In this document: piece after piece, positions 1 to 64,000 of the stretch
How positions within the stretch are numbered: the first letter of the stretch is position 1
How the letters are laid out: every line of letters begins with the position of its first letter
Assembly: GCF_014646075.1 (NCBI RefSeq)
Contig: NZ_BMMT01000001.1
Location: 459,930-523,929, forward strand
Length of the DNA: 64,000 nucleotides
Reading direction: 5' to 3'
Origin: Saccharopolyspora thermophila
GTDB lineage: Bacteria; Actinomycetota; Actinomycetes; Mycobacteriales; Pseudonocardiaceae
Program-made: the position numbers and the translations under genes
The notes under the pieces: generated by a model
What the model saw: the letters and a program-made list of their open reading frames with translations, nothing else
The model's database searches: none
What the model was told of the DNA's origin: nothing

Positions 1-147
1 CGCGTCCGAGATGGCTTCCAGGACCAGGACGGCGACGTAGGGCTCCAGCTCGACCGGCTCGGTGGCGGGCCGGAACTCGCGCGGGTCGATGGTGCCCGGG
101 CCGATGGTGATCGAACCGATCGCGTCGAGGTCGTCGTTGCCGCTCAT
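1..147 (-). CDS. N-terminal part of an unidentified protein (runs off the window)
   Basis: An open frame starts at the ATG at 147 and runs leftward past the edge, giving 49 visible residues that begin MSGNDDLDAIGSITIGPGTI. The visible part is acidic, has no signal peptide and no motif I recognise. It lies 12 bp downstream of the ligB stop on the same strand, so it may be cotranscribed with ligB. High third-position GC supports coding. The function cannot be assigned from this fragment. Confidence 0.6.
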   Translation of the reverse strand, partial: MSGNDDLDAIGSITIGPGTIDPREFRPATEPVELEPYVAVLVLEAISDA

Positions 148-159
148 ATCCCCAGGATC

Positions 160-1674
160 TCACCCGCCCGGCAGCATGCCGCGCACCGCCTCGATGCTGT
201 CGGCGGAGGCGGCGTCCTTGTCCGGCCGGTAGCGCCGCACACGGGCGAAGCGCAGCGCGACACCCCCGGGGTAGCGGGTGCTGGCCTGCACCCCGCCCAG
301 TTCGACCTCCACGACCAGCTCCGGCGCCAGGTACACCGTCCAGTCGTCGCGGTGCGTCTCCAGTCGCGGGAACTCCGCGGTCTGCCAGGCCAGCAGCTCG
401 TCGGTCAGGCCCTTGAACGTCTTACCGACCATGATCGGCGGTCCGCCGTCCGGGTCCCGGGCGCCCAGGTGCAGGTTGGACAGAAAGCCGCGGCGCCGAC
501 CGTGGCCCCACTCCGCGGCGAGCACCACCAGATCCAGGGTGTGCTCGGGTTTGACCTTGCGCCACGCGCGACCGCGCCGCCCGGCCGCGTACGCCGAGTC
601 GAGATCCTTGACCATGACGCCCTCGTGTCCGGCCGACAGGGCCTCGTCGAACAGCTCCGCAGCGCGTTCCGCGCCGGGGGAGAGCACCGCCGGGATCCGG
701 TGCCGGGAGGCGACCCGCTCCAGCGCGTCGAGGCGTTCCCGCAGCGGCAGGTCCAGCAGGTCACGGCCGTCCAGGTGCAGGCAGTCGAAGAAGTACGGGT
801 GCAGCAGCAACTCGCGCGGGTTCTGGGCGCCGAAACGGCCCATCGTCTCCTGGAACGGCCGGGGCCGACCGGAGTCGTCCAGGGCCAGCGTCTCGCCGTC
901 CAGCACCACGGACCGGCAGTCCAGGCCGCGCACCAGCCCGACGAGTTCGGGCACGTGGCGGGTGATCTCGCGCAGCGTGCGGGTGTAGACGTGGACCTCG
1001 TCGACGTCGCGGTGCACCTGGATGCGGGCACCGTCCAGTTTGTACTCGACGCTGACCGCGCCGAGCTCGGCCAGCGCGGAGTCCAGGTCCTCGGCGGGCG
1101 AGGCCAACATCGGCCGCACCGGCCGGCCCACCTCCAGGCGGAACTCGGCCAGCGCCGCCGCACCACCGCGCAGCGCCGCCTCGGCGGTCGCGGGCAGCCG
1201 CCCGGACAGCATGAACGCGCGCCGCACGGGCTCGGCGGCGACCCCGGCCGCGGCCGCGATGGCCTCCACCATCACGCCTTCCAACGCGCCCTGCCGCAGT
1301 TCGCCACAGAACAGGCGCACCAGGAACTCCTGCTCGGCCGCGGTCGCCGCGCCCAGCAGCCCGGCCAGCGCCTCGGCCCGGCGCTGCCCCGATCCGGCGC
1401 CCCTGATCCGCCGGACCTCGGCGATCGCCGCGGCCACCTGGCCGATCGTCAGCGACGGCTCCGGCGCCGGGTCGACGGCCAGCGCGGCGAGCGTCGACCA
1501 GCCCACCCCGGCCCGCCCGCCGGGCAGCTCCCCGGCCAGCAGCGCGGTCGCCGGGGCCACCTCGTCGGGATCCAGCCGGCCCAGCAGCTCGGCGATGGCC
1601 GTCGTCTTCGCCCTGCGCGAGCGGGTGGCCGCCACCGCGCCGGAGGTGGCGACCACGGCTGCGAGCAGCACCAT
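160..1674 (-). CDS. ligB: ATP-dependent DNA ligase (LigB type)
   Basis: This 504-residue protein is a nick-sealing ligase that forms an enzyme-AMP intermediate. An alpha-helical DNA-binding domain occupies roughly residues 1-175. The nucleotidyltransferase core follows, with motif I at YKLDGARI and the adenylated lysine at K212. An OB-fold with a KTFKG-type segment lies near the C-terminus. Length and architecture match actinobacterial LigB, an accessory ligase beside the essential NAD-dependent LigA. The start is the ATG at 1674; the adjacent GTG at 1671 is an equally plausible start. It is transcribed in the same direction as fumC, with a 63-bp gap. Confidence 0.93.
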   Translation of the reverse strand: MVLLAAVVATSGAVAATRSRRAKTTAIAELLGRLDPDEVAPATALLAGELPGGRAGVGWSTLAALAVDPAPEPSLTIGQVAAAIAEVRRIRGAGSGQRRAEALAGLLGAATAAEQEFLVRLFCGELRQGALEGVMVEAIAAAAGVAAEPVRRAFMLSGRLPATAEAALRGGAAALAEFRLEVGRPVRPMLASPAEDLDSALAELGAVSVEYKLDGARIQVHRDVDEVHVYTRTLREITRHVPELVGLVRGLDCRSVVLDGETLALDDSGRPRPFQETMGRFGAQNPRELLLHPYFFDCLHLDGRDLLDLPLRERLDALERVASRHRIPAVLSPGAERAAELFDEALSAGHEGVMVKDLDSAYAAGRRGRAWRKVKPEHTLDLVVLAAEWGHGRRRGFLSNLHLGARDPDGGPPIMVGKTFKGLTDELLAWQTAEFPRLETHRDDWTVYLAPELVVEVELGGVQASTRYPGGVALRFARVRRYRPDKDAASADSIEAVRGMLPGG

Positions 1675-1737
1675 GCGTTCATGGTGCGTGCGGACACCGA
1701 CAACCCGCCCGCCGGAACCCGCGGGTGCCCCGCCAGG

Positions 1738-3132
<1,395 letters not shown>

Positions 3133-3264
3133 GACAAAAGTGTCCCGCCGCGGGGTGCCCCGGGTCAGCGTGTGCCATCCCACTCGGCGGGCGATCTGTG
3201 GCCGGGAGCACCCGCAACGTCCGAACTGGACCGGTGCAGGTGCGCGATCTCGCACCCGAACAGC

Positions 3265-3299
3265 GCTGCGGGCCCGGAACGCTGTTCCGGGCCCGCAGC
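3265..3299 (-). terminator. Strong hairpin downstream of the first protease gene
   Basis: A perfect 16-bp inverted repeat (GCTGCGGGCCCGGAAC and its complement) with a 3-nt loop lies just past the stop of the protease gene at 3308 and before fumC. There is no clear T-run, so it may act as a factor-dependent or structural terminator. Confidence 0.6.
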
Positions 3300-3307
3300 T
3301 TGCTGTA

Positions 3308-4084
3308 TCAGCCGATGGTACTCGTGATCCAGTCCTTGTAGGCGGTGGCGTCCGTGTAGATGGACGGGGCCGTGCCGCAGACCGGGATCAGGCTGCCCAG
3401 GCGGCTGGTGACGCCGGTCAGCTTCCAGTTGCCGGGCTCACCCTCCAGCTGCGGACCGCCGGAGTCGCCGAAGCAGGCGTTGGCGAATGGCTCGGTGCTG
3501 CCGGTGCAGATCTCGGTGGCGCCGTCGATGGCGCTCAGCGAGCACTGCGAGTCGGCGACCACCTGCGTATCCAGCTCCTGCAGCTGCTCGGGCGGCTGGC
3601 CGCAGCCGCGGACCGGACAGGTGAGTCCCCAGCCGATGATGCGCGAGGGAGTACCGACCTCGCCGGAGGCGTCGGCGATCTCCACCGGCTGCTGTGGCAC
3701 CGCGCGGTCCAGCTTCAGCAACGCGATGTCGCCGTTGGGGTTCTGGGTCGCGAAGTCCGGGTGCACCACGATCTCGGCGACCCCGGCCTCGGTGCCACCG
3801 GTGGTGTGGTCCGGGCTGCCGATGCGCAGGTTCAGGTCGCCCGGCGCCGCGTCCTGCACGCAGTGCGCGGCGGTGAGCACCCACTGCTCGTCGATCAGCG
3901 AAGCACCGCAGCTGTGGTTGCCCGAGCGTTGCAGCGACGCCATCCAGTCGTACTGCTCGGTGGCGTCGTGGCCGCCGACGATCAGCACGCCCGGGTCGTC
4001 CGCGGCACCGGCTGTCGCGGGCAGAACTCCCATGCCCAGCACCGCCGCCGCGACGGCACTGAGCAGCATGGACGTCTTCTTCAC
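3308..4084 (-). CDS. Secreted trypsin-like serine protease (S1 family), copy 1
   Basis: This 258-residue protein has a Sec signal peptide (MKKT, hydrophobic stretch, cleavage near ATAGA-AD). A short propeptide ends at the activation site before IVGG (residues 35-38). The S1 triad is visible as H74 in TAAHC, D119 in NGDIALLKL and S208 in GDSGGP. It is probably secreted as a zymogen, like Streptomyces trypsin. It is closely similar to the protease at 5348-6085, and both share the HDATE, VGSxDHT, RIIGWG and PSIYTD blocks. The two lie on the same strand either side of a reductase gene. The substrate is unknown. Confidence 0.92.
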
Positions 4085-4270
4085 GTGTCTCCTCCCCGCG
4101 GAAGATCACCCTTTTTGGTGAACGTAAGCGGGGCGGAGTCGGCCAGGTACCGCCGATTGCCGAGGCAGGCTCGGCGGAGTGGTGCAGCGCGGCGTTCGCG
4201 GCGCGGACATCGCGGACGGATCGGGCTAGCCTGGGACTGTCCACGCGGTCGAAGGACGAGGGTGGTGGGC

Positions 4271-5251
4271 ATGGTCGCGGTGTCGCACGAGGTCGATCTG
4301 CTGATCGTGGGGGCGGGCCCGACCGGTTTGTTCGCCGCCTACTACGCCGGATTCCGCGGCATGTCGGTCGCGGTGGTCGACGCGCTGCCCGAGCCGGGCG
4401 GCCAGGTGACCGCGATGTACCCGGAGAAGCTGATCTTCGACGTGGCGGGTTTCCCGGAGGTGCGTGGCCGGGATCTGGTTGCCGGGCTGGTGGAGCAGGC
4501 CGGGCAGTACGACCCGGTCTACCTGCTGGGTCGCCCGGCCACCGATTTGTCCGAGGTGGACGATGGACTACTGGTGGAGGTCGGTTCCGAGGCGGTGCGC
4601 GCCCGCGCGGTGCTGGTGACCGCCGGGATCGGTGAGTTCACCCCGCGCCCGCTGCCCGCCGGCGGCGACTGGGTGGGGCGCGGTGTGGTGCACTTCATCC
4701 CCGAGCTGTCCGTGCACAGTGGACGCGACGTGGTGGTGGTCGGTGGCGGCGACTCGGCGTTCGACTGGGCGCTGGCGTTGCACCCGGTCGCGCGCAGCGT
4801 GGCGCTGGTGCACCGGCGTACGCGGTTCCGCGCGCACCCCGGGCTGGTGCGCAAGGTGGAGGACCTGGGCGTCCCGCTCATCACCCCGGCCGAGGTCGTC
4901 GAAATCCGCGGTGACGCCGCCGGGGTGCACGAGGTGGAGATCGACGTCGGTGGGCAGGAGCGGCGGGTGCTGCCCGCGCAGACCGTGGTCGCGGCGCTCG
5001 GGTTCACCGCCGACCTCGGCCCCATCGAGCGGTGGAGCCTGGCGCTGGAGAAGCGCTCGATCCTGGTGGACAGCACGATGCGCACCTCGCGGCCGCGGAT
5101 CTATGCCGCGGGCGACGTCGCGGCCTACCCGGGCAAGGTCAAGCTGATCGCGACCGGGTTCGGCGAGGCGGCGACGGCGGTGAACAACATCGCGGTGGAG
5201 CTCAACCCCGACGCCCACCTCTTCCCCGGCCACTCCTCGGACAAGGGCTGA
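4271..5251 (+). CDS. FAD/NAD(P)-dependent oxidoreductase, ferredoxin-NADP reductase type
   Basis: This 326-residue flavoprotein of the thioredoxin-reductase fold has an FAD-binding GAGPTG at residues 14-19, a GGQ block near 43-45, a second nucleotide-binding VVGGGDSAFD segment near residue 160 and the C-terminal GD FAD motif (AAGDVAAYPGKVKLI). There is no CxxC redox pair between the domains. It therefore fits the type-2 ferredoxin/flavodoxin-NADP+ reductases rather than thioredoxin reductase. The ATG at 4271 is preceded by AAGGACGAGG about 9 nt away. In-frame GTG codons at 4262 and 4265 are alternatives. It is divergent from one protease gene and convergent with the other. Confidence 0.88.
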   Translation: MVAVSHEVDLLIVGAGPTGLFAAYYAGFRGMSVAVVDALPEPGGQVTAMYPEKLIFDVAGFPEVRGRDLVAGLVEQAGQYDPVYLLGRPATDLSEVDDGLLVEVGSEAVRARAVLVTAGIGEFTPRPLPAGGDWVGRGVVHFIPELSVHSGRDVVVVGGGDSAFDWALALHPVARSVALVHRRTRFRAHPGLVRKVEDLGVPLITPAEVVEIRGDAAGVHEVEIDVGGQERRVLPAQTVVAALGFTADLGPIERWSLALEKRSILVDSTMRTSRPRIYAAGDVAAYPGKVKLIATGFGEAATAVNNIAVELNPDAHLFPGHSSDKG

Positions 5252-5273
5252 GCCGTCGTCCCGCGAAACGTGA

Positions 5274-5328
5274 CGCCACCCGGGTGGCACGCGCCCTCCG
5301 CGAGGAAACGCGCGACGCCCGGGTGGCG
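5274..5328. terminator. Inverted repeat between convergent genes
   Basis: CGCCACCCGGG (5274-5284) and CCCGGGTGGCG (5318-5328) form an 11-bp inverted repeat around a 33-nt loop. The repeat sits between the convergent reductase and second protease genes, so a bidirectional transcription stop is likely. Confidence 0.5.
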
Positions 5329-5347
5329 GTGTGTTCGGGGACTCCGC

Positions 5348-6085
5348 TCAGCTGCCAGTGTTCTCGTTGATCCAGTCCGCGTAGGCGGCCACGTCGGTGT
5401 AGATCGACGGGCCGGTGGCGCAGGTGGCGTCATTGTTGCCGGAGCGGCTGGTGGCGCCGATCAGCTCCCAGTTGCCCGGAGTGCCCTTGATCTGCGGGCC
5501 GCCCGAGTCGCCGTAGCAGGCCCCGGAGTCGCCGTTCGGGTTGTCCGTGCAGATCTCGCCCTGGCCGTCGATGCCGCTGCACTCACCGTCGTCGACGATC
5601 TGGGTGTCCAGCTCCTGCAGGATCTGCGGCGCGGGACCGCAACCCGGCTCGGCGCAGGTCTGGCCCCAGCCGATGATGCGCGTCTCGGTGCCCGCCGGAC
5701 CGGAGTCCGCGGCGATCGTGATCGGGGTGGCCTGCAGCTGCTTGTCGAGCTGCAGCACCGCGAGGTCCGCGGACGGGTGGGTCTGGATGTTGGTGACGTT
5801 GGCTTCCTCACCACCGCTGGTGTGGTCATTGCTGCCGACCCGCACGGTGAACTGGCCGCCACCCTGCACGCAGTGCGCGGCGGTGACCACCCAGTCGGGC
5901 TTGATGAGCGAGCCGCCGCAGAGGTGCTGGCCATGCTGCTGCAGCGACACCATGAACGAGTACTCCTCGGTGGCGTCGTGGCCGCCGACGATGTAGGGGT
6001 TGACAGCATCGGCCGCCGCGCTCGCGGGCAGGCCGAGTGCGCCGATCGCGGCGATGGCTCCGATCACAACCGAACGCTTCCGCAT
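5348..6085 (-). CDS. Secreted trypsin-like serine protease (S1 family), copy 2
   Basis: This 245-residue protein has a signal peptide (MRKRSVVIGAIAAIGALGLPASA) and a mature N-terminus at IVGG (residues 32-35). The catalytic triad is H71 in TAAHC, D107 in SADLAVLQL and S194 in GDSGGP. The ATG at 6085 is supported by GGGAGGA 9 nt upstream. Longer in-frame extensions lack signal-peptide logic. It is a paralogue of the protease at 3308-4084. Both keep the cysteine-rich insert containing GxTC and GCG before the LQELDTQ block. Confidence 0.92.
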   Translation of the reverse strand: MRKRSVVIGAIAAIGALGLPASAAADAVNPYIVGGHDATEEYSFMVSLQQHGQHLCGGSLIKPDWVVTAAHCVQGGGQFTVRVGSNDHTSGGEEANVTNIQTHPSADLAVLQLDKQLQATPITIAADSGPAGTETRIIGWGQTCAEPGCGPAPQILQELDTQIVDDGECSGIDGQGEICTDNPNGDSGACYGDSGGPQIKGTPGNWELIGATSRSGNNDATCATGPSIYTDVAAYADWINENTGS

Positions 6086-6192
6086 TCCGTCGAATCCTCC
6101 CATGGATCCCGGCACCACTGGCCGGATGGGCACCGACGGTAAGTAGGGGCATCCCTTCGAGGGACCCACCAAGGGATGGGGTTGGATAGTCC

Positions 6193-6230
6193 AAAAAGCG
6201 GTGACCCGCCGCGAAACAGCAGGTCACCGC
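6193..6230 (-). terminator. Rho-independent terminator after glpX
   Basis: Read on the minus strand, a perfect 9-bp stem (GCGGTGACC pairing with GGTCACCGC, 15-nt loop) is followed directly by TTTTT. It lies about 195 nt past the glpX stop. Nothing else coding is evident between 6231 and 6424. Confidence 0.75.
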
Positions 6231-6424
6231 CGCGAATTCGGCGCGCGCCCGGGAACCCACGAGTTTTTGCCAGTTTCCCGGACGAAACCGGTTTCAGGGC
6301 TTGTCTTTGGCCGCTGCGGCACCCGCAGGGGGCTCAGACGTCGCCCGGCGAGAACAGCCCGGACATGTGGCCGGGGGCCCCGGAGCCAGGCGGCGTCTGA
6401 CGTGTCCGAACAGGTGCGAAGGAC

Positions 6425-7465
6425 TCAGGGCAGCAGGCCGTGCCGCGGGGTTTCCTCCTCGCCGAAGTCCACATCGGAGTACTCGCGCAGCTTCGACAGC
6501 TTGTGCAGGCCCTCGATCACCCGCACCGTGCCGGACTTCGAGCGCATCACGATGGACTGCGTGGTGCACCGGTTCGCGCGGTAGTGCACGCCCTTGAGCA
6601 GCGCGCCGTCGGTGATCCCGGTGGCGCAGAAGAACATGTTGTCGCCGCGCACCAGGTCCGAGGTGGTCAGCACCTGGTTCACGTCGTGGCCCGCGTCGCG
6701 CAGCTTCGCCCGCTCGGCGTCGTCGCGCGGCCACAGCCGGGTCTGGATCTCACCGTCGAGGCACTTGAGCGCGCACGCGGCGATGATGCCCTCCGGGGTG
6801 CCGCCGATGCCCAGCAACATGTCCACGCCGCTGTCCGGCCGCGCCGCCGCGATCGCGCCCGCGACGTCGCCGTCGGAGATGAACTGGATGCGAGCACCGG
6901 CCTCGCGGACCTCCTTGACGATCTGCTCGTGCCGCGGCCGGTCCAGGATGCACACCGTGACGTCCGAGACGTCGATGTGCTTGGCCTTGGCCACCCGGCG
7001 CACGTTCTCCGCGATCGGCGCGGTGATGTCCACGACCCCGGCGGCCTCCGGGCCCACGGCCAGTTTCTCCATGTAGAACACCGCGGAGGGGTCGAACATG
7101 GTGCCGCGCTCGGACACCGCCAGCACCGCCAGCGCGTTCGGCATGCCCTTGCTCAGCAGCGTGGTCCCGTCGATCGGGTCCACCGCCACGTCACACTCCG
7201 GGCCCTCGCCGTTGCCCACCTGCTCGCCGTTGTAGAGCATCGGCGCCTCGTCCTTCTCGCCCTCGCCGATGACGACGACGCCCCGCATCGACACCGTGCC
7301 GATGAGTTTGCGCATGGCGTCCACCGCGGCGCCGTCCCCGGCGTTCTTGTCACCGCGACCGACCCAGCGGCCCGCCGCCATCGCGGCGGCCTCGGTGACG
7401 CGGACCAGTTCCATCGCGAGGTTGCGGTCCGGTGCCTCACGGCGTCGGTCAGTGCTGGTGCTCAT
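6425..7465 (-). CDS. glpX: Class II fructose-1,6-bisphosphatase
   Basis: This 346-residue gluconeogenic enzyme hydrolyses fructose 1,6-bisphosphate to fructose 6-phosphate. GlpX-family metal and phosphate motifs are present: [11 protein letters not shown] at residues 67-77 and DPIDGTT at 96-102, plus [11 protein letters not shown] further on. Actinobacteria typically rely on this class as their main FBPase. It is divergent from a DUF4245 gene, the same arrangement as in mycobacteria. Confidence 0.96.
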
Positions 7466-7646
7466 CGCGCCTCCCGGTGGTGAGCATTCTTCGGATTTCG
7501 ACTGCCCGAGTCAGCCGGGGCGCCACCCCGCGCTCAGGCTCGTTACGTCCGATCTTCGCAGATAGGCGGGGTGATCGGAGCTCTCGCGTGGGGCAGCCCA
7601 CTCCTGGTCTCACCGCCCGGCGGACCGCGGCGCGGCCGGTGAGAGC

Positions 7647-8240
7647 ATGAGCGGCGTGGCTGAACCCCGCAACCAGCAACCGGCTCCGTCCCGCCCGCCC
7701 CGGACCCCGTCGGCGATGCTGTTCGCCATCCTGCCGCTGGTCCTGGTCGCCTTCGGGGTCGCCGGCCTGGTGGGGCAGTGCTCGTTCAACCCCGGTGGCC
7801 CGTCCACCGAGGGAGGCTCGGTGCCGACCGTCGACGTGCCGGGCGAGCTGCGGCGGGCGGCCGACCGGGTGGACTTCCCGGTGCTGGAACCCGCACTGCC
7901 CGCGGCGTGGCGGGCCAACTCGGCCAACGTGACCACGCTCGCGTCCAAGGCGCGGGTGGTGCGGGTCGGCTGGCTGACCGGGAACGCCCGGTATCTGCGG
8001 CTTGCGCAGTCGACCGCGAGCGAGGAGGAGCTGGTGGCGGCCGAGACGCGGCAGGCGCCGCACGCCGAGGGCACCGTCGAGGCGGCCGGGCGTCAGTGGG
8101 TCGTCTACCAGAGCGTGCGTGACGAGGCCGCCTGGGTGTCGGAGCGGGACGGTATCCGGCTGCTGATCACCGGCAACGCCGACGAGACCGAGTTCCGCAC
8201 CCTCGCCGAAGCCACCACCATTGCCCCCACAACCCCGTAA
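7647..8240 (+). CDS. DUF4245 domain membrane-anchored protein
   Basis: This 197-residue protein has one N-terminal transmembrane segment (about residues 24-43, AMLFAILPLVLVAFGVAGLV) followed by an extracytoplasmic DUF4245 domain. The family is restricted to actinobacteria and characteristically lies beside glpX, which supports the call. No enzymatic motif is visible and the function is unknown. The ATG at 7647 follows a GTGAGAG element; a GTG four codons later is possible. It converges on xseB. Confidence 0.85.
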   Translation: MSGVAEPRNQQPAPSRPPRTPSAMLFAILPLVLVAFGVAGLVGQCSFNPGGPSTEGGSVPTVDVPGELRRAADRVDFPVLEPALPAAWRANSANVTTLASKARVVRVGWLTGNARYLRLAQSTASEEELVAAETRQAPHAEGTVEAAGRQWVVYQSVRDEAAWVSERDGIRLLITGNADETEFRTLAEATTIAPTTP

Positions 8241-8296
8241 CCCAACCGGTGTCCGGGGGAGGGGGCGCGTTCGGGTGAGTTTGGGGGATGGCTGGG

Positions 8297-8551
8297 TCAG
8301 TCGTGTTCTACGGAGGCCAGGGCGCGTTCGACGCGTTCGCGGGCACCTGCCAGGTGGCGTTCGCAGACCGCCGCGAGGGCTTCCCCGCGTTCCCACAGCG
8401 CCAGCGAGTCCTCCAGCGACAGACCCCCTGCCTCCAACTGCTTGACCACCTCGGCCAGCTGGTCACGGGCCTGCTCGTAGCCCAGCTCGGCGACCTCCGG
8501 GTGCTCGGCCACCGGGTCGAAGTGCTCGTCCTGCTGCTCGTTCGCGGTCAC
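8297..8551 (-). CDS. xseB: Exodeoxyribonuclease VII small subunit
   Basis: This 84-residue protein has the XseB helical core [20 protein letters not shown] and the [11 protein letters not shown] block. It pairs with XseA to form the ssDNA-specific exonuclease VII. Its start overlaps the stop of the upstream 146-residue ORF by 4 nt, so xseA, that ORF and xseB are probably translationally coupled. Confidence 0.93.
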
Positions 8552-8988
8552 GGGGTCGGACTCTTCTCCACGTCGCTCTGCACGGACACCACTGCGGTGG
8601 CGATCGCCTGGTCGTAGCCGACGAACGCCTCCGCGAACTCGGCACCGTCGCCCTCGCGCACCGCGTCGTTGATGCGCAACTGCGCCTCCGCGACCCTACG
8701 CCGGTGCGTCGACACGGCCCACCACCCGGCCCCCACGTACCCCGAGGTGGCCTCCACCAGCGCGCGCAGCCGGGACGGCAGGTCCCGGCGCTCGGCGGAC
8801 TGGCAGCCGCCCAGCAGCGCTGCCCAGCACCCGACGGCGGTGGCGTCGGCCGCTTCGGCGCAGCGCTGAACCTCCCCGGCCTGGTCCCGGCGGGGAGCCG
8901 GGCCGGTGGCCGCGGAGCGGGCCACGCCCACGGTGAGGGGGAGGAACGAGGGTTCCTGCTTCGGGTGCACTGTCTCCGTCCTGTTCAA
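8548..8988 (-). CDS. Unknown 146-residue protein inserted in the xse operon
   Basis: The frame overlaps the xseA stop by 4 nt (TTGA) and the xseB start by 4 nt, which strongly suggests a real, translationally coupled gene. The start is TTG at 8988, with a GTG at 8970 as an alternative. The product looks soluble and mainly alpha-helical, with an Ala-rich core and a central CWAALLGGC segment. I recognise no catalytic motif. In most bacteria xseA and xseB are adjacent or unlinked, so the intervening gene is unusual. Confidence 0.7.
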
Positions 8989-10217
8989 CCAGCTCGGTCC
9001 GGTACGACTGCGTGGACCGCACCGTCAACGACCCGAACCCGCAGGTGGGTCCCCGGTGGGGCGTCGTCGACAGACCGGAGCACCCCGTCCACGCCGTCCT
9101 CGACGCGCTGCACGATTGCGTATCCACGAGCCAGAGTGGCCGCCGGACCCAAGGTCGTCAAGCGAGATCGCGTCGCGGTCAGCGCCTGCCGCTCGGTATT
9201 GAGCGCGGTGGTCATGGCGCGGCGGGCGCGGTCGCGCAGCTGCCCCACCTGCTCGGCGCGACGCTCCAAGGGCCCGAACGGGTCGGCCAGCACCGGGCGG
9301 CTGCGCAGTGCGTCGAGCAGCCGCCGCTCCCGGTCGACCCAGCCGTGCAGGGCGCGGCGCGCGCGGTCGCGGAGCTGGCGGATGCGCTGCGCCTCCTCGG
9401 CGACGTCCGGCACCACGCGCTTGCCCGCCCCGGTCGGCGTGGAGCAGCGCACGTCCGCCACGTGGTCCACCAGCGGTGAGTCGGGTTCGTGGCCGATCGC
9501 GCTGACCACCGGTGTCCGGCAGGCGGCGACGGCCCGGCACAGCGCCTCGTCGGAGAAGGGCAGCAGGTCCTCGACGCTGCCGCCGCCGCGCGCCAGGACG
9601 ATCACGTCGACCTCGGCCATCTCGTCCAGCTCCTGCAGCGCCGCCAGGATCTGCGGCACCGCGGTCGAGCCCTGCACCGCGACGTTGCGGATCTCGAACT
9701 GCACCGCGGGCCAGCGCAGCCGCGCGTTGGTCAGCACGTCGTGCTCGGCGGCGGAGGCGCGGCCGGTGATCAGGCCAACGCGGTTGGGCAGGAACGGCAG
9801 CGGGCGCTTGCGGGCCGGGTCGAACAGGCCCTCCGCCTTGAGCAGCTGGCGCAGCCGTTCGATGCGTGCGAGCAGCTCGCCGATGCCCACGGCGCGGATC
9901 TCGTCGATGCGCAGGCTCAGGGTGCCGCGGCCGACGAAGAACGTCGGCTTGCCGTGCACCACGACGCGGCTGCCGTCGGTCAGCGGCGGGTCCATCCGGC
10001 GCAGCATCGACGCGGCGCAGGTCAGCGTCAGCGACACGTCGGCGGAAGGGTCGCGCAGCGTCAGGAACGCCGTCGCGGCGCCGGGGCGCAGCGAGATCTG
10101 GGTGATCTGCCCCTCCACCCAGATCGACCCGAGGCGATTGATCCAGTCGGCGATCTTGCGCGCGACGGTGCGCACCGGCCACGGTTGTTCAGGACTGGTC
10201 GGGGAACTCAGCGGCAC
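8985..10217 (-). CDS. xseA: Exodeoxyribonuclease VII large subunit
   Basis: This 410-residue catalytic subunit of exonuclease VII has an N-terminal OB-fold ([24 protein letters not shown]). The catalytic domain follows, with the conserved [33 protein letters not shown] and [19 protein letters not shown] blocks. A coiled-coil C-terminal region ends at the ARGYAIV segment. It degrades single-stranded DNA to oligonucleotides in repair. It is the first gene of the xseA-orf-xseB unit. Confidence 0.95.
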
Positions 10218-10284
10218 TCCTCGGGTGTCGTTCAGCGTTCAGTGAACCTTGCACTGGTGGGTGACGAGCGGGTCACCCGGCCGT

Positions 10285-10740
10285 TCACTGGTTGCGGAGG
10301 CGGTCCAGGCGGTTCTGGAGCATCCGCAGGAACTCGGGGCGACGGCCGTGCTCCTGCTCGTGGGCGAGCAGGCGGGCCAGTTCGTCCTCGGAGAACGAGC
10401 GGAGCCTGCCGCGCAGCTGCGGCAACGTCATGTTGTCGTACTCCGCGAGCACCGTCAGGTCCTCGTCCAGCACGCGGGGTTCTTCGTGCACATCCGGTTC
10501 GTCCTCGTCGAAGGTCGCCCAGGCAGGCTGCTCCTCGGGGGTCCGCAGCCCGGCGAGCGCCTCGTCACCCTTGATCGCCAACTCGGTGATCTGCTGCTGG
10601 ATCCGCATCGACGCCTGCAGGGCCTGGCTGGCCACCGTGACCGGCAGACCGAGCAGCGTGGTCGGGAGCTGGCGGGCCTGTTCGACGGCGGTGGCGGCGA
10701 GCCCGGCGGCGACCCGCACCGGCAGAGGGAACGATGACAT
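10285..10740 (-). CDS. Lipid droplet-associated protein
   Basis: This 151-residue protein has an amphipathic, Ala/Leu-rich N-terminal half (residues 1-60) and an acidic middle. The C-terminal block has the form [20 protein letters not shown]. This layout and its position between xseA and ispH match the actinobacterial lipid droplet protein family, for which binding to triacylglycerol inclusions is known. It is divergent from ispH. Confidence 0.8.
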
Positions 10741-10864
10741 GGCTCAAGCCTGCCGCACTCGGCGTCCGGAAGCCATCGCCGGCGCGCGCGTCGCCCGGTG
10801 TGATGTGCGGTGCGCCCGGCCACTGCGGGCTGAGGCCGTCGGGGTGGGTCCGTACCCTGGGGGC

Positions 10865-11884
10865 ATGACGACCTCGCCCGAGGCCACCGACCTCGTTGAT
10901 CAGGACGCCGGGCGGACCAAGCGGGTCCTGCTGGCCAAGCCGCGTGGGTACTGCGCAGGTGTCGACCGTGCAGTGGTCACCGTCGAGAAGGCCCTGGAGA
11001 CCTACGGCCCGCCGATCTACGTGCGTAAGGAGATCGTGCACAACCGGCACGTGGTGGACACGCTGTCGGAACGCGGTGTGATCTTCGTGGACGAGACCGA
11101 CGAGGTGCCCGAGGGGGCGCTCGTGGTGTTCTCCGCGCACGGCGTGTCCCCGGCGGTGCACGCCGAGGCCGCCCGCCGCAACCTCCGCACCATCGACGCC
11201 ACCTGCCCGCTGGTCACCAAGGTCCACAAGGAGGTCAACCGGTTCGCCCGCGAGGACTACGACATCCTGCTGATCGGCCACGAGGGCCACGAGGAGGTCG
11301 AGGGCACCGCCGGTGAGGCGCCGGACCGGGTGCAGCTGGTGGACAAGCCGGAGGACGTCGACAAGGTCCAGGTGCGCGACCCCAGCAGGGTCGTGTGGCT
11401 GTCGCAGACCACGCTGAGCGTGGACGAGACCATGGAGCGGGTCGACCAGCTCAAGAAGCGGTTCCCCGACCTGCAGGCCCCGCCCAGCGACGACATCTGC
11501 TACGCCACCTCGAACCGCCAGCAGGCGGTCAAGGCGATGGCCCCCGAGTGCGACCTGGTGATCGTGGTCGGTTCGCAGAACTCGTCGAACTCCAAGCGGC
11601 TGGTCGAGGTCGCCCTGCAGGCCGGCGCGGGCGACGCGCACCTGGTCGACTACGCCAGCCAGATCGACGAGCAGTGGCTGGAGGGCGTGACCACGGTCGG
11701 TGTCACCAGCGGTGCCTCGGTGCCGGACGTGCTGGTCATGCAGGTGCTGGACCACCTGGCGGAGCGCGGTTGGAACCACGTGGACGAGGTGACCACGGCC
11801 AACGAGAAGGTCACCTTCGCCCTGCCGCGGGAGCTGCGCAAGGACCTCGACGACAACCCGACCAAGCCCAGGAGCGTCCGCTGA
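10865..11884 (+). CDS. ispH: 4-hydroxy-3-methylbut-2-enyl diphosphate reductase
   Basis: This 339-residue last enzyme of the MEP isoprenoid pathway makes IPP and DMAPP using a [4Fe-4S] cluster. The three cluster cysteines are C30 (GYCAGV), C114 (ATCPLV) and C212 (ICYAT). Substrate-binding histidines are present in IVHNRHVV and FSAHGVS, and the conserved EEVEGT block is also present. A strong terminator follows directly. Confidence 0.97.
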
Positions 11885-11896
11885 TCTGACCAAGGA

Positions 11897-11923
11897 GGGG
11901 CCACCTGCGAGTGGCCCCTTTTT
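11897..11923 (+). terminator. Rho-independent terminator after ispH
   Basis: GGGGCCAC (11897-11904), a 6-nt loop and GTGGCCCC (11911-11918) are followed by TTTTT. It starts 13 nt after the ispH stop. Confidence 0.9.
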
Positions 11924-11931
11924 CCTGCCGA

Positions 11932-12843
11932 TCAGCCGAACCGCTCGTCGCGGCGTGGCCTGCGGGGTCGCCGGGGCGGCTCGCCCATCGGCGGCTCCGG
12001 CGGTCGTGGCCGACCCTGCGCCTGCCGCGGGGTTGCGCCCCGGCGCGGCGGCACCGCGCGCCCTTCGCGCTCCGGCCGGGCTTCGGCTCCGCGCGCCCGG
12101 CCAGGAGCGCCCTCGCCGCGGGCCCGCGCCTCGCCGCTGCGCGGGCGCCCGGGGGCCTGCGCGCGGCCCGGTTGGCTGCGCTGCGCGCGTGTCGTGCCTT
12201 CGGTGCGCGGCTGCCTGGTGCGTTCCTCCGGCCGCCGCTTCTTGATCCCGTCTCCGGACCGCCGCTTCGCGACCTCGTCGCCGGACCGCCGCTTGCGGGG
12301 TTCCTCGGTCGGCTTCTTACGGGCCGGGGCGGAGCGGCGCTTCTTGGTGGCCGCGTCGCTGTCCGCGACGTCGCCGCGCCTGCCGGCCTTCTGGGTGACG
12401 AACATCCGGACGAGGCCGATGCCGAGGGCGACGATGGTGGCCCCGGCCATGATCGGGAAGCTGGTGATCAGGGGGCGGATCACGGCGAGCAGCGTGGCGG
12501 TCATCCCCCCGCCTTCGCCGACGCCGCTGCCGGTGGCGAGCACAAGCAGCGGCATGACGATCGTGAGGACCAGCGGCGGCTGCACCATCGGCCCGAACAC
12601 GTTGCGCCGCTTGACCAGCAGGACGGCCAGCACGCAGCCCACGAAGAAGCACGACTTGAACAGCAGGCCGGGCTGCCCCCAGATCATGATGTCGAGCAGG
12701 GTGCCGATCGCGGTCGGCCCGGCGGCGAGTAGCACGGCACCCCACAGCGGCACGCCATTCGCGCCGAATGCGGATCGCGCCGACCAACTCGGGGCGCCGT
12801 TGCCGGGGGGAGGGGCGCTCTGGCTCTCGCGGATCGCGGTCAC
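11932..12843 (-). CDS. DUF6542 membrane protein with long Arg-rich tail
   Basis: This protein of about 303 residues has four predicted transmembrane segments in its first 150 residues (starting at GVPLWGAVLLAAG). They are followed by a roughly 150-residue low-complexity cytoplasmic tail rich in Arg, Lys, Pro and Gly. A GTG at 12843 (VTAIRES) is the likely start; a TTG at 12852 is an alternative. Its position just after ispH matches the mycobacterial gene order. In mycobacteria the next gene is ychF, but here ychF lies about 20 kb away. Confidence 0.75.
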   Translation of the reverse strand: MTAIRESQSAPPPGNGAPSWSARSAFGANGVPLWGAVLLAAGPTAIGTLLDIMIWGQPGLLFKSCFFVGCVLAVLLVKRRNVFGPMVQPPLVLTIVMPLLVLATGSGVGEGGGMTATLLAVIRPLITSFPIMAGATIVALGIGLVRMFVTQKAGRRGDVADSDAATKKRRSAPARKKPTEEPRKRRSGDEVAKRRSGDGIKKRRPEERTRQPRTEGTTRAQRSQPGRAQAPGRPRSGEARARGEGAPGRARGAEARPEREGRAVPPRRGATPRQAQGRPRPPEPPMGEPPRRPRRPRRDERFG

Positions 12844-13004
12844 GAGTCCCAACGGTAACGGTCCAGTACCTCGGGCCGAGAGCCCTCTTCAGGAACTTGC
12901 GTGTTACCCCACGTCGGGTTACTCGCGGTTCGTGGCAACGTGACCGCTATGTGATGTTCGTGCATCCGAATGGATGCCCTGTCGCTGGGGCGGGTGTGTG
13001 AACC

Positions 13005-13034
13005 TTGACACAGGAAGCGTGACCATTTTAGCGT
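13005..13034 (+). promoter_or_regulatory. Promoter of the sugar ABC importer operon
   Basis: A consensus TTGACA (13005-13010), an 18-bp spacer and TAGCGT (13029-13034) lie 49 bp upstream of the importer start. The isomerase promoter at 20577-20606 has identical boxes and spacing, which strengthens both calls. Confidence 0.75.
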
Positions 13035-13036
13035 CC

Positions 13037-13050
13037 GAGCAATCGTTTTC
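13037..13050. promoter_or_regulatory. LacI-family operator upstream of the ABC importer
   Basis: The 14-mer GAGCAATCGTTTTC lies 2 bp after the -10 box, over the expected transcription start. It is the exact reverse complement of 20611-20624 upstream of the isomerase gene. The central CG with flanking A/T-rich half sites is typical of LacI-family operators. Repression by the LacI protein encoded at 19535-20530 is inferred. Confidence 0.75.
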
Positions 13051-13082
13051 TCACGATGGGCGAACGACGTGATGGGGGTCCT

Positions 13083-14669
13083 ATGGGCACGGCGGCGCCG
13101 CTGGTCGAGATGACCGGCATCACGAAGCGTTACGGCGGGGTGCTGGCGTGTGACGGGGTGGACCTGACCGTGCGAGCCGGTGAGGTGCACGCGCTGCTGG
13201 GGGAGAACGGCGCGGGCAAGAGCACGTTGATGAGGGTGCTCTCCGGCGACGTGACCGACCACGCCGGGACGATCTCGATCGAGGGTCGCCGGGTGGAGTT
13301 CGGCAAACCGGCCGACGCCCAGCAGGCCGGAATCGCGATGATCCACCAGGAGCTCGACCTGGTGCCCGCGTTGAGCGTGGCCGAGAACCTCTACCTCGGC
13401 CGTGAGCTGCGTACCCGGTTCGGCGCGGTGGACCGCCGCCGGATGGCCGACCGTACCCGGGAACTGCTGCGGCGCACCGGCATTGCCCTCGACCCCGCCC
13501 GCCCGGTCGGCGACCTGCGCGTCGGCGAGCAGCAGTTGGTCACCATCGCCCGCGCGCTGTCGCTGGACGCGAAGGTGCTGATCATGGACGAGCCGACCTC
13601 GGCGCTGTCCAGCACCGAGGTGCAGCGGCTGTTCGCGGTGATCGCCGAGCTGCGTCGCGGCGGCACCGGCATCGTCTACATCTCGCACCGGATGGACGAG
13701 ATCGGCCAGGTCGCCGACCGCGCCACGGTGCTGCGCAACGGACGCAAGGTCGCCGAGTTCGACGCCCGCAGGCTGACCGCCGAGCAGGCCGCCGAGGCGA
13801 TGGTGGGCCGGTCGGTGCAGACACTGTTCCGCGCCGAGCGCGGTGCCGTCGGCGACGAACTGCTCACCGTGTCCGGTTTCGCGGTGCGGCCGCGGCGGCC
13901 CCGGGTGGGGCGGCGGGAACCGGACGGCATCGACCTGGTGGTGCGCCGCGGGGAGATCGTGGGGCTGTGCGGGCTGCTCGGCTCCGGGCGCACGGAACTG
14001 CTGGAGTCGTTGTTCGGCGCGGGAACCCCGGGAACCTGGGAGGGCGAGGTCAGGCTTGACGGCCGTCCGGTGCGGCCGAGGGGTCCGCGCCATGCGTTGC
14101 GCGAGGGCATCGCCTTCGTCCCGGAGGACCGCCGCGGCTCGGGCCTGGTGCTGGGGCACTCGGTGCTGGCCAACACCGTCCTGTCGGTGCTCGACCGGCT
14201 CGGGGTCGCCGGTTTCGTGCGGCGCGGCAAGGAGATCTCCGCGACCGAGCGCAGCGTGACGCAGCTGCGGGTCAAGCTCGGCCGGATCGCCGACCCGGTC
14301 GGCACGCTCTCCGGCGGGAACCAGCAGAAGGTCGTCTTCGGCCGGATGCTGCTGACCGAGCCGCGGCTGCTGCTGCTCGACGACCCGACCCGCGGCGTGG
14401 ACATCGGCGCGAAGTCGGAGATCTACCAGCTGCTCGGCGAGATCGCCGGGCGCGGCATCGGCGTGCTGCTGGCGTCCTCGGAGCTGCCGGAGCTGGTCGG
14501 CGTCTGCCACCGGGTGGTGGTGCTGCGGGCCGGGCGCAGCGTGGCCGAGTTCGACACCGCTGAGGTCGGTGAAGCCGAATTGTTGGCCGCCGCGATGGGC
14601 GAGAGGGTGGCGGACGGGTCCGGTCCGGTGGTCGGCACCGGGCGGCAGACCGGGGGAGGTAGCAGGTGA
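13083..14669 (+). CDS. Sugar ABC transporter ATP-binding protein (two ABC domains)
   Basis: This 528-residue protein belongs to the RbsA/AraG/YtfR group. The N-terminal ABC domain has Walker A GENGAGKST at residues 40-48 and Walker B near VLIMDEPTS. The C-terminal domain has a degenerate Walker A (GLLGSGRTE), the signature SGGNQQKVVFG and LLLLDDPTRGVD. The ATG at 13083 is preceded by GGGGGT. An upstream in-frame ATG at 13056 has no ribosome-binding site. It energises the permease encoded by the next gene, which starts within its stop codon. Confidence 0.93.
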   Translation: MGTAAPLVEMTGITKRYGGVLACDGVDLTVRAGEVHALLGENGAGKSTLMRVLSGDVTDHAGTISIEGRRVEFGKPADAQQAGIAMIHQELDLVPALSVAENLYLGRELRTRFGAVDRRRMADRTRELLRRTGIALDPARPVGDLRVGEQQLVTIARALSLDAKVLIMDEPTSALSSTEVQRLFAVIAELRRGGTGIVYISHRMDEIGQVADRATVLRNGRKVAEFDARRLTAEQAAEAMVGRSVQTLFRAERGAVGDELLTVSGFAVRPRRPRVGRREPDGIDLVVRRGEIVGLCGLLGSGRTELLESLFGAGTPGTWEGEVRLDGRPVRPRGPRHALREGIAFVPEDRRGSGLVLGHSVLANTVLSVLDRLGVAGFVRRGKEISATERSVTQLRVKLGRIADPVGTLSGGNQQKVVFGRMLLTEPRLLLLDDPTRGVDIGAKSEIYQLLGEIAGRGIGVLLASSELPELVGVCHRVVVLRAGRSVAEFDTAEVGEAELLAAAMGERVADGSGPVVGTGRQTGGGSR

Positions 14670-15709
14670 GCAACCGGACGGAGGAAAGGCCCGCCGAACC
14701 CGCCGGGTCGGCGGCGGCCCCGCCGGGGCGGGCCAGCAGGGCCGAGCTGCTGTTCCGCTTCCAGAGCTTCTTCGGACTGGTCGCGGTGTTCGTCGCCGCG
14801 GTGATCTTCTCGCCTCGCAAGAACGGCGAGATCCTGTTTCTGAGCAGCGACAACCTGTTCAACATCGTGCGCGCGGTCTCCGAGATCGGAATCATCGCGA
14901 TCGGGTTGACCTTCGTGATCCTCATCGGCGGCATCGACCTGTCGGTGGGATCGGTGCTGGGGTTGGCCGCGGTCGGGTCCGCCGTGCTGATGGTCGAGGA
15001 CGGCTTCGGGGTCTGGGCCACGGTGGCCCTGGTCCTCGTCGCGGGCGTCCTGTTCGGACTGCTGCAGGGCACCGCCGTCGCGCTGCTGGGGGTACAGGCG
15101 TTCATCGTGACGCTGGCGGGCCTGCAGATCGCGCGCGGCCTGGCCCGCATGTGGTCCGGCGGCGAGACGGTGCAGATCTCCTACGGCGACGGTCCGGGGC
15201 AGGCCCCGATGCTGTTCTCGCTGCTTGGTGAGCGGACCTTCGGCGGCGTCGTGCCCATCCCGGCGCTGATCTTCGCCGCGGTGGCGGTGCTGGCGATCCT
15301 GTTCCTGCGCACCAGCGCGTACTCGCGTCACCTCTACGCCATCGGCGGCAACGAGAAGGCCGCCCGGCTCTCCGGCGTGCCGGTCAACCGGGTGAAGATC
15401 ATCGCCTTCGGCATCGCCGGGTTCTGCGCCGCGCTGGCCGGCATCGTGCACGCCGGGCAGCTCAACGCGGGCAGTCCCAACGACGGGATCGCCTACGAGC
15501 TGGACGGGATCGCCGCGGTGGTGGTCGGCGGTACCAGCCTGGCCGGTGGCCGCGGTTCGGTGATCGGCACCATCGCCGGTGCGCTGCTGCTCGGCATTCT
15601 CAACAACATCCTGAGCCTGAACAGCGTGAACACCGATCTGCAACTGCTGATCAAAGGTCTGGTGATCGTCGCGGCCGCGGCGTTGCAGCGACTGCGCCCC
15701 ACGTCGTGA
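14666..15709 (+). CDS. Sugar ABC transporter permease (RbsC/YtfT type)
   Basis: This 347-residue integral membrane protein has about eight to ten hydrophobic segments and the family blocks GIDLSVGSVLGLAAV and NxGSPNDGIAYELDGIAAVVVGGTSLAGGRG. It starts at a GTG overlapping the ATPase stop by 4 nt. It forms the membrane channel for the sugar delivered by the lipoprotein encoded immediately downstream. Confidence 0.93.
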   Translation: MSNRTEERPAEPAGSAAAPPGRASRAELLFRFQSFFGLVAVFVAAVIFSPRKNGEILFLSSDNLFNIVRAVSEIGIIAIGLTFVILIGGIDLSVGSVLGLAAVGSAVLMVEDGFGVWATVALVLVAGVLFGLLQGTAVALLGVQAFIVTLAGLQIARGLARMWSGGETVQISYGDGPGQAPMLFSLLGERTFGGVVPIPALIFAAVAVLAILFLRTSAYSRHLYAIGGNEKAARLSGVPVNRVKIIAFGIAGFCAALAGIVHAGQLNAGSPNDGIAYELDGIAAVVVGGTSLAGGRGSVIGTIAGALLLGILNNILSLNSVNTDLQLLIKGLVIVAAAALQRLRPTS

Positions 15710-15732
15710 ACCAACACCCGGGAGGAAGCACG

Positions 15733-16737
15733 ATGCGCAAGACAACGAGGTCCTTGCTCGCAGCTGCGTGCGCCGCGGTCGCGTTCGCCGCCGCTGGTTG
15801 CGGGACGACCAGCGAGAACACCGGACAGGCGCAGGCCCAGGACCCCACCAGGAACTGCCAGGGACCCAACGGGAAGTACACCATCGGGATGAGCCAGGCG
15901 AACCTCGCCGAGCCGTACCGGGTGCGGATGGACGACGACATCCGCAAGGCGGCGGCCAGGGTCCCGCAGTTCGAGGTGGAGTTCGCCGACGCCGCCAAGG
16001 ACAACTCCAAGCAGGTCAGCGACGTGGAGAACTTCATCACCAAGCAGGTGGACCTGCTGGTGATCTCGCCGAACGAGGCCGCGCCGCTGACCGATGTGGT
16101 GCGCAAGGCGTACCGCAAGGGCATCCCGGTCATCGTGCTGGACCGCAAGGTGGAGGGCGACGCCTTCACCACCTACATCGGCGCCGACAACGTCCAGATC
16201 GGGCGCCAGGCCGGGGAGTACTTCAAGAACGTGCTGCTGCCGCAGGGCGGCAAGATCGTGCAGCTCAAGGGCCTGTCCGGGTCGACCCCGGCGGCGGAGC
16301 GGGAGCGGGGCTTCCGGGAGGGTATCCAGGGCTCGAAGATCGAGATCGTGGCCACCGCCGACGGTGAGTGGGAGCGGTCGGTCGGGCAGCAGAAGATGGA
16401 CGCCCTGCTCAAGGCGCACCCGGACATCCAGGCGGTGTACGCGCAGAACGACCCGATGGCCGAGGGTGCCTACCTGGCGGCCCAGGCGGCGGGCCGCGAC
16501 GACCTGAAGTTCGTCGGCATCGATGGGCTGCCCATTCCGTCCGGCGGCATCAAGGCGGTGGAGGAGGGGCGGTTGGAGGCCACCAACCTCTACCCGACCG
16601 GCGGCGCGGAGGCCGTCGAGGCGGCCAAGAAGCTGCTGATCGACTGCCAGCCGGTGCCGAAGATCCAGACGTTGCAGACCGAGCTGGTCACGAAGGACAA
16701 CGCGGCCGAGGTCTACGCCAGGCTGAACCAGAGCTGA
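15733..16737 (+). CDS. Sugar-binding lipoprotein of the ABC importer
   Basis: This 334-residue lipoprotein has a signal peptide whose lipobox ends AAAGC, with the lipidated cysteine at C23. The mature part is a type-I periplasmic-binding fold (IGMSQANLAEPYRVRMDDDI, then ISPNEAAPLTDVV and VIVLDRKVEGDAF). It resembles the YtfQ/RbsB group, which binds galactofuranose, ribose and related furanoses. GGAGGAA at 15721 positions the start. Substrate is not fixed by sequence; a pentofuranose fits the operon context. Confidence 0.9.
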   Translation: MRKTTRSLLAAACAAVAFAAAGCGTTSENTGQAQAQDPTRNCQGPNGKYTIGMSQANLAEPYRVRMDDDIRKAAARVPQFEVEFADAAKDNSKQVSDVENFITKQVDLLVISPNEAAPLTDVVRKAYRKGIPVIVLDRKVEGDAFTTYIGADNVQIGRQAGEYFKNVLLPQGGKIVQLKGLSGSTPAAERERGFREGIQGSKIEIVATADGEWERSVGQQKMDALLKAHPDIQAVYAQNDPMAEGAYLAAQAAGRDDLKFVGIDGLPIPSGGIKAVEEGRLEATNLYPTGGAEAVEAAKKLLIDCQPVPKIQTLQTELVTKDNAAEVYARLNQS

Positions 16738-16772
16738 GTTCCGGTCCTCCCGGCCCGGCGGCCGCCCACCTT

Positions 16773-16826
16773 CCCGCCAGGGCAGCATCCGTCCACAGTG
16801 GATAGATGCTGCCCTGGCGGGTTTTT
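16773..16826 (+). terminator. Strong rho-independent terminator of the importer operon
   Basis: A perfect 17-bp stem (16773-16789 with 16805-16821), containing a small inner TCCAC/GTGGA stem, is followed by TTTTT. It separates the importer operon from the DUF2961 gene. Confidence 0.93.
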
Positions 16827-17035
16827 CGTTGCGCGGAGTGGTGAAACGGGCGGAAACGTGCAATAACACCTGGATGGTGGTTGTTCGCGACCACGGGCCC
16901 GGCAACCATCATATCGAGTGAATTCGCGCAGCGGATTGCTCGACACCGCCCGTCTTCGTTGGCTTCGAGGAGATTCCGCCCTACGCTGCGCAGCGGTGAT
17001 CTTTGCGTCTTGGGGCCGACGACGACGCACATGTC

Positions 17036-17044
17036 ATCGTTTTC
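17036..17044. promoter_or_regulatory. Possible third LacI operator core
   Basis: ATCGTTTTC matches nine contiguous bases of the 14-bp operator at 13037-13050 and lies 72 bp upstream of the DUF2961 start. A weak promoter (TTGGCT, 17-bp spacer, TACGCT at 16982-16987) lies just upstream. A 9-mer match alone is not statistically strong. Confidence 0.3.
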
Positions 17045-17116
17045 AGTCGCGCACCACCAGCGGAACAAGGCATCACCGTCTCCCATGGACAGTGGTGTGT
17101 GGGGAGGGCGAGCACT

Positions 17117-19450
17117 ATGAGAGACCGCTCAGCAACGCCGCCACCGACCACCGGTCGTCGGCGCGCCCGGCGGCTCGGGGCCTACCTGGGAGTCGCGTCG
17201 CTCGCGGCGGCCGCGGTGGTCGCCGACGCCGGGTTCTCTTCGGTCCGCACACACGCGCAACCAGCCGCGGCGGCCCGCGGACCCGTCGGGTGGGAGATCT
17301 ACCGCGATCTCGGTGCGCTGGCCCGCCTGCGTGGCGACGAGCGGTCGGTGCAGTCCTCCAGCTACGACCGCACCGGCGGTAACAACGACGGCTTCAACGG
17401 AACCTACTCCTGCCAGCGCATCAACGACCGCGGCTGTGTCATCGCCGAGCACCGCGGCGCCGGCGAGATCACCTCCATCTGGTCCACCCGCGAACCGTGG
17501 GGCGACGTCACCGCGACCGGCAACATCGTGGTGGAGCTCGACGGCCGGATCGTGCTCGACGCCCCGTTGATCGACGTGGTCGACGGGCGGCTCGGAGCCC
17601 CGTTCGTCTGGCCGCTGGTGGCCAACGCCGACGACGCCGCGGGCGGGGTGAGCATCAAGGTGCCGATGCCCTTCCGCAGGTCCATGCGGGTGACCGTCGA
17701 GCACAACCCGTACTTCCACCACGTCGACTACCGGGTTTTCCCCAACGCCGACGGCGTCCGGACCTTCAACCCGCACGAGACCGCCACCGACGTGATCGAC
17801 CGGCTGCGCCGGTTCGGCGTGGCCGACCCGAAACCGGCCGTGTCCGGTGCCACCTCCACCCGTCGCGACTTCGACCTGCCGCTCGGTGCCTCGGTCACCG
17901 TCGCCGAGCTCACCGGACCGCGGCAGATCTCGCAGCTGCGCATGCGGCTGCCCCAGGTGGTGCCCAGCCCGCAGGTGGTCGACGACGGCTACGCCTACGG
18001 CCAGGCCGGCGGCAGCGCCTTCACCATGCGCGTCGACCCGAACAACGAGGGCATCCGCCTGATCCGGCGGCTCGACGCGCAGATCGCCGACCAGGTCGCC
18101 GACGTCTTCGTGGACGGCCACCCGGTCGGCCAGTGGCGGAGCGGCCCGGCGCGGCCCGGCGAGTGGGGTGTGGAGATCATCGAGGTCCCCGCGGAGCTGA
18201 CCGCGGGCAAGTCCGAGGTGCAGATCACCAACCGCTTCGTGTCGTCCTCGCTGGACGTCAACGAGTTCCGCTACGACGTGCACAGCCGGGTCGACGGCGA
18301 GTGGGTACGCACCGACGTGCTCGACCTCGGGCCGGATCACCCCGGGGAGCAGAGCGCGCACGGCTACCGGGTCGACAACCCGGTCTTCGCCCGGTCCAAG
18401 CTCATCGCCCGCTACCCGCACGACCCCGGGCAGGTCGCGGCCTCCGACGAGCTGCTGTCCACCGCCCGCATCCGCATCACCTTCGACGGACAGACCACTG
18501 TGGACGCGCCGATCGGCGAGTTCTTCGGCACCGGTCTCGGCGAGCACGACGTGCGCAGCCTGATGAGCTCGGTCGACCCCGGTCTGGACGGCTGGTACAC
18601 CGCGTGGTGGCCAATGCCGTTCGCGCAGCACGCGGTCATCGAGGTGGTCAACGGCGGCGGGGTGCCGATCACCGGCGCGACCGCCGAGGTCACCAGCGCT
18701 CCTGCGGAGATCGGCGACGACGTCGGGCTCTTCCACGCGACCCACCGGCGCGGGGTCACCGTGCAGGGCCAGGACTGGAACTTCCTGGACACCGGGGGCG
18801 CGGGCACCTTCTACGGCGTCACGCACTCCATGCGCGGGCTGATCCCGCCCGGGGCGGCCACGCTGCGGGACGACGAGGAGCACTCCGTCGAGACCTACGC
18901 CGCGAACCAGCGCAACTACCTGGAGGGCGACGAGCGGTTCTACGTCGACGGGGCCGCGGAACCGGCCTGGCACGGCACCGGCACCGAGGACTTCTACGAG
19001 TCCGGGTGGTACTTCCGGGAGGGCACCACGTTCTCGATGCCGTTGCACGGCAACCCGTCGCACGAGGTCAGCGTCGACGGCTGCCAGTACGACTGCACCG
19101 GGGCGTACCGGATCCTGATCAACGACGCGGTGCCGTTCCGCACCGGTCTGCGGGCGGGCATCGAGCACGGCCCGGCCAACGACGAGCCGGGCGACTACAG
19201 CTCGACGGCGTACTGGTACGGCGCGCGCGCCGGGGCCCGGCCGTCGGTCGGCCTGCCGCAGCCGCCTGCCGAGCAGCCGCCGCGCGACCTGCCGGAAGCA
19301 CCACCGGTCGTCCCGAGCCGACCGCCGTCCGAGCCGGAGACGCCGGAGACGAGCACCCCGGAGACGACGGGCCAGGACGACGGTGACACGCCGCCGGACG
19401 TCCAGCAGGTGGTGGCGGATGTGATCCGCCTGCACGAGAACCGCCGCTGA
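17117..19450 (+). CDS. Secreted DUF2961 protein, glycoside hydrolase family GH172
   Basis: This 777-residue protein has a basic N-terminus and a signal segment (GAYLGVASLAAAAVVADAG), so it is exported. The bulk is DUF2961, including the characteristic GTGTEDFYESGWYF block near residues 620-633. The C-terminal part is a long Pro/Glu/Thr-rich tail, as in wall- or surface-located enzymes. DUF2961 corresponds to GH172, whose characterised members act on alpha-D-arabinofuranosides or alpha-D-fructofuranosides. GGGGAGGG precedes the ATG at 17117. The flanking importer and pentose-isomerase genes favour a D-arabinofuranosidase role, which is inference. Confidence 0.85.
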   Translation: MRDRSATPPPTTGRRRARRLGAYLGVASLAAAAVVADAGFSSVRTHAQPAAAARGPVGWEIYRDLGALARLRGDERSVQSSSYDRTGGNNDGFNGTYSCQRINDRGCVIAEHRGAGEITSIWSTREPWGDVTATGNIVVELDGRIVLDAPLIDVVDGRLGAPFVWPLVANADDAAGGVSIKVPMPFRRSMRVTVEHNPYFHHVDYRVFPNADGVRTFNPHETATDVIDRLRRFGVADPKPAVSGATSTRRDFDLPLGASVTVAELTGPRQISQLRMRLPQVVPSPQVVDDGYAYGQAGGSAFTMRVDPNNEGIRLIRRLDAQIADQVADVFVDGHPVGQWRSGPARPGEWGVEIIEVPAELTAGKSEVQITNRFVSSSLDVNEFRYDVHSRVDGEWVRTDVLDLGPDHPGEQSAHGYRVDNPVFARSKLIARYPHDPGQVAASDELLSTARIRITFDGQTTVDAPIGEFFGTGLGEHDVRSLMSSVDPGLDGWYTAWWPMPFAQHAVIEVVNGGGVPITGATAEVTSAPAEIGDDVGLFHATHRRGVTVQGQDWNFLDTGGAGTFYGVTHSMRGLIPPGAATLRDDEEHSVETYAANQRNYLEGDERFYVDGAAEPAWHGTGTEDFYESGWYFREGTTFSMPLHGNPSHEVSVDGCQYDCTGAYRILINDAVPFRTGLRAGIEHGPANDEPGDYSSTAYWYGARAGARPSVGLPQPPAEQPPRDLPEAPPVVPSRPPSEPETPETSTPETTGQDDGDTPPDVQQVVADVIRLHENRR

Positions 19451-19534
19451 CCCGAGCCGGGTGCGGGGCGCCCTTCGCCGGGCAACCCGGTGTAGGGGCC
19501 CGTCATAACTGACCCGGGCACCCGTCATCAGTGA

Positions 19535-20530
19535 TCAGCTGCGGGTGCTGCTGGCGCGCACCACGAGGTGCGCCGACAGGGTCGTCGTGGTCGCCTCGGT
19601 GCGCTCCCCGCTGATCCGGCCCAGCAGCAGCTGCGCGGCCACCGCACCCATGTCGTAGGCGGGCTGTGCCACGACCGTCAGCGGCGGGTCGAGCAGCGTG
19701 GTCCACGGCGCGTCGTCGAAGGCCACCACGCCGACGTCCCGCCCCGGGCGCACACCCAGCTCGGCCATCGCCTCCAGCACACCCACCGCCATCATGTTGT
19801 TCGCCACCAGCACCGCGTCCGGCGGCTCCGGCTGCGACAGCAGCGACCGGGCCGCCTCCTTCGCGCCCGCGGCCTTGAACTCCGAGCGCCGCACCAGCGT
19901 GTCCGAGCGCGGCAGCCGCTCCGCCCGCAGGCCGTCGCGGTAGCCGGCGAGGCGGTCGTCGGCGGTGGGCACGCCGCTGGGGCCGGTGAGGCAGCCGATC
20001 CGGCGGTAGCCCTGCTCGGCCAGGTGCTCGGTGGCCTGCCGGGCGGCCAGCCTGCTGTCCACCAGCACTGTGTCGCCCGTCGAGTTCGGCAGCGGCCGGT
20101 CCACCGCCACCACCGGGGTCCGGTTGCGGCTGAGCAGTTCGGCGCTGTCCCCGCGGCCGGTCGGCGACAGCAACACCCCGGCCATCCGCTCCTGCAGCGC
20201 CACGTCGATGTACTCGTGCTCCTTGTCCGGCTCGTCGTCGGAGTTGCACAGCACCACCGAGTAGCCTGCGGCGTGCGCGACGTCCTCCACTCCGCGGGCG
20301 ATCGCGGTGAAGAAGGGGTTCTCCACGTCCGAGATGATCAGGGCCAGCACCGCGGTTTCCTGCCTGCGCAGGTTGCGGGCCGGTCCGTTGGGCCGGTACC
20401 CGAGCTCGGCGGCGGCGGCCAGCACCCGCGCCGCGAGCTCCGGGTCGACGGAGCTCTTGCCGTTGAGCGCGCGGGACACCGTCGCGGTGGACACCCCGGC
20501 GCGGGACGCCACGTCACTGATCGTCGCCAC
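19535..20530 (-). CDS. LacI-family transcriptional repressor
   Basis: This 331-residue regulator has an N-terminal HTH (ATISDVASRAGVSTATVSRA), the hinge helix region (NGKSSVDPELAARVLAAAAEL) and a periplasmic-binding-like effector domain. The GTG at 20530 follows AGGAGGAG and gives the canonical HTH N-terminus. It is divergent from the isomerase gene and lies between the importer/GH172 genes and the isomerase/kinase genes. Identical operators at 13037 and 20611 are its likely targets, with a pathway sugar as inducer (inference). Confidence 0.93.
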   Translation of the reverse strand: MATISDVASRAGVSTATVSRALNGKSSVDPELAARVLAAAAELGYRPNGPARNLRRQETAVLALIISDVENPFFTAIARGVEDVAHAAGYSVVLCNSDDEPDKEHEYIDVALQERMAGVLLSPTGRGDSAELLSRNRTPVVAVDRPLPNSTGDTVLVDSRLAARQATEHLAEQGYRRIGCLTGPSGVPTADDRLAGYRDGLRAERLPRSDTLVRRSEFKAAGAKEAARSLLSQPEPPDAVLVANNMMAVGVLEAMAELGVRPGRDVGVVAFDDAPWTTLLDPPLTVVAQPAYDMGAVAAQLLLGRISGERTEATTTTLSAHLVVRASSTRS

Positions 20531-20576
20531 CGCTCCTCCTCGTGACCTCTTCCCGAGTGATGGCGGACCGCCTGCC

Positions 20577-20606
20577 TTGACAGCCCGTGTCCTGCCAGAA
20601 TAGCGT
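20577..20606 (+). promoter_or_regulatory. Promoter of the isomerase-kinase operon
   Basis: TTGACA (20577-20582), an 18-bp spacer and TAGCGT (20601-20606) are identical in boxes and spacing to the importer promoter at 13005. The isomerase start lies about 150 bp downstream. Confidence 0.75.
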
Positions 20607-20610
20607 CCGG

Positions 20611-20624
20611 GAAAACGATTGCTC
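20611..20624. promoter_or_regulatory. LacI-family operator upstream of the isomerase
   Basis: GAAAACGATTGCTC is the exact reverse complement of the operator at 13037-13050 and occupies the same position just after the -10 box. The site lies in the lacI-isomerase intergenic region, so it may also mediate autoregulation of the repressor. Confidence 0.75.
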
Positions 20625-20757
20625 GCGTTCCTGTTCCGACAGCTCCCGTGGCGAGCTGTCCCAGTCGGGCGAACAGCGGGGAGTTCACCGGCGCCGCTCG
20701 TGGACTCCGCGCCGCCCGGTTCCGCAGTCAACGCCGCCTGTCAACTTGGGAGGAACC

Positions 20758-22173
20758 GTGGCTCGTATCGGTGTCATCAGCATCTCTGACGGCCGTGACC
20801 ACGTCCACGCGCGCAACGCCGGCTTCATCCAGTCCAAACAGGACGCCCTGGTCGCGGCGCTACGCGGCGCCGGGCACGACGTCGTGGTCGGCGATGACCT
20901 GGTGGCCACCAACGCGCTGGCCACGTCGGTGTCCCGCAAGGTCGCCGCCGCCGACGTCGATGTCACGGTCTTCTACTACTCGGTGTGGGCGTTCCCGCAC
21001 TTCACCATGCTCGCCGCGGACGCGACCCGGTCGCCGCTGGTGCTCGTCGCCAGCACCGACCCCACCGAGCCGGGGCTGGTCGGCATGCTGGCCGCCGGTG
21101 GTGCGCTGGACCAGATCGGCCGCCGCCACGCCCGCGCCTGGGGCGCCCCGGACGACGCCGAGCTCATCGCCACGATCGGGGTGCACGCCACGGCCTCGGC
21201 CGCGGTCCGGTCCCTGCACGGGTCCACCTTCGGCCGGTTCGGCGGGCGACCGATGGGTATGAACACCGCGGTGGCCAACACCGACCAGTGGATGCGCAGG
21301 TTCGGCATCGACGTCGAGGAGATCGACCAGTACGAGCTGGTGCTGCGCGCCGAGAAGGCCGACGCTGCCGAGGCACGCAAGGCCCGCGAGTGGATCGAGC
21401 AGCACGCCGCCGGGGTGCACTACGACGGCACGAAGCTGACGCCGGAACTACTGGAGCGCCAGATCCGCTCCTACCTGGCGATCCGGGACATCATCGCGGA
21501 GCGCAACCTCGACTTCTCCGGCATCAAGGCGCAGCCCGAGCTGACCGAGAACTTCGCCACCATGGACGTCACCGAGGCGTTCCTCAACGACCCCTACGAC
21601 TGGAACGGGCCGAAGGAACCGCACGTCTGCGCCACCGAGGCGGACATGGACGGCGCGCTGACCATGCAGATCTTCAAGGCCGTGGCGGGCACGCCGGTGC
21701 TGTTCGCCGACGTGCGGCACTACCACGCCGACCGCGACATCTGGGACCTGTGCAACTCCGGCCAGCACGCCACCTGGTACGCCGCGCGCAGCGACGACCC
21801 GGCGGAGAACCTGGCGAAGGTCAACTTCTACCCGGAGGTGTTCTTCTTCCCGGCCGGCGGCGCGTCGGTACAGCACATCGCCGCACCGGGCCAGATGACC
21901 CTGGGGCGGTTCACCCGCGAGGACGGTGAGTACCGGCTGCAGCTGATGCTCGGCGAGTTCGAGAGTTACGACGACGAGACGAACCAGACGCTGATGAACC
22001 AGTCCACCCCGGAATGGCCGCACGCCTTCGCGCGGCTGGACGCGCCGGGCGAGCTGTTCTTGTCGCGGTTCGGCGCCAACCACATCCACGCGGTCCCCGG
22101 CGACCACCGCCCGGCCCTGCGTGCGGTCGCCGAGCAGCTCGGCGTCCGGCTCGAGGAGTGGACCCGCGGCTGA
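20758..22173 (+). CDS. L-fucose/D-arabinose isomerase family protein
   Basis: This 471-residue aldose-ketose isomerase has likely metal ligands E294 (CATEADMDGALTMQIF) and D318 (PVLFADVR). They are 24 residues apart, the same spacing as E337 and D361 in E. coli FucI. A C-terminal histidine in NHIHAVPGDH fills the third ligand role. The L-arabinose isomerase signatures are not seen. FucI enzymes convert L-fucose and D-arabinose to L-fuculose and D-ribulose. GGGAGG precedes the GTG at 20758. It is about 120 residues shorter than E. coli FucI, as in the FucI-like subfamily. Substrate is inferred from context. Confidence 0.85.
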   Translation: MARIGVISISDGRDHVHARNAGFIQSKQDALVAALRGAGHDVVVGDDLVATNALATSVSRKVAAADVDVTVFYYSVWAFPHFTMLAADATRSPLVLVASTDPTEPGLVGMLAAGGALDQIGRRHARAWGAPDDAELIATIGVHATASAAVRSLHGSTFGRFGGRPMGMNTAVANTDQWMRRFGIDVEEIDQYELVLRAEKADAAEARKAREWIEQHAAGVHYDGTKLTPELLERQIRSYLAIRDIIAERNLDFSGIKAQPELTENFATMDVTEAFLNDPYDWNGPKEPHVCATEADMDGALTMQIFKAVAGTPVLFADVRHYHADRDIWDLCNSGQHATWYAARSDDPAENLAKVNFYPEVFFFPAGGASVQHIAAPGQMTLGRFTREDGEYRLQLMLGEFESYDDETNQTLMNQSTPEWPHAFARLDAPGELFLSRFGANHIHAVPGDHRPALRAVAEQLGVRLEEWTRG

Positions 22174-22316
22174 CCGAACCGGCAGGGCGCGCCGAACCCC
22201 GGACGCCTTCTCGGCCGGGCTCCCGATCCGCGGGGTGTCCGCCCGGGGAGGCGGCCGGCGAGAACCCGCCGCGGTGGTCGGGAGAACTGAGGCGTTCGAG
22301 GTGACAGGGAGGACGC

Positions 22317-23804
22317 ATGGCCGAGGCAGCGCTGCTCGGGATTGACATCGGCACGTCGAGCTCCAAGGGGGTGCTGGTCAGCGCCGACGGGCGAATCCTG
22401 GCCCGCGCGAGCCGACCGCACGAGACGTCCTACCCGCACCCCGGCTGGGTCGAGCACGACCCGGAATCGGTGTGGTGGGAGGACTTCCTGGCGCTGGTGC
22501 GGGAGCTCGTGCCCGCCGCCGAGGGGCGCGAGATCGCCGGGCTTGGCGTCAGCGGCATCGGCCCCGTGCTGCTGCCCACCGACGGTGACGGCAAGCCGCT
22601 GCGCCCGGCGATCCTCTACGGCGTGGACACCCGGGCCACCGCGGAGATCGCGGAGCTGACCGAGGAGTTCGGCGGCGACGAGATCCTGCGCCGTGGCGGG
22701 TCCGCGCTGTCCAGCCAGGCGGTCGGCCCGAAGCTTCGCTGGCTGGCCAAGCACGAACCGGAGGTGTACCGGCGCACCGAGATGCTGCTGATGTGCAGCT
22801 CCTACCTGGTGCACCGGCTGACCGGGCGGTATGTGCTGGACCACCACTCGGCCAGCCAGTGCGACCCGATGTACGACCTGGCGGCCCGTGACTGGGCGGC
22901 CGACTGGGCGGCGCGGGTCGCCCCGGGCCTGCCGCTGCCGGAGCTGGCCTGGCCGACCGAGGTGGTCGGCCGCGTCACCGCCCAGGCCGCGTCGGAAACC
23001 GGGCTGCCGGAGGGGCTTCCGGTCACGGCGGGCACGGTGGACGCGTGGGCCGAGGCCACCAGCGTCGGGGTGCGCCGGCCCGGCGACACGATGCTGATGT
23101 ACGGCACCACGATGTTCTTCGTCCAGGTGCAGTCGCGGATCGAGCCGCACCCGGCGCTGTGGGGCACCTGCGGGGCGTTCCCGGACACCGACACGCTGGC
23201 CGCCGGGATGGCGACCTCGGGCGCGGTGACGGACTGGCTGCGCACCCTGGTCGACGGGGATTTCGCCGGACTCGTCGCGGAGGCGAGCGCGGTCCCGGTG
23301 GGCAGCCGAGGACTGCTGCTGCTGCCGTACTTCGCGGGGGAGCGGACGCCGATCTTCGATCCGGACGCGCGCGGCATCCTGGCCGGGCTGACCACCACCC
23401 ACGGTCGCGCCGAGCTGTACCGGGCGGCGTTGGAGGGCATTGGGTTCGGCGTGCGGCACAACCTGGAGGCGATGGGCAGCGCGAGCCGGTTGGTCGCCGT
23501 CGGCGGCGGCACGCAGGGCGGCCTGTGGACGCAGATCGTCTCCGACATCACCGGGCAGGAGCAGCAGATCCCGGCGGAGACGGTCGGCGCGGCCTATGGT
23601 GACGCGCTGCTGGCCGGGATCGGCACCGGCGCGGCCGTCGACCCGGACAACTGGAACCCGATCACCCGAACGGTCCGGCCGAACCCGGCGCACACGGAGC
23701 GCTACGACGCGTACTTCCGGCACTACCGCGACCTCTACACGGCCACAGTCCGGATCGCCCACTTCCTGGCGGGTGAGCAGCGAGCCGCAGACGAGCTCGC
23801 CTGA
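22317..23804 (+). CDS. FGGY-family carbohydrate kinase
   Basis: This 495-residue sugar kinase has the N-terminal phosphate-binding GIDIGTSSSKG (residues 8-18). The catalytic Asp is D242 in AGTVDAWAE. The C-terminal ATP-binding domain includes ALEGIGFGVRHNLEAM and VGGGTQGGLW. The family includes xylulo-, ribulo- and fuculokinases. Located 143 bp after the isomerase on the same strand, it probably phosphorylates the ketose product, for example D-ribulose to D-ribulose 5-phosphate. GGGAGGACGC precedes the ATG. Confidence 0.9.
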   Translation: MAEAALLGIDIGTSSSKGVLVSADGRILARASRPHETSYPHPGWVEHDPESVWWEDFLALVRELVPAAEGREIAGLGVSGIGPVLLPTDGDGKPLRPAILYGVDTRATAEIAELTEEFGGDEILRRGGSALSSQAVGPKLRWLAKHEPEVYRRTEMLLMCSSYLVHRLTGRYVLDHHSASQCDPMYDLAARDWAADWAARVAPGLPLPELAWPTEVVGRVTAQAASETGLPEGLPVTAGTVDAWAEATSVGVRRPGDTMLMYGTTMFFVQVQSRIEPHPALWGTCGAFPDTDTLAAGMATSGAVTDWLRTLVDGDFAGLVAEASAVPVGSRGLLLLPYFAGERTPIFDPDARGILAGLTTTHGRAELYRAALEGIGFGVRHNLEAMGSASRLVAVGGGTQGGLWTQIVSDITGQEQQIPAETVGAAYGDALLAGIGTGAAVDPDNWNPITRTVRPNPAHTERYDAYFRHYRDLYTATVRIAHFLAGEQRAADELA

Positions 23805-23884
23805 TCGGAAGATGACCGCCTGCTGATCTTGTTAAGCTCATGCATTCGGGTGAAGCGTGACATGATCGGGGAGGCGCGGGACCG

Positions 23885-24820
23885 ATGGCGGTGACACAGC
23901 GTGTCCTGGCGGCCTTCCTGGTCCTGGCCATGGTGGTCACCGCCGGTTGTTCCCGCGAGTCGGACGCCGAGGTCGCCCCGGTCGACGTCGCCACCCGGGA
24001 CCTCGGCGCGGCCCGCGTCCTGCGGGGCCAGGTCTACGCGGAACGGGACACCGGTGCGCTGCAGCTGGACCTGTTCCTGCCCGAGCAGCAGCAGGAGCGG
24101 ACACCGCTGGTGGTGTACGTGCACGGCGGCGGCTGGAACGCGGGAGTCCGCACCCTAGACGCGGACCTCGGTGCACCGGAGGCGCTCACCGCGCAGCGTC
24201 TGCTGGAACGCGGTTACGCCGTGGCCACTGTGGACTACCGGTTGACCGGGGTCGCCCGTGCCCCGGCGCAGGTCGTCGACGTCGCCGACGCGGTGCGGTG
24301 GTTGCAGCAGCACGCCGCACAGTGGCAGCTCGACCCCGACCGCGTCGCGTTGTGGGGCGCTTCGGCGGGCGGCCACCTCGTGTCGCAACTCGGTGCGGTG
24401 GCGGGCGACCCGACCAAGCCCGGCGGCGGGCTGTCCGGGATTCGTGCGGTGGTGGACTGGTTCGGCCCGACGGACATGACGGCCGAGGCGCAGGTCGCGC
24501 ACCCGCGCATGCAGGAGTACGCGGCGCGGGTGGTCAAGCAACTGCTGGGCTGCATGCCGGTGGAGTGCCCGGCGGTGGCCGAGGCGGCGAGCCCGGTCCG
24601 GAACGTCTCCGGTGACGAGCCGCCGTTTCTGATCCAGCAGGGCACCGCGGACTCGCTGGTGCCGCTGGACCAGAGCCTCGACTTCGCGGCGACGCTGCGG
24701 CGGCTGGGCGTGACGGTGGAGATGCACCCGTACGAGGGACTGGACCACGGCTTCGGCCGAGGCCCGCACAACGCGCTGATCGTGGACACGGTCGCGGCGT
24801 TCGTCGAGAACCACGTCTGA
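23885..24820 (+). CDS. Lipoprotein alpha/beta hydrolase (esterase)
   Basis: This 311-residue protein has a lipobox (VVTAGC, lipidated C22). The esterase/lipase fold carries the oxyanion motif HGGGW at residues 80-84, nucleophile S160 in GASAGG, and probable D256 and H288 (LDHGFG). It is of the type annotated as BD-FAE/dienelactone-like esterases. It lies 80 bp after the kinase on the same strand, so it may belong to the sugar operon and remove acyl groups from the extracellular substrate (inference). Confidence 0.85.
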   Translation: MAVTQRVLAAFLVLAMVVTAGCSRESDAEVAPVDVATRDLGAARVLRGQVYAERDTGALQLDLFLPEQQQERTPLVVYVHGGGWNAGVRTLDADLGAPEALTAQRLLERGYAVATVDYRLTGVARAPAQVVDVADAVRWLQQHAAQWQLDPDRVALWGASAGGHLVSQLGAVAGDPTKPGGGLSGIRAVVDWFGPTDMTAEAQVAHPRMQEYAARVVKQLLGCMPVECPAVAEAASPVRNVSGDEPPFLIQQGTADSLVPLDQSLDFAATLRRLGVTVEMHPYEGLDHGFGRGPHNALIVDTVAAFVENHV

Positions 24821-24874
24821 CCCACCGGGTGACTCCCGCGGCGACGGACACCACCCGCGGTCGAAGCCAGCGGA

Positions 24875-25828
24875 TCAGCGGACGTGTTCGGTGCCGGGCG
24901 TGTGGTCGGGGGCGCTGGCCAGCAGCGTCTCCTCCTCGCGGCGGACGGAGCCGACCCCGCCCGAACCCGCAGCGTCGGCCAGCGGTTGCACCGCGTTGCG
25001 GAAGGACTCCAGCGCGTCGAGTTCCCTGCGGCGGGCGGACACGAAGCGCTGCAGGTGGGTGCTGGAGAGGTTCACCGCCTCCACCGCGTTGGACGCCGCG
25101 CGCTGCGCCCGGACGGCCTGCGCGCGCACCTGCTCGATGTCCTCGGCGATGGTGCGTTCCGTCGCGGCGAACATCGCCGCCGACGCCAGCACCGCGAACC
25201 CGGTCGGCCCGCACAGGAAGACGCGTTTGTCCAGCAGCCACGACAGCAGGTGCGGATCGGTGTCCAGGGCGGCGATGACGGCGGCATCCGACGGCACGAA
25301 CATGATCGACCCGTAGATCGCGTCCGCCCACTTCTGGTAGCCCTTGCCGGCGAGTTCGGCGGCGCGGGACCGGATGTTGCGCGCGTGCACCCGCAGGGCG
25401 TCGCTGCGCTCCTCGGGGTCGTCGGTCTCCATTGCCTCGGCCCACACCGCCAGGCTCGTCTTGGCATCCACCGGCACCTGCCGCCCGCCGCCGACCGACA
25501 GCACCATGTCCGGTCGGGCGGCCCCGCCCCCGGCGAGGTCGGTCTGCAACGTGAAATGGATGCCCTCGCGCAACCCCAGCGACCGCGCGGTCTCGACCAG
25601 GACCTGCTCACCGAGCTCCCCGCGCCCGGTGATGGACGCGAAGGCGACCTCGTAGCGGCGCAGCGCGGCTTGCTGCTCGGCGGTGCGGGCGCGTTCGGCC
25701 TCGACCATGCGCAGCGCCTCGTCGGCCCGCCGCGCGCTGTCCGTGTACAGCCGCCAGATCAGCATCAGCGCCGCGGCGAACAACAACGTCAGCACGACGA
25801 TGATGGTGATCAGGACGCCGGTACCCAC
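24875..25828 (-). CDS. rmuC: DNA recombination protein RmuC
   Basis: This 317-residue protein has one N-terminal transmembrane helix (VLITIIVVLTLLFAAALMLIW), a short coiled coil and the RmuC nuclease-like domain (QVPVDAKTSLAVW, KGYQKWADAIYGSIMFVPSDAA). RmuC proteins limit inversions at short inverted repeats. The start is a GTG. It is shorter than E. coli RmuC, as in other actinobacteria, because the coiled coil is reduced. It is divergent from sbcD. Confidence 0.88.
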   Translation of the reverse strand: MGTGVLITIIVVLTLLFAAALMLIWRLYTDSARRADEALRMVEAERARTAEQQAALRRYEVAFASITGRGELGEQVLVETARSLGLREGIHFTLQTDLAGGGAARPDMVLSVGGGRQVPVDAKTSLAVWAEAMETDDPEERSDALRVHARNIRSRAAELAGKGYQKWADAIYGSIMFVPSDAAVIAALDTDPHLLSWLLDKRVFLCGPTGFAVLASAAMFAATERTIAEDIEQVRAQAVRAQRAASNAVEAVNLSSTHLQRFVSARRRELDALESFRNAVQPLADAAGSGGVGSVRREEETLLASAPDHTPGTEHVR

Positions 25829-26080
25829 ATGCGCTCCGTCCGGTCGGGGTTACTCGCCGCTCACATGATGGCCGACGGACCCGACATGATCGCGCCCGGC
25901 GCCGCGCGATTTCGCGCCGGATGTGACACCGCCCCAAGTGGCACCCGAAGTGGTGAGACCCACCTGCAGTGGCGACGGTGGGTGATCATCGCATCACCCA
26001 GGGCGGTGAGGGTGTTCGACACGCCGAAGCGGTGCGGGGGGTCGCCGAGTTCGCGTGGGCTCGCCGATAGCTTGTGGCGC

Positions 26081-27265
26081 ATGCGGGTGCTGCACACCTC
26101 GGACTGGCATGTGGGCCGGACCTTCCACGGCCGCGACCTGCTCGGAGATCAGGAGGCCGTCCTGGGCTGGCTGGCCGACCTGGTCGCGGAGGAGGGCGTC
26201 GACGTCGTCGTCATCGCCGGTGACCTCTACGACCGCGCCGTCCCCTCGGGCGAGGCGGTGCAGACCTGCGTGCGCGTCCTCGCCCGCATCCGGGAGGCGG
26301 GTGCGCAGCTCGTGGTCACCTCGGGCAACCACGACTCGGCGGCGCGCGTCGGCGCGTTCGCCGAGTTCGCCGCGGCGGGCGGCCTGCACCTGCGCACCCG
26401 GATCGACGCGTTGCACGAACCGGTCCTGCTCGCCGACGAGCACGGCCCGGTCGCCTTCTACGGCATCCCCTACCTGGAGCCGGACCTGGCCCGCCACACC
26501 CTGCAGTCCTGCGCCGACGTGCCGGGGGCCAGCCCCGAGATCCCGCAGCGGGGCCACACCGCGGTGCTCACCGAGGCGATGAACCGGGTGCGCGCCGACC
26601 TCGCCGGACGCCCCGCCGGAACGCGTTCCGTGGTGCTGGCGCACGCGTTCGTCACCGGCGGCGAGCGCAGCGACTCCGAGCGCACCATCGCCGTGGGCGG
26701 TGTGGAGCAGGTGCCCGGTTCGGTCTTTGACGGCGTCGACTACGTGGCGCTGGGGCACCTGCACGGCCCGCAACGGCTGGCGGAGCACCTGCGCTACTCG
26801 GGTAGCCCGCTGGCGTATTCGTTCTCCGAAGCGGCGCACCGCAAATCGGTGTGGCTGGTGAACCTCGACGCCGACGGGTTGGCCGACGTGCAGCGCCGCG
26901 AGCTGCCGGTGCCGCGGCGGCTGGCCACCGTCGAGGGCCTGCTGGACGACCTGCTCACCCGGCCCGAGTACGCGGAGTTCGAGGACTGCTACCTCTCGGC
27001 AACGCTCACCGACGAGGTGCGGCCGCTGGAGGCGATGCGGCGGCTCCAGCAGCGGTTCCCGCATGCCGTGCACCTGGAGTGGCGACCGGCGACCGGCCGC
27101 GCCACCGCTGCGCTGCGCTACGCCGAGATCGTGCGCGGCCGCGACGACCACGAGCTGGCCGCTCGGTTCGTCGCCGACTGCCGCGGCACGGAGCCGACCG
27201 AGTCCGAACGCGCGCTGCTGTCCGAGGCGCTGCGCGCGGTCAGCGCGGCGGAAGGGGCGCGATGA
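26081..27265 (+). CDS. sbcD: Nuclease SbcCD subunit D (Mre11-type)
   Basis: This 394-residue calcineurin-like phosphoesterase has the metal-binding motifs SDWHVGR, GDLYDRAVP, SGNHDS and GHLHGPQ in order. With SbcC it forms an ATP-regulated nuclease acting on hairpins and DNA ends. The ATG at 26081 gives MRVLHTSDWH, the standard N-terminus. Its stop overlaps the sbcC start (ATGA), so the two are coupled. Confidence 0.95.
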   Translation: MRVLHTSDWHVGRTFHGRDLLGDQEAVLGWLADLVAEEGVDVVVIAGDLYDRAVPSGEAVQTCVRVLARIREAGAQLVVTSGNHDSAARVGAFAEFAAAGGLHLRTRIDALHEPVLLADEHGPVAFYGIPYLEPDLARHTLQSCADVPGASPEIPQRGHTAVLTEAMNRVRADLAGRPAGTRSVVLAHAFVTGGERSDSERTIAVGGVEQVPGSVFDGVDYVALGHLHGPQRLAEHLRYSGSPLAYSFSEAAHRKSVWLVNLDADGLADVQRRELPVPRRLATVEGLLDDLLTRPEYAEFEDCYLSATLTDEVRPLEAMRRLQQRFPHAVHLEWRPATGRATAALRYAEIVRGRDDHELAARFVADCRGTEPTESERALLSEALRAVSAAEGAR

Positions 27266-30213
27266 GGCTGCACCGGCTGGACGTGACGGCCTTCGGGCCG
27301 TACCGGGACCACCAGGTCGTCGACTTCGACGCGCTCGGCGCGGACGGGCTGTTCCTGCTGCACGGCGACACCGGCGCGGGCAAGACGACCCTGCTGGACG
27401 CGGTCGCCTTCGCGCTCTACGGCTCGGTGCCGGGCGCGCGCGGCGAGGTCAGGCGGCTGCGCTGCGACACGGCCGATCCGCAGACTCCCACCAAGGTCGT
27501 GCTGGAGCTGACGGTGCAGGGCCAGCGGCTGCGGCTGGAACGCAGCCCCGAGTACCAGCGGCCGAAGAAGCGCGGCGAGGGCTACACCACGCAGCCGGCG
27601 AAGGCGTCGCTGACCTGGCTCGGCGGCGCACCCACCGAACAGCCGCCGGCGGGCCTGACCCGCATCGACGAGGTCGGGCGCACCGTGCAGCGCCTGCTCG
27701 GCATGACCGTGGACCAGTTCTTCCAGGTGGTGATGCTGCCGCAGGGTGAGTTCGCCAGGTTCCTGCGCTCGGACACCGCGGAACGCGAACAGCTGCTGGA
27801 AAAGCTGTTCGGCACGCAGCGGTTCGGTGAGGTGGAGCGGTGGTTCGTCGAGCGCCGCCGGGAGCGCGGCCGGGCGGTGGAGGCCCGAACGCAGCGGGTG
27901 CGGGAACTGCTCGCGCGGGTCTCGCAGGTCTGCGGGGCCGAACCGGCGGAGGGCGCCAACCACCAGGACTGGCTGGCGGACGTCGAGAAACGCGCGCTGC
28001 GCGACCTGGAAGGCGCGCAGGCCGAGCAGTCCCGCCTGCGCCGGGAGCGCGAGGCGGCGGAGGCCGCGTTGACCGAGCGCCGCGAGTTGGCGGCGAAGGT
28101 GCGTCGCGTGCGGCAGGCCAACGAAACGTTGGCGCAGCTCGCCGAACAGCAGGCCGAGCACGACGCGTGGCGGGCCGAACGCGAGGCGGCGCAGCGCGCG
28201 GTCCCGGTGCTGTCCGCGCACCGAGCGGCCCGGCGGGCCGAACAGGACCGCGACAGGGCGCGCGCGGATCTCGCCGAAGCCGCGGCGCGGTGTGAGGTGG
28301 ACGCCGAGGCGCCGCTGGCGGAGCTGCGCGCCCTGGCCGGGGCCCGGCGGGAGGAGGCGGGCGGGCTTGCCAGCCTGATTCCCGAGGCGCAGCAACAGCA
28401 ATCCGACCGGCGTCGGGTCGCCGAGCTGGCCGCCCGGATCGCCGAGGACGAACGCCGGGAAGCCGAACTCGTCGCGCAGCAGGCCAGCCTGCCCGAGCGC
28501 ATCACGGCCGCCCGGCAGCGGGTCGAGGAAGCCAGGCACGCCGAACTCAGGCTGGAAACGGTGCGAGCCCGCGGCACCGAGGTCGCGGGGCTACTGCGCA
28601 TCGCCCGGGACATCCCCGGCGCGCAGCAGGACGTGGCCGCCGCGACCACCCGAGCGCACCAAGCCGTCGACGCCCACCAGCAGGCTCGCGACCGGCTGCA
28701 GGACCTCCGCGCGCGGCGGCTCGCCGGGATGGCCGCCGAACTCGCGGCCCGGCTCACCCCCGGACAGCCGTGCCCGGTGTGCGGATCGGCCGAACACCCC
28801 GCCCCCGGCGAACCCGTCGATGACCAGGTCCGCGCCGAGGACGAGGAGAACGCGCAGGCCGCGGAACAGCGCGCGCACGCGCGCCGCGACAGGGCCATCG
28901 CGCAAGCCCAGCGGGCGCAACAACACCTCGAGGAACTCATCGAGCGCCTCGGCGACCACACCGAACCCGAACTCGCCGCCGAACTCGACGAACTCCGCGC
29001 CGAACGCGACACCCTGGAGAACACCGCAGCGCAGCTCCAGCAGCGCACGGCCGAGTTGGCCGAACTGGAGGCGTCCACGCAACGCCTGACCAACCAGCTC
29101 TCCGAGCTGCGGACCCGCATCGCCGCCGCCCGCAGCGAACACGCCGCACTGGTGACCACAGTGGACCAGCGCCAAGCGCGGCTGCGTGACGGCTGCGGCG
29201 AGTTCGACAGCATCGAACAACGCCGCGCCCACCTCCTTGACCTCGCCACCCGTATCGAACGCCTGGTGACCGCCCGCATCGCCCTCGACGACGCGGAACG
29301 CCACCTGGCCGACCAGCGCAACGCCGTCACCGAAGCCGCCGCCGAAGCGGGCTTCGACTCGGTCGACGCCGCGCTTGCCGCCGAGCGCAGCGAGGAACGG
29401 CGCAACGAGCTCGCCGCGGCCCTGGCTGAGGTCGAGCAACGCGCCGCGGGTGCCCGCGCGGCGCTCGCGAGCCCCGAGTTGTCCGGCGTCGACGCTGATA
29501 CCGAGATCGGCCTCGAAGAGGCCACCGAGGCGGCCACCGTCGCGCGCGAAGCCGCGGAGCGTGCGGCAGCGCTGGCGCACCGCGCCGAGCAGCGGCAGCG
29601 CGAGATCACGCAGCTCGCGGAGCGGCTGCGGGCCGAATGGGCGGAGCTGGGTCCGGCATTGGCGGAGTACGCCGAGCTGGAGGCGTTGGCGGACGTCGTC
29701 AACGGGCGCGGGCAGAACGCGCGCAGGATGTCGTTGCGCTCGTATGTGCTGGCGGCGCGGCTGGAGGAGGTGGCGATCGCGGCCACCCGGCGGTTGCAGC
29801 GGATGAGCGACGGCCGGTACTCGTTCGTGCACTCGGATGCGGCCGGGGCGCGCGGCACCCGCGGCGGTCTCGGCCTCGACGTGCTCGACGACTACTCCGG
29901 GAAGGTTCGCCCGGCCAAGACGCTGTCCGGCGGCGAGTCGTTCCTCGCCTCGCTGTCGCTGGCGCTCGGCCTGGCCGACGTGGTGGCCGCGGAGACCGGC
30001 GGTGCGCTGCTGGACACCCTGTTCATCGACGAGGGTTTCGGCACGCTCGACTCGGACACCCTCGACATGGTGATGGACACCCTCGACGACCTGCGTGCCG
30101 GGGGCCGGGTGGTGGGCCTGGTGTCGCACGTGGAGGAGATGCGCCAGCGGATCACGGTGCGCCTGCGCGTCCGCAGGTCCCGAACGGGCTCCACCCTGGA
30201 ACTCCAGACCTGA
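27262..30213 (+). CDS. sbcC: Nuclease SbcCD subunit C (Rad50-type SMC ATPase)
   Basis: This 983-residue ATPase has Walker A GDTGAGKTT in the N-terminal lobe, two long coiled-coil arms and a central zinc hook CPVC near residues 504-507. The C-terminal lobe carries the signature LSGGESFLASLSLALGLAD and Walker B TLFIDEGFG. It is the partner of the upstream sbcD product in double-strand-break and hairpin processing. Confidence 0.95.
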   Translation: MRLHRLDVTAFGPYRDHQVVDFDALGADGLFLLHGDTGAGKTTLLDAVAFALYGSVPGARGEVRRLRCDTADPQTPTKVVLELTVQGQRLRLERSPEYQRPKKRGEGYTTQPAKASLTWLGGAPTEQPPAGLTRIDEVGRTVQRLLGMTVDQFFQVVMLPQGEFARFLRSDTAEREQLLEKLFGTQRFGEVERWFVERRRERGRAVEARTQRVRELLARVSQVCGAEPAEGANHQDWLADVEKRALRDLEGAQAEQSRLRREREAAEAALTERRELAAKVRRVRQANETLAQLAEQQAEHDAWRAEREAAQRAVPVLSAHRAARRAEQDRDRARADLAEAAARCEVDAEAPLAELRALAGARREEAGGLASLIPEAQQQQSDRRRVAELAARIAEDERREAELVAQQASLPERITAARQRVEEARHAELRLETVRARGTEVAGLLRIARDIPGAQQDVAAATTRAHQAVDAHQQARDRLQDLRARRLAGMAAELAARLTPGQPCPVCGSAEHPAPGEPVDDQVRAEDEENAQAAEQRAHARRDRAIAQAQRAQQHLEELIERLGDHTEPELAAELDELRAERDTLENTAAQLQQRTAELAELEASTQRLTNQLSELRTRIAAARSEHAALVTTVDQRQARLRDGCGEFDSIEQRRAHLLDLATRIERLVTARIALDDAERHLADQRNAVTEAAAEAGFDSVDAALAAERSEERRNELAAALAEVEQRAAGARAALASPELSGVDADTEIGLEEATEAATVAREAAERAAALAHRAEQRQREITQLAERLRAEWAELGPALAEYAELEALADVVNGRGQNARRMSLRSYVLAARLEEVAIAATRRLQRMSDGRYSFVHSDAAGARGTRGGLGLDVLDDYSGKVRPAKTLSGGESFLASLSLALGLADVVAAETGGALLDTLFIDEGFGTLDSDTLDMVMDTLDDLRAGGRVVGLVSHVEEMRQRITVRLRVRRSRTGSTLELQT

Positions 30214-30294
30214 CTCATGGCACGGGGAGCACCCCGTTCGGCACCAGGGTGACACCCGCGCAACCGCGTCGAGTTCGCCCCGGTCGGAAAGTGT

Positions 30295-30801
30295 TCAGGT
30301 GCCGGGGTTGCGGCTCTCGTGGTTGAGGAGCCAGCGCTTGACCGGCAGGCCCCAGCGGAAGCCGCCCAGCGAGCCGTCGCTGCGGAGGACCCGGTGACAC
30401 GGCACGAAGAGCGCGGCGGCGTTGCGGGCACAGGCCGATGCCGCGGCTCGGACCGCGTTCGGGCGTCCCGCCAGGGCCGCGAACTCGGTGTAGCTCACCG
30501 GTTCCCCGGCCGGAACCTTGCGCAGCACCTCCCATGCGTGCTCGAGGAACGGGCCCGCGCACTGCCGCACCGGGATGGCGTCGATGACATGCAGGTCCCC
30601 GTCGTGGTAGGCGCGGATCGCGCGCGTGACCTCGCCGAGGTCGGCGGCCTCGGTCGGCGGTTCGGACAGCAGCTTCGGGGACACCTGCGGCAGCAGCTCG
30701 TCGAGCCGCGCGGTCCAGCCGGAGGCGAGCACCGCGCCGTCGGAGTCGACGACGGCGGTGAACGGTCCCGCCGGTGTGTCCACAGTAGACAATTTGGTCA
30801 T
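30295..30801 (-). CDS. ogt: Methylated-DNA-protein-cysteine methyltransferase
   Basis: This 168-residue suicide repair protein removes alkyl groups from O6-alkylguanine. The acceptor cysteine is C135 in the PCHRV motif, with the helix-turn-helix RPNAVRAAASACARN upstream. The ATG at 30801 gives MTKLSTVDTPAGPF, a typical Ogt start. It lies 86 bp downstream of the ada-alkA gene on the same strand, so the pair forms an alkylation-damage unit. Confidence 0.94.
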   Translation of the reverse strand: MTKLSTVDTPAGPFTAVVDSDGAVLASGWTARLDELLPQVSPKLLSEPPTEAADLGEVTRAIRAYHDGDLHVIDAIPVRQCAGPFLEHAWEVLRKVPAGEPVSYTEFAALAGRPNAVRAAASACARNAAALFVPCHRVLRSDGSLGGFRWGLPVKRWLLNHESRNPGT

Positions 30802-30887
30802 GGTTGGCTCCAGTTCTGCGACGAAGTCGTGACGGCGACGTGATGCGGACCCGTGGCGCAGCGCACCGGGCCCACCCCGCTCACCTC

Positions 30888-32363
30888 CTAGGCGGCTTGC
30901 TGCTGCGACACACCGTTCGCGGCGGCTTCCCACAGCAGCACCCCGGCGTAGGAGCGCCACGGGCTCCACCGCCGGGCGTGCGATTCGATCGTGGCCGGGT
31001 GCTCGGACAGGCCGAGCACCGCGGCACCGCGGCGTAACGCGAGGTCACCGGTGAGCAGCACGTCCGGCGAGCCCAGCACGCGCATCGCGACGTAGCTCGA
31101 CGTCCACGGGCCGATGCCCCGAAGCCGCTCCAGGTCGGCCCGCAGCTCGGCCTCGTCCCGGCCGGGGTGCAGCGCTAGCCGCCCCTCGGCCACGGCCGTC
31201 GCGACGTCGCGCACGGTCTCCGCCCGCCGCCGCGGACCGGGCAGCGCCTCCACCGCGTGCTCGGCGAGCACCTCGGCCGTCGGGAACAGCGTCGTCACGG
31301 TGCCGTCGGGATGGGGCAGCGGCTCGCCCAGCGCCGTGACCAGCCGCTCGGTGGTCTTCCGTGCCGCCGCGACGGAGATCTGCTGGCCGATCACGGCCCG
31401 CACCAGGTTTTCCAGGCCGTCCACGCTGCCCGGCAGCCGCACGCCCGGCGACCGGGTGACGGCCGGCCGCAGCACGGAATCCGCGCCCAGCACGTCCGAG
31501 ATCGCCACCGGATCGGCGTCGAGGTCGAGCAGGCGGCGCAGCCGGGCCACCGCGCTGCCCAGGTCGCGCATGTCGGTCAGCCGCAGCGTGCACGCCACGT
31601 GCTTCTCCCCGGTGCGCACGGTGGCGACACCGGTCCCGTACGGCAACCGGAGGGCCCGGGTGTACTGGTCCGGCCCGGCGTTCTCCAGCCCCGCCAACGC
31701 GCGCTGCCCGAGGAACCGCAGCACCGCGGCCACGTCGCAGGGCGCACGGAACGGCAGGCGCAGGTGGACCGCACCGGCGCCGCTCGGGACACCGGTTCGG
31801 CGCTGGGCGCGGGCGCGCATCTCGGTCGGCGTGGACCCGAAGATCTCCCGCATGGTGTCGTTGAACTGCCGCAGGCTGGAGAACCCGGCGGCGAACGCGA
31901 CATCACTGAACGCGATGCCGGTCGTCTCGATCAGCAGCCGCGCCGAGTGCGCCCGGTGCGCCCGCGCCAGCCCGAGTGGCCCGGCGCCGAGTTCGGCGGT
32001 GAGCACCCTGGTCAGGTGCCGCGTCGAGTAGCCGAGCTGCTTGGCCAGCCCGCGCACTCCGCAGCGGTCCACCACACCGTCGCTGATCAGGCGCATTGCC
32101 CGCCCGGCCAGGTCGGCGCGCAGGTTCCACTCCGGCGAGCCGGGCACCGCGTCCGGCAGACACCGGCGGCACGCCCGGTAGCCCGCGGCCTGCGCGGCGG
32201 CGGCCGTCGGGAAGAACACACTGTTGGCTGGTTTCGGCGTGCGCGCGGGGCAGGACGGGCGGCAGTAGATGCCGGTCGAGCGCACCGCGTGGACGAAGCA
32301 CCCGTCGAACCGCGCGTCGCGCGACGCCACGGCCCGGAGTGCTTCTTCCGTTCCCACCAACAT
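30888..32363 (-). CDS. alkA: Ada-AlkA fusion: methyl-phosphotriester sensor and 3-methyladenine glycosylase
   Basis: This 491-residue protein starts with an Ada zinc domain holding four cysteines, C34 and C38 (YCRPSC) and C65 and C68 (CRRC). An AraC-type HTH follows (about residues 90-185), then an AlkA N-domain and an HhH-GPD glycosylase (LRGIGPWTSSYVAM) with probable catalytic D440. The first part senses methylated DNA phosphates and activates transcription; the last excises alkylated bases. The same fusion with neighbouring ogt is found in mycobacteria. Confidence 0.94.
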   Translation of the reverse strand: MLVGTEEALRAVASRDARFDGCFVHAVRSTGIYCRPSCPARTPKPANSVFFPTAAAAQAAGYRACRRCLPDAVPGSPEWNLRADLAGRAMRLISDGVVDRCGVRGLAKQLGYSTRHLTRVLTAELGAGPLGLARAHRAHSARLLIETTGIAFSDVAFAAGFSSLRQFNDTMREIFGSTPTEMRARAQRRTGVPSGAGAVHLRLPFRAPCDVAAVLRFLGQRALAGLENAGPDQYTRALRLPYGTGVATVRTGEKHVACTLRLTDMRDLGSAVARLRRLLDLDADPVAISDVLGADSVLRPAVTRSPGVRLPGSVDGLENLVRAVIGQQISVAAARKTTERLVTALGEPLPHPDGTVTTLFPTAEVLAEHAVEALPGPRRRAETVRDVATAVAEGRLALHPGRDEAELRADLERLRGIGPWTSSYVAMRVLGSPDVLLTGDLALRRGAAVLGLSEHPATIESHARRWSPWRSYAGVLLWEAAANGVSQQQAA

Positions 32364-32559
32364 GGCTTCGATCCTGCCAGCGGCGCAGGGCCCTTACTAG
32401 CGGGAATCGGACGCGCTGATGAACCCCGTCGCGTGGGCGAACACGACGGCTGCGTGCGCTCCCGTGCGCCCGAGCGTGGCGGTACCGATGTGGTTGGCCA
32501 GGAGGGCGACGGCTGACCGGCGGCGATGCCGGTGCAAGCGAGCCCCTAGACTTCGGGGT

Positions 32560-33639
32560 GTGAGTCTCACCCTCGGCATCGTCGGGCTGCCCAACGTCGG
32601 CAAGTCCACCCTGTTCAACGCGCTGACCAGCAACGACGCGCTCGCGGCGAACTACCCGTTCGCCACCATCGAGCCGAACGTGGGCGTGGTTCCGCTGCCG
32701 GACGAGCGGCTGGACAAGCTCGCCGAGCTGTTCGGCTCGGCGAAGGTGGTGCCCGCCACGGTGTCGTTCGTCGACATCGCCGGCCTGGTCAAGGGCGCCT
32801 CCGAGGGGCAGGGCCTGGGTAACAAGTTCCTCGCCAACATCCGCGAGGCCGACGCGATCTGCCAGGTCATCCGCGTCTTCGACGACCCCGACGTGGTGCA
32901 CGTCGACGGCCGGGTGGACCCGGCCGCGGACATCGAGACGATCAACACCGAGCTCATCCTGGCCGATCTGCAGACCCTGGAGAAGGCGCTGCCGCGGCTG
33001 GAGAAGGAAGCCCGCACCCACAAGGACAAGCGCCCGGCGCTGGAGGTCGCCCAGCAGGCCAAGGAGGTCCTCGACTCCGGCCGCACCCTGTTCGCCGCGG
33101 GCCTGGGCAGGGACGTGCCGGAGCTGCGCGAGCTCAACCTGCTGACCACCAAGCCGTTCCTGTACGTCTTCAACGCCGACGAGGGTGTGCTCGCCGACGA
33201 GACCCGGCAGAAGGAGCTGCGGGAACTGGTCGCCCCCGGCGACGCGGTGTTCCTGGACGCCAAGGTGGAGGCGGAGCTCAAGGAACTCGACGAGGAGTCC
33301 CAGCGCGAACTGCTGGAGTCGATCGGCCAGCCGGAACCGGGCCTGCACGCGCTGGCCCGTGCGGGCTTCCACACCCTCGGTCTGCAGACGTACCTGACGG
33401 CGGGCCCGAAGGAGGCCCGCGCCTGGACCATCCGCCGCGGCTGGACGGCCCCGCAGGCCGCAGGCGTGATCCACACCGACTTCCAACGCGGCTTCATCAA
33501 AGCGGAGATCGTCTCCTACGAGGACCTGATCGCAGCGGGCTCGATGGCGGAAGCCAGAGCAGCCGGCAAGGTCCGCATGGAAGGCAAGGACTACGTCATG
33601 GCCGACGGCGACGTGGTGGAGTTCCGCTTCAACGTGTGA
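32560..33639 (+). CDS. ychF: Redox-regulated ATPase/GTPase YchF
   Basis: This 359-residue TRAFAC-class P-loop protein has G1 GLPNVGKST at residues 9-17, switch regions around VDIAGLVKGAS, an NADE specificity motif variant and a C-terminal TGS-like domain ending YVMADGDVVEFRFNV. It starts at a GTG (32560). It hydrolyses ATP in preference to GTP and associates with ribosomes. Its stop directly abuts the stop of the convergent Uma2 gene, with no gap. Confidence 0.95.
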   Translation: MSLTLGIVGLPNVGKSTLFNALTSNDALAANYPFATIEPNVGVVPLPDERLDKLAELFGSAKVVPATVSFVDIAGLVKGASEGQGLGNKFLANIREADAICQVIRVFDDPDVVHVDGRVDPAADIETINTELILADLQTLEKALPRLEKEARTHKDKRPALEVAQQAKEVLDSGRTLFAAGLGRDVPELRELNLLTTKPFLYVFNADEGVLADETRQKELRELVAPGDAVFLDAKVEAELKELDEESQRELLESIGQPEPGLHALARAGFHTLGLQTYLTAGPKEARAWTIRRGWTAPQAAGVIHTDFQRGFIKAEIVSYEDLIAAGSMAEARAAGKVRMEGKDYVMADGDVVEFRFNV

Positions 33640-34218
33640 TCAGCGGCGGGGTGGGGTGAGCCTGGTCAGGTCGATGCTGATCTCGTACGGGACCGGGCGT
33701 TGCAGCAGGCCGCGGAAGATGCCCGTCGGCGCGTATGCGCCCGTAGGCTCGTCGAGTTCGTAGACGTGCACGACGGCCGCACTGTCCTCGTCCTCGATGC
33801 ACCAGTAGTGCCGGATGCCCGCCTCCGCGTACTTGCGGAGTTTGACCGTGCGGTCGCGGTGGGCGGACTCCGGCGAGACCACCTCCACGACGAGCAACAC
33901 GTCCGCTGGCTCGTACCAGGTGCGGTCGGGGTCGAACGGGGCCGTGGTCACCAGCAGATCGGGTTCCGGGCGGTTGCGCGCGTCGAGGCGGATCGTCATC
34001 TCGCGCTCGACCTCGACGCCCTCCGGGGCCTGTCGAGCTAGTTCCAGGGTGAGGCTGGTGACGACGCGGCCGTGCCACGACCGCTGGGGGGTCACCATGA
34101 AGACGAGGGCTCCGTCGATCAGCTCAGTGTGCCGAGGCGCCTCCGGGAGGCGGTCGAGATCCTCCGCGAACCAGCCTTCAGCGCGTGGCGGGCGCATCCA
34201 GTCGGGCAGCGTGGTCAT
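33640..34218 (-). CDS. Uma2-family (DUF820) putative restriction endonuclease
   Basis: This 192-residue protein has the PD-(D/E)XK-like core: D87 in RPEPDLLV, E112 in VVEVVSPES and a lysine pair at K126/K129 in VKLRKY. The family is common in actinobacteria and cyanobacteria and usually of unknown role. I chose ATG 34218 (MTTLPDW) over an upstream frame beginning at 34254 because the extension is not family-like. Confidence 0.88.
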   Translation of the reverse strand: MTTLPDWMRPPRAEGWFAEDLDRLPEAPRHTELIDGALVFMVTPQRSWHGRVVTSLTLELARQAPEGVEVEREMTIRLDARNRPEPDLLVTTAPFDPDRTWYEPADVLLVVEVVSPESAHRDRTVKLRKYAEAGIRHYWCIEDEDSAAVVHVYELDEPTGAYAPTGIFRGLLQRPVPYEISIDLTRLTPPRR

Positions 34219-34355
34219 GCAGCAACCGTAGCGAGCGGTTGTTGCTTCGGCCATCGCTCATCACGGCGGAGCACAGGCGGGCAGGCCCAGCTCCGTGAGA
34301 TGCGCGTCACGCGGCGTTGACTTTGACATCGGTGTCAGGCTCTGGCTTCGGCCGC

Positions 34356-34635
34356 ATGTCGAGTCGGGGAACGTGGGTTCTGGCGGCGCTGATGGGGTGC
34401 GTTTTCTCCGTCGGGTCCGCTGAGCACGCGGTGCTCGGGGTGTTGCCGGACATCGCCGGTGATCTCGGCGTGTCGGTCGGGACCGCTGGGTTGTTCATCA
34501 CCGGTGATGCACTGGCCGTCGCGCGGCGTGTGGATCGGTGGGCGGGTGCTGGACAGCGACGGCGCGGCGCTGTGGCTGGTGTAAATCGGGGCCGCCGCCG
34601 CGCTGCTGGCCCTGGTCGTCTCTTTCGGTACGAGG
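34356..34635 (+). pseudogene. Remnant of an MFS transporter with a large internal deletion
   Basis: From ATG 34356 the frame reads as an MFS N-terminus (transmembrane helix 1 then LPDIAGDLGVSVGTAGLFITGDALAV) and then breaks. In another frame, 34538-34630 reads as a transporter C-terminus (GRVLDSDGAALWLV, stop at 34581, then IGAAAALLALVVSF). A full transporter has about 400 residues, so the middle is gone. The next gene follows immediately. Confidence 0.65.
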
Positions 34636-34647
34636 AGAAGAAAGATC

Positions 34648-35403
34648 GTGTCACTGTCCGTTGAGGTGCGAGGATCCGGTCCCGGGCTGCTGCTCGCGCA
34701 CGGCGCCGGCGGGTCCACCGCGGCCAACTTCCCGTTCATTGACGAACTCGCCCTGCGGCACACCGTCGTCGCCCCCGACTACCCGGGATCGGGCCGGACG
34801 CCCGAGGCGCACGGGCCCCTCGACCTCGACCGGCTCGCGGACGACGTCGTGGCCGCCGCCGTCGACTCGGGCGTGGAGACCTTCGCCATTCTCGGCTACT
34901 CGATGGGCACGACGGTTGCGGTGCGCGCCGCGACGCGCCACCCCGACCGGGTCACCTCGCTGGTGCTCACCGCCGGTTTCGCCCACGCTGACCGGCACTT
35001 TCAGCTCACCCTGGAACTGTGGCGGCAGCTGCTGGACGACCCCGACCGATCCGCGCTGACCCGCTTCCTGCTGCTGAACTGCTTCAGCCCGGCCACCCTC
35101 AACTCCTTCGACGAGCCGGAGTGGGCGGAGCTGATCCGCGCCACCGCCGAAGGCGTTCCACCCGGCACCGCCGCCCAGGTGGACCTGCTGCGCACTGTGG
35201 ACGTTCGGGACGACCTGCCGCGGATCGCGGTGCCCACGCTGGTCATCGCCACCACGCAGGACACCCTGGTGCCGCCGCACAACTCCCGGGAACTGGCCGC
35301 GGCCATCCCCGGCGCGCGGCTGACCGAGGTCGACTCCGGTCACGTCATCGCCGTCGACAACCCGGGCCCGTGGCTGAAGGCCATTCAGGATTTCCTGGGC
35401 TGA
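34648..35403 (+). CDS. Alpha/beta hydrolase
   Basis: This 251-residue cytoplasmic hydrolase has an N-terminal LLLAHGAGG oxyanion segment and nucleophile S85 in GYSMGT. The acid and base appear in TTQDTLVPP and DSGHVIAVDNP. It starts at GTG 34648 with a GAGGAG ribosome site inside the 3' end of the MFS remnant. The gene may once have been cotranscribed with that transporter. The substrate is unknown. Confidence 0.85.
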   Translation: MSLSVEVRGSGPGLLLAHGAGGSTAANFPFIDELALRHTVVAPDYPGSGRTPEAHGPLDLDRLADDVVAAAVDSGVETFAILGYSMGTTVAVRAATRHPDRVTSLVLTAGFAHADRHFQLTLELWRQLLDDPDRSALTRFLLLNCFSPATLNSFDEPEWAELIRATAEGVPPGTAAQVDLLRTVDVRDDLPRIAVPTLVIATTQDTLVPPHNSRELAAAIPGARLTEVDSGHVIAVDNPGPWLKAIQDFLG

Positions 35404-35451
35404 GCAAGGGCGGCCGTGCGTCACCGCGACCCACGGCCGCCGGCTCACGGC

Positions 35452-36579
35452 CTACGGCAGGCGGCGGCCGGTGATCGTCTCGACGGCGCGGGCGATCTCG
35501 TCGTCGGTCAGGTCCGCACGAGCGGTCAGGCGCAGGCGGGAGGCGGCGTCGGGCACGGATGGTGGCCGGAAGCAGCCCACGACGACCCCGGCCGCGCGGC
35601 ACCGGGCCGCCCATGCCACGGCGTGGTCCGGAGATTCCGCGGGCAGTGACAGGACGGCGGCACCGGGTTCGCCGACCCGCGCACCGGCGCCGAGGAGTCC
35701 GTTGTGGAGCAACTTGGCGGCCTGCCGTACCCGGTGCGCGCGGTCGGGTTCGGTGCGCAGCACCGAAAGCGCCGCCAGCGCGGCACCCACGCTCGCCGGG
35801 GCCAGGCCCGTGTCGAAGATGAACGTGCGCGCCGTCTGCACGAGGTGCTGGATCACCCGGCGCGGCCCCAGGACCGCACCGCCCTGCGCGCCGAGGGACT
35901 TCGACAACGTCACGGTCACCACCACGTCCGCAGCGCCAGCCAGCCCGGCCGCGTGCAGCGCCCCGGCACCGCCGGGGCCGATCACGCCGAGCCCGTGCGC
36001 GTCGTCGACGAGCAGGGCCGCGCCCCGCTCCCGGCAGACCCGGTGCAGCCGGGTCAGCGGCGCGACATCCCCGTCCACCGAGAACACCGACTCGGTCACC
36101 ACCAGCGCGCGGCCGGTGAGCCGCTCCTGCACCGCGGCCGGGTCCAGGTGTGGCGCGACCACCGTGCGGGCGCGCGACAGGCGGCAGCCGTCGATCAGCG
36201 AGGCGTGGTTGTGCTGGTCGGAGACGATCAGCGTGTCGCGTTCGGTCAACGCCGTGACCGCCGCGAGGTTCGCGGTGTAGCCGGAGGAGAACACCAGCGC
36301 CGCCTCCGTGCCGCAGAAGTCGGCGAGCTGCTCCTCGAGCTCCCGGTGCAGCTCGGTGCTGCCGGTGACCAGGCGCGACCCCGTGGCACCCGCACCCCAA
36401 CGGCGGGCCGCCGCGGCCGCCGCCGCGGTCACCCGCGGGTCGCGGGCCAGGCCAAGGTAGTCGTTGCCGGCCAGATCCAGGGTGCGGTCGTCGCACCGCC
36501 GCGGCCGCAGGACGCGGGTCAGCCCGGCGCGGCGGCGCTCGTCCAGGCGCTGGTCGATCCAGTCGAAAGCCGAGGTCAT
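35452..36579 (-). CDS. bioF: 8-amino-7-oxononanoate synthase
   Basis: This 375-residue PLP-dependent enzyme condenses pimeloyl-ACP/CoA with L-alanine in biotin synthesis. Features are the LAGNDYLGL N-terminus, GATGSRLVTGS, the DDAHGLGVIG loop and the Schiff-base lysine in TVTLSKSLGAQGG (K227 from this start). ATG 36579 is preceded by GGGTGGGGCGC. A GTG three codons upstream has its ribosome site too close. It is divergent from bioA. Confidence 0.94.
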   Translation of the reverse strand: MTSAFDWIDQRLDERRRAGLTRVLRPRRCDDRTLDLAGNDYLGLARDPRVTAAAAAAARRWGAGATGSRLVTGSTELHRELEEQLADFCGTEAALVFSSGYTANLAAVTALTERDTLIVSDQHNHASLIDGCRLSRARTVVAPHLDPAAVQERLTGRALVVTESVFSVDGDVAPLTRLHRVCRERGAALLVDDAHGLGVIGPGGAGALHAAGLAGAADVVVTVTLSKSLGAQGGAVLGPRRVIQHLVQTARTFIFDTGLAPASVGAALAALSVLRTEPDRAHRVRQAAKLLHNGLLGAGARVGEPGAAVLSLPAESPDHAVAWAARCRAAGVVVGCFRPPSVPDAASRLRLTARADLTDDEIARAVETITGRRLP

Positions 36580-36686
36580 GCGCCCCACCCTGGCACGCGC
36601 CGACTCCGCCGATCACTGTCCGAAGTGAACAACGACCGCGTGTCGATGTTGTGCGCGGCGCCGGGTTCTGCCACCCGGTCAGGTTC

Positions 36687-36707
36687 CGACATGATCTCCA
36701 CATGTCG
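36687..36707. promoter_or_regulatory. Dyad operator candidate upstream of bioA
   Basis: CGACATG (36687-36693), a 7-nt spacer and CATGTCG (36701-36707) form a perfect 21-bp dyad ending 31 bp before the bioA start, in the bioF-bioA divergent region. It does not match the BirA, BioR or BioQ consensus that I know. The regulator is unknown. Confidence 0.45.
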
Positions 36708-36738
36708 TTGAAGCCGTTGCACCGCAAAGAAATTCGCG

Positions 36739-37980
36739 ATGTCTGAGCTGCTGGAGCTGGACCGCGAGCACGTCTGGCACCCCTACAGCCCGATGCCCGG
36801 CACCAGCCGCCCGCTGCTCGTCGAGAGTGCCCGGGGCGTGCGGCTCCAGCTCGCCGGGGGAACCGAACTGGTGGACGGGATGTCCTCGTGGTGGGCCGCC
36901 ATCCACGGTTACCGGCACCCGGTGCTCGACCGCGCGGTGCGCGAGCAGGTGGACCGGATGAGCCACGTGATGTTCGGCGGCCTCACCCACGAACCCGCCA
37001 TCCGGCTCGCCACCCGGCTGGCCGGGCTCACCTCCCTGCCGCACGTCTTCCTCGCCGACTCCGGTTCGGTGTCCGTCGAGGTCGCCATCAAGATGTGCCT
37101 GCAGTACTGGCGATGCACCGGGCAGCCCGCCAAGCGCCGCCTGCTGACCTGGCGCGGCGGCTACCACGGCGACACGTGGCACCCCATGTCGGTCTGCGAC
37201 CCCGAGGGCGGCATGCACCACCTGTGGCGCGGGGTGCTGCCCGAGCAGATCCACGCCGACGCGCCCCCCACGGAGCACCGCGGCAGCTACGTCGACCACC
37301 TCGCCGGACTCATCGCCGAGCATGCCGCCGAACTGGCCGCGGTGATCGTGGAACCCGTGGTGCAGGGCGCCGGGGGCATGCGCTTCCACAGCCCCCGCTA
37401 CCTGCGCGACCTGCGGGAACTCTGCGACGAGCACGACGTGCTGCTGATCTTCGACGAGATCGCCACCGGTTTCGGCCGCACCGGCGAGCTGTTCGCCGCC
37501 GACCACGCCGGGGTCCGCCCGGACGTGCTGTGCCTGGGCAAGGCGCTCACCGGCGGATACCTGACCATGGCCGCCACCCTGTGCACCGGGCGGATCGCGG
37601 CCGGTATCCCGGCGCTCGCGCACGGCCCCACGTTCATGGGCAACCCGCTGGCGGCGGCGGTGGCGAACGCGTCGCTGGACGTCCTGCTCGACCAGGACTG
37701 GCGGGGTGAGGTCAAGCGCATCGAGGCCGCGCTGCGCACCGGTCTCGAACCGGCCCGCGGCCTGCCCGGCGTGGTCGACGTGCGCGTCCTGGGAGCGATC
37801 GGCGTGGTGCAGCTCGGCCGGCAGGTCGACCTGGCCCGTGCGACCGAGGTCGCGGTGCGCCACGGGGTGTGGCTGCGGCCGTTCCGCGACCTGATCTACA
37901 CCATGCCGCCCTACATCACCGGCGACGACGACCTCGCCCGCATCACCGCGGCCGTCATCGCCGCAGCTCAGGAGGGTTGA
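36739..37980 (+). CDS. bioA: Adenosylmethionine-8-amino-7-oxononanoate aminotransferase
   Basis: This 413-residue class-III PLP aminotransferase makes 7,8-diaminononanoate, using SAM as amino donor. The HxHPYSPM start, [11 protein letters not shown], the [11 protein letters not shown] cofactor motif and the Schiff-base lysine K268 ([11 protein letters not shown]) are all present. Its stop overlaps the bioD start by one base. Confidence 0.95.
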
Positions 37981-38684
37981 TGTCGATCCTGTTCGTCACC
38001 GGGGCCGGGACGGAGGTCGGCAAGACCGTCGTCACGGCCGCCATCGCGTCCCTCGCTGGCGGCCGTACGGCCGTGCTCAAGGCAGCCCAGACCGGCGTCG
38101 CCGACGGTGAAGCCGGGGACGCCGCAGTGGTGGCGCGGCTCAGCGGAGCGACCGCGGTGGAACTCGCGCGCTACCCCGAGCCGCTCGCCCCGGCGACGGC
38201 GGCGCGGCGCGCGGGAGCGCCACCGGTGCGGCCCAGGGCGGTGGCAGCGGCAGCGGAGCGACTGGCGTGGGAGCACGACCTCGTGCTGGTCGAAGGGGCA
38301 GGAGGGCTCCTCGTCCGCTTCGACGACGCCGGGGGCACGCTCGCCGACGCGGCAGCGGCGCTGTCCGCGCCGGTGCTCGTGGTGGTGCAGGCCGGGCTCG
38401 GCACGTTGAACGCCGCTGCGTTGACCGCGGAAGCCCTGCGCACGCGCGGGTTGCGGTGCGCGGGTGCGGTCATCGGCAGTTGGCCCGCCGAGCCCGATCT
38501 CGCGGCGCGCTGCAACGTCACCGACCTGCCGGACGTGATGGACGCGCCGCTGCTCGGCGCGATCCCAGGCGGCGCCGGTGCCCTGCCGCCCGGGGAGTTC
38601 CGGGCGGTCGCGGCCACGTCACTCGCCCCGGAACTGGGCGGAACGTTCAACGCCGCCGAATTCGGGCAGCGGCTGCTAGCGTGA
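37980..38684 (+). CDS. bioD: Dethiobiotin synthetase
   Basis: This 234-residue ATP-dependent carboxylase forms the ureido ring of dethiobiotin. Walker A is GAGTEVGKT at residues 8-16. The KAAQTGV and LVEGAGGLLVRF substrate/ATP blocks follow. It overlaps bioA by one base, so the two are translationally coupled. No bioB is present in this window. Confidence 0.94.
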   Translation: MSILFVTGAGTEVGKTVVTAAIASLAGGRTAVLKAAQTGVADGEAGDAAVVARLSGATAVELARYPEPLAPATAARRAGAPPVRPRAVAAAAERLAWEHDLVLVEGAGGLLVRFDDAGGTLADAAAALSAPVLVVVQAGLGTLNAAALTAEALRTRGLRCAGAVIGSWPAEPDLAARCNVTDLPDVMDAPLLGAIPGGAGALPPGEFRAVAATSLAPELGGTFNAAEFGQRLLA

Positions 38685-38689
38685 GGCAG

Positions 38690-39670
38690 ATGACCGCAGA
38701 ACCGGTGCTGGTGATCGGTGCGGGCGTGCAGGGCCTGACCACCGCGGTCGTGCTTGCCGAGGCGGGTTGGCGCGTGCGGGTCCGCACCGCCGAACGACCG
38801 CGGGACACCACCTCCGCGGTCGCGGGCGCGATGTGGGGTCCGGCGATGCTCAAACCCGCCGATCGGGTCCTGTACTGGGTCACCCGATCGCATGCCGAGT
38901 TCACCGCTCTGGCCCGCGACGAGTCCACCGGCGTGCACCTGGCCACCGGGCGGATGGCCGCCCGCTTCGACCTCGGCGACGCGGTGCCGCCCGAGGCGCG
39001 GCTGATCCCGGACCTGCGCCCCTGCCGCCCGGACGAACTCCCCGCCGGGTTCGCCAGCGGCTACCGGGGCACCGTTCCGCTCGTCGACATGCCTCGCTAC
39101 CTGGACCACCTGGTGGCGCGGTTCCAGGACGCGGGCGGAGACCTGCGGCTCGGCCCGGTGAACTCGTTCGCCGACGCGGTGGGTGAAGCGAGCACGGTGG
39201 TCAACTGCACGGGCATTGGCGCCCGCGAACTCGTGGCCGACCCGGCCGTGCACCCGGTGCGCGGCCAGCACGTTGTGGTGCGCAACCCGGGCGTGGACGA
39301 GTACTTCATCGAACTCACCGACTCCGGCGAGTTCGCCGCGTACATGCCGCACGGCGACCGGGTGGTGCTCGGCGGCGTGGCGGTGGAGGACGACTGGACC
39401 CGCACGCCGAACCCGCACGTCAGCGCGGGTATCCGGAGCCGGTGTGCCGCGATCGAACCGCGGCTGGGCGAGGCGGAGGTCCTCGCCGAACTGGTGGGCC
39501 TGCGACCGGGCCGCGATTCGGTGCGCGTCGGGGTGGAGCACTTCGAGGGTGCGCGCATCATCCACAACTACGGCCACGGCGGCTGCGGCGTGGCGCTGTC
39601 CTGGGGCTGCGCCTACGAGGCGGCTGACCTCGTCGCCGGACTGGACCCCACCCGAACGAGTGACGAGTGA
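38690..39670 (+). CDS. D-amino-acid oxidase-like FAD enzyme
   Basis: This 326-residue flavoprotein has the N-terminal GAGVQG FAD motif at residues 10-15, AGAMWGP near residue 47 and the C-terminal block HNYGHGGCGVALSWG typical of D-amino acid oxidases. The visible start is ATG 38690. A GTG at 38681 would overlap the bioD stop by 4 nt and is equally possible. Tight linkage to bioA-bioD suggests cotranscription, but no biotin role is known for this family. Confidence 0.88.
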   Translation: MTAEPVLVIGAGVQGLTTAVVLAEAGWRVRVRTAERPRDTTSAVAGAMWGPAMLKPADRVLYWVTRSHAEFTALARDESTGVHLATGRMAARFDLGDAVPPEARLIPDLRPCRPDELPAGFASGYRGTVPLVDMPRYLDHLVARFQDAGGDLRLGPVNSFADAVGEASTVVNCTGIGARELVADPAVHPVRGQHVVVRNPGVDEYFIELTDSGEFAAYMPHGDRVVLGGVAVEDDWTRTPNPHVSAGIRSRCAAIEPRLGEAEVLAELVGLRPGRDSVRVGVEHFEGARIIHNYGHGGCGVALSWGCAYEAADLVAGLDPTRTSDE

Positions 39671-39728
39671 CGGGCACCGCCAACCAGTGGGTGAAAGTGC
39701 CCTCCACTCCGGAGATCCGACTGCCCGC

Positions 39729-40046
39729 TCACCGTGCCGAACGGCACTGGTTGAGCGCGGTCTGGGCTTTGGTGACCGCCTGTCGGGCCAGGTTGACGTT
39801 GACCCGTTCGGCGGTCGCTTCCTCGCCGGTGGCGCTGCGTGTCCGGTATCGCGCCTCCGCGGCTCTGAGGGAGTCCTGGGCGGACCGCAGAGCGATTTCC
39901 TCCATCGTGCAGGAGGTGGTCGCGGCGTGGGCGTTCGTCGTGACCACCGGGGCGACGGCGAGGGTGCCGATCGCGGCGGCGAGCATGAGAGCACATGCGA
40001 CGACACGTTTCGTCGCGGCGGTATGTGACATTGTGGTGATATTCAC
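39729..40046 (-). CDS. Small secreted protein of unknown function
   Basis: This 105-residue protein has a signal peptide (VVACALMLAAAIGTLAVAPVV, cleavage near NAHA-AT). The mature part has about 65 residues, is predicted helical, is rich in Ala/Glu/Arg and carries one cysteine near each end that could form a disulfide. The GTG at 40046 follows AAGGAACTCGGA; an ATG at 40031 is an alternative. The open frame extends further upstream but without signal-peptide logic. No family is recognised. Confidence 0.65.
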   Translation of the reverse strand: MNITTMSHTAATKRVVACALMLAAAIGTLAVAPVVTTNAHAATTSCTMEEIALRSAQDSLRAAEARYRTRSATGEEATAERVNVNLARQAVTKAQTALNQCRSAR

Positions 40047-40186
40047 TCCGAGTTCCTTGTCGCTGGAAAACCGGCGCATCGAGCGGCCGAATCGTTCTTT
40101 CCGGCAGGTGCCGTCGGTACAAGATGACAGAGACCGCCTGGCGCCATCGGTAGTGCTTGCCCGAAAAAGCGGGTAGGAAATTCCCC

Positions 40187-40256
40187 GGGCGCACGGGGCC
40201 ACCGGTCCCTGGATGGCACGCGACCGGGAGCGCGGGGCCACCAGTCCCCGGATAGC
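40187..40256. repeat. Imperfect 31-bp direct repeat, two copies
   Basis: Positions 40187-40217 and 40226-40256 match at 26 of 31 bases with a 39-bp period. Both carry the core GGGGCCACC(G/A)GTCCC. The repeat lies between the secreted-protein gene and the pterin dehydratase gene and has no evident function. Confidence 0.6.
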
Positions 40257-40269
40257 TTGAGGTCGCTGG

Positions 40270-40566
40270 TTAGCTCTGGAACGCGTCGATCACGGAGTCG
40301 ATCTCCTGGGCCAGGGACACGTCCGCCTGGGTGATCCCGCCTCGGGAGTGGGTGATGCAGTAGAAGGTGAGCGTGCGCCAGCGCACGTCGATGTCCGGGT
40401 GGTGGTTCTCCTGCTCCGCGATCTCCGCGATCCGGTTGACAGCCTGGATGGCCTGCGGGAAGTTGGCCATCTCCACCGTCCGCGTGAGCTTCCCGGCCTC
40501 GTGGCGCCAGTCCGTCAGGTGCTGGAGCGCGTCGGCCACCTGGTCGTCCGTCAGCAGCTCTACCAT
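40270..40566 (-). CDS. Pterin-4a-carbinolamine dehydratase
   Basis: This 98-residue enzyme has the family motif ENHHPDIDVRW (residues 53-63) and the downstream histidine in CITHSRGGIT. It dehydrates 4a-hydroxytetrahydropterin, recycling the pterin cofactor of aromatic amino acid hydroxylases. No such hydroxylase gene is in the window. ATG 40566 gives the usual length; an ATG three codons upstream is possible, and neither has a strong ribosome site. Confidence 0.9.
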   Translation of the reverse strand: MVELLTDDQVADALQHLTDWRHEAGKLTRTVEMANFPQAIQAVNRIAEIAEQENHHPDIDVRWRTLTFYCITHSRGGITQADVSLAQEIDSVIDAFQS

Positions 40567-40809
40567 GCCGACCATGATGGGGCAGGGGCCCCGCCGCCGC
40601 GACCTTCCGGCGGGATGTCCGGACAAGCCAACGGCTGGTGGTCGCCGTGCTCGGCGCGAACACCCACCGGTCAGCGCCGCGACGGCCGTTCAGGAAGGCG
40701 TGGACCGGCGAAGCCGTAGCCGCGGAGCGGCCGCGGGTCACAGCTCGGTCCACTTCGGACCGTGTTCGAGCGAATCGAACGTCGCGGAGCGGGGTGGGCA
40801 AGAAGTGAA

Positions 40810-40857
40810 GCTGAGAATCAGCTGAGAAACTACTGTCCAGCTGAGACGGTCCTGAGA
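40810..40857 (+). promoter_or_regulatory. Direct-repeat binding sites for the downstream response regulator
   Basis: Four copies of (G/C)CTGAGA start at 40810, 40821, 40840 and 40851. They form two pairs with 11-bp spacing, and the pairs are 30 bp apart. Pairs of direct repeats one helical turn apart are the usual target of OmpR/PhoB-family dimers. They end 41 bp before the response regulator start, suggesting autoregulation. Confidence 0.6.
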
Positions 40858-40898
40858 GTTCGCTGCCTACGCGGCCGTCCGATCGGCATGCTTGCACC

Positions 40899-41585
40899 AT
40901 GGTGCCGCGCGTGTTGGTGGTGGATGACGAGCCCGGAGTTCGCACCGCACTGCGCCGTGGCTTATCCGCCGAGGGCATGGAGGTGACCGTCGCCGCCGAC
41001 GGGGTCGAGGCCCTGCGGCTGGCTCTGACCGGCGCCTTCGACGTCGTCGTGCTGGACGTCATGCTGCCCGGGTTGTCCGGCTACCGCGTGCTGGAGCGGA
41101 TGCGCGCGGAGGACGTGACCACGCCGGTGCTGCTGATCTCCGCCAAGAACGGCGAGGTGGACCAGGCCGACGGCCTGGACCTCGGAGCCGACGGCTACCT
41201 GGTGAAACCCTTCTCCTTCCTGGTTCTCGTGGCGCAGGTGCGCGCGCTGCTGCGTCGCCGCGACACCGCGGCCCGGCACACCAGCCTGCGCGTCGGCGCG
41301 CTGGAGATCGACCGCGCCAGCCGCGAGGTGCGGTGGTCCGGTCAGCCCGTCGCGCTCTCGCCGCGCGAGTACGACCTGCTGGTCGCCCTGGCCAGCCACC
41401 CCGAAGCCGTCGTGACCAAGGACGACCTGCTGCGCCTGGTGTGGGGCGAGGAGCAGCTCGTCACCCGCAACGTCGTGGAGGTCTACATCGGCTACCTGCG
41501 CCGCAAGCTGGCCGCCGCCGGAGCGGGCGAGCTGGTGCAGACCGTGCGCGGCCAGGGCTACCGGGTCTGCGCCGAGCCGGCATGA
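40899..41585 (+). CDS. OmpR-family response regulator
   Basis: This 228-residue protein has a receiver domain (VLVVDDEPGV, phospho-acceptor D53 in VVLDVMLPG, K in YLVKPFSF) and a winged-helix domain (residues about 130-226) ending RRKLAAAGAGELVQTVRGQGYRV. It overlaps the sensor kinase start by 4 nt. The direct repeats upstream are its likely target. The signal and regulon are unknown. Confidence 0.94.
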   Translation: MVPRVLVVDDEPGVRTALRRGLSAEGMEVTVAADGVEALRLALTGAFDVVVLDVMLPGLSGYRVLERMRAEDVTTPVLLISAKNGEVDQADGLDLGADGYLVKPFSFLVLVAQVRALLRRRDTAARHTSLRVGALEIDRASREVRWSGQPVALSPREYDLLVALASHPEAVVTKDDLLRLVWGEEQLVTRNVVEVYIGYLRRKLAAAGAGELVQTVRGQGYRVCAEPA

Positions 41586-42949
41586 TCAGCCACCTGAACA
41601 ACTGGTGGCGCCGACGCACCATCCAGTTCCGCACCAGCGCCGTCGCCGCCGTGGTGGCGCTGATCGGCCTCGGTGGCGTCGCGCACGCCAGCACCGGCGT
41701 CGTTGGCTGGCTGCTGATCGAGTCCGTCGACACGGACCTGCAGCGCGCCGCGACCGCGACCGCCAACCAGATCGCCTTGGGTGTGCCGCCCGCCCGGGTC
41801 GCCGACCCGGATGTGCGCGTGCTCGACGTCTCCGGCCACCCCGTCGACGGGCTGCCGCCGGTCGACCTGCACGAATGGCAGATCGACGAGCTGCGGTCCG
41901 GCGAGGGCGTCATCGATTTCGAGCCGCCCACGGCGCTGCGCCGCTGGCGCGGTGTCGTCCGCCCCGACCCGACGGGCCGCCCGCTGCTGGTCGCCGCCGG
42001 CGCGCGCCTGGTCGGCTTCGCCGACGCGGCGGGCCGGACGGGCAAGCTGCTGAGCATCGGCTCGTTCCTCGCCGCCGCCCTGGTCGGGCTGGCCACCTGG
42101 CTGGTGGTGCGCCGGTCCCTGCGCCCGGTGCAGCGCATGCGGTCCGCCGCCAGCGAACTCCCCGAGGGGCAACGGCTCCCGGTTCCGGAGGCGGCCGACG
42201 AGATCCGCGCGCTCGCCGAGGAGATCAACAAGATGCTCGCCCGGCGCGACGCCGACACCGAGCGGCTCCGCCGCTTCACCGGCGACGCCGCGCACGAACT
42301 GCGCAACCCCGTCGCGTCGATCCGCGCACAGGCCGAAGTCGCCGTGGTGCATCCCGATCCGGCCCTGGCCCAGGAGACGCTGCAGGACATCGCGCACGAA
42401 GCACAGCGCCTGTCCGACCTGGTGGAAAGCCTGCTCGCGCTGGCCAAGGCCGAACGCGGGCAGGCCGCCCCGGCGGAACCCGTCGACCTCGGCGGCGCGG
42501 TGCGGGCCGCCGCCGACCGGCTGGAACCACCGGACGGCCGCCCCCGGCTCGTGGTCAACGTGCCGCCCCGCGCGGTGCGGGTGCTCGCCGCCCCCGCCGA
42601 AGTGTCGACGGTGCTGGACAACCTCATCAGCAACGCGCTGCGCTACGCGCGAACGCTGGTCCGGGTCTCGGTGTTCGCGGACGGCGTCGGCACGCCCGGC
42701 GCCGACTGGGTGCGCCTGGTCGTGGACGACGACGGTCCGGGCATCCCGCCCGAGCACCGGCACCGCGTGTTCGACCGGTTCCACCGCGTGGAGCCGGATC
42801 GCGCGCGCAGCACCGGCGGGGCTGGGCTCGGCCTGGCTCTGGTGGCGGAGGCGGTGCGCCGCCGCGGCGGGTCGGTCCGCGCAGCGGCATCGCCGGACGG
42901 CGGTGCGCGGGTGGAAGCGCGCTGGCCGTGGCACAGGACCGACGGCTGA
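41582..42949 (+). CDS. Two-component sensor histidine kinase
   Basis: This 455-residue kinase has transmembrane helices at about residues 17-46 and 158-177 flanking an extracytoplasmic sensor of about 110 residues. HAMP occupies about 178-230, the HisKA phosphoacceptor is H238 (DAAHELRNPVASI), and the HATPase motifs N (DNLISNALRYA), DDDGPGIP and GGAGLGLALV follow. It is the cognate partner of the overlapping response regulator. The sensor has no recognisable ligand domain. Confidence 0.94.
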   Translation: MISHLNNWWRRRTIQFRTSAVAAVVALIGLGGVAHASTGVVGWLLIESVDTDLQRAATATANQIALGVPPARVADPDVRVLDVSGHPVDGLPPVDLHEWQIDELRSGEGVIDFEPPTALRRWRGVVRPDPTGRPLLVAAGARLVGFADAAGRTGKLLSIGSFLAAALVGLATWLVVRRSLRPVQRMRSAASELPEGQRLPVPEAADEIRALAEEINKMLARRDADTERLRRFTGDAAHELRNPVASIRAQAEVAVVHPDPALAQETLQDIAHEAQRLSDLVESLLALAKAERGQAAPAEPVDLGGAVRAAADRLEPPDGRPRLVVNVPPRAVRVLAAPAEVSTVLDNLISNALRYARTLVRVSVFADGVGTPGADWVRLVVDDDGPGIPPEHRHRVFDRFHRVEPDRARSTGGAGLGLALVAEAVRRRGGSVRAAASPDGGARVEARWPWHRTDG

Positions 42950-43061
42950 GCGGGCTCGGCGGCCGCCTGCCGGTGGCGGGAGCCCGCGCGCCTGCCGGTG
43001 GCGCAGCCCGCGCGGTGGGCGCGCGCGGGGTCCAGCGCCCGGTCGGGCAAGATGTGTGCAC

Positions 43062-43910
43062 GTGTCGGTTGTGCGAAGCAGCGGATTGATCGAGGCGCCC
43101 CCGGCCACGGTGGCCGCCGCGCTGCGGCACACCCGGACCGCGGAGGTCGGGCTCGCCGCCCTCGGCGTCCACGGCCACGCTGCCACCCGCCCGGCAGCCC
43201 TGCTGGTGCCGGGCGACGAGATCGTCTTCTCCACGCGGATCGCCTGCCTTCCCGTCGATCTGACCACTCGCATCGTGCGCGCCGACGCCGACGCGCTCAC
43301 GTCCGTGCTGGTGTCCGGCCCGCTGCCGGAACTGCGCCACGAGTCGCTGCTCGCCGAGGCGGGCCCGCGGACCCTGCTCATTGACTCGGTTTACTGGACG
43401 ACGCCGTTCGGGCCGCTCGGCCGCCTCGCCGACATCACGCTCGGTCGCCGCTTCGTGCGCGCCGTGCTGGCCGCGCGCATCGCCGCGGTGCGCGAGCTGG
43501 CCGAGTCCTGGGCCCGGCGACCGGTCGTCGTCGGCACCGCCATCGTCCACAAGGGACAGCTGCTTGCCCAGCGGCGCCGCTATCCGGCCCCGGACGCCGG
43601 TCGCTGGGAACTGCCCGGCGGCCGGGTGGAGCCCGGCGAGGACGAACCGGCCGCGGTCGTGCGCGAATGCCGGGAAGAACTCGACGTCGAGGTCCGCCCG
43701 ACCGGTCGCGTCGGCACCGACGTCCCGCTCAATAACGGCATGCTGCTGCGCATCCACACCGCGGAACTCGTCGACCCTTCGGCCGCGCCGCGCGCCGTGG
43801 AACACCACGAGGTCCGCTGGGTGGCGGCGGAAGACCTGAACGACCTCGACTGGCTCGATGCCGACCACGTCCTGGTCCACTCCCTCCGCGACCTGCTGAC
43901 CCGGGACTAG
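43062..43910 (+). CDS. SRPBCC-Nudix fusion protein
   Basis: This 282-residue protein combines an N-terminal SRPBCC-type ligand-binding region (residues about 1-150, ending TLGRRFVRAVLAAR) with a C-terminal Nudix hydrolase of the MutT type. The Nudix box is GRVEPGEDEPAAVVRECREE, followed by LDVEV with Asp in place of the usual Gly. The Nudix half probably hydrolyses oxidised or non-canonical (deoxy)nucleotides. The start is uncertain: GTG 43062 is preferred, with GTG 43056 possible. Confidence 0.8.
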   Translation: MSVVRSSGLIEAPPATVAAALRHTRTAEVGLAALGVHGHAATRPAALLVPGDEIVFSTRIACLPVDLTTRIVRADADALTSVLVSGPLPELRHESLLAEAGPRTLLIDSVYWTTPFGPLGRLADITLGRRFVRAVLAARIAAVRELAESWARRPVVVGTAIVHKGQLLAQRRRYPAPDAGRWELPGGRVEPGEDEPAAVVRECREELDVEVRPTGRVGTDVPLNNGMLLRIHTAELVDPSAAPRAVEHHEVRWVAAEDLNDLDWLDADHVLVHSLRDLLTRD

Positions 43911-44050
43911 CACTCCACCAGGCATCCCGATCTCGACCGGGCACGCCGTGTTGTCCTGAAGTAACCATGAGCACAGGTTGCCGGCGCTGATCACCTGCTC
44001 GCCAGGTAGTCCACTCGAACTAGTGAACGAATGTTCTGGTGGTGCGCGGT

Positions 44051-44081
44051 GCCTTCACCCCGGGAGACCCGAGGTGAAGGC
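44051..44081. terminator. Hairpin between convergent Nudix and trpS genes
   Basis: GCCTTCACC and GGTGAAGGC (9 bp) enclose a further CGGG/CCCG stem around AGA. It lies between two converging genes and probably stops transcription from both sides, although there is no T-run. Confidence 0.55.
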
Positions 44082-44107
44082 GCGCTCGCCTCGCGAGACG
44101 CTCGCGG

Positions 44108-45073
44108 TCAGCGCAGGCCCGTCACGCGGAGGGCGGCCTGCAGGCGGGGCTGGGCGCGGTCGCGGGCCCGCTTCGCTCCCCGGCTCCGGACCCGGTCCAG
44201 TTCCGCCGGGTCGTCGAGCAGCTCGCGGGCCCGCTCGCGCACCGGCCGCAGCTGCTCGATCACCGCCTCCGCCACCACTTCCTTGAGCTCCGCGTAGGTG
44301 CCGGCGGCGCTGGCCGCGGCGTACGGGCTGATGTCGTTGCAGGCGGCGAGGATTTCCAGCAGGTTCGCCCCGCCGGGGCGGGTGTCCGGCTCGTAGCGGA
44401 CGTCATCCAGGCCGTCGGTGACCGCCCGCCGGAACTTGCGGCGGATCACGTCGGGCTCGTCGAGCACGAACACCACGCCGGGCGACTGCAGGGTGGACTT
44501 CTCCATCTTGCGGCCGGGATCGGACAGGTCGCGGATCCGCGCCGCGGTCTTGGGCACCACGGCCCGCGGGACCGCGAACACCTCGCCGAAGGCGGCGTTG
44601 AACCGGCGCGCGAGCGTGCGCGCCAGCTCCACGTGCTGGTCCTGGTCGCTGCCCACCGGCACCTCGGTCGCGCCCTGCAGCAGGATGTCCGCGGCCATCA
44701 GCACCGGGTAGGTCAGCAGGCCCACCCGCACCGAGTGCTGCCCGGCGCCGCGGTCCTTGAACTGGGTCATCCGCGCGGCCTCGCCGAAGCCGCAGGTGCA
44801 CTCGAGGATCCAGTTGAGAGCGCCGAGCTCGCCGGCCAGGTCGGACTGGACGAACAGCGAGTCCGGATCGATGCCCGCCGCGAGCAGCACCGCGAACTGC
44901 TCCCGGGTGAGCGCGCGCAGCCGCTGCGGCCGGTGCGGCGTCGTCATGGCGTGCAGGTCGGAAACGAAGAACAGGTCCGCCGGTTCGCGTTCGGCCGCCC
45001 ACCGGCGCACGGCGCCGAGGTAGTTGCCGAGCTGCACGTGGCCGGACGGGGTGATCCCGGACAGGCGGGTCAT
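44108..45073 (-). CDS. trpS: Tryptophanyl-tRNA synthetase
   Basis: This 321-residue class-I synthetase charges tRNA-Trp. The HIGH-like motif is PSGHVQLGNY at residues 9-18 and the KMSKS-like motif is KMEKS at 189-193. ATG 45073 follows AGGAGCGACC. Its 5' leader encodes a Trp-rich peptide and alternative hairpins, so expression is probably raised when charged tRNA-Trp is scarce. That mode is known for an auxiliary, indolmycin-resistant TrpRS in Streptomyces. Whether this gene is the sole or an auxiliary TrpRS cannot be told from this window. Confidence 0.94.
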   Translation of the reverse strand: MTRLSGITPSGHVQLGNYLGAVRRWAAEREPADLFFVSDLHAMTTPHRPQRLRALTREQFAVLLAAGIDPDSLFVQSDLAGELGALNWILECTCGFGEAARMTQFKDRGAGQHSVRVGLLTYPVLMAADILLQGATEVPVGSDQDQHVELARTLARRFNAAFGEVFAVPRAVVPKTAARIRDLSDPGRKMEKSTLQSPGVVFVLDEPDVIRRKFRRAVTDGLDDVRYEPDTRPGGANLLEILAACNDISPYAAASAAGTYAELKEVVAEAVIEQLRPVRERARELLDDPAELDRVRSRGAKRARDRAQPRLQAALRVTGLR

Positions 45074-45127
45074 GGTCGCTCCTGGTGTTCTGGTGGCTGC
45101 CACCGGGATCGACCTCGTGCGCTGCGC

Positions 45128-45198
45128 GGCCGCCCGGTCGGGCGGCCAATGATCTGCGTGTCAGTGCACGATGCTGCCGAGCCGCCCCCAGGCGGCCC
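45128..45198 (-). promoter_or_regulatory. trpS attenuator: alternative hairpins after the leader peptide
   Basis: In transcript order there are four arms: arm 1 (45198-45191), arm 2 (45189-45181), arm 3 (45147-45140) and arm 4 (45135-45128). Arms 1:2 pair as GCCGCC/GGCGGC with loop TGGG. Arms 3:4 pair over 8 bp with a 4-nt loop. Arms 2:3 can pair over 7 bp (GGGCGGC/GCCGCCC), excluding the other two. Trp codons lie in or before arm 1 and in the 1:2 loop. No U-run follows 3:4, so the final step (termination or translation block) is open. Confidence 0.7.
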
Positions 45199-45214
45199 AC
45201 CACGTGTTCGACAT
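45161..45214 (-). CDS. Trp-rich leader peptide of trpS
   Basis: A 17-codon frame from ATG 45214 encodes MSNTWWAAWGRLGSIVH and ends in TGA at 45161-45163. Trp codons are at positions 5, 6 and 9. Three Trp in 17 residues directly ahead of a tryptophanyl-tRNA synthetase is the hallmark of ribosome-mediated attenuation. The proposed promoter gives a very short 5' end, so the leader may be translated almost leaderlessly. Confidence 0.8.
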   Translation of the reverse strand: MSNTWWAAWGRLGSIVH

Positions 45215-45229
45215 TGCGCGCACGCCGCA

Positions 45230-45260
45230 ATGTTACCGCTTGGTGATCGGCAGCAGTCAA
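45230..45260 (-). promoter_or_regulatory. Candidate trpS promoter
   Basis: On the minus strand, TTGACT (45260-45255) and TAACAT (45235-45230) are separated by 19 bp. The expected transcription start falls only about 8 nt before the leader-peptide ATG. The long spacer lowers confidence. Confidence 0.4.
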
Positions 45261-45282
45261 GTGGAAGGGCTACCGTGAAAGA

Positions 45283-45594
45283 ATGTTTGTAGTGCTGCTG
45301 CAATACACCGCGCCAGAATCGGATATCGACGCCCAACTGGTAGATCATTACGAATGGGTCACCCGGCATTACGACGCCGGTGACTTCATCGCGGCGGGCC
45401 ACCGGCACCCGCGCACCGGGGGCGTGATCATCGCCCGGGCGATGCCTCGCGGCAGGCTGGACGCGATCCTCGCGACCGACCCGTTCGCGCTGCACAAACT
45501 GGCACGGTACGAGGTCATCGAGTTCCAGGCGCTGCGCACCGTCCCGGAGCTGGCGAAGTACGCCGACCCGCTGACCTCGGCTGCGCGCAGATAG
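45283..45594 (+). CDS. YciI family protein
   Basis: This 103-residue protein has the YCII fold: a VVLLQYTAP N-terminus, a histidine in LVDHYEWVTRHY, an AAGHRHPRTGGVIIARAM core and DPFALHKLARYEVIEF. Family members use a His/Asp pair, and most are of unknown function. The gene is divergent from trpS and shares its 5' region. Confidence 0.88.
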   Translation: MFVVLLQYTAPESDIDAQLVDHYEWVTRHYDAGDFIAAGHRHPRTGGVIIARAMPRGRLDAILATDPFALHKLARYEVIEFQALRTVPELAKYADPLTSAARR

Positions 45595-45636
45595 CTCCGA
45601 CCGTGTCCGCGAGCCGCGGCGGGCGCCGCGGTGAGA

Positions 45637-45810
45637 TCATGTCGCGCTCTTTTTCTTCTTTGCCTCTTTTCGAGCCTTCTTTTGCGCTTTCTTGACCTCC
45701 TGGGCCTTGGCCTCGCGCAAAAGATCGCGAAGGACCACGATCGGGCAGCTCTTGCAGGGAGGTCGCGATCGACAGCATTTTTTCTTGACCTTTATGGTTC
45801 CTTTGCCCAC
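45637..45810 (-). CDS. Small Lys-rich protein with a four-cysteine motif
   Basis: A 57-residue frame from GTG 45810 has a basic start ([10 protein letters not shown]), a cysteine cluster [12 protein letters not shown] and a Lys/Ala helix ending KKKKSAT. The cysteine arrangement suggests metal or Fe-S binding. The unusual A-rich codon use reflects the lysine content. A putative DtxR/IdeR box overlaps its predicted -10 element. I recognise the pattern as a conserved small actinobacterial protein without a known role. It is divergent from typA. Confidence 0.7.
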
Positions 45811-46171
45811 GGTGGTTCTCTCGGTGTGCCGACGGGGGTTGGGCACAGGGTAGGCGAACCTAACCCGGAACGCGAACCTGATGTTGCTGCCGCCGGGGTG
45901 TTGCGCTCGGCACGCCGCGGTCGGTGCGGCGTCGCGTTGCACTACGCTGGACCGAGCCGCGCGTCGACTCGCGTGCCCCGCCACCGCGGGGTGCCGCACA
46001 ACAGCTCCGCAGCAGCGGCGCAGTGGAGCCGCGGCTCGGTCCGGCTGCGGGATCACCGCACCCGAGACCTCGCGGGCCGCCCCGCCCCGGGAACCCGCAG
46101 GTGCCCCGCTCGCGGTGCCCGCACGTCGACGAACGCCGCGCCCACTTCCGCGCCGAGCCAGGAGTACCCGC
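45811..46171. other. 361-bp intergenic region ahead of typA
   Basis: This stretch holds the promoter of the small Cys/Lys-rich gene on the minus strand and, presumably, that of typA on the plus strand. It contains two GCGAACCT direct repeats 18 bp apart (45854-45861 and 45872-45879). The first is part of the iron-box candidate. I see no convincing gene. The frame open upstream of typA has no start context. Confidence 0.5.
45845..45863. promoter_or_regulatory. Possible DtxR/IdeR iron box
   Basis: ACAGGGTAGGCGAACCTAA agrees at 15 of 19 positions with the IdeR/DtxR consensus TTAGGTTAGGCTAACCTAA, by eye. It lies 35-53 bp upstream of the small Cys/Lys-rich gene and covers its predicted -10 (TACCCT on the minus strand). 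Iron-dependent repression is inferred. Confidence 0.45.
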
Positions 46172-48088
<1,917 letters not shown>

Positions 48089-48307
48089 CCACAGGTCGGC
48101 CGCGGCCTGCGGGTTCGGGCCGTGGCAGGGGCGCGATCGTTTCGGCAGCGGGGGTGCCGGGCGGCGCGCACACTGGGGTCGACCCCGGTGTCGATCATTT
48201 CGCGAACGACAGGAACCATGGAGGGCTCTCGCGCGTCTTCCGCACGTGCGATGGCGCCCCGGTGGCCGGGGTGGGTCGGGGGAAGCAGACGTGAGGGGAG
48301 GTTCGGC

Positions 48308-50059
48308 GTGTCCCAGGGTCGACGCCGCCCACTGGCTGCGGTCTCCCTGCTGGTGACGTCCGTCAGCGTGGTGGCGGCGTGCACGAACGCGCCACCGCCG
48401 CCGCTGGTGCCGCAGCACCCGACGCCGCCCCCGACGACCAGCGCGCCGCCGACGCAGCCGATGCCGGTGGAGGTCGTCGTCGGGGTCGACGAGCTCGAGG
48501 GCGGGTTCAACCCGCACACCCTGGCGGACCTGTCGCCGACGAGCTCGGCCCTGGCGAGCCTGATGCTGCCGTCGGTGTTCCGCCCGGCCGCCGACGGCAG
48601 CCTGCAGCTGGACACCACGCTGATGGAGTCCGCGGAGGTCGTGCCGGACGCGGAGAAGTTCACCGTCCGGTACCGGATCCGGCGCGAGGCCAGCTGGTCC
48701 GACGGAGCGCCGATCGCCGCCGAGGACTTCGTCTACCTGTGGGAGCAGCTGCGCTCGCAGCCCGGTGTGGCCGATCCCGCCGGGTACCAGCTGATCGACG
48801 ACGTGGCGTCGCGGCAGGGCGGCAAGACCGTCGAGGTCACCTTCGCCAAGCCGTACCCCGGGTGGCAGACCCTGTTCACCAACCTGCTGCCCGCGCACCT
48901 GCTGCGGGACGCGCCCCGCGGGTGGGCGACCGTGCTGGACGAGGGCTATCCCGCCTCCGGCGGTCCGTTCGCGATCCGGCAGGTCGACCTCGACCGCGGC
49001 GAGATCATCCTGGAGCGCAACGACCGGTACTGGGGCCCGCCGGCCAAGTCCGACCGGATCGTGCTGCGCGCGGTGGACAAGGCCCGCCAGGTGGAGGCGC
49101 TGCGCAGCGGCGACAGCCACCTGGCCGTGTTCGGCGCGGACGCGGCGACCATGCGGTCGCTGCACGAGCTGGGCGACGCCGTGCAGCTGATCACCGTGCC
49201 GCGTCCGGCGACCATGCAGGTTCTGCTGCGGCCCGACAGCAGGGCGCTGGCCGATGTCACGGTGCGCAACGCGGTCCTCGCGGCCCTCGACCGGCAGGCG
49301 TTGATCGAGGCCGGGACCGGTGGCGGCCCCGCGGAGCAGCTGCAGGCGCACGCGCAGGTCCTCGCCCCGTCCGAACGCGGCTACACGCCGACCGAACCGG
49401 CCGGCGCGCTGCCCAGGCGCCCTGACCCCGCGCAGGTCGAGCGCCTTCTGGGGGAGGCCGGATACCAGCGCAGCGGGGGTGCGTGGGTGCGTGACGGGCG
49501 GCCGTTGAACCTGGTCATCGCCGCGCCGTTCGAGCACGAGTCGTACCTCAAGATCGCCGAGGCGGCGGCCCAGCAGCTGCGCGACCAGGGCATCCAGGCC
49601 ACGGTGGTGACGCCCACCGGCGACCAGCTGTTCGGCGAGATGCTGGCGACCAGCCCGCGCACCGGGGAGTCCGGCGGGGCGGGTTCGGTGGACATGGCGA
49701 TCGCACCGCGTCCGGCCGGGGGTGACCCGGCGGCGATGATGGCGTCCTCGTTCGGCTGCCCGGGCGTGGCGGCCGACAGCGAGCAGCCGTTCCCGTACAA
49801 CGTGGCGGGGTTCTGCGACGAGCTGCTGCAGCCGACGATCGACGCGGCGATGACCGGGCAGGTGCCGTTCGCCGACGCGGCGGCCAACGTCGAGTCCGTG
49901 GTGTGGCGCGAGGCGATCGCGCTGCCGCTGTACCAGCAGGCCCAGGTGCTCGCGGTGCGCCGGGAGGTCACGGGCGTCCAGGCGGGCTTCGGCCTGTCGG
50001 GCCCGTTCTCGACGGCGGCGGACTGGGTCGGAACGCCCGCCGACAACGACGGCTACTGA
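48308..50059 (+). CDS. lpqW: LpqW-type lipoprotein (ABC family-5 solute-binding fold)
   Basis: This 583-residue lipoprotein has a lipobox VVAAC with the lipidated C25 and a Pro/Thr-rich linker. An SBP_bac_5 (oligopeptide-binding-like) fold follows (VVVGVDELEGGFNPHTLADLSP, FTVRYRIRREASWSDGAPI). No transporter genes are adjacent. Position after typA and the fold match mycobacterial LpqW, which controls the balance of phosphatidylinositol mannoside and lipoarabinomannan synthesis. The exact role in this organism is inferred. GGGGAGG precedes GTG 48308. Confidence 0.85.
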   Translation: MSQGRRRPLAAVSLLVTSVSVVAACTNAPPPPLVPQHPTPPPTTSAPPTQPMPVEVVVGVDELEGGFNPHTLADLSPTSSALASLMLPSVFRPAADGSLQLDTTLMESAEVVPDAEKFTVRYRIRREASWSDGAPIAAEDFVYLWEQLRSQPGVADPAGYQLIDDVASRQGGKTVEVTFAKPYPGWQTLFTNLLPAHLLRDAPRGWATVLDEGYPASGGPFAIRQVDLDRGEIILERNDRYWGPPAKSDRIVLRAVDKARQVEALRSGDSHLAVFGADAATMRSLHELGDAVQLITVPRPATMQVLLRPDSRALADVTVRNAVLAALDRQALIEAGTGGGPAEQLQAHAQVLAPSERGYTPTEPAGALPRRPDPAQVERLLGEAGYQRSGGAWVRDGRPLNLVIAAPFEHESYLKIAEAAAQQLRDQGIQATVVTPTGDQLFGEMLATSPRTGESGGAGSVDMAIAPRPAGGDPAAMMASSFGCPGVAADSEQPFPYNVAGFCDELLQPTIDAAMTGQVPFADAAANVESVVWREAIALPLYQQAQVLAVRREVTGVQAGFGLSGPFSTAADWVGTPADNDGY

Positions 50060-50259
50060 TCACCGCTCGGCGCCAGGACCGGGTCGGGCAACGGTGCCCT
50101 GCACTCCTGACTCGATCGGCTGATTGGTTCCGCAGGAGCAGTCCTTTCTGGGCGGGTGGCGTAGTGGCGACATCCGTTCGCGGCCTGATCTGATCGAACG
50201 TTCGGGCTCATGTCGCTACCGTGCGCACTGTGATCCAGGCCGCAGATTAGGCTGGACCG

Positions 50260-51171
50260 GTGACGCTGACGGCTCCACCTCGGTTGCTGCTGGTACACGC
50301 GCACCCCGATGACGAAACCCTCTGGACCGGCGGGACAATCGCCCGCTACGCCGCCCGCGGTGTCCAGGTCGTGGTGGTGACCTGCACCCTCGGTGAGGAA
50401 GGCGAGGTCATCCCGGAGAGCCTGCGCGGGCTCGCCTCCGACCAGGCCGACCAGCTGGGCGGCTACCGGGTCGGCGAGCTGCGCTCCGCCTGCACCGCCC
50501 TGCACGTGACCGACCACCGCTTCCTCGGAGGCATCGGCCGCTGGCGCGACTCCGGAATGCGGTGGGAGCGGCCCGGCCAGGCCGGTGCGCTGCCCGAGGC
50601 CCACCCGCGCGCCTTCGCCACCGGCGACCCGCAGGAGCAGACCGACGCGCTGGAGCAGGTGCTGCGCGAGGTGAAGCCGCAGGTCGTCGTCACCTACGCG
50701 GCCGACGGCGGCTATGGCCACCCCGACCACGTGCGCGCGCACGAGGTGACGGTCGCCGCGGTGGCGCGGGTGCCCGAGGTGCAGCGGCTGTTCTACGCGG
50801 TGCCGTCCCGCGACGTGGTCGTCAAGGGGCTGGACGCGCTGGCCGCAGCCGAGGGCATGCCGTTCGACCTGCCGGCACCGCACGAGCTGCCGTCCGTTCC
50901 GGACGAGACGATCACCACGGTCGTCGACGTGGCCGAGCACCTGCCCGCCAAGATCAGCGCCCTGCGCGCGCACGGCACGCAGGTCCGGGTGTGGCTGGAC
51001 CAGTGGGACAACGGCGAGGGCGTCGCGGCGTACGCGCTGTCGAACGGGGTGGCGCAGCCGATCGTGACGACCGAGCACTACGTGCTGGCCACCGGTGACC
51101 CGCGAGGCTGCGAGTCGGATCTGTTCGGCGGGCTCGGGGGGAGCGGTACCGAACCGGTGGGGGACCGTTGA
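50260..51171 (+). CDS. mshB: GlcNAc-Ins deacetylase of mycothiol synthesis
   Basis: This 303-residue zinc deacetylase of the PIG-L family has the metal motif HAHPDDE (residues 13-19), with H15 and D18 as ligands, and a third His in GHPDHVRAHE. It removes acetate from 1-D-myo-inosityl N-acetylglucosaminide, the second mycothiol step. It starts at GTG 50260. It overlaps the following membrane-protein gene by 4 nt. Confidence 0.94.
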   Translation: MTLTAPPRLLLVHAHPDDETLWTGGTIARYAARGVQVVVVTCTLGEEGEVIPESLRGLASDQADQLGGYRVGELRSACTALHVTDHRFLGGIGRWRDSGMRWERPGQAGALPEAHPRAFATGDPQEQTDALEQVLREVKPQVVVTYAADGGYGHPDHVRAHEVTVAAVARVPEVQRLFYAVPSRDVVVKGLDALAAAEGMPFDLPAPHELPSVPDETITTVVDVAEHLPAKISALRAHGTQVRVWLDQWDNGEGVAAYALSNGVAQPIVTTEHYVLATGDPRGCESDLFGGLGGSGTEPVGDR

Positions 51172-51533
51172 CCGCACGCGACGGAGTCGTGTTCGGTTTC
51201 CTGCTGCTCGACGCCGTGCTGCTGGCACTGATCGAGCTGCTGTTCCTGCCGTCCTACATCGGCGCGGTGCAGTTCCCGATCACGGCTGCGGTGGCCGCGG
51301 TGACCACACCGCTGCTGGTCGCCGAGGCGGCCAGGATCTCGCCGCGACGGCGGGTCGCCGGAGCGCCGCTGGTGGTGTGGTTCGCGACGGTGTTCGTGGT
51401 CGGCATGTTCGGGCCGGGCGGCGACGTGGTGCTGCTGGGCAACGACTGGCGAACGCTGCTGCTGATCGGCGGCGGTGCGCTGCCCGGCGCGCTGATGTTG
51501 GGCATCGTGATGGGCAGGCGCGCCCGGTCCTGA
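51168..51533 (+). CDS. Small integral membrane protein downstream of mshB
   Basis: This 121-residue protein has four predicted transmembrane helices (starting VVFGFLLLDAVLLALIELLF) and an RR-rich loop. It is coupled to mshB by a 4-nt overlap. A similar membrane protein follows mshB in mycobacteria. The function is unknown. Confidence 0.8.
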   Translation: MTARDGVVFGFLLLDAVLLALIELLFLPSYIGAVQFPITAAVAAVTTPLLVAEAARISPRRRVAGAPLVVWFATVFVVGMFGPGGDVVLLGNDWRTLLLIGGGALPGALMLGIVMGRRARS

Positions 51534-51750
51534 CCGCGCCGCGTCGGGTCGGCAGGCTGGGTACCCGGTGGCTGTGACGTAACCCGCACGCGGGCCGTTT
51601 ACGGTGGTCACTCCGCGACGTAGCGTCAGCAACGCTCCCGTGCTGTGGGACCAGTTACGTGTCCAGGGTGAGTAGGAGAGATACTGTCAGCAGCCGCGTC
51701 AGGAGATTCCTGGGCGCGTGGAGGACAACGCTTCGAGCAGGAGAGCAACC

Positions 51751-52071
51751 GTGACCTACGTGATCGCCGAGCCCTGCGTGGACGTGCTCGACAAGGCATG
51801 CATCGAGGAGTGCCCTGTCGACTGCATCTACGAGGGCGGGCGGATGCTCTACATCCACCCCGATGAGTGCGTCGACTGCGGTGCCTGCGAGCCGGTCTGC
51901 CCGGTGGAGGCCATCTACTACGAAGACGACGTGCCGGAGGAGTGGGCCGCCTACACCAAGGCGAACGCGGACTTCTTCGAGGAGCTCGGGTCGCCGGGTG
52001 GCGCGGCGAAGGTGGGCAAGATCAACAAGGACGTCGAGCCCATCAAGAGCCTGCCGCCGCAGGGCGAATGA
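51751..52071 (+). CDS. fdxA: 7Fe ferredoxin ([3Fe-4S][4Fe-4S])
   Basis: This 106-residue ferredoxin has eight cluster-type cysteines at 9, 17, 21, 25 and 40, 43, 46, 50. The wide first spacing (CVDVLDKACIEEC) is typical of the 7Fe type. It is a low-potential electron carrier. GTG 51751 follows AGGAGAG. It overlaps dapC by 4 nt (ATGA). This ferredoxin-aminotransferase pair is conserved in mycobacteria, where the ferredoxin is FdxC. Confidence 0.93.
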   Translation: MTYVIAEPCVDVLDKACIEECPVDCIYEGGRMLYIHPDECVDCGACEPVCPVEAIYYEDDVPEEWAAYTKANADFFEELGSPGGAAKVGKINKDVEPIKSLPPQGE

Positions 52072-53192
52072 GTTCCGCTGCCGGCCCGGGCGCGGTGCCG
52101 TCCGGGCCCCGCGGCCCGCAGCTGCCGGACTTCCCGTGGGACTCGCTGGCGCAGCAGACCGCCCGGGCCAAGGCGCACCCGGACGGCATCGTCGACCTGT
52201 CCGTGGGGACACCGGTCGACCCGGTGCCGGAGAACCTGCGGCGCGCGTTGTCCGCGGTGGCCGACCGGCCGGGATACCCGGCCACGCACGGCACACCGGA
52301 ACTGCGCGCCGCTGCGGTGTCGGCTCTGCAGCGCCGCTTCGGGGTCACCGGGGTGGAGCCGGACGCGGTGCTGCCCACGATCGGCTCGAAGGAACTCGTG
52401 GCGTGGTTGCCCACGTTGCTCGGTGTCCGGCCCGGGGACGTGGTGGCGATCCCGGAACTGGCGTACCCGACCTACGAGGTCGGCGCCAGGATCGCCGGGG
52501 CGGAGGTCGTCCGCCTGGCGCCGGGTGAGCTGCCCCCGGCCGGGACTGCGTTGTTGTGGTTGAACTCCCCGTCGAACCCGACCGGCCGGGTGCTGGACGC
52601 CTCGCAGCTGGCCGACGCGGTGCGGGCGGCGCGGGAGCTCGGCGCGGTGGTGGCCTCCGACGAGTGCTACCTCGCGCTGGGGTGGGACACCGAGCCAGTC
52701 TCGGTGCTGCACCCCTCGGTGTGCTCGGACTTCCGCGGGGTGCTGGCGGTGCACTCGCTGTCGAAGTCCTCGAACCTGGCCGGTTACCGCGCCGGGTTTG
52801 TCACCGGTGATCCGGAGCTGGTGCGGCGCCTGCTGGAGCTGCGCAAGCACGCCGGGATGATCGTCCCGCGGCCGGTGCAGGAGGCGATCACCGCCGCGCT
52901 GGACGACGACACGCACGTGTCCGCGCAGCGCGCGCGGTACGCGGAGCGGCGCGAGGTGCTGCGGCCCGCGCTGGAGGCGGCGGGCTTCCGCATCGAGCAC
53001 TCGCAGGCCGGCCTGTACCTCTGGGCCACGCGCGGCGACGACGCGTGGCAGACCGTGGACTGGCTGGCCGAGCGCGGCATCCTGGTCGCGCCGGGCACCT
53101 TCTACGGCCCGGCGGGCGAGCGCCACGTGCGGATCGCGTTGACGGCGACCGACGAGCGGATCGCCGCGGCCGCGAAGCGGCTCGGCGAGTGA
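52068..53192 (+). CDS. dapC: Succinyldiaminopimelate aminotransferase
   Basis: This 374-residue fold-type-I PLP aminotransferase has the Schiff-base lysine K233 in VHSLSKSSNLAGYR, NSPSNPTG at residues 166-173 and DECYLALGW. It acts in lysine and meso-diaminopimelate synthesis on N-succinyl-2-amino-6-ketopimelate. Context next to a ferredoxin, with dapD 5 kb away, supports the DapC assignment over other aminotransferases. Confidence 0.88.
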   Translation: MSSAAGPGAVPSGPRGPQLPDFPWDSLAQQTARAKAHPDGIVDLSVGTPVDPVPENLRRALSAVADRPGYPATHGTPELRAAAVSALQRRFGVTGVEPDAVLPTIGSKELVAWLPTLLGVRPGDVVAIPELAYPTYEVGARIAGAEVVRLAPGELPPAGTALLWLNSPSNPTGRVLDASQLADAVRAARELGAVVASDECYLALGWDTEPVSVLHPSVCSDFRGVLAVHSLSKSSNLAGYRAGFVTGDPELVRRLLELRKHAGMIVPRPVQEAITAALDDDTHVSAQRARYAERREVLRPALEAAGFRIEHSQAGLYLWATRGDDAWQTVDWLAERGILVAPGTFYGPAGERHVRIALTATDERIAAAAKRLGE

Positions 53193-53225
53193 CGTGGCGC
53201 GGGACCGGGCGCTCCGGTCCCGCGG

Positions 53226-54161
53226 TCAGATCGCGTCCGCTGCGGTGCGCACCGCGTCCCACGCCTCGCGCCAGGTGGCCCGGTGTTCGGCCCGGCGCGC
53301 CCGCTCTCGTTCGACGAGGCGTCCCGCCACGAAGGCAACCGTGGTGTCGACGTCGTCGCCGAGGTCGCGCAGCAGCTCGCGCACCCGTTGTTCGGCGACG
53401 CACGCGTCCTGGTGCTCGCCGAGCACGTCCTGGAACCGGCGGGTCGCTTTGATCAGCTGTCGCGCCGGTGTGCCGAGCGTCGGCTGAGCCAGCTCGGCGG
53501 TGTAGCGCAGCCGTTTGCCGCGGATGCGCAGCGCGTGTAGCTGTTCGTCGGCGGGGTCGTCGGGCAGTCTCCGCACGGCCTTGCGGAGCTTGCGGTACTG
53601 GCCGATCACCAAATCCCGCAACGCCCGCTCGGTGTCCACATCGGACTTCTCGGTGGGGGTTTGGGTGGCCTTGACGACCGCGCGCAGCAGCGCCAGGTAG
53701 CGATCGCTGTCCAGGGCGGAGAGCATCTCGACCCGCGCCGTGCCGTACTCGGCTTTCAGCCCGGTGACCAGCCGCGCCGCGGCGGCGCGTTCGTCCCCCG
53801 GGAGGTCGGCGGTCTCCTGCCGCAGCCGCGCCAGCAGGACGTCGAGGTCACGGACCGGGCCGAGCTCCCGCCCCAACCAGCCGAGTTCCGCGCGCAGCGG
53901 CTCGGACCAGCTGCGGTCCAGGAACGGGCGGGCGGACCGCAGCAGGGCGCGCATCCGCCGCACCGAGACGCGCATCTGGTGCAGTTCCTCGGGATCCTCC
54001 CCGAGCCGGGTCCCGGGGTCGTGGGCGATCAGGGTGCGCAGGTGCGTGTCCAGCCCGGCACGGACGTGCTCGGCGACGCAGGCCCGCTGGCCGGCCACCA
54101 CGGGTTCGGCGGGCAGCCCGACGGCGCGGGCGAGATGCCGGTGCGGCGCGCTGCTGGCCAT
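53226..54161 (-). CDS. CHAD domain protein
   Basis: This 311-residue helical protein has the conserved CHAD blocks VHEx-like LHQMRVSVRRMRALLR near residue 60, LGxVRDLDVL and LHALRIRGKRLRYTAE. CHAD domains bind polyphosphate or other anions with their conserved His/Lys/Arg. They usually accompany a CYTH domain, and a CYTH gene lies 0.8 kb upstream on the same strand. ATG 54161 gives the family start. Upstream extension is not conserved-looking. Confidence 0.88.
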   Translation of the reverse strand: MASSAPHRHLARAVGLPAEPVVAGQRACVAEHVRAGLDTHLRTLIAHDPGTRLGEDPEELHQMRVSVRRMRALLRSARPFLDRSWSEPLRAELGWLGRELGPVRDLDVLLARLRQETADLPGDERAAAARLVTGLKAEYGTARVEMLSALDSDRYLALLRAVVKATQTPTEKSDVDTERALRDLVIGQYRKLRKAVRRLPDDPADEQLHALRIRGKRLRYTAELAQPTLGTPARQLIKATRRFQDVLGEHQDACVAEQRVRELLRDLGDDVDTTVAFVAGRLVERERARRAEHRATWREAWDAVRTAADAI

Positions 54162-54679
54162 TACCCATGGTAAAACCGCCGCGCCCCGCTCCCGCCTCGT
54201 CCGATCTGGTGGCCAACGATCACTCGACCGGAATGACGGATGAAGGACACCCCCGACGTGGTCGAAGGTGCCCTTCCTATCGGGGCCTTCGGGGCCTGCG
54301 TCGACAATCCGAATATGGGCCCTGACCAGCACAAACAGTGCTGGAGAGTACCGACGTGTTCGGACAGCTTCCGACCCTCGGACGGCCTGGCGGACAGTGG
54401 GCAGGACCGCCGGGGTGGTGCCGTGACGAGTTTTTCAGCTCCGCTGATGCTGCGGTGATCGCTCACGCGGGTTCGGTCATGGCGGTGATGGTCGCGGACC
54501 TGGCGCACCACTCAAGCAAGCACAACAACAAAGATCAACACAAAACGTCCGCGAACTTGCCGGAACTGGCATCTTCGACACGGCGAAAGGCCGCGATATC
54601 CTTCGCGGTACCTGGAAGAGGTGGCAGGATCAGATGGAATAGAATACGGACATTCTCGGACGAGTAGGGCAAGTATCCA
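54162..54679. other. 518-bp low-coding region at the island edge
   Basis: Base composition falls toward A/T from about 54430 onward. Short frames exist (for example 54240-54458 plus), but none has a convincing ribosome site, composition or motif. TAGAAT at 54640-54645 could be a -10 box for the small frames that follow. Confidence 0.45.
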
Positions 54680-54793
54680 GTGAGAGACTCCCTGTTTGTG
54701 GGGCCTGGTGGGTTTCTCCAGCTCGAAACGACGTGGCAAGAGACCGGCGGCTTGCGGTTGATCGCCATCATTCCGCGGATGGGTAAGAAGTGA
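54680..54793 (+). CDS. Candidate 37-residue mini-ORF A
   Basis: GTG 54680 opens a 37-codon frame ending RLIAIIPRMGKK. A stop lies just upstream, and TAGAAT sits 35 bp before the start. Its stop overlaps the next mini-ORF start (GTGA), which argues for a coupled pair. There is no strong ribosome-binding site and no known family. Confidence 0.3.
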   Translation: MRDSLFVGPGGFLQLETTWQETGGLRLIAIIPRMGKK

Positions 54794-54876
54794 CCGATAC
54801 CCTGATCGTTCCCGATGAGCAGGAATTCTTGAACGAATTCGGCGAAGCCATCCAGGACTCCGTGGTACGCAGCTAG
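54790..54876 (+). CDS. Candidate 28-residue acidic mini-ORF B
   Basis: GTG 54790 overlaps the previous stop by 4 nt and encodes an acidic peptide (VTDTLIVPDEQEFLNEFGEA and so on, ending SVVRS). The composition resembles leader parts of small modified or signal peptides. No modifying enzyme is recognisable nearby. A hairpin follows 24 nt later. Confidence 0.35.
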   Translation: MTDTLIVPDEQEFLNEFGEAIQDSVVRS

Positions 54877-54899
54877 GGGGCCTTTTAGATAGTCGCAAG

Positions 54900-54935
54900 A
54901 AGGCAGCGCCTCCGGTGTTCCGAAGGCGTTGCCTT
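54900..54935. terminator. Hairpin between the mini-ORFs and the CYTH gene
   Basis: Arms at 54900-54911 and 54924-54935 match at 11 of 12 positions, the exception being a possible G-U pair, around a 12-nt loop. It sits between convergent frames and could end transcription from either side. Confidence 0.5.
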
Positions 54936-54960
54936 GTGGGTGCGGCCTGGTGGACGCCGA

Positions 54961-55524
54961 TCAGTTGAGTTGCAACACGAGGTCCCGGTACGGCAAAGAT
55001 ATGACGGGAAGTCCTGTGACCTTGAGCTGCTGTTCGGTAGCTTCCAGGAGGACGGTTGCGGTGTCGGGGTCGGTGGCGTTGATTTCGGTTTCGATAAACA
55101 TGCCGACATCGGTCACGGCATCGACAGTGACGGTGATGTCCGGCGAGGTCGGGTTCCGATAGGTCGTGCGGACCTTCTCCACCCGGGCGAGGAAGACCAT
55201 ACCCAGGTTGGTGAGGAACTGGTGGGCGGTCTCCGCGTCAGCGGCGTCACGTAGGATCAGGTTCGTTTCCTGCTTGGCGATGATGTCGGCGGCGCTGTGG
55301 GTGGTGGCGGTCGAAGCGGGCTTGTAGGTGATCTCCGCGAACCCGTCGCTCTGCCGTACTCGCAGGCACTCCACGGTCTGCAGGAAGTCAACATCGGGGC
55401 GGCTGTAATACGTATCAACCTCGACCATCGTGCTGGTTGCGTGGTAGTTCGCCTCGGTGAGCCGGGACCGGATCACCGGCTCGTCCGTGCTGGAGATCTG
55501 GCGTTTCCGCTCAACTTCGATCAT
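54961..55524 (-). CDS. CYTH domain protein (class IV adenylate cyclase/triphosphatase-like)
   Basis: This 187-residue protein starts MIEVERKRQI, which contains the CYTH ExExK motif (E3, E5, K7). Further acidic and basic tunnel residues follow in VECLRVRQSDG, EITYKP and KVRTTYR. CYTH enzymes act on triphosphate-bearing substrates with divalent metal. ATG 55524 lies 4 nt after the stop of the 248-residue gene upstream, so the two form an operon. A CHAD gene lies downstream on the same strand. Confidence 0.85.
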   Translation of the reverse strand: MIEVERKRQISSTDEPVIRSRLTEANYHATSTMVEVDTYYSRPDVDFLQTVECLRVRQSDGFAEITYKPASTATTHSAADIIAKQETNLILRDAADAETAHQFLTNLGMVFLARVEKVRTTYRNPTSPDITVTVDAVTDVGMFIETEINATDPDTATVLLEATEQQLKVTGLPVISLPYRDLVLQLN

Positions 55525-55528
55525 GTCG

Positions 55529-56275
55529 TTATCGTCCCCTGTGGTTGACGGCTTCGTACACGCGGGCCAAGCTTTCCTTTCCGCAGCATCCTTGCAGGGT
55601 TTCCAGTGCCTGGGTGAGCGTGTCCACGTCGGTGAGCGGGATGCTGCGGAACAGCACAAGCTGTTTGGCATCGGGGAGCGGATTTGCTAGCCGCTTGGAC
55701 AGGAACCGGTTGTAGTAGCGGCGTTCGGCTCGCCGGACGTCACCCGGCTGCGCGGGCATCAGTACCGTGGGTGGGTCGGTGGCTGCCTGCACGGAGTTCA
55801 CGGCGAACGCGCTGAGCAGCTCGTCCAGCGTCAGGTAGGCGTAGGTCTCGTGTCCTTCGCGGATCCGCCAGGTTTCCCACACCCGTGTGCAGTCGGCTTC
55901 TCCGAGCTCGGCGGCCTCCAAGAAGGAGGTGAGGGCCACGTCAGTGATGTTGTCGAAAATGTCGCCGTCGATGGTGTGGTGATCGGCGTAGGGCTCACTC
56001 ATCGCGCGCAGCATCGTCTTCTGCGTCGCGGTCAACCAGTCGGTACCGCTGAGGGTGTAGTGCACCCGCTTGTGACCGGTGCGGAAGTCGATCCAGTCGT
56101 GCGCGAAATGGCCTTCCAAAATGGGGGTAAAGCCCAGCGCTCCGGGCCTCCACGCGTGATCTCGGAAGGTGATGTAATGCCGCTGCACTTCGCGGAACAC
56201 GCCCAGTGGTGCCGAAATGAAGGCGCATCGGGTGGTGTCGAGATGCGCCACGTCGATGAGGCCGAATGCGGTCAA
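55529..56275 (-). CDS. Unknown 248-residue protein, operon partner of the CYTH gene
   Basis: The frame runs from TTG 56275 (an in-frame stop lies 15 nt upstream and there is no ATG) to 55529. It is soluble, with aromatic and charged segments such as HYITFRDHAWRPGALG and GHFAHDWIDFRTGHKR. The C-terminal half contains YYNRFLSKRLANPLPDAKQ. I do not recognise a family. The poor start suggests an N-terminal truncation or an unusual initiation. Tight coupling to the CYTH gene implies a joint role. Confidence 0.65.
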   Translation of the reverse strand: MTAFGLIDVAHLDTTRCAFISAPLGVFREVQRHYITFRDHAWRPGALGFTPILEGHFAHDWIDFRTGHKRVHYTLSGTDWLTATQKTMLRAMSEPYADHHTIDGDIFDNITDVALTSFLEAAELGEADCTRVWETWRIREGHETYAYLTLDELLSAFAVNSVQAATDPPTVLMPAQPGDVRRAERRYYNRFLSKRLANPLPDAKQLVLFRSIPLTDVDTLTQALETLQGCCGKESLARVYEAVNHRGR

Positions 56276-56508
56276 GGGCCTGGCAGATCAGAAAGCCCTT
56301 TCTTCCCCGTGAGCGTTAGCGGCGAGATCGAGATACCCGGCGTTGGTCTTCTGATCGGTAGCGAACACAGGCTGTGTAACGTGGCTCAACTTCCCTCTCT
56401 CTCAAGATCTTTGACGCGGGTGGGGTGTTCGTGATCGCAATGCGGGTGGAACCCGGTGGCCGCGCCGGTCAGGGGGCACAGGGAGGACTGCGACACAGCC
56501 ACCGGAAT

Positions 56509-56706
56509 CTAGGCGGCGTTGGCGTGGAGGCGTGCGACTACGCAGGCGCGGCAGCCGACCACGCTGATGAGTCGTGCGTGGGTGGGTGCGTCGCTGCCGA
56601 CGATGCGGGAGTCACACCACGTCCAGCCGTCGCGGTGCGGGCTGCGCTCGTGCGCTACGCGGTGGTGGCCAATCCAGATGTCGGCGGGTGGCGGGACCCG
56701 GAGCTG
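56509..56706 (-). pseudogene. Headless CxxC ORF, probably 5'-truncated
   Basis: A 65-codon open frame between a TAA (56709-56707) and a TAG (56511-56509) has strong GC-rich third positions. Protein-like features include WIGHHRV, WTWCDSRIVGSDAPTHARL and SVVGCRACVVARL. It contains no ATG, GTG or TTG that would preserve this part. It is therefore best read as the 3' end of a broken gene. Confidence 0.4.
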
Positions 56707-56839
56707 TTACTACGGTTTGTGTGAGGACTCCGGGCCCCGCCGTTGCCGCTCCAGCACTCCAACTGCGGTCCGGCCGTTTCGGGGGACGGGAGGACGAAAC
56801 GATGGGGCCTTCGCGGCACGAACAAAGCTTGGCCCCAAC

Positions 56840-56877
56840 AAAAAACAGGTAGGGGGAGAAATCCACCCCCCTACCTG
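56840..56877 (-). terminator. Rho-independent terminator after the HTH gene
   Basis: On the minus strand an 11-bp stem (CAGGTAGGGGG with CCCCCTACCTG) is followed by six T. It starts 12 nt after the regulator stop. Confidence 0.9.
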
Positions 56878-56888
56878 ATCGGACGAGC

Positions 56889-58103
56889 TTAGACGGTCAA
56901 CCCGAGGCGCTTGGCAAGAATCCGGGCGTCCCTCTGGGCACCTCGGCTGCCATTTCTGACCAGGTCCCCAGCGATTCCCCGGGCCATCGGGTGATGCTTC
57001 ATCGACTCTCCGCAGGTGTCAGTGGCACGCTGGAGAACTTGAAGCGTCGCAATGCGATCCTTGCGCTGGTGATAGCTACGCGCCATATCAAGCCAAAGCC
57101 TGGATCGCCGGTGAACAGAAGGGAGGGCGTCGATATCAGCGTCGAGGGTATGCGCCGACTTTCGCAGGTCGGTGTAGACGTTTACGCCGGTCACCTCGGC
57201 GTTTGCCGAACCGAACAATGTGGCCACATGAGCGTAGCCCGCAGGCATCCTCCGAGCCATGGCACCGGCTTGGTCGAGCGCGAAAAGCGCGTCGCCTTCC
57301 CGGCCTAGACGCGCTGCGGTGATGGCGCCATGAAGGTGCATCGCACCCCACAGGGCACGTGTTGTTTCGGTACCTTCGTTCAGTCGAGGTTCCAACAACG
57401 CCGCCGCTTCGGTCACCAGCCGGTAGGCGTCTTCTTCTCGCCCGGTCGCTCTCCGAACATTGCCGAGCACCCACGCGCCCAATGCCATCGACTCCGGCTC
57501 TCCGGCGTGCGCTGCAGCGTTCATTGCGCGGTCTGCGACCAACCACAAGAGCGGGGTGTCGGACACCCAGGCGAGGACCTGATGCGCGAGTGCGTATGCG
57601 CTCGTCAAGGTTGCGTAAGCGCTGCGGCGCGGTTTGCCGTCCAACGTTCGGGCCGCGCGCCGGGCATCCCGAATGATTCCGGGCAGCAACGCACCTGCCG
57701 CGCTGCGTGGTGTCGGACTGTTGTGCCAGAGATTCCAGGCATAGTCCGTTGACTGCTTCAGCGCGGCAACGTTCGGAGGTGCCGAGGTACCAGCGGTAAG
57801 CGGCATCTCTTCGATGGCCTCGCGTAGTGCCTCAACTGCCGGGTGTCCGGCGCGGCGGTTGAGGTCGACAGGCACGGAGGCGGAACCGGTGATCTCGGCG
57901 AGATCCCGCACTCCAAGCGCCTCAGCGAGGCGGACCAGAGTGGGAAGCCTCGGCGTTTGAATCTTCCCTTTCTCTACCTGCTTGAGCCAATCGGGTGACC
58001 GGCCAACCAGTCCGGCGACGACTGCCCTCGACTTGCCCGTCCGTTCTCGGATGACCTGGAGCCGTTCGCCGATCGACTTACCTGCGAGTTCATCAGCCTG
58101 CAT
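56889..58103 (-). CDS. XRE-type HTH regulator with helical-repeat (TPR-like) domain
   Basis: This 404-residue protein has an N-terminal Cro/C1 HTH (IGERLQVIRERTGKSRAVVAG to LAEALGV, about residues 10-65). A long alpha-helical region of TPR-like repeats follows (ALWGAMHLHGAITAARLGREGDALFALDQA). ATG 58103 follows GAGGAA. Such HTH-TPR proteins in actinobacteria often respond to peptides or act on nearby genes. The lower GC of this gene fits the surrounding acquired region. Confidence 0.85.
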   Translation of the reverse strand: MQADELAGKSIGERLQVIRERTGKSRAVVAGLVGRSPDWLKQVEKGKIQTPRLPTLVRLAEALGVRDLAEITGSASVPVDLNRRAGHPAVEALREAIEEMPLTAGTSAPPNVAALKQSTDYAWNLWHNSPTPRSAAGALLPGIIRDARRAARTLDGKPRRSAYATLTSAYALAHQVLAWVSDTPLLWLVADRAMNAAAHAGEPESMALGAWVLGNVRRATGREEDAYRLVTEAAALLEPRLNEGTETTRALWGAMHLHGAITAARLGREGDALFALDQAGAMARRMPAGYAHVATLFGSANAEVTGVNVYTDLRKSAHTLDADIDALPSVHRRSRLWLDMARSYHQRKDRIATLQVLQRATDTCGESMKHHPMARGIAGDLVRNGSRGAQRDARILAKRLGLTV

Positions 58104-58395
58104 CAGCCGTTCCTCGCCGCAAACCCCGCGCCCCCCGCAACGTCCTTCCCTACGCAGAGGGATGATCTGAGCGTATCTGCGGAGATGTCTCCGGTGACAG
58201 ACCCACGAGGGATCGGTCACCGAAAGTAGCCAACGACCCGGTGTGCTGGCTCAACGTTCGGCGGTATTCGCGGCGTGGTTGGCATGCGAAAGTAGTGCGG
58301 TTGCTGCCGCTTATGCCGCATCGTGAATCCGACCGCGCGGTCGGTCGTTGGCGACGCCAGGGCCATTGAAACGGCGTCTCGGCACTGTGTCACTC
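58104..58395. other. Intergenic region upstream of the HTH gene
   Basis: About 290 bp between the HTH start and the integrase remnant contain no convincing gene. The promoter of the HTH gene must lie here. Short frames lack ribosome sites and motif support. Confidence 0.4.
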
Positions 58396-58500
58396 GTTCG
58401 ACAGCATGCACGCCCTCCGCCACACCTTCGCCTCCGTCATGCTCGCCGCCGGAGGGCACCATCCGAGAGCTGGCGGAATACCAAAAATCGCTAAAACTGC
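58396..58500 (+). pseudogene. Frameshifted remnant of a tyrosine recombinase (integrase)
   Basis: SFDSMHALRHTFASVMLAAG (frame with ATG 58406) is the conserved integrase box containing HxLRHT. At the GGAGGGCACC run the match moves to another frame as GTIRELAEYQKSLKL, the continuation expected in phage-type integrases. The catalytic tyrosine segment is lost. It marks the right edge of a decayed element. Confidence 0.65.
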
Positions 58501-58549
58501 TGGTCAACCCATATGCTCCCAGATGGTGCCCCTTCATCCCGTCCTGTCG

Positions 58550-59536
58550 TCAGTCGTTGGCGTGGAGGGCGGCGTTGAGCTCCACCTTGCCGCCGGTACG
58601 TGGCGAGACCTCGATCGCGCCGGTCGTGGAGTTGCGGCGGAACAGCAGGCCGTCCGAGCCGGACAGTTCGCGCGCCTTGGTGATCGTGCCGTCCGGCAGC
58701 ACCACCTTGGTGCCCGCCGTGACGTACAGCCCGGCCTCCACCACGCAGTCGTCACCCAGCGAGATGCCCACCCCGCCGTTGGCGCCGATCAGGCACCGCT
58801 CGCCGATGGAGATGACCTCCTTGCCGCCACCGGACAGGGTGCCCATGATCGAGCCGCCGCCGCCCACGTCGGAGCCGTCGCCCACGACGACGCCCGCGGA
58901 GATCCGGCCCTCCACCATCGAGGCGCCGAGCGTGCCGGCGTTGAAGTTGACGAAGCCCTCGTGCATCACGGTGGTGCCGCTGGCCAGGTGCGCGCCCAGC
59001 CGGACCCGGTCGGCGTCGCCGATGCGCACCCCGGACGGCACGACGTAGTCGACCATGCGCGGGAACTTGTCCACGCTGTAGACGGTCACCGGGCCGCGCG
59101 CCCGCAGCCGCAGCCGGGTCGCCTCGAAGCCCTCCACCGGGCACGGGCCGTGGTTGGTCCACACGACGTTGGCCAGCAGCCCGAAGATGCCGTCGAGGTT
59201 CTGGCCGTGCGGCCGGACCAGCCGGTGCGACAGCAGGTGCAGGCGCAGGTACACGTCGTGCGCGTCGACCGGCTCGTCGGCGAGCCGACCGATCTCGGTG
59301 CGTACCGCGACGACCTCGACCCCGCGGGCCTCGTCGCGCCCGAGCAGCGCGGCCCCGGCCTCGCCCAGGGACTCGGCCGCCTGCTCGGCGGACAGGCGCG
59401 TGGTGCCGGAGGTGCCGGGCTCGCCCAACCGAACGGTGGGGAACCAGGTGTCCAGCACCGTGCCGTCGTCGGTCACGGTGGCCAGGCCCACGCCGTGGGC
59501 GCCCGTGGTCTGCGGGTCGGGAGACTGTGCACTCAT
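58550..59536 (-). CDS. dapD: Tetrahydrodipicolinate N-succinyltransferase (actinobacterial type)
   Basis: This 328-residue left-handed beta-helix acyltransferase has hexapeptide repeats ([40 protein letters not shown]) and the conserved [14 protein letters not shown] block. It succinylates tetrahydrodipicolinate in the DAP/lysine pathway, just before the DapC step. ATG 59536 gives the typical start; the upstream open extension is ignored. Confidence 0.95.
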
Positions 59537-59669
59537 ACCGGGAACCGTAATCCGCGCAGGTGACAGCCGCCCGCATGGGGTCGGCCGGACAGGTGTGACG
59601 TCGGTGCTCCCGCAGCGAAGGCGTCCGGGGTTGCGCCGACCCACGCGCAACGATCCGGATGCGCACATC

Positions 59670-60098
59670 TCAGCGTTCCACGAGGTGGCATCCTGTGGTG
59701 ACCATCAGCACGGTGTTGCGGGCCGTGCCGAACTGGTAGACCGCGCCGTACTCGTCGTTGGCCGTGATCTCGTGGTCGCCGCTGCGGTCCACGATGATCT
59801 CGGGCTCGCCGAAGCCGTACTCGCCGGTGATGTGCCGGATGATCTCCACCGCCCGCAGCCAGTGCTCGTCGGGCAGGTTGCCCGGTGACTTCCACGACTC
59901 CAGCACCCAGCTCTCGGCGTCGGCGACGTCCGGGAACTCGGTGCACCCGGACCGGCTGACCGGGGCCGACATCGACCAGGACAGGGGGCCGAACTCGTGG
60001 TCGAGCCGGTCCCGCAGCCGCTGCTGCATCTGCCGGTAGCGGGCGCTGATCTCGGCCATGCCGGGGCGTTTCTGGAGCAGGATGCGCGGGTCTTCCAC
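59670..60098 (-). CDS. LppA-like protein without signal peptide (copy 2)
   Basis: This 142-residue protein is a clear paralogue of the lipoprotein at 61949-62473. Both share RPxMxEIxARYxxMQQxLRDRL, GCxEFP, YGFxExEVIVDR-type and TGCHL blocks. It starts at GTG 60098 after GGGGGACACC and lacks any signal sequence or lipobox, so it should be cytoplasmic or was truncated. It follows the DUF1023 gene by 45 bp. Confidence 0.75.
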
Positions 60099-60143
60099 GG
60101 TGTCCCCCGTCAGGTTCCGATGGTGGCGCTGGACGTGATCTTC

Positions 60144-61769
60144 CTAGGAGATGATGCCGGAGATCATGTCACCGATGCCCAGCCCGTCGTCCTTGACCGC
60201 CCGGTCGGGGACCCCGGCCACGACGACGCTCATGTTGTACTGGCTGGTGCTGTTGGGCGCGAAGTAGCTGCCGTGGCCCTGGACGCCGTTGAGCGTGCGC
60301 CCGCCGACCGAGGCGTCCTTCGCGGACAGGCCGACCATGCCGTCCAGGTGGCTGGGGTCGCCGCCGAAGCGGCCCAGGTCAGCGACCCAGTCGTTCTCCG
60401 CCTCGATCCGGTAGGTGTGCCCGGCGGGCACGCGGAGGTCGCGCACGTCGTTGGTGCCCACGCCCGGCGACCCGGAGAACACCGCGTCGTCCACACCGTG
60501 GCCGTCCTGCTGCATCGCGTAGCCGGTGATCGTGGAGCCGTAGGAGTGGCCGATGGCGGTCAGGTGCAGGGCGGTGTCGCGCGAGGCGTTGATGCCCGCG
60601 CAAAAGCGGGCCAGCTTCCGGCCGCCCTCCTCGGCGGATGCCGAGGACACCACCGAGCGGTCCGGGTCGGCGATCTCGCGCCACAGCGGGAACTCGGTGC
60701 CCATCCAGGTGACGGTGGCGACCGTGCCGCCGTCGCCGTGCCGGTCGCTCTCGAACTGCGCCTGGCGGCGCAGCTGGTCCATCTGCGTGTCCGCGTGCAG
60801 CGCGCCGTCGACGGTGGTGTTGAAGCCCGGCGTGTACACCGCGACGTGGTCGGCGGTGTCCACGTCGCCCACCGCCACCGCGGCTTTCGCGCGTTCGCCG
60901 CCGGTGTCGAGCAGCAGGAGCTGCCGGTCGCCGCGGGCCAGGATCTTCTCGATGGCGTCGAGGGACCGGAGCCTGGCGTCGATGTCGGCCAATCGCTCCC
61001 GCTCGCCGCGCGTGGTGCCGTCGCCTTCCAGCTCGACCTTTCGCCGGTGCAGCGCCTTGCGCTCCTCCTCGATGCGGGCCCGGTTGGCCCGATCCCGGAC
61101 CGCGGCCGGGATGCCGTCGCGGTTGCCCAGCCAGGCGGGCGGGTTGGCGGCCAGCTTGGCGCGCTCGGCGGGCGGCAGGGATCTCCACCACCTGGCGTTC
61201 TGGGCGGGGGTGCCGTCCTCGGGGATTGCGCCCGCGGCAGCGGTGGTGCGCACCGTCGCGGGCGCGATGGGGCCGCTTTCCGCCGCGACGAGCGCCTTGG
61301 CCAGGGCGGCGTCGGCGCGCTCGGCGTCGTCGAGGACGGCCTGGATCTCGGCGGCCAGTTCGTCGCGGACCCGCCGCCGCTGCTGGTGGACCTCGTGGTC
61401 GGCGGGGACGTCCCGCGAGGGTCGGACGTCGCGGATGGCGCCGTCCTCGGTGATCTCGAAGCCGTGGGCGCGCGCCCGGTGCTCGGCGGCGTCGAGTCGC
61501 CGCCGCACCCGCCGGACGTCCTCGGCGGCTCGGCCGACGGCGTCGCGCACCGCGGTCACCTCGTCGCCCAGCCGCTGGAGCTGCGCGCCGAGGGTGGCGT
61601 GGCGCTTCGCGGACTGCTCGGCCGCCGCCCCGTCCCACCCCTCGGGGTTGCGGGCGGCGCCGAACTCGTCATCGATCCCGGCGAGGTCGCTCCGACGCCT
61701 GCCGAGGGCGCGGAAGACCTCTTCGAGCGCCTCGGGCCTCCACCGGCGCACGTCGGCGATCGACACCAT
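60144..61769 (-). CDS. DUF1023 alpha/beta hydrolase with helical N-terminal domain (copy 2)
   Basis: This 541-residue protein has a WXG/LXG-like helical N-terminal region with coiled coil (residues about 1-280). The DUF1023 hydrolase domain contains nucleophile motif GHSYGST and the SGSPGVGTND block. ATG 61769 gives MVSIADVRRWRPEAL. It is strongly similar to the partial gene at 62470-64000. There is no signal peptide; the N-terminal helical part suggests a type VII secretion-type fold (inference). Confidence 0.85.
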   Translation of the reverse strand: MVSIADVRRWRPEALEEVFRALGRRRSDLAGIDDEFGAARNPEGWDGAAAEQSAKRHATLGAQLQRLGDEVTAVRDAVGRAAEDVRRVRRRLDAAEHRARAHGFEITEDGAIRDVRPSRDVPADHEVHQQRRRVRDELAAEIQAVLDDAERADAALAKALVAAESGPIAPATVRTTAAAGAIPEDGTPAQNARWWRSLPPAERAKLAANPPAWLGNRDGIPAAVRDRANRARIEEERKALHRRKVELEGDGTTRGERERLADIDARLRSLDAIEKILARGDRQLLLLDTGGERAKAAVAVGDVDTADHVAVYTPGFNTTVDGALHADTQMDQLRRQAQFESDRHGDGGTVATVTWMGTEFPLWREIADPDRSVVSSASAEEGGRKLARFCAGINASRDTALHLTAIGHSYGSTITGYAMQQDGHGVDDAVFSGSPGVGTNDVRDLRVPAGHTYRIEAENDWVADLGRFGGDPSHLDGMVGLSAKDASVGGRTLNGVQGHGSYFAPNSTSQYNMSVVVAGVPDRAVKDDGLGIGDMISGIIS

Positions 61770-61948
61770 GCCGCAAACCCCTTTCCAGCACAGGGCTCCC
61801 GGGCGAGCGTCGTACCGGTGCAACACGGCCGCGAGTCCAGACCACCTGTTCGTGCGGCCGAATCAGCCGACCGAGGTGGCCGTGAGCTGGATGACGCCGC
61901 CCGCCAGTAGCGGAGCGGCGACCTCCGCGGCCGGCTCGGGCCGCACGA

Positions 61949-62473
61949 TCAGCCCTGACCGCCCCTGGCGGACGCCAGCAGGTGGCAGCCGGTCCGGACG
62001 CTTATGATCGTGTTGACCGCGGTGCCGAAGTGCAGCTGGGCGCCGAAGCCGTCGCGGAGTTCGACCTTGTGGTCGGCAGGCCGGTCGACAATCACCTCGA
62101 GTTCGGTGAAGCCATACTCGCGGGTGACCTCGACGGCGATCTGCTGTGCCTGCGGCCACTGCGCGTCCGGGATGTTGCCCTCGTGGAGCCACAGGTCCAG
62201 GCTGTGCTTCTCCGCGCCGTCGATGCCGGGGAACTCGCTGCAGCCGGCTTCGCCGAAACCCCCTTCGTTGACCCACGGCGTTGGGAGACCGAGGTCGGCC
62301 GACAGCCGATCACGCAGCTTCTGCTGCATCTCCTCGTATCGCGCGGTGATCTCCTCCATGGACGGACGCTGCTGAAGGACGCTGAGCTGGTCTGACACGT
62401 TTCCCCCGTCGGACGGTCCGGTGCAGCCTGCGGCGAGCAGTGCGCAGAAGGCGAACACGATGAGCTTGTTCAT
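61949..62473 (-). CDS. LppA-family lipoprotein (copy 1)
   Basis: This 174-residue lipoprotein has a signal peptide and lipobox LAAGC with lipidated C17, followed by the LppA-like domain. Two further cysteines (AGCSEFP and RTGCHLL) probably form a disulfide. Its ATG overlaps the upstream DUF1023 stop by 4 nt, so the two are coupled. The family is known from actinobacteria without assigned function. Confidence 0.85.
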   Translation of the reverse strand: MNKLIVFAFCALLAAGCTGPSDGGNVSDQLSVLQQRPSMEEITARYEEMQQKLRDRLSADLGLPTPWVNEGGFGEAGCSEFPGIDGAEKHSLDLWLHEGNIPDAQWPQAQQIAVEVTREYGFTELEVIVDRPADHKVELRDGFGAQLHFGTAVNTIISVRTGCHLLASARGGQG

Positions 62474-64000
62474 GAGAACAGATCCTTGATCCTGGATCCG
62501 GTTTCCTTGACCTTGTCGACCGCGTCCGAACCGAAGTCCTTGGCCTTGTCGACCGCTCCCGCTCCCCAGTCGTGGACCTTGGAACCCAGCTCCTGGGTCT
62601 GGTGCGGTAGGTAGGAGAGCACGTCGCCGACGCCGTCGGTCTTGCCGGTCACGGCCTGCTCCGGGATACCTGCGACGACGACGGCCATGTTGTGCTGGCT
62701 CGTGGTGTCCGGGTTCAGGTAGTCGCTGTGCCCGGTGACCTCCGCGCCCTCCTTCGACTTCGCGGTCGACAGGTCCTTGAACCCCTCCATGTGCGACGGG
62801 TCGCCGCCGAAGCGCGCGAGGTCGGCGACCGCGTCGTTCTTCGCTTCCAGCCGGTACGCGTGGCCCTCGGGGACGTGCAGGTCCTCGATGTCGTTGGTGC
62901 CGACGCCGGGTGAGCCGTAGATGATCGCGTCGTCGACGCCGTGGTCGCCTTTCTGCAGGGCGTAGCCGGTGGTGGTGGAGCCGTAGGAGTGGCCGATCGC
63001 GGTGAGGTGCGGATCGGTGTCCCGGGATTCGTTGATGCCCTTGTAGAAGTCGTTGAGCTTGGCTCCACCCTTTTCGGCCGCATCCGCGCCGAGCACCGAG
63101 TGGTCGTCCTCAGCCAACTCGTCCCACTGCGGCGCCTCGTACCCGATCCACGTGACGGCGGCGACCTCGCCGTGCTTGCCGTGGCGGCGGAGCTCCTGCT
63201 CGGACTCGGTGACGAGTTCCTGCATCTTGTCGTCGTAGTTCTCGAGGCTGCCGTCGACCGTGGTGGTGAAGCCGGGGGTGAAGACCGAGACGTGGTCGGC
63301 GGTGTCCACGTTGCCGACGGCCACGGCGGCCTTGACCCGCTCACCGCTGGTGTCGAACAACATCAGCTGGCGCGGCGGGTTTTCCCGGGCGATGGTCTTC
63401 TCGATGGTGTCGATGGACCTGAGCTTGGCGTCGATCTCCTCGATCTTGTCCTTCTCGTCGTCGGTGACGCCGCCTTCCCGGAGCTGCTGCTTCTGCTCGG
63501 TGAGCTTCGCGCGTTCGTCGTCGATGTTGGCTCGGTTGATCTGGTCGCGGACTTCGGCGGGGATGCCGTCGCGGTTACCGAGCCAGCCGGGCGCGGTTTC
63601 CAGCAGTGCGGCGCGTTGTTCGTCGGACAGCGATTTCCACCACTCGGCGTTGGCCTTTGGGGTGTTCTCCTTGGGCTTCCCGGCGGAGGCGACGAGGGCC
63701 TGGATCTGGGTGGTGTTGGCGGCGTCGGCCAGGGTGCCGCCTTTGCCGGGCTGGATTGTGTCCTGGTTGGCGGCGGTGAGGGCCTTGGCGAGTTCGGCGT
63801 CGGTGCGTTCTGCCTCGTCGAGGATTTTCTCGATGGTGTCGACGAGTTTGTCGCGGACCTGGATGCGTTTTTGTTTGACTGCCTCGAGCTGGTCTTCGGG
63901 GACGTCCTTGGGTGGGTTGACGTCCTTGATGCCGCCTTCTTCGGTGATCTGGAAGCCGTGGGCTCGTGCTTCGTGTTCGGCCTGGGTGAGTTGTTGCTTG
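62470..64000 (-). CDS. DUF1023 alpha/beta hydrolase (copy 1), 5' end beyond the window
   Basis: About 509 residues are visible; the frame enters from the right edge as KQQLTQAEHEARAHGFQITE. The helical coiled-coil region is followed by the DUF1023 domain with GHSYGSTTTGYAL and the YGSPGVGTND block. The C-terminal tail (VHDWGAGAVDKAKDFGSDAV) is absent from copy 2. It is coupled to the LppA lipoprotein gene by a 4-nt overlap. Confidence 0.85.
   Translation of the reverse strand, partial: KQQLTQAEHEARAHGFQITEEGGIKDVNPPKDVPEDQLEAVKQKRIQVRDKLVDTIEKILDEAERTDAELAKALTAANQDTIQPGKGGTLADAANTTQIQALVASAGKPKENTPKANAEWWKSLSDEQRAALLETAPGWLGNRDGIPAEVRDQINRANIDDERAKLTEQKQQLREGGVTDDEKDKIEEIDAKLRSIDTIEKTIARENPPRQLMLFDTSGERVKAAVAVGNVDTADHVSVFTPGFTTTVDGSLENYDDKMQELVTESEQELRRHGKHGEVAAVTWIGYEAPQWDELAEDDHSVLGADAAEKGGAKLNDFYKGINESRDTDPHLTAIGHSYGSTTTGYALQKGDHGVDDAIIYGSPGVGTNDIEDLHVPEGHAYRLEAKNDAVADLARFGGDPSHMEGFKDLSTAKSKEGAEVTGHSDYLNPDTTSQHNMAVVVAGIPEQAVTGKTDGVGDVLSYLPHQTQELGSKVHDWGAGAVDKAKDFGSDAVDKVKETGSRIKDLFS

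Follow-up and report, generated by a model that had tools for sequence, protein, structure and literature searches.

Locus and tryptophanyl-tRNA synthetase genes

The analyzed window, a 64-kb stretch of the genome of the soil actinomycete Saccharopolyspora thermophila, carries on its minus strand a tryptophanyl-tRNA synthetase (TrpRS) gene that is preceded by a short tryptophan-containing reading frame. The main features of this region are:

44108..45073, minus strand: trpS, auxiliary tryptophanyl-tRNA synthetase, 321 aa (NCBIfam TIGR00233; clade placement)
45161..45223, minus strand: putative leaderless leader peptide ORF with GTG start, VRAMSNTWWAAWGRLGSIVH and stop, 20 codons (sequence, ortholog comparison, pattern search)
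45197..45202, minus strand: tandem Trp codons, putative sensor codons 8 and 9 (kept in 65/68 orthologs and in Streptomyces)
45230..45235, minus strand: putative -10 element TAACAT (TAnnnT 5-8 nt before the leader start in 67/68 orthologs)
45255..45260, minus strand: candidate -35 element TTGACT, 19 nt from the -10 element (sequence; TTGAC(C/T) in most close relatives)

The closest named relatives are Saccharopolyspora, the nearest of them with 83-89% protein identity, and a trpS of the window type is present in 14 of 22 genomes of this genus. An earlier note on this DNA had proposed a search for a second trpS, and two further genes were found. The host genome thus holds three TrpRS genes above the curated cut-off, namely a housekeeping type (C3), the window gene (C1) and a distant third type (C9). 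In a phylogenetic tree, the window protein, its Pseudonocardiaceae orthologs and the Streptomyces auxiliary TrpRS form one clade (support 100/98), which is separate from the actinobacterial housekeeping TrpRS; in the host genome the auxiliary enzyme of the window stands beside a housekeeping copy (G000:C3).

Auxiliary TrpRS makes Streptomyces resistant to indolmycin (PMC6804068; PMC3937824), and docking has placed a Gln of TrpRS next to indolmycin (PMC6450493). The window TrpRS and all Pseudonocardiaceae orthologs examined have Thr at this site, a replacement whose bearing on indolmycin resistance of the window enzyme is suggestive only. Housekeeping enzymes have the KMSKS signature; the motif is KMEKS in the window enzyme, KMGKS in Streptomyces auxiliary enzymes and either KMAKS or KMDKS in some relatives. 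Further upstream, a small Cys/Lys-rich ORF (45637-45810, minus strand, 57 residues) forms the C-terminal end of a longer reading frame and possibly encodes a conserved small basic protein.

A tryptophan leader upstream of trpS

Read on the minus strand, the leader is GTG CGC GCA ATG TCG AAC ACG TGG TGG GCC GCC TGG GGG CGG CTC GGC AGC ATC GTG CAC TGA, and its stop codon is followed by TGGCCGCCC GACC GGGCGGCCG. The earlier note had described a 17-codon peptide with Trp at positions 5, 6 and 9. An ORF does run from ATG 45214 to the stop at 45161 (MSNTWWAAWGRLGSIVH), with Trp at these positions; the proposed start and the third Trp fared less well. In 14/14 Saccharopolyspora orthologs the GTG is kept exactly 6 nt behind a TAACAT/TAGCAT box, whereas the internal ATG is replaced by TTG, TTC or ACG in some of them. 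This difference favors GTG 45223, nine bases upstream of the ATG, which is probably the true start of a 20-codon leader. From the spacing, the transcript most likely begins at or beside the start codon, that is, as a leaderless mRNA. A scan with the sigma-70 consensus gave no promoter on the leader strand, and the TAACAT box emerged from the comparison. The third Trp (codon 12) was considered as a sensor and rejected: it is not conserved, and a ribosome stalled there would mask arm 2 (see below).

A pattern consisting of a -10 hexamer, 6-8 nt, ATG/GTG, 4-9 codons, Trp-Trp and an early stop matched the 64-kb window once, exactly at the leader, and had no match in 20 shuffled windows. A search with the window protein gave 69 named-organism loci, 68 of which fall in the auxiliary clade, across Pseudonocardiaceae. 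A Trp codon occupies the sensor place in all 68; in 65 the pair is Trp-Trp, and the other three read Trp-Gln, Trp-Arg and Trp-Gln. In 67/68, a TAnnnT hexamer is followed at a distance of 5-8 nt by an in-frame ATG/GTG, which mostly precedes Trp-Trp by exactly 7 codons. The Trp leader precedes auxiliary trpS in 14/14 Saccharopolyspora orthologs and in 19 Streptomyces orthologs, and it is absent ahead of housekeeping trpS in Saccharopolyspora (0/16) and ahead of seven housekeeping-type actinobacterial trpS genes. These 19 loci of one large genus were taken as Streptomyces because their leaders read MTTRTCTQLWWAA, comparable to S. lividans trpL2 (MMTRTCTQLWRAA). The remaining locus of the search (L070, Armatimonadetes) has no leader and lies outside the auxiliary clade. 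A contig labelled Candidatus Melainabacteria (L059) encodes a pseudonocardial TrpRS, 67% identical, with the leader present; it is probably a mis-binned actinobacterial contig.

Mutually exclusive helices

Four GC-rich arms follow the Trp codons, in the order GGCCGCC / GGCGGCT / GGCCGCCC / GGGCGGCC in the window DNA:

45191..45197, minus strand: arm 1, GGCCGCC (pair counts, folding)
45180..45186, minus strand: arm 2, GGCGGCU (pair counts, folding)
45140..45148, minus strand: arm 3, UGGCCGCCC (pair counts, covariation, folding)
45127..45135, minus strand: arm 4, GGGCGGCCG, forming with arm 3 a terminator-like hairpin without a U-tract (covariation, folding)

The alternative pairings 1:2, 2:3 and 3:4 described in the earlier note are all present, with predicted energies of -15.3, -18.7 and -22.3 kcal/mol, and they exclude one another, as in an attenuator. 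Helix statistics were obtained from 57 distinct Pseudonocardiaceae leaders. Helix 1:2 is paired in nearly all cells. In the seven pairs of 2:3, 398 of 399 cells are paired and the only changes are between G-C and G-U; these changes are not above column shuffles, the near-invariant columns giving no covariation signal. Since arm 2 sits within coding sequence, this conservation of pairing is nevertheless notable. Helix 3:4 covaries: 43 cells are changed on both sides, compared with 23.1 +- 3.9 in shuffles (0/500 as high), and 88.6% of its cells are paired, compared with at most 54% in slid registers.

We folded the leader with codons 8/9 masked as by a stalled ribosome, which covers arm 1. Before arm 4 has been made, 2:3 is the minimum-energy fold; after arm 4 has been added, equilibrium favors 3:4 even under this mask. 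The folding model also permits 2:3 with the ribosome placed at the stop codon. Equilibrium folding alone thus gives no switch, so that the switch would have to be kinetic and depend on co-transcriptional order. The classical trp leader switch is kinetic as well.

A further helix at the 5' end

The leader's 5' terminus and the stretch that separates arm 2 from arm 3 are complementary and covary, which defines a candidate helix, P0:

45217..45223, minus strand: P0 5' strand, GUGCGCG, start codon included (duplex energies, partner permutation, alignment)
45164..45170, minus strand: P0 3' strand, CGUGCAC, end of the leader ORF (duplex energies, partner permutation, alignment)

The mean P0 duplex energy is -11.4 kcal/mol, compared with -9.9 +- 0.26 for partners exchanged among species and -7.0 for shuffled ones. 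The same tendency is seen in Pseudonocardiaceae other than Saccharopolyspora (-13.5 vs -11.0 +- 0.34; 0/200 permutations), in Streptomyces with two relatives (-15.4 vs -13.2 +- 0.41; 0/200) and in Saccharopolyspora (-17.2 vs -16.1 +- 0.54; 4/200). Examples include GCGUACGUG:CACGUAUGC and GCGCAUGUG:CACAUGCGC in Streptomyces, GUGUUCG:CGAACAC in Sciscionella and GCGGAUGA:UCAUCCGU in L128. Support for P0 comes from partner permutation and not from column-wise counts in the alignment. Register shifts from clade to clade and near-palindromic strands make such counts weak except in Saccharopolyspora. When the window sequence is folded alone, the minimum-energy fold pairs the leader 5' end elsewhere. 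No mention of a P0-like helix was found in the literature searched, from which Vecchione & Sello 2010 was excepted.

U-tract and Shine-Dalgarno region

The earlier note had pointed out that 3:4 lacks a U-run and had doubted simple termination, a doubt justified by the comparison. The eight bases after 3:4 contain 0-2 T in Saccharopolyspora, 3-5 in many Amycolatopsis and Pseudonocardia and up to 7 in Tamaricihabitans; the U-tract of an intrinsic terminator is lacking in the window and in all Saccharopolyspora examined. A U-tract is typical of trp-type attenuators and is not required in all actinobacterial cases. Terminators without a U-tract have been described in mycobacteria, although its dispensability is disputed; Rho-dependent termination dominates there, and NusG helps (PMC12288462). 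Given this lack in Saccharopolyspora, termination at 3:4 would be U-independent, or Rho-/NusG-assisted, or complemented by sequestration of the trpS Shine-Dalgarno sequence, for which two segments come into question:

45106..45114, minus strand: segment 5, GGUCGAUCC, tentative anti-Shine-Dalgarno strand (folding, ortholog comparison)
45074..45082, minus strand: segment 6, GGAGCGACC, most of the trpS Shine-Dalgarno sequence (folding, ortholog comparison)

Segment 5 (45114-45106) can pair with segment 6 (45082-45074). Across nine Saccharopolyspora leaders, the predicted unpaired probability of the Shine-Dalgarno sequence is 0.34, compared with 0.51 in shuffles; the values are 0.17 vs 0.44 in Streptomyces and 0.41 vs 0.47 in the others. 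In these models the trpS Shine-Dalgarno sequence may be partly sequestered, which would add a translational layer. Streptomyces auxiliary trpS leaders (L104-L123) have a pyrimidine run, UCUCCCUCC, just 3' of the terminator hairpin, which can pair with the purine-rich Shine-Dalgarno region; this is possibly an unreported translational layer.

Proposed mechanism and alternative explanations

The anatomy, conservation and covariation of the leader are observed directly. It is a real and conserved element, most probably functional, and very probably a ribosome-mediated Trp attenuator that controls this inducible auxiliary TrpRS gene. The promoter, leader translation, stalling and the off and on effects are inferred. 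The TAACAT promoter would start the transcript at or beside the GTG of the 20-codon leaderless leader. With ample Trp-tRNA, the ribosome would pass Trp-Trp and arm 1, or the translating ribosome itself, would keep arm 2 occupied, so that the 3:4 hairpin forms and trpS expression is stopped. When charged tRNA-Trp is scarce, through starvation or a TrpRS inhibitor, the ribosome would stall at codons 8/9, covering arm 1; arm 2 would then capture arm 3 while arm 4 is still to be transcribed, 3:4 would be blocked and trpS would be on. P0 would re-pair the 5'-terminal start region with the leader end and probably helps to keep an untranslated leader in the 1:2/3:4 (off) state. A more specific proposal is that P0 is a fifth element in attenuators of actinobacterial auxiliary TrpRS genes, by which the untranslated leader defaults to off, and that Shine-Dalgarno sequestration took the place of the U-tract lost in Saccharopolyspora. 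We regard this combination as unlikely; if true, Saccharopolyspora would be a lineage in which a transcriptional attenuator became translational.

The main alternatives concern how the off state is reached. In purely translational attenuation, the U-less 3:4 of Saccharopolyspora would no longer terminate, and the default GGUCGAUCC:GGAGCGACC pairing would hide the trpS Shine-Dalgarno sequence; on stalling, 2:3 would free the 3:4 loop and the start of arm 4 (ACCGGG) to pair with CCCGGU, opening the site. Such a model fits the uniform absence of the U-tract in this genus and the lowered unpaired probability, as well as the GGUC..UCC/GGA..GACC pairing, which nearly all of the 14 species preserve, G.A to G-C being one of the changes; the alternative 4:5 pairing changes from CCGGG:CCCGG to CCAGG:CCUGG in L086. 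However, the sequestration effect is moderate, with four of the nine leaders below the 10% level, the sequestering helix is lost in L011 and L012, the 4:5 alternative is based on few changes, and U-less terminators, although contested, have been described in mycobacteria. We consider this explanation possible but rather improbable. Rho-dependent control, in which leader translation rather than the hairpin would determine Rho access to RNA polymerase, stalling or completion altering how far a Rho entry site is exposed, would fit the missing U-tract and agrees with the mycobacterial precedent; but every lineage preserves arms 2, 3 and 4 through changes that keep the pairs, a constraint that Rho by itself would not require, and relatives possess U-tracts, making this reading quite improbable.

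Two further explanations would do without a peptide attenuator. In some Actinobacteria, tRNA-sensing T-boxes govern genes for aminoacyl-tRNA synthetases (PMC1262725), yet Rfam gave no family match in window positions 44000-46200 at E up to 1, and the leader is built like a peptide attenuator; a T-box or another known riboswitch is thus extremely unlikely. High-GC genomes are full of GC hairpins, and a short ORF might stand beside some of them by chance. We give such a coincidence practically no credence, since shuffled windows yielded no match and the arrangement is conserved across families and absent ahead of housekeeping paralogs.

Comparison with known systems

An attenuator of trpRS1 in S. 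coelicolor was reportedly demonstrated experimentally by Vecchione & Sello 2010, a study that is cited in PMC4787780. For S. avermitilis, a trpS2 attenuator was predicted by Seliverstov 2005 (PMC1262725). In S. lividans, RNA-seq and start-site mapping revealed trpL2 ahead of trpS, leaderless and with two hairpins and no U-rich stretch (PMC8079986). The earlier note had likened the locus to trp-operon attenuation placed on a tRNA synthetase gene and to the mechanism of a Streptomyces auxiliary TrpRS; the shared TrpRS clade, the same leader in Streptomyces orthologs and the transcript-mapped trpL2-trpS attenuator strongly support this reading.

The window system resembles the Streptomyces auxiliary trpS attenuator in its TrpRS clade, its putatively leaderless leader with 7-10 codons before Trp, its arms 1-4 of GGCCGCC/GGCGGCC make-up and a P0-type helix, and it shares with trpL2-trpS the missing U-rich stretch. 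The window leader is longer than that of Streptomyces, has a probable GTG start that is included in P0, and reaches its stop beyond arm 2, whereas the Streptomyces stop falls between arms 1 and 2; the Thr of the window TrpRS corresponds to Lys in most Streptomyces auxiliary enzymes and to Gln in housekeeping enzymes. Like trp operon attenuators (E. coli trpL; Streptomyces/Corynebacterium trpE), it combines tandem Trp codons, three exclusive pairings and a stalling logic, but it would regulate a synthetase instead of biosynthesis and from a leaderless transcript. S. lividans leuL, ilvL, thrL and trpL1 and the mycobacterial polycysteine ORFs are likewise leaderless ORFs with sensor codons, often without a U-tract, although their amino acids and downstream genes differ. 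The 5' end of Sinorhizobium meliloti trpL/rnTrpL also starts with the Trp leader start codon (PMC7298713); unlike the window system, that RNA controls trpE(G) and also acts in trans, and the sequences are unrelated.

The third TrpRS gene of the host (G000:C9, about 208420-208680; L145, L003) has a leaderless Trp-Trp leader of its own, VIPRACLAWWRSD, after TATCAT. A Trp-Trp leader precedes third-type trpS in 18/19 cases in Saccharopolyspora (L133-L150), mostly VIRSSCxAWWRSG. Ahead of trpE in the host genome, no Trp-Trp leader was found (TGGTGG or TGGnnnTGG in short upstream ORFs). Each of the two auxiliary TrpRS genes in this genome thus has a Trp leader of its own, and the housekeeping trpS and trpE have none, which raises the question of which inhibitor or starvation triggers each of the two.

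The putatively leaderless Trp leader travels with auxiliary TrpRS, extending the resistance-linked switch of Streptomyces to a whole family of other actinomycetes with many antibiotic producers. Dozens of natural variants, some with a U-tract and some lacking one, offer a series for studying how actinobacterial attenuators stop transcription or translation. Relative to the earlier note, the leaderless start is corrected and the P0 helix is added; the kind of switch is already known from Streptomyces, and Saccharopolyspora provides a new example of it.

Follow-up and report, generated by a model that had tools for sequence, protein, structure and literature searches.

A hydrolase–LppA gene cassette at the dap site of Saccharopolyspora and its possible role as an ESX-linked effector–immunity locus

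Gene order at the locus

The window, that is, the whole stretch of 64,000 nucleotides that was analysed, corresponds to positions 459930–523929 of contig C1 in the genome of Saccharopolyspora thermophila, a genome of 5.36 Mb assembled in 59 contigs. At one end of the window the minus strand carries a run of genes which continues past the edge and which, in transcription order, reads W – H3 – L3 – H2 – L2 – H1 – L1, that is, three tandem units of a hydrolase gene (H) and an LppA gene (L) (Table 1). L1, L2 and L3 all match PF16708 (LppA, cut-off 26.4 bits), and H1, H2 and H3 all match PF06259 (Abhydrolase_8 or DUF1023, cut-off 20.5 bits). W stays below the threshold of the WXG100 profile (24.7 bits against a cut-off of 27.3), and the N-termini of the H proteins are likewise below cut-off. 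In addition, a scan of NCBIfam gave no match above cut-off, and DUF576 is absent among the Pfam matches of L1–L3 at E values up to 1, PF16708 being the only family above cut-off.

The preliminary description of this DNA had recognized a tandem duplication of a DUF1023–LppA unit in two copies and had advised looking for further ones past the window edge. The duplication stands, but the number must be raised to three, as a third unit, H3–L3, was found there together with W. The description was also right that L2 keeps its lipobox and overlaps its hydrolase gene by 4 nt, and L3 and H3 overlap by 4 nt too. L1 starts 45 nt past the stop codon of H1, with a ribosome-binding-like stretch, GGGGG, upstream.

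Table 1. Features of the locus. Positions are those of the window; positions given as L007 are converted by adding 55070.
Feature	Position	Strand	Description
dapD-like tetrahydrodipicolinate succinyltransferase	58550..59668	-	flank; boundary, outside the cassette
L1 (= L′)	59670..60098	-	signal-less protein of the LppA family, 142 aa, start codon GTG, PF16708 111.4 bits
H1 (= H′)	60144..61769	-	helical WxG half and Abhydrolase_8 half, 541 aa, PF06259 124.7 bits
M stub	61863..61946	-	remnant of the gene for a small multi-TM protein, its last 27 codons
L2	61949..62473	-	LppA-family lipoprotein, lipobox LLAAGC, 174 aa, PF16708 115.8 bits
H2	62470..64263 (past window end at 64000)	-	WxG helical half and Abhydrolase_8 half, 597 aa, PF06259 139.4 bits
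H2 tract identical to H3	63454–64251 (in window: 63454..64000)	-	nucleotide comparison with H3
L3	L007:9260–9784, beyond window edge	-	LppA, lipobox LLAVGC, PF16708 113.2 bits
H3	L007:9781–11667, beyond window edge	-	Abhydrolase_8, PF06259 134.9 bits
W	just beyond window edge, upstream of H3	-	WXG100-like gene
dapE-like gene	beyond window edge		other flank of the site; named from sequence

The hydrolases and their putative export features

In the structural model of H (pLDDT 77) the C-terminal half aligns as an α/β-hydrolase fold, and the structures aligned to it include an acyl-protein thioesterase, other esterases and carboxylesterases, and Lp-PLA2. These fold matches do not single out a substrate. 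A candidate catalytic triad, S409–D460–H499 in H1, was assigned from alignment and is invariant in 15 of the 15 rows of alignment A4. In the wider alignment A2 the serine and the aspartate are present in 24/24 rows and the histidine in 21/24; the three other rows, all of them second-type cassettes of the genus, have glycine in the histidine column and the residues GH a few positions upstream, which explains why the triad histidine is missing from the 90% conservation list.

The WXG-like helical half that had been noticed on the hydrolase is supported. A WxG motif lies in the turn of the first hairpin in 27 of 29 H proteins, and YxxxD/E is found near the end of 38 of 40 W proteins (W hits below 20 bits were left out of this count). 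WxG and YxxxD/E together constitute the split export signal of ESX substrate pairs (reviewed in PMC10765036). The host genome has four full-length matches to EccC, none of them at the locus, and the nearest full EccC gene on the contig lies about 216 kb from the cassette. At the dap site, the H and L genes overlap by 4 nt in 18 of 19 pairs and by 1 nt in the remaining pair, and in the second-type cassettes of the genus they are separated by gaps of 28–66 nt, with an overlap in 0/4.

H2 and H3 are identical at 808 of 810 nucleotides across their first 270 codons, both mismatches lying in codons 3 and 4, and past codon 270 the identity falls abruptly to 57–88% per 30-codon window. The dS between them is 0.005 before this breakpoint and 0.54 after it, and that between L2 and L3 is 0.69, a value comparable to between-species distances; H1 has diverged from both H2 and H3 over the full length. 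Therefore, the targeting halves have been homogenised recently, while the enzyme halves and the lipoproteins stayed distinct. To judge from the sequences, the pattern looks like a common delivery half shared by several effector–partner versions, although the breakpoint is no proof of a polymorphic toxin because both C-termini have the same fold (Abhydrolase_8). Between H2 of this genome and its counterpart in G015 the hydrolase half evolves no faster than the helical half (dN 0.168 and 0.167, respectively). In another pair of genomes, G009 and G016, dS is 0.002 for H and 0.008 for L against 0.12 for L′ and 0.21 for W. A horizontal swap of the H–L block between these genomes was considered and is weakened, because sliding identity revealed that the two sequences become nearly identical again further downstream, L′ lying in the more divergent stretch between the blocks; this indicates recombination but no pair-specific exchange.

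The dap site in the genus and LppA in the order

LppA is present in 18 of the 21 other Saccharopolyspora genomes searched, and each of the 18 has the locus flanked by dapD and dapE, so that 19 loci including that of this genome could be compared. In the three genomes without LppA (G003, G010 and G019) the site is empty and dapD adjoins dapE. The last LppA gene of the locus, L′, encodes a protein without a signal peptide in 19/19 loci, a count that refers to loci having some LppA, since they were retrieved through this family.

The preliminary description was correct that one LppA copy lacks the signal peptide; a recent loss is ruled out, as the signal-less gene occurs in all 18 other genomes and forms one clade, and L1 has no hydrophobic stretch upstream. 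In L1 the best 14-residue hydropathy in frame upstream of the core is -0.29, against 2.68 in L2 and 2.94 in L3, and genus-wide the corresponding values are at most 0.98 for L′ and at least 1.98 for each L. L′ is a single clade whose support is 100/97 in one tree and 99/94 in another, and the H′ clade has 100/100, L1 and H1 of this genome falling inside these clades; for L2, L3 and the C-terminal halves of H2 and H3 the trees gave no clear placement. On these trees, the duplication that gave rise to H1–L1 predates the divergence of the compared species, and consequently the signal-less L1 represents an old, conserved state. The dN/dS of L′ is 0.51 or less in nine of ten pairs, including 0.22–0.27 in both pairs with G011, and in these nine L′ looks to be under purifying selection; the tenth pair, G008–G018, has a ratio of 2.84 at a dS of only 0.010. 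Both core cysteines are present in 19/19 L′ proteins, which is odd and unexplained if L′ is cytoplasmic.

The AlphaFold2 model of L1 (pLDDT 94.8) has as its top Foldseek match the solved LppA structure 2v7s (E 3.9e-6; VIA Z 15.2, rmsd 2.4 over 139 residues). This relative was reached through the fold, a sequence search having found no convincing solved relative for alignments A3 or A4. The LppA model also matches a DUF4853 protein. An Eag-type chaperone fold for LppA was considered and dropped, the Z scores against EagT6 and SciW being 4.8–5.4, a range which the tool calls common.

H′ is much less constant than L′. It is intact in 4 of 19 loci (this genome, G008, G015 and G018); a tblastn search of 17 loci, which left out this genome and G011 with its one LppA gene, found remnants in the L–L′ interval of G005, G006 and G021 and gave no match in 11, and a short match to the last codons of H′ occurs upstream of L′ in 19/19. 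All 15 loci without an intact H′ retain L′, 14 of them together with H and L; in the fifteenth, G011, L′ is the sole LppA, in a genome without any PF06259 match. H and L′ co-occur in 18 of 19 loci, whether H′ is present or not. A dap-site hydrolase without L′ was seen in none of the 21 relatives (18 with the locus and three with an empty site), and the claim goes no further than this because the loci were retrieved through LppA. In addition, a gene M, whose product has about 110 aa and several hydrophobic segments, lies between L and L′ in 10 relatives, all without H′ (G001, G002, G004, G007, G009, G012, G014, G016, G017 and G020), and is reduced to a stub in this genome and, with 37 codons, in G013; an intact M and an intact H′ occur together in 0/19 loci. 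It is likely that the ancestral order was W–H–L–M–H′–L′, from which M and H′ would have been lost in separate lineages and L′ kept.

In a sample across the order of 397 genomes and 85 genera, LppA was found in 65 genomes and 20 genera, 59 of the 65 genomes being outside the genus. This spread contradicts the Pfam description of the family as "confined to pathogenic Mycobacterium", which is outdated. Among the matches listed, PF06259 is found on the same strand and no more than 5 kb upstream for at least 70 of 86 LppA genes from outside the genus. For 62 of those 70 it lies within 1 kb, at a distance of 216–555 bp, and one further gene has a match downstream within 2 kb; the chance expectation, resting on assumed gene numbers, is about 0.001 per LppA. 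The count took in 86 LppA genes, the four lowest-scoring having been left out, and 117 PF06259 matches among those listed, without low-scoring and multi-repeat ones, so that the 16 LppA "orphans" are an upper bound. Two of these (L138 and L139) have a hydrolase or W fragment alongside. Two to four LppA genes stand in an array behind one hydrolase in L104, L107 and L109, an array in L110 has no hydrolase in the 7 kb examined, and in Actinosynnema sp. ALI-1.44 (L159) a hydrolase split over two frames adjoins the LppA gene. A lipobox rule is passed by 41 of 49 LppA proteins outside the genus, and 45 look like lipoproteins by eye; among the eight misses, two in L104 and those in L111 and L131 are lipoprotein-like by eye, and those in L113, L134, L141 and L143 are not clearly so.

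Abhydrolase_8 genes without LppA were also compared, 20 of them picked by hand and thus non-random, of which 19 could be parsed. A small lipoprotein or multi-TM protein follows in 9 of 19 against 13 of 157 other long genes taken as controls (Fisher p = 6e-5, a value which does not apply to independent cases because control genes recur across related loci), and 10 of the 19 have no such partner under the rule used. In this count L180, scored as a lipoprotein, has a 65-aa TM protein, the likely lipoprotein of L182 was missed, and L166 and L185 are alike. The Abhydrolase_8 copy on contig C8 of this genome is arranged likewise, its partner being a multi-TM protein of 121 aa. A Pfam scan of M and of the nine partner proteins gave none above cut-off. 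The Mycobacterium genes Rv2797c–lppV and Rv2542–lppA may be such hydrolase–LppA pairs. A literature search, with bioRxiv and most subscription papers outside its scope, returned no paper linking Abhydrolase_8/DUF1023 with LppA.

A proposed effector–immunity cassette and its alternatives

The preliminary description had compared the hydrolase–lipoprotein pairs to effector and immunity or tethering pairs, and the effector–immunity reading fits best among those considered. We lean, with slightly more belief than doubt, towards an effector–immunity cassette linked to a T7SSa (ESX) system, with a tethered immunity protein and an unanchored guardian; export, toxicity, substrate, binding and the location of L′ are what we infer. 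In such a cassette, the helical half of H would pair with W in the WXG100 manner, the split export signal consisting of WxG in H and YxxxD/E in W. The C-terminal α/β-hydrolase half, probably esterase- or lipase-like, would be active beyond the cytoplasm, and its target would most likely be the envelope lipids of rival cells. L, a lipoprotein with the LppA fold whose translation would be coupled to that of H, would block the enzyme at the outer face of the membrane, and L′, an unanchored LppA protein, would bind the enzyme before export as a guardian or holding partner and would have survived the loss of the hydrolase that belonged to it. This genome has the unit in three copies, and gene conversion or unequal crossing-over would recently have given H2 and H3 identical targeting halves without evening out their hydrolase halves or the immunity partners.

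Among characterised systems TslA–TilA comes closest; the cassette resembles it in layout without being a member. According to passages of PMC10730906, TslA is a lipase (phospholipase) toxin of the T7SSb of Staphylococcus aureus which is toxic only outside the cell, TilA is an immunity lipoprotein which binds TslA with a Kd of 14.2 nM, and til genes are found where the toxin is absent. The two systems have in common a lipase-type effector that includes a helical T7SS domain and is accompanied by small helical proteins, an adjacent lipoprotein partner whose copy number varies, and partner genes which are present where the toxin is missing. However, the lipase domain of TslA is N-terminal and the helical domain C-terminal, whereas in H the helical half comes first, and TilA belongs to the DUF576 family whereas the partner in the cassette is of the LppA family. 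Furthermore, unlike the T7SSb system, the cassette has an ESX (T7SSa) background and a conserved signal-less partner. T7SSb immunity arrays (EsaG and TipC), as portrayed in parts of PMC9484751, are likewise reshaped by recombination of tandem paralogues, but there the immunity genes recombine, while in the cassette it is the targeting half of the effector that is homogenised. Parts of a survey of polymorphic toxins (PMC3482391) list WXG-linked α/β-hydrolase toxins (Tox-ABhydrolase) with immunity families, and 'DUF1023' and 'LppA' have 0 occurrences in the first 300,000 of its 357,715 characters. Classical polymorphic toxins combine a conserved targeting half with unrelated, exchangeable C-termini, whereas the C-termini of the cassette always have the Abhydrolase_8 fold.

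The LppA and LppB proteins found in Mycobacterium tuberculosis (PF16708, with 2v7s as crystal structure) share family and fold with L. Passages of PMC4770551 present their genes as recombination hotspots under positive selection and the proteins as possible antigens, non-essential exported lipoproteins, and mention no hydrolase; positive selection of lppA/lppB is also given in part of a second study (PMC11056549).

Observations counted for the cassette reading are the PF06259–LppA linkage, the export motifs, EccC, the candidate triad and α/β-hydrolase fold, the retention of L′, the coupling of H and L, the variety of partners of LppA-less hydrolases, the H2/H3 tract and the precedent of TslA–TilA. 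Those counted against it are the 216 kb to EccC, the hydrolase half not evolving faster, the fold always being the same, the L′ cysteines, the glycine in the triad histidine column, the H–L gaps of the second-type cassettes, the dN/dS of 2.84 in G008–G018 and the 10 of 19 LppA-less hydrolases without a partner.

EspG and Eag proteins have roles as secretion chaperones, and L′ could in a similar manner be a cytoplasmic chaperone which holds H for ESX export and gives no immunity, an explanation that we regard as rather unlikely. It is favoured by the missing signal peptide of L′, by its company with H irrespective of H′ and by a weak likeness between the LppA fold and EagT6 and SciW, which are chaperones of T6SS effectors, but G011 has L′ and no PF06259 match genome-wide, and H and W bear the WxG/YxxxD signal of their own. 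Moreover, of the 49 LppA proteins examined outside the genus, no fewer than 41 are lipoprotein-like, and 45 when judged by eye, so that the hydrolases there manage without a signal-less copy.

It is unlikely, too, that H is an ordinary exported hydrolase of envelope lipids, with LppA as foldase, activator or surface tether and no toxin at all. A membrane-anchored LppA translationally coupled to H would suit such a role, as would the equal rate at which the hydrolase and helical halves are conserved between species and the aligned structures, which include acyl-protein thioesterase, Lp-PLA2 and carboxylesterases. However, an activator is expected not to outlive its enzyme, and L′ persists where H′ is gone and stands by itself in G011; the cassette is missing in 3 of 21 relatives, where dapD adjoins dapE; and other Abhydrolase_8 genes precede small membrane proteins without a Pfam family. 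A role of LppA as activator or foldase is possible, but leaves the free-standing L′ unexplained.

We think it improbable that L′ itself is exported, folded and bound to H, through the ESX system, an idea in line with passages of PMC10765036 in which T7SS substrates are exported as folded dimers. It would explain the core cysteines of all 19 L′ proteins, but the orphan L′ of G011 has no H as travel partner. An assembly error of this draft genome in 59 contigs as the source of the identical 5′ halves of H2 and H3 is very improbable, since, although short-read assemblers have difficulty with an exact repeat of this length (about 800 bp), the two copies are separated by unique sequence within a single contig of 754 kb and differ in codons 3 and 4.

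The effector–immunity reading can be carried further, to a generalization which we put forward tentatively and with more doubt than belief: LppA lipoproteins across the Mycobacteriales, including the positively selected mycobacterial LppA and LppB, would be immunity proteins against ESX-exported Abhydrolase_8 enzymes, ESX would be a delivery system directed at bacteria, and Saccharopolyspora would have added immunity in two compartments, with one LppA on the membrane outside and an unanchored one within, the latter having turned into a free-standing shield that outlives the weapon. If this is true, a function would be given both to Abhydrolase_8 proteins with a WXG half and to LppA, and ESX secretion would gain candidate antibacterial effectors. 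The recombination and positive selection of mycobacterial lppA/lppB could then be read as signs of a bacterial arms race, in place of antigenic variation or alongside it, and the conserved signal-less copy makes protection before export directly testable.

Hydrolase genes outside the dap site of the own genome

Outside the dapD–dapE site the genome carries on contig C8 an Abhydrolase_8 gene without LppA, which is preceded by the gene of a 90-aa protein with YxxxD and followed by that of a 121-aa multi-TM protein, for which a Pfam search matched no family. This locus has the cassette layout, with a partner other than LppA. On contig C3, Abhydrolase_8 matches occur in fragments, one with an in-frame stop, and are apparently a decayed copy.

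Coordinates of the features
Feature	Locus	Genome, contig	Position
Abhydrolase_8 gene	L008	own genome, C8	4630-7013 (in L008)
Abhydrolase_8 fragments	L009	own genome, C3	77110-78189 (on C3)
Near-identical block 1	L058 / L067	G009 / G016	about 7.25-9.75 kb
Near-identical block 2	L058 / L067	G009 / G016	about 10.25-12.75 kb

Cassettes in the genus

Four genomes of the genus (G004, G009, G012 and G013) have an additional, more divergent WXG100-like–hydrolase–LppA cassette elsewhere (L053, L059, L062 and L063, respectively), in which the hydrolase and LppA genes do not overlap; Gly occupies the candidate catalytic histidine column in the three rows aligned. Around the dap-site cassettes of G009 and G016 there are two near-identical blocks, and the LppA gene lacking a signal peptide sits in the more divergent gap separating them, a pattern that indicates mosaic recombination.

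Range of the LppA family

In a family-level relative (G033, locus L072) LppA is also found between dapD and dapE, with one lipoprotein gene intact and a second LppA split across several frames. Pfam describes PF16708 as "Confined to pathogenic Mycobacterium", but this description is out of date because 20 of the 85 genera sampled in the order carry the family.
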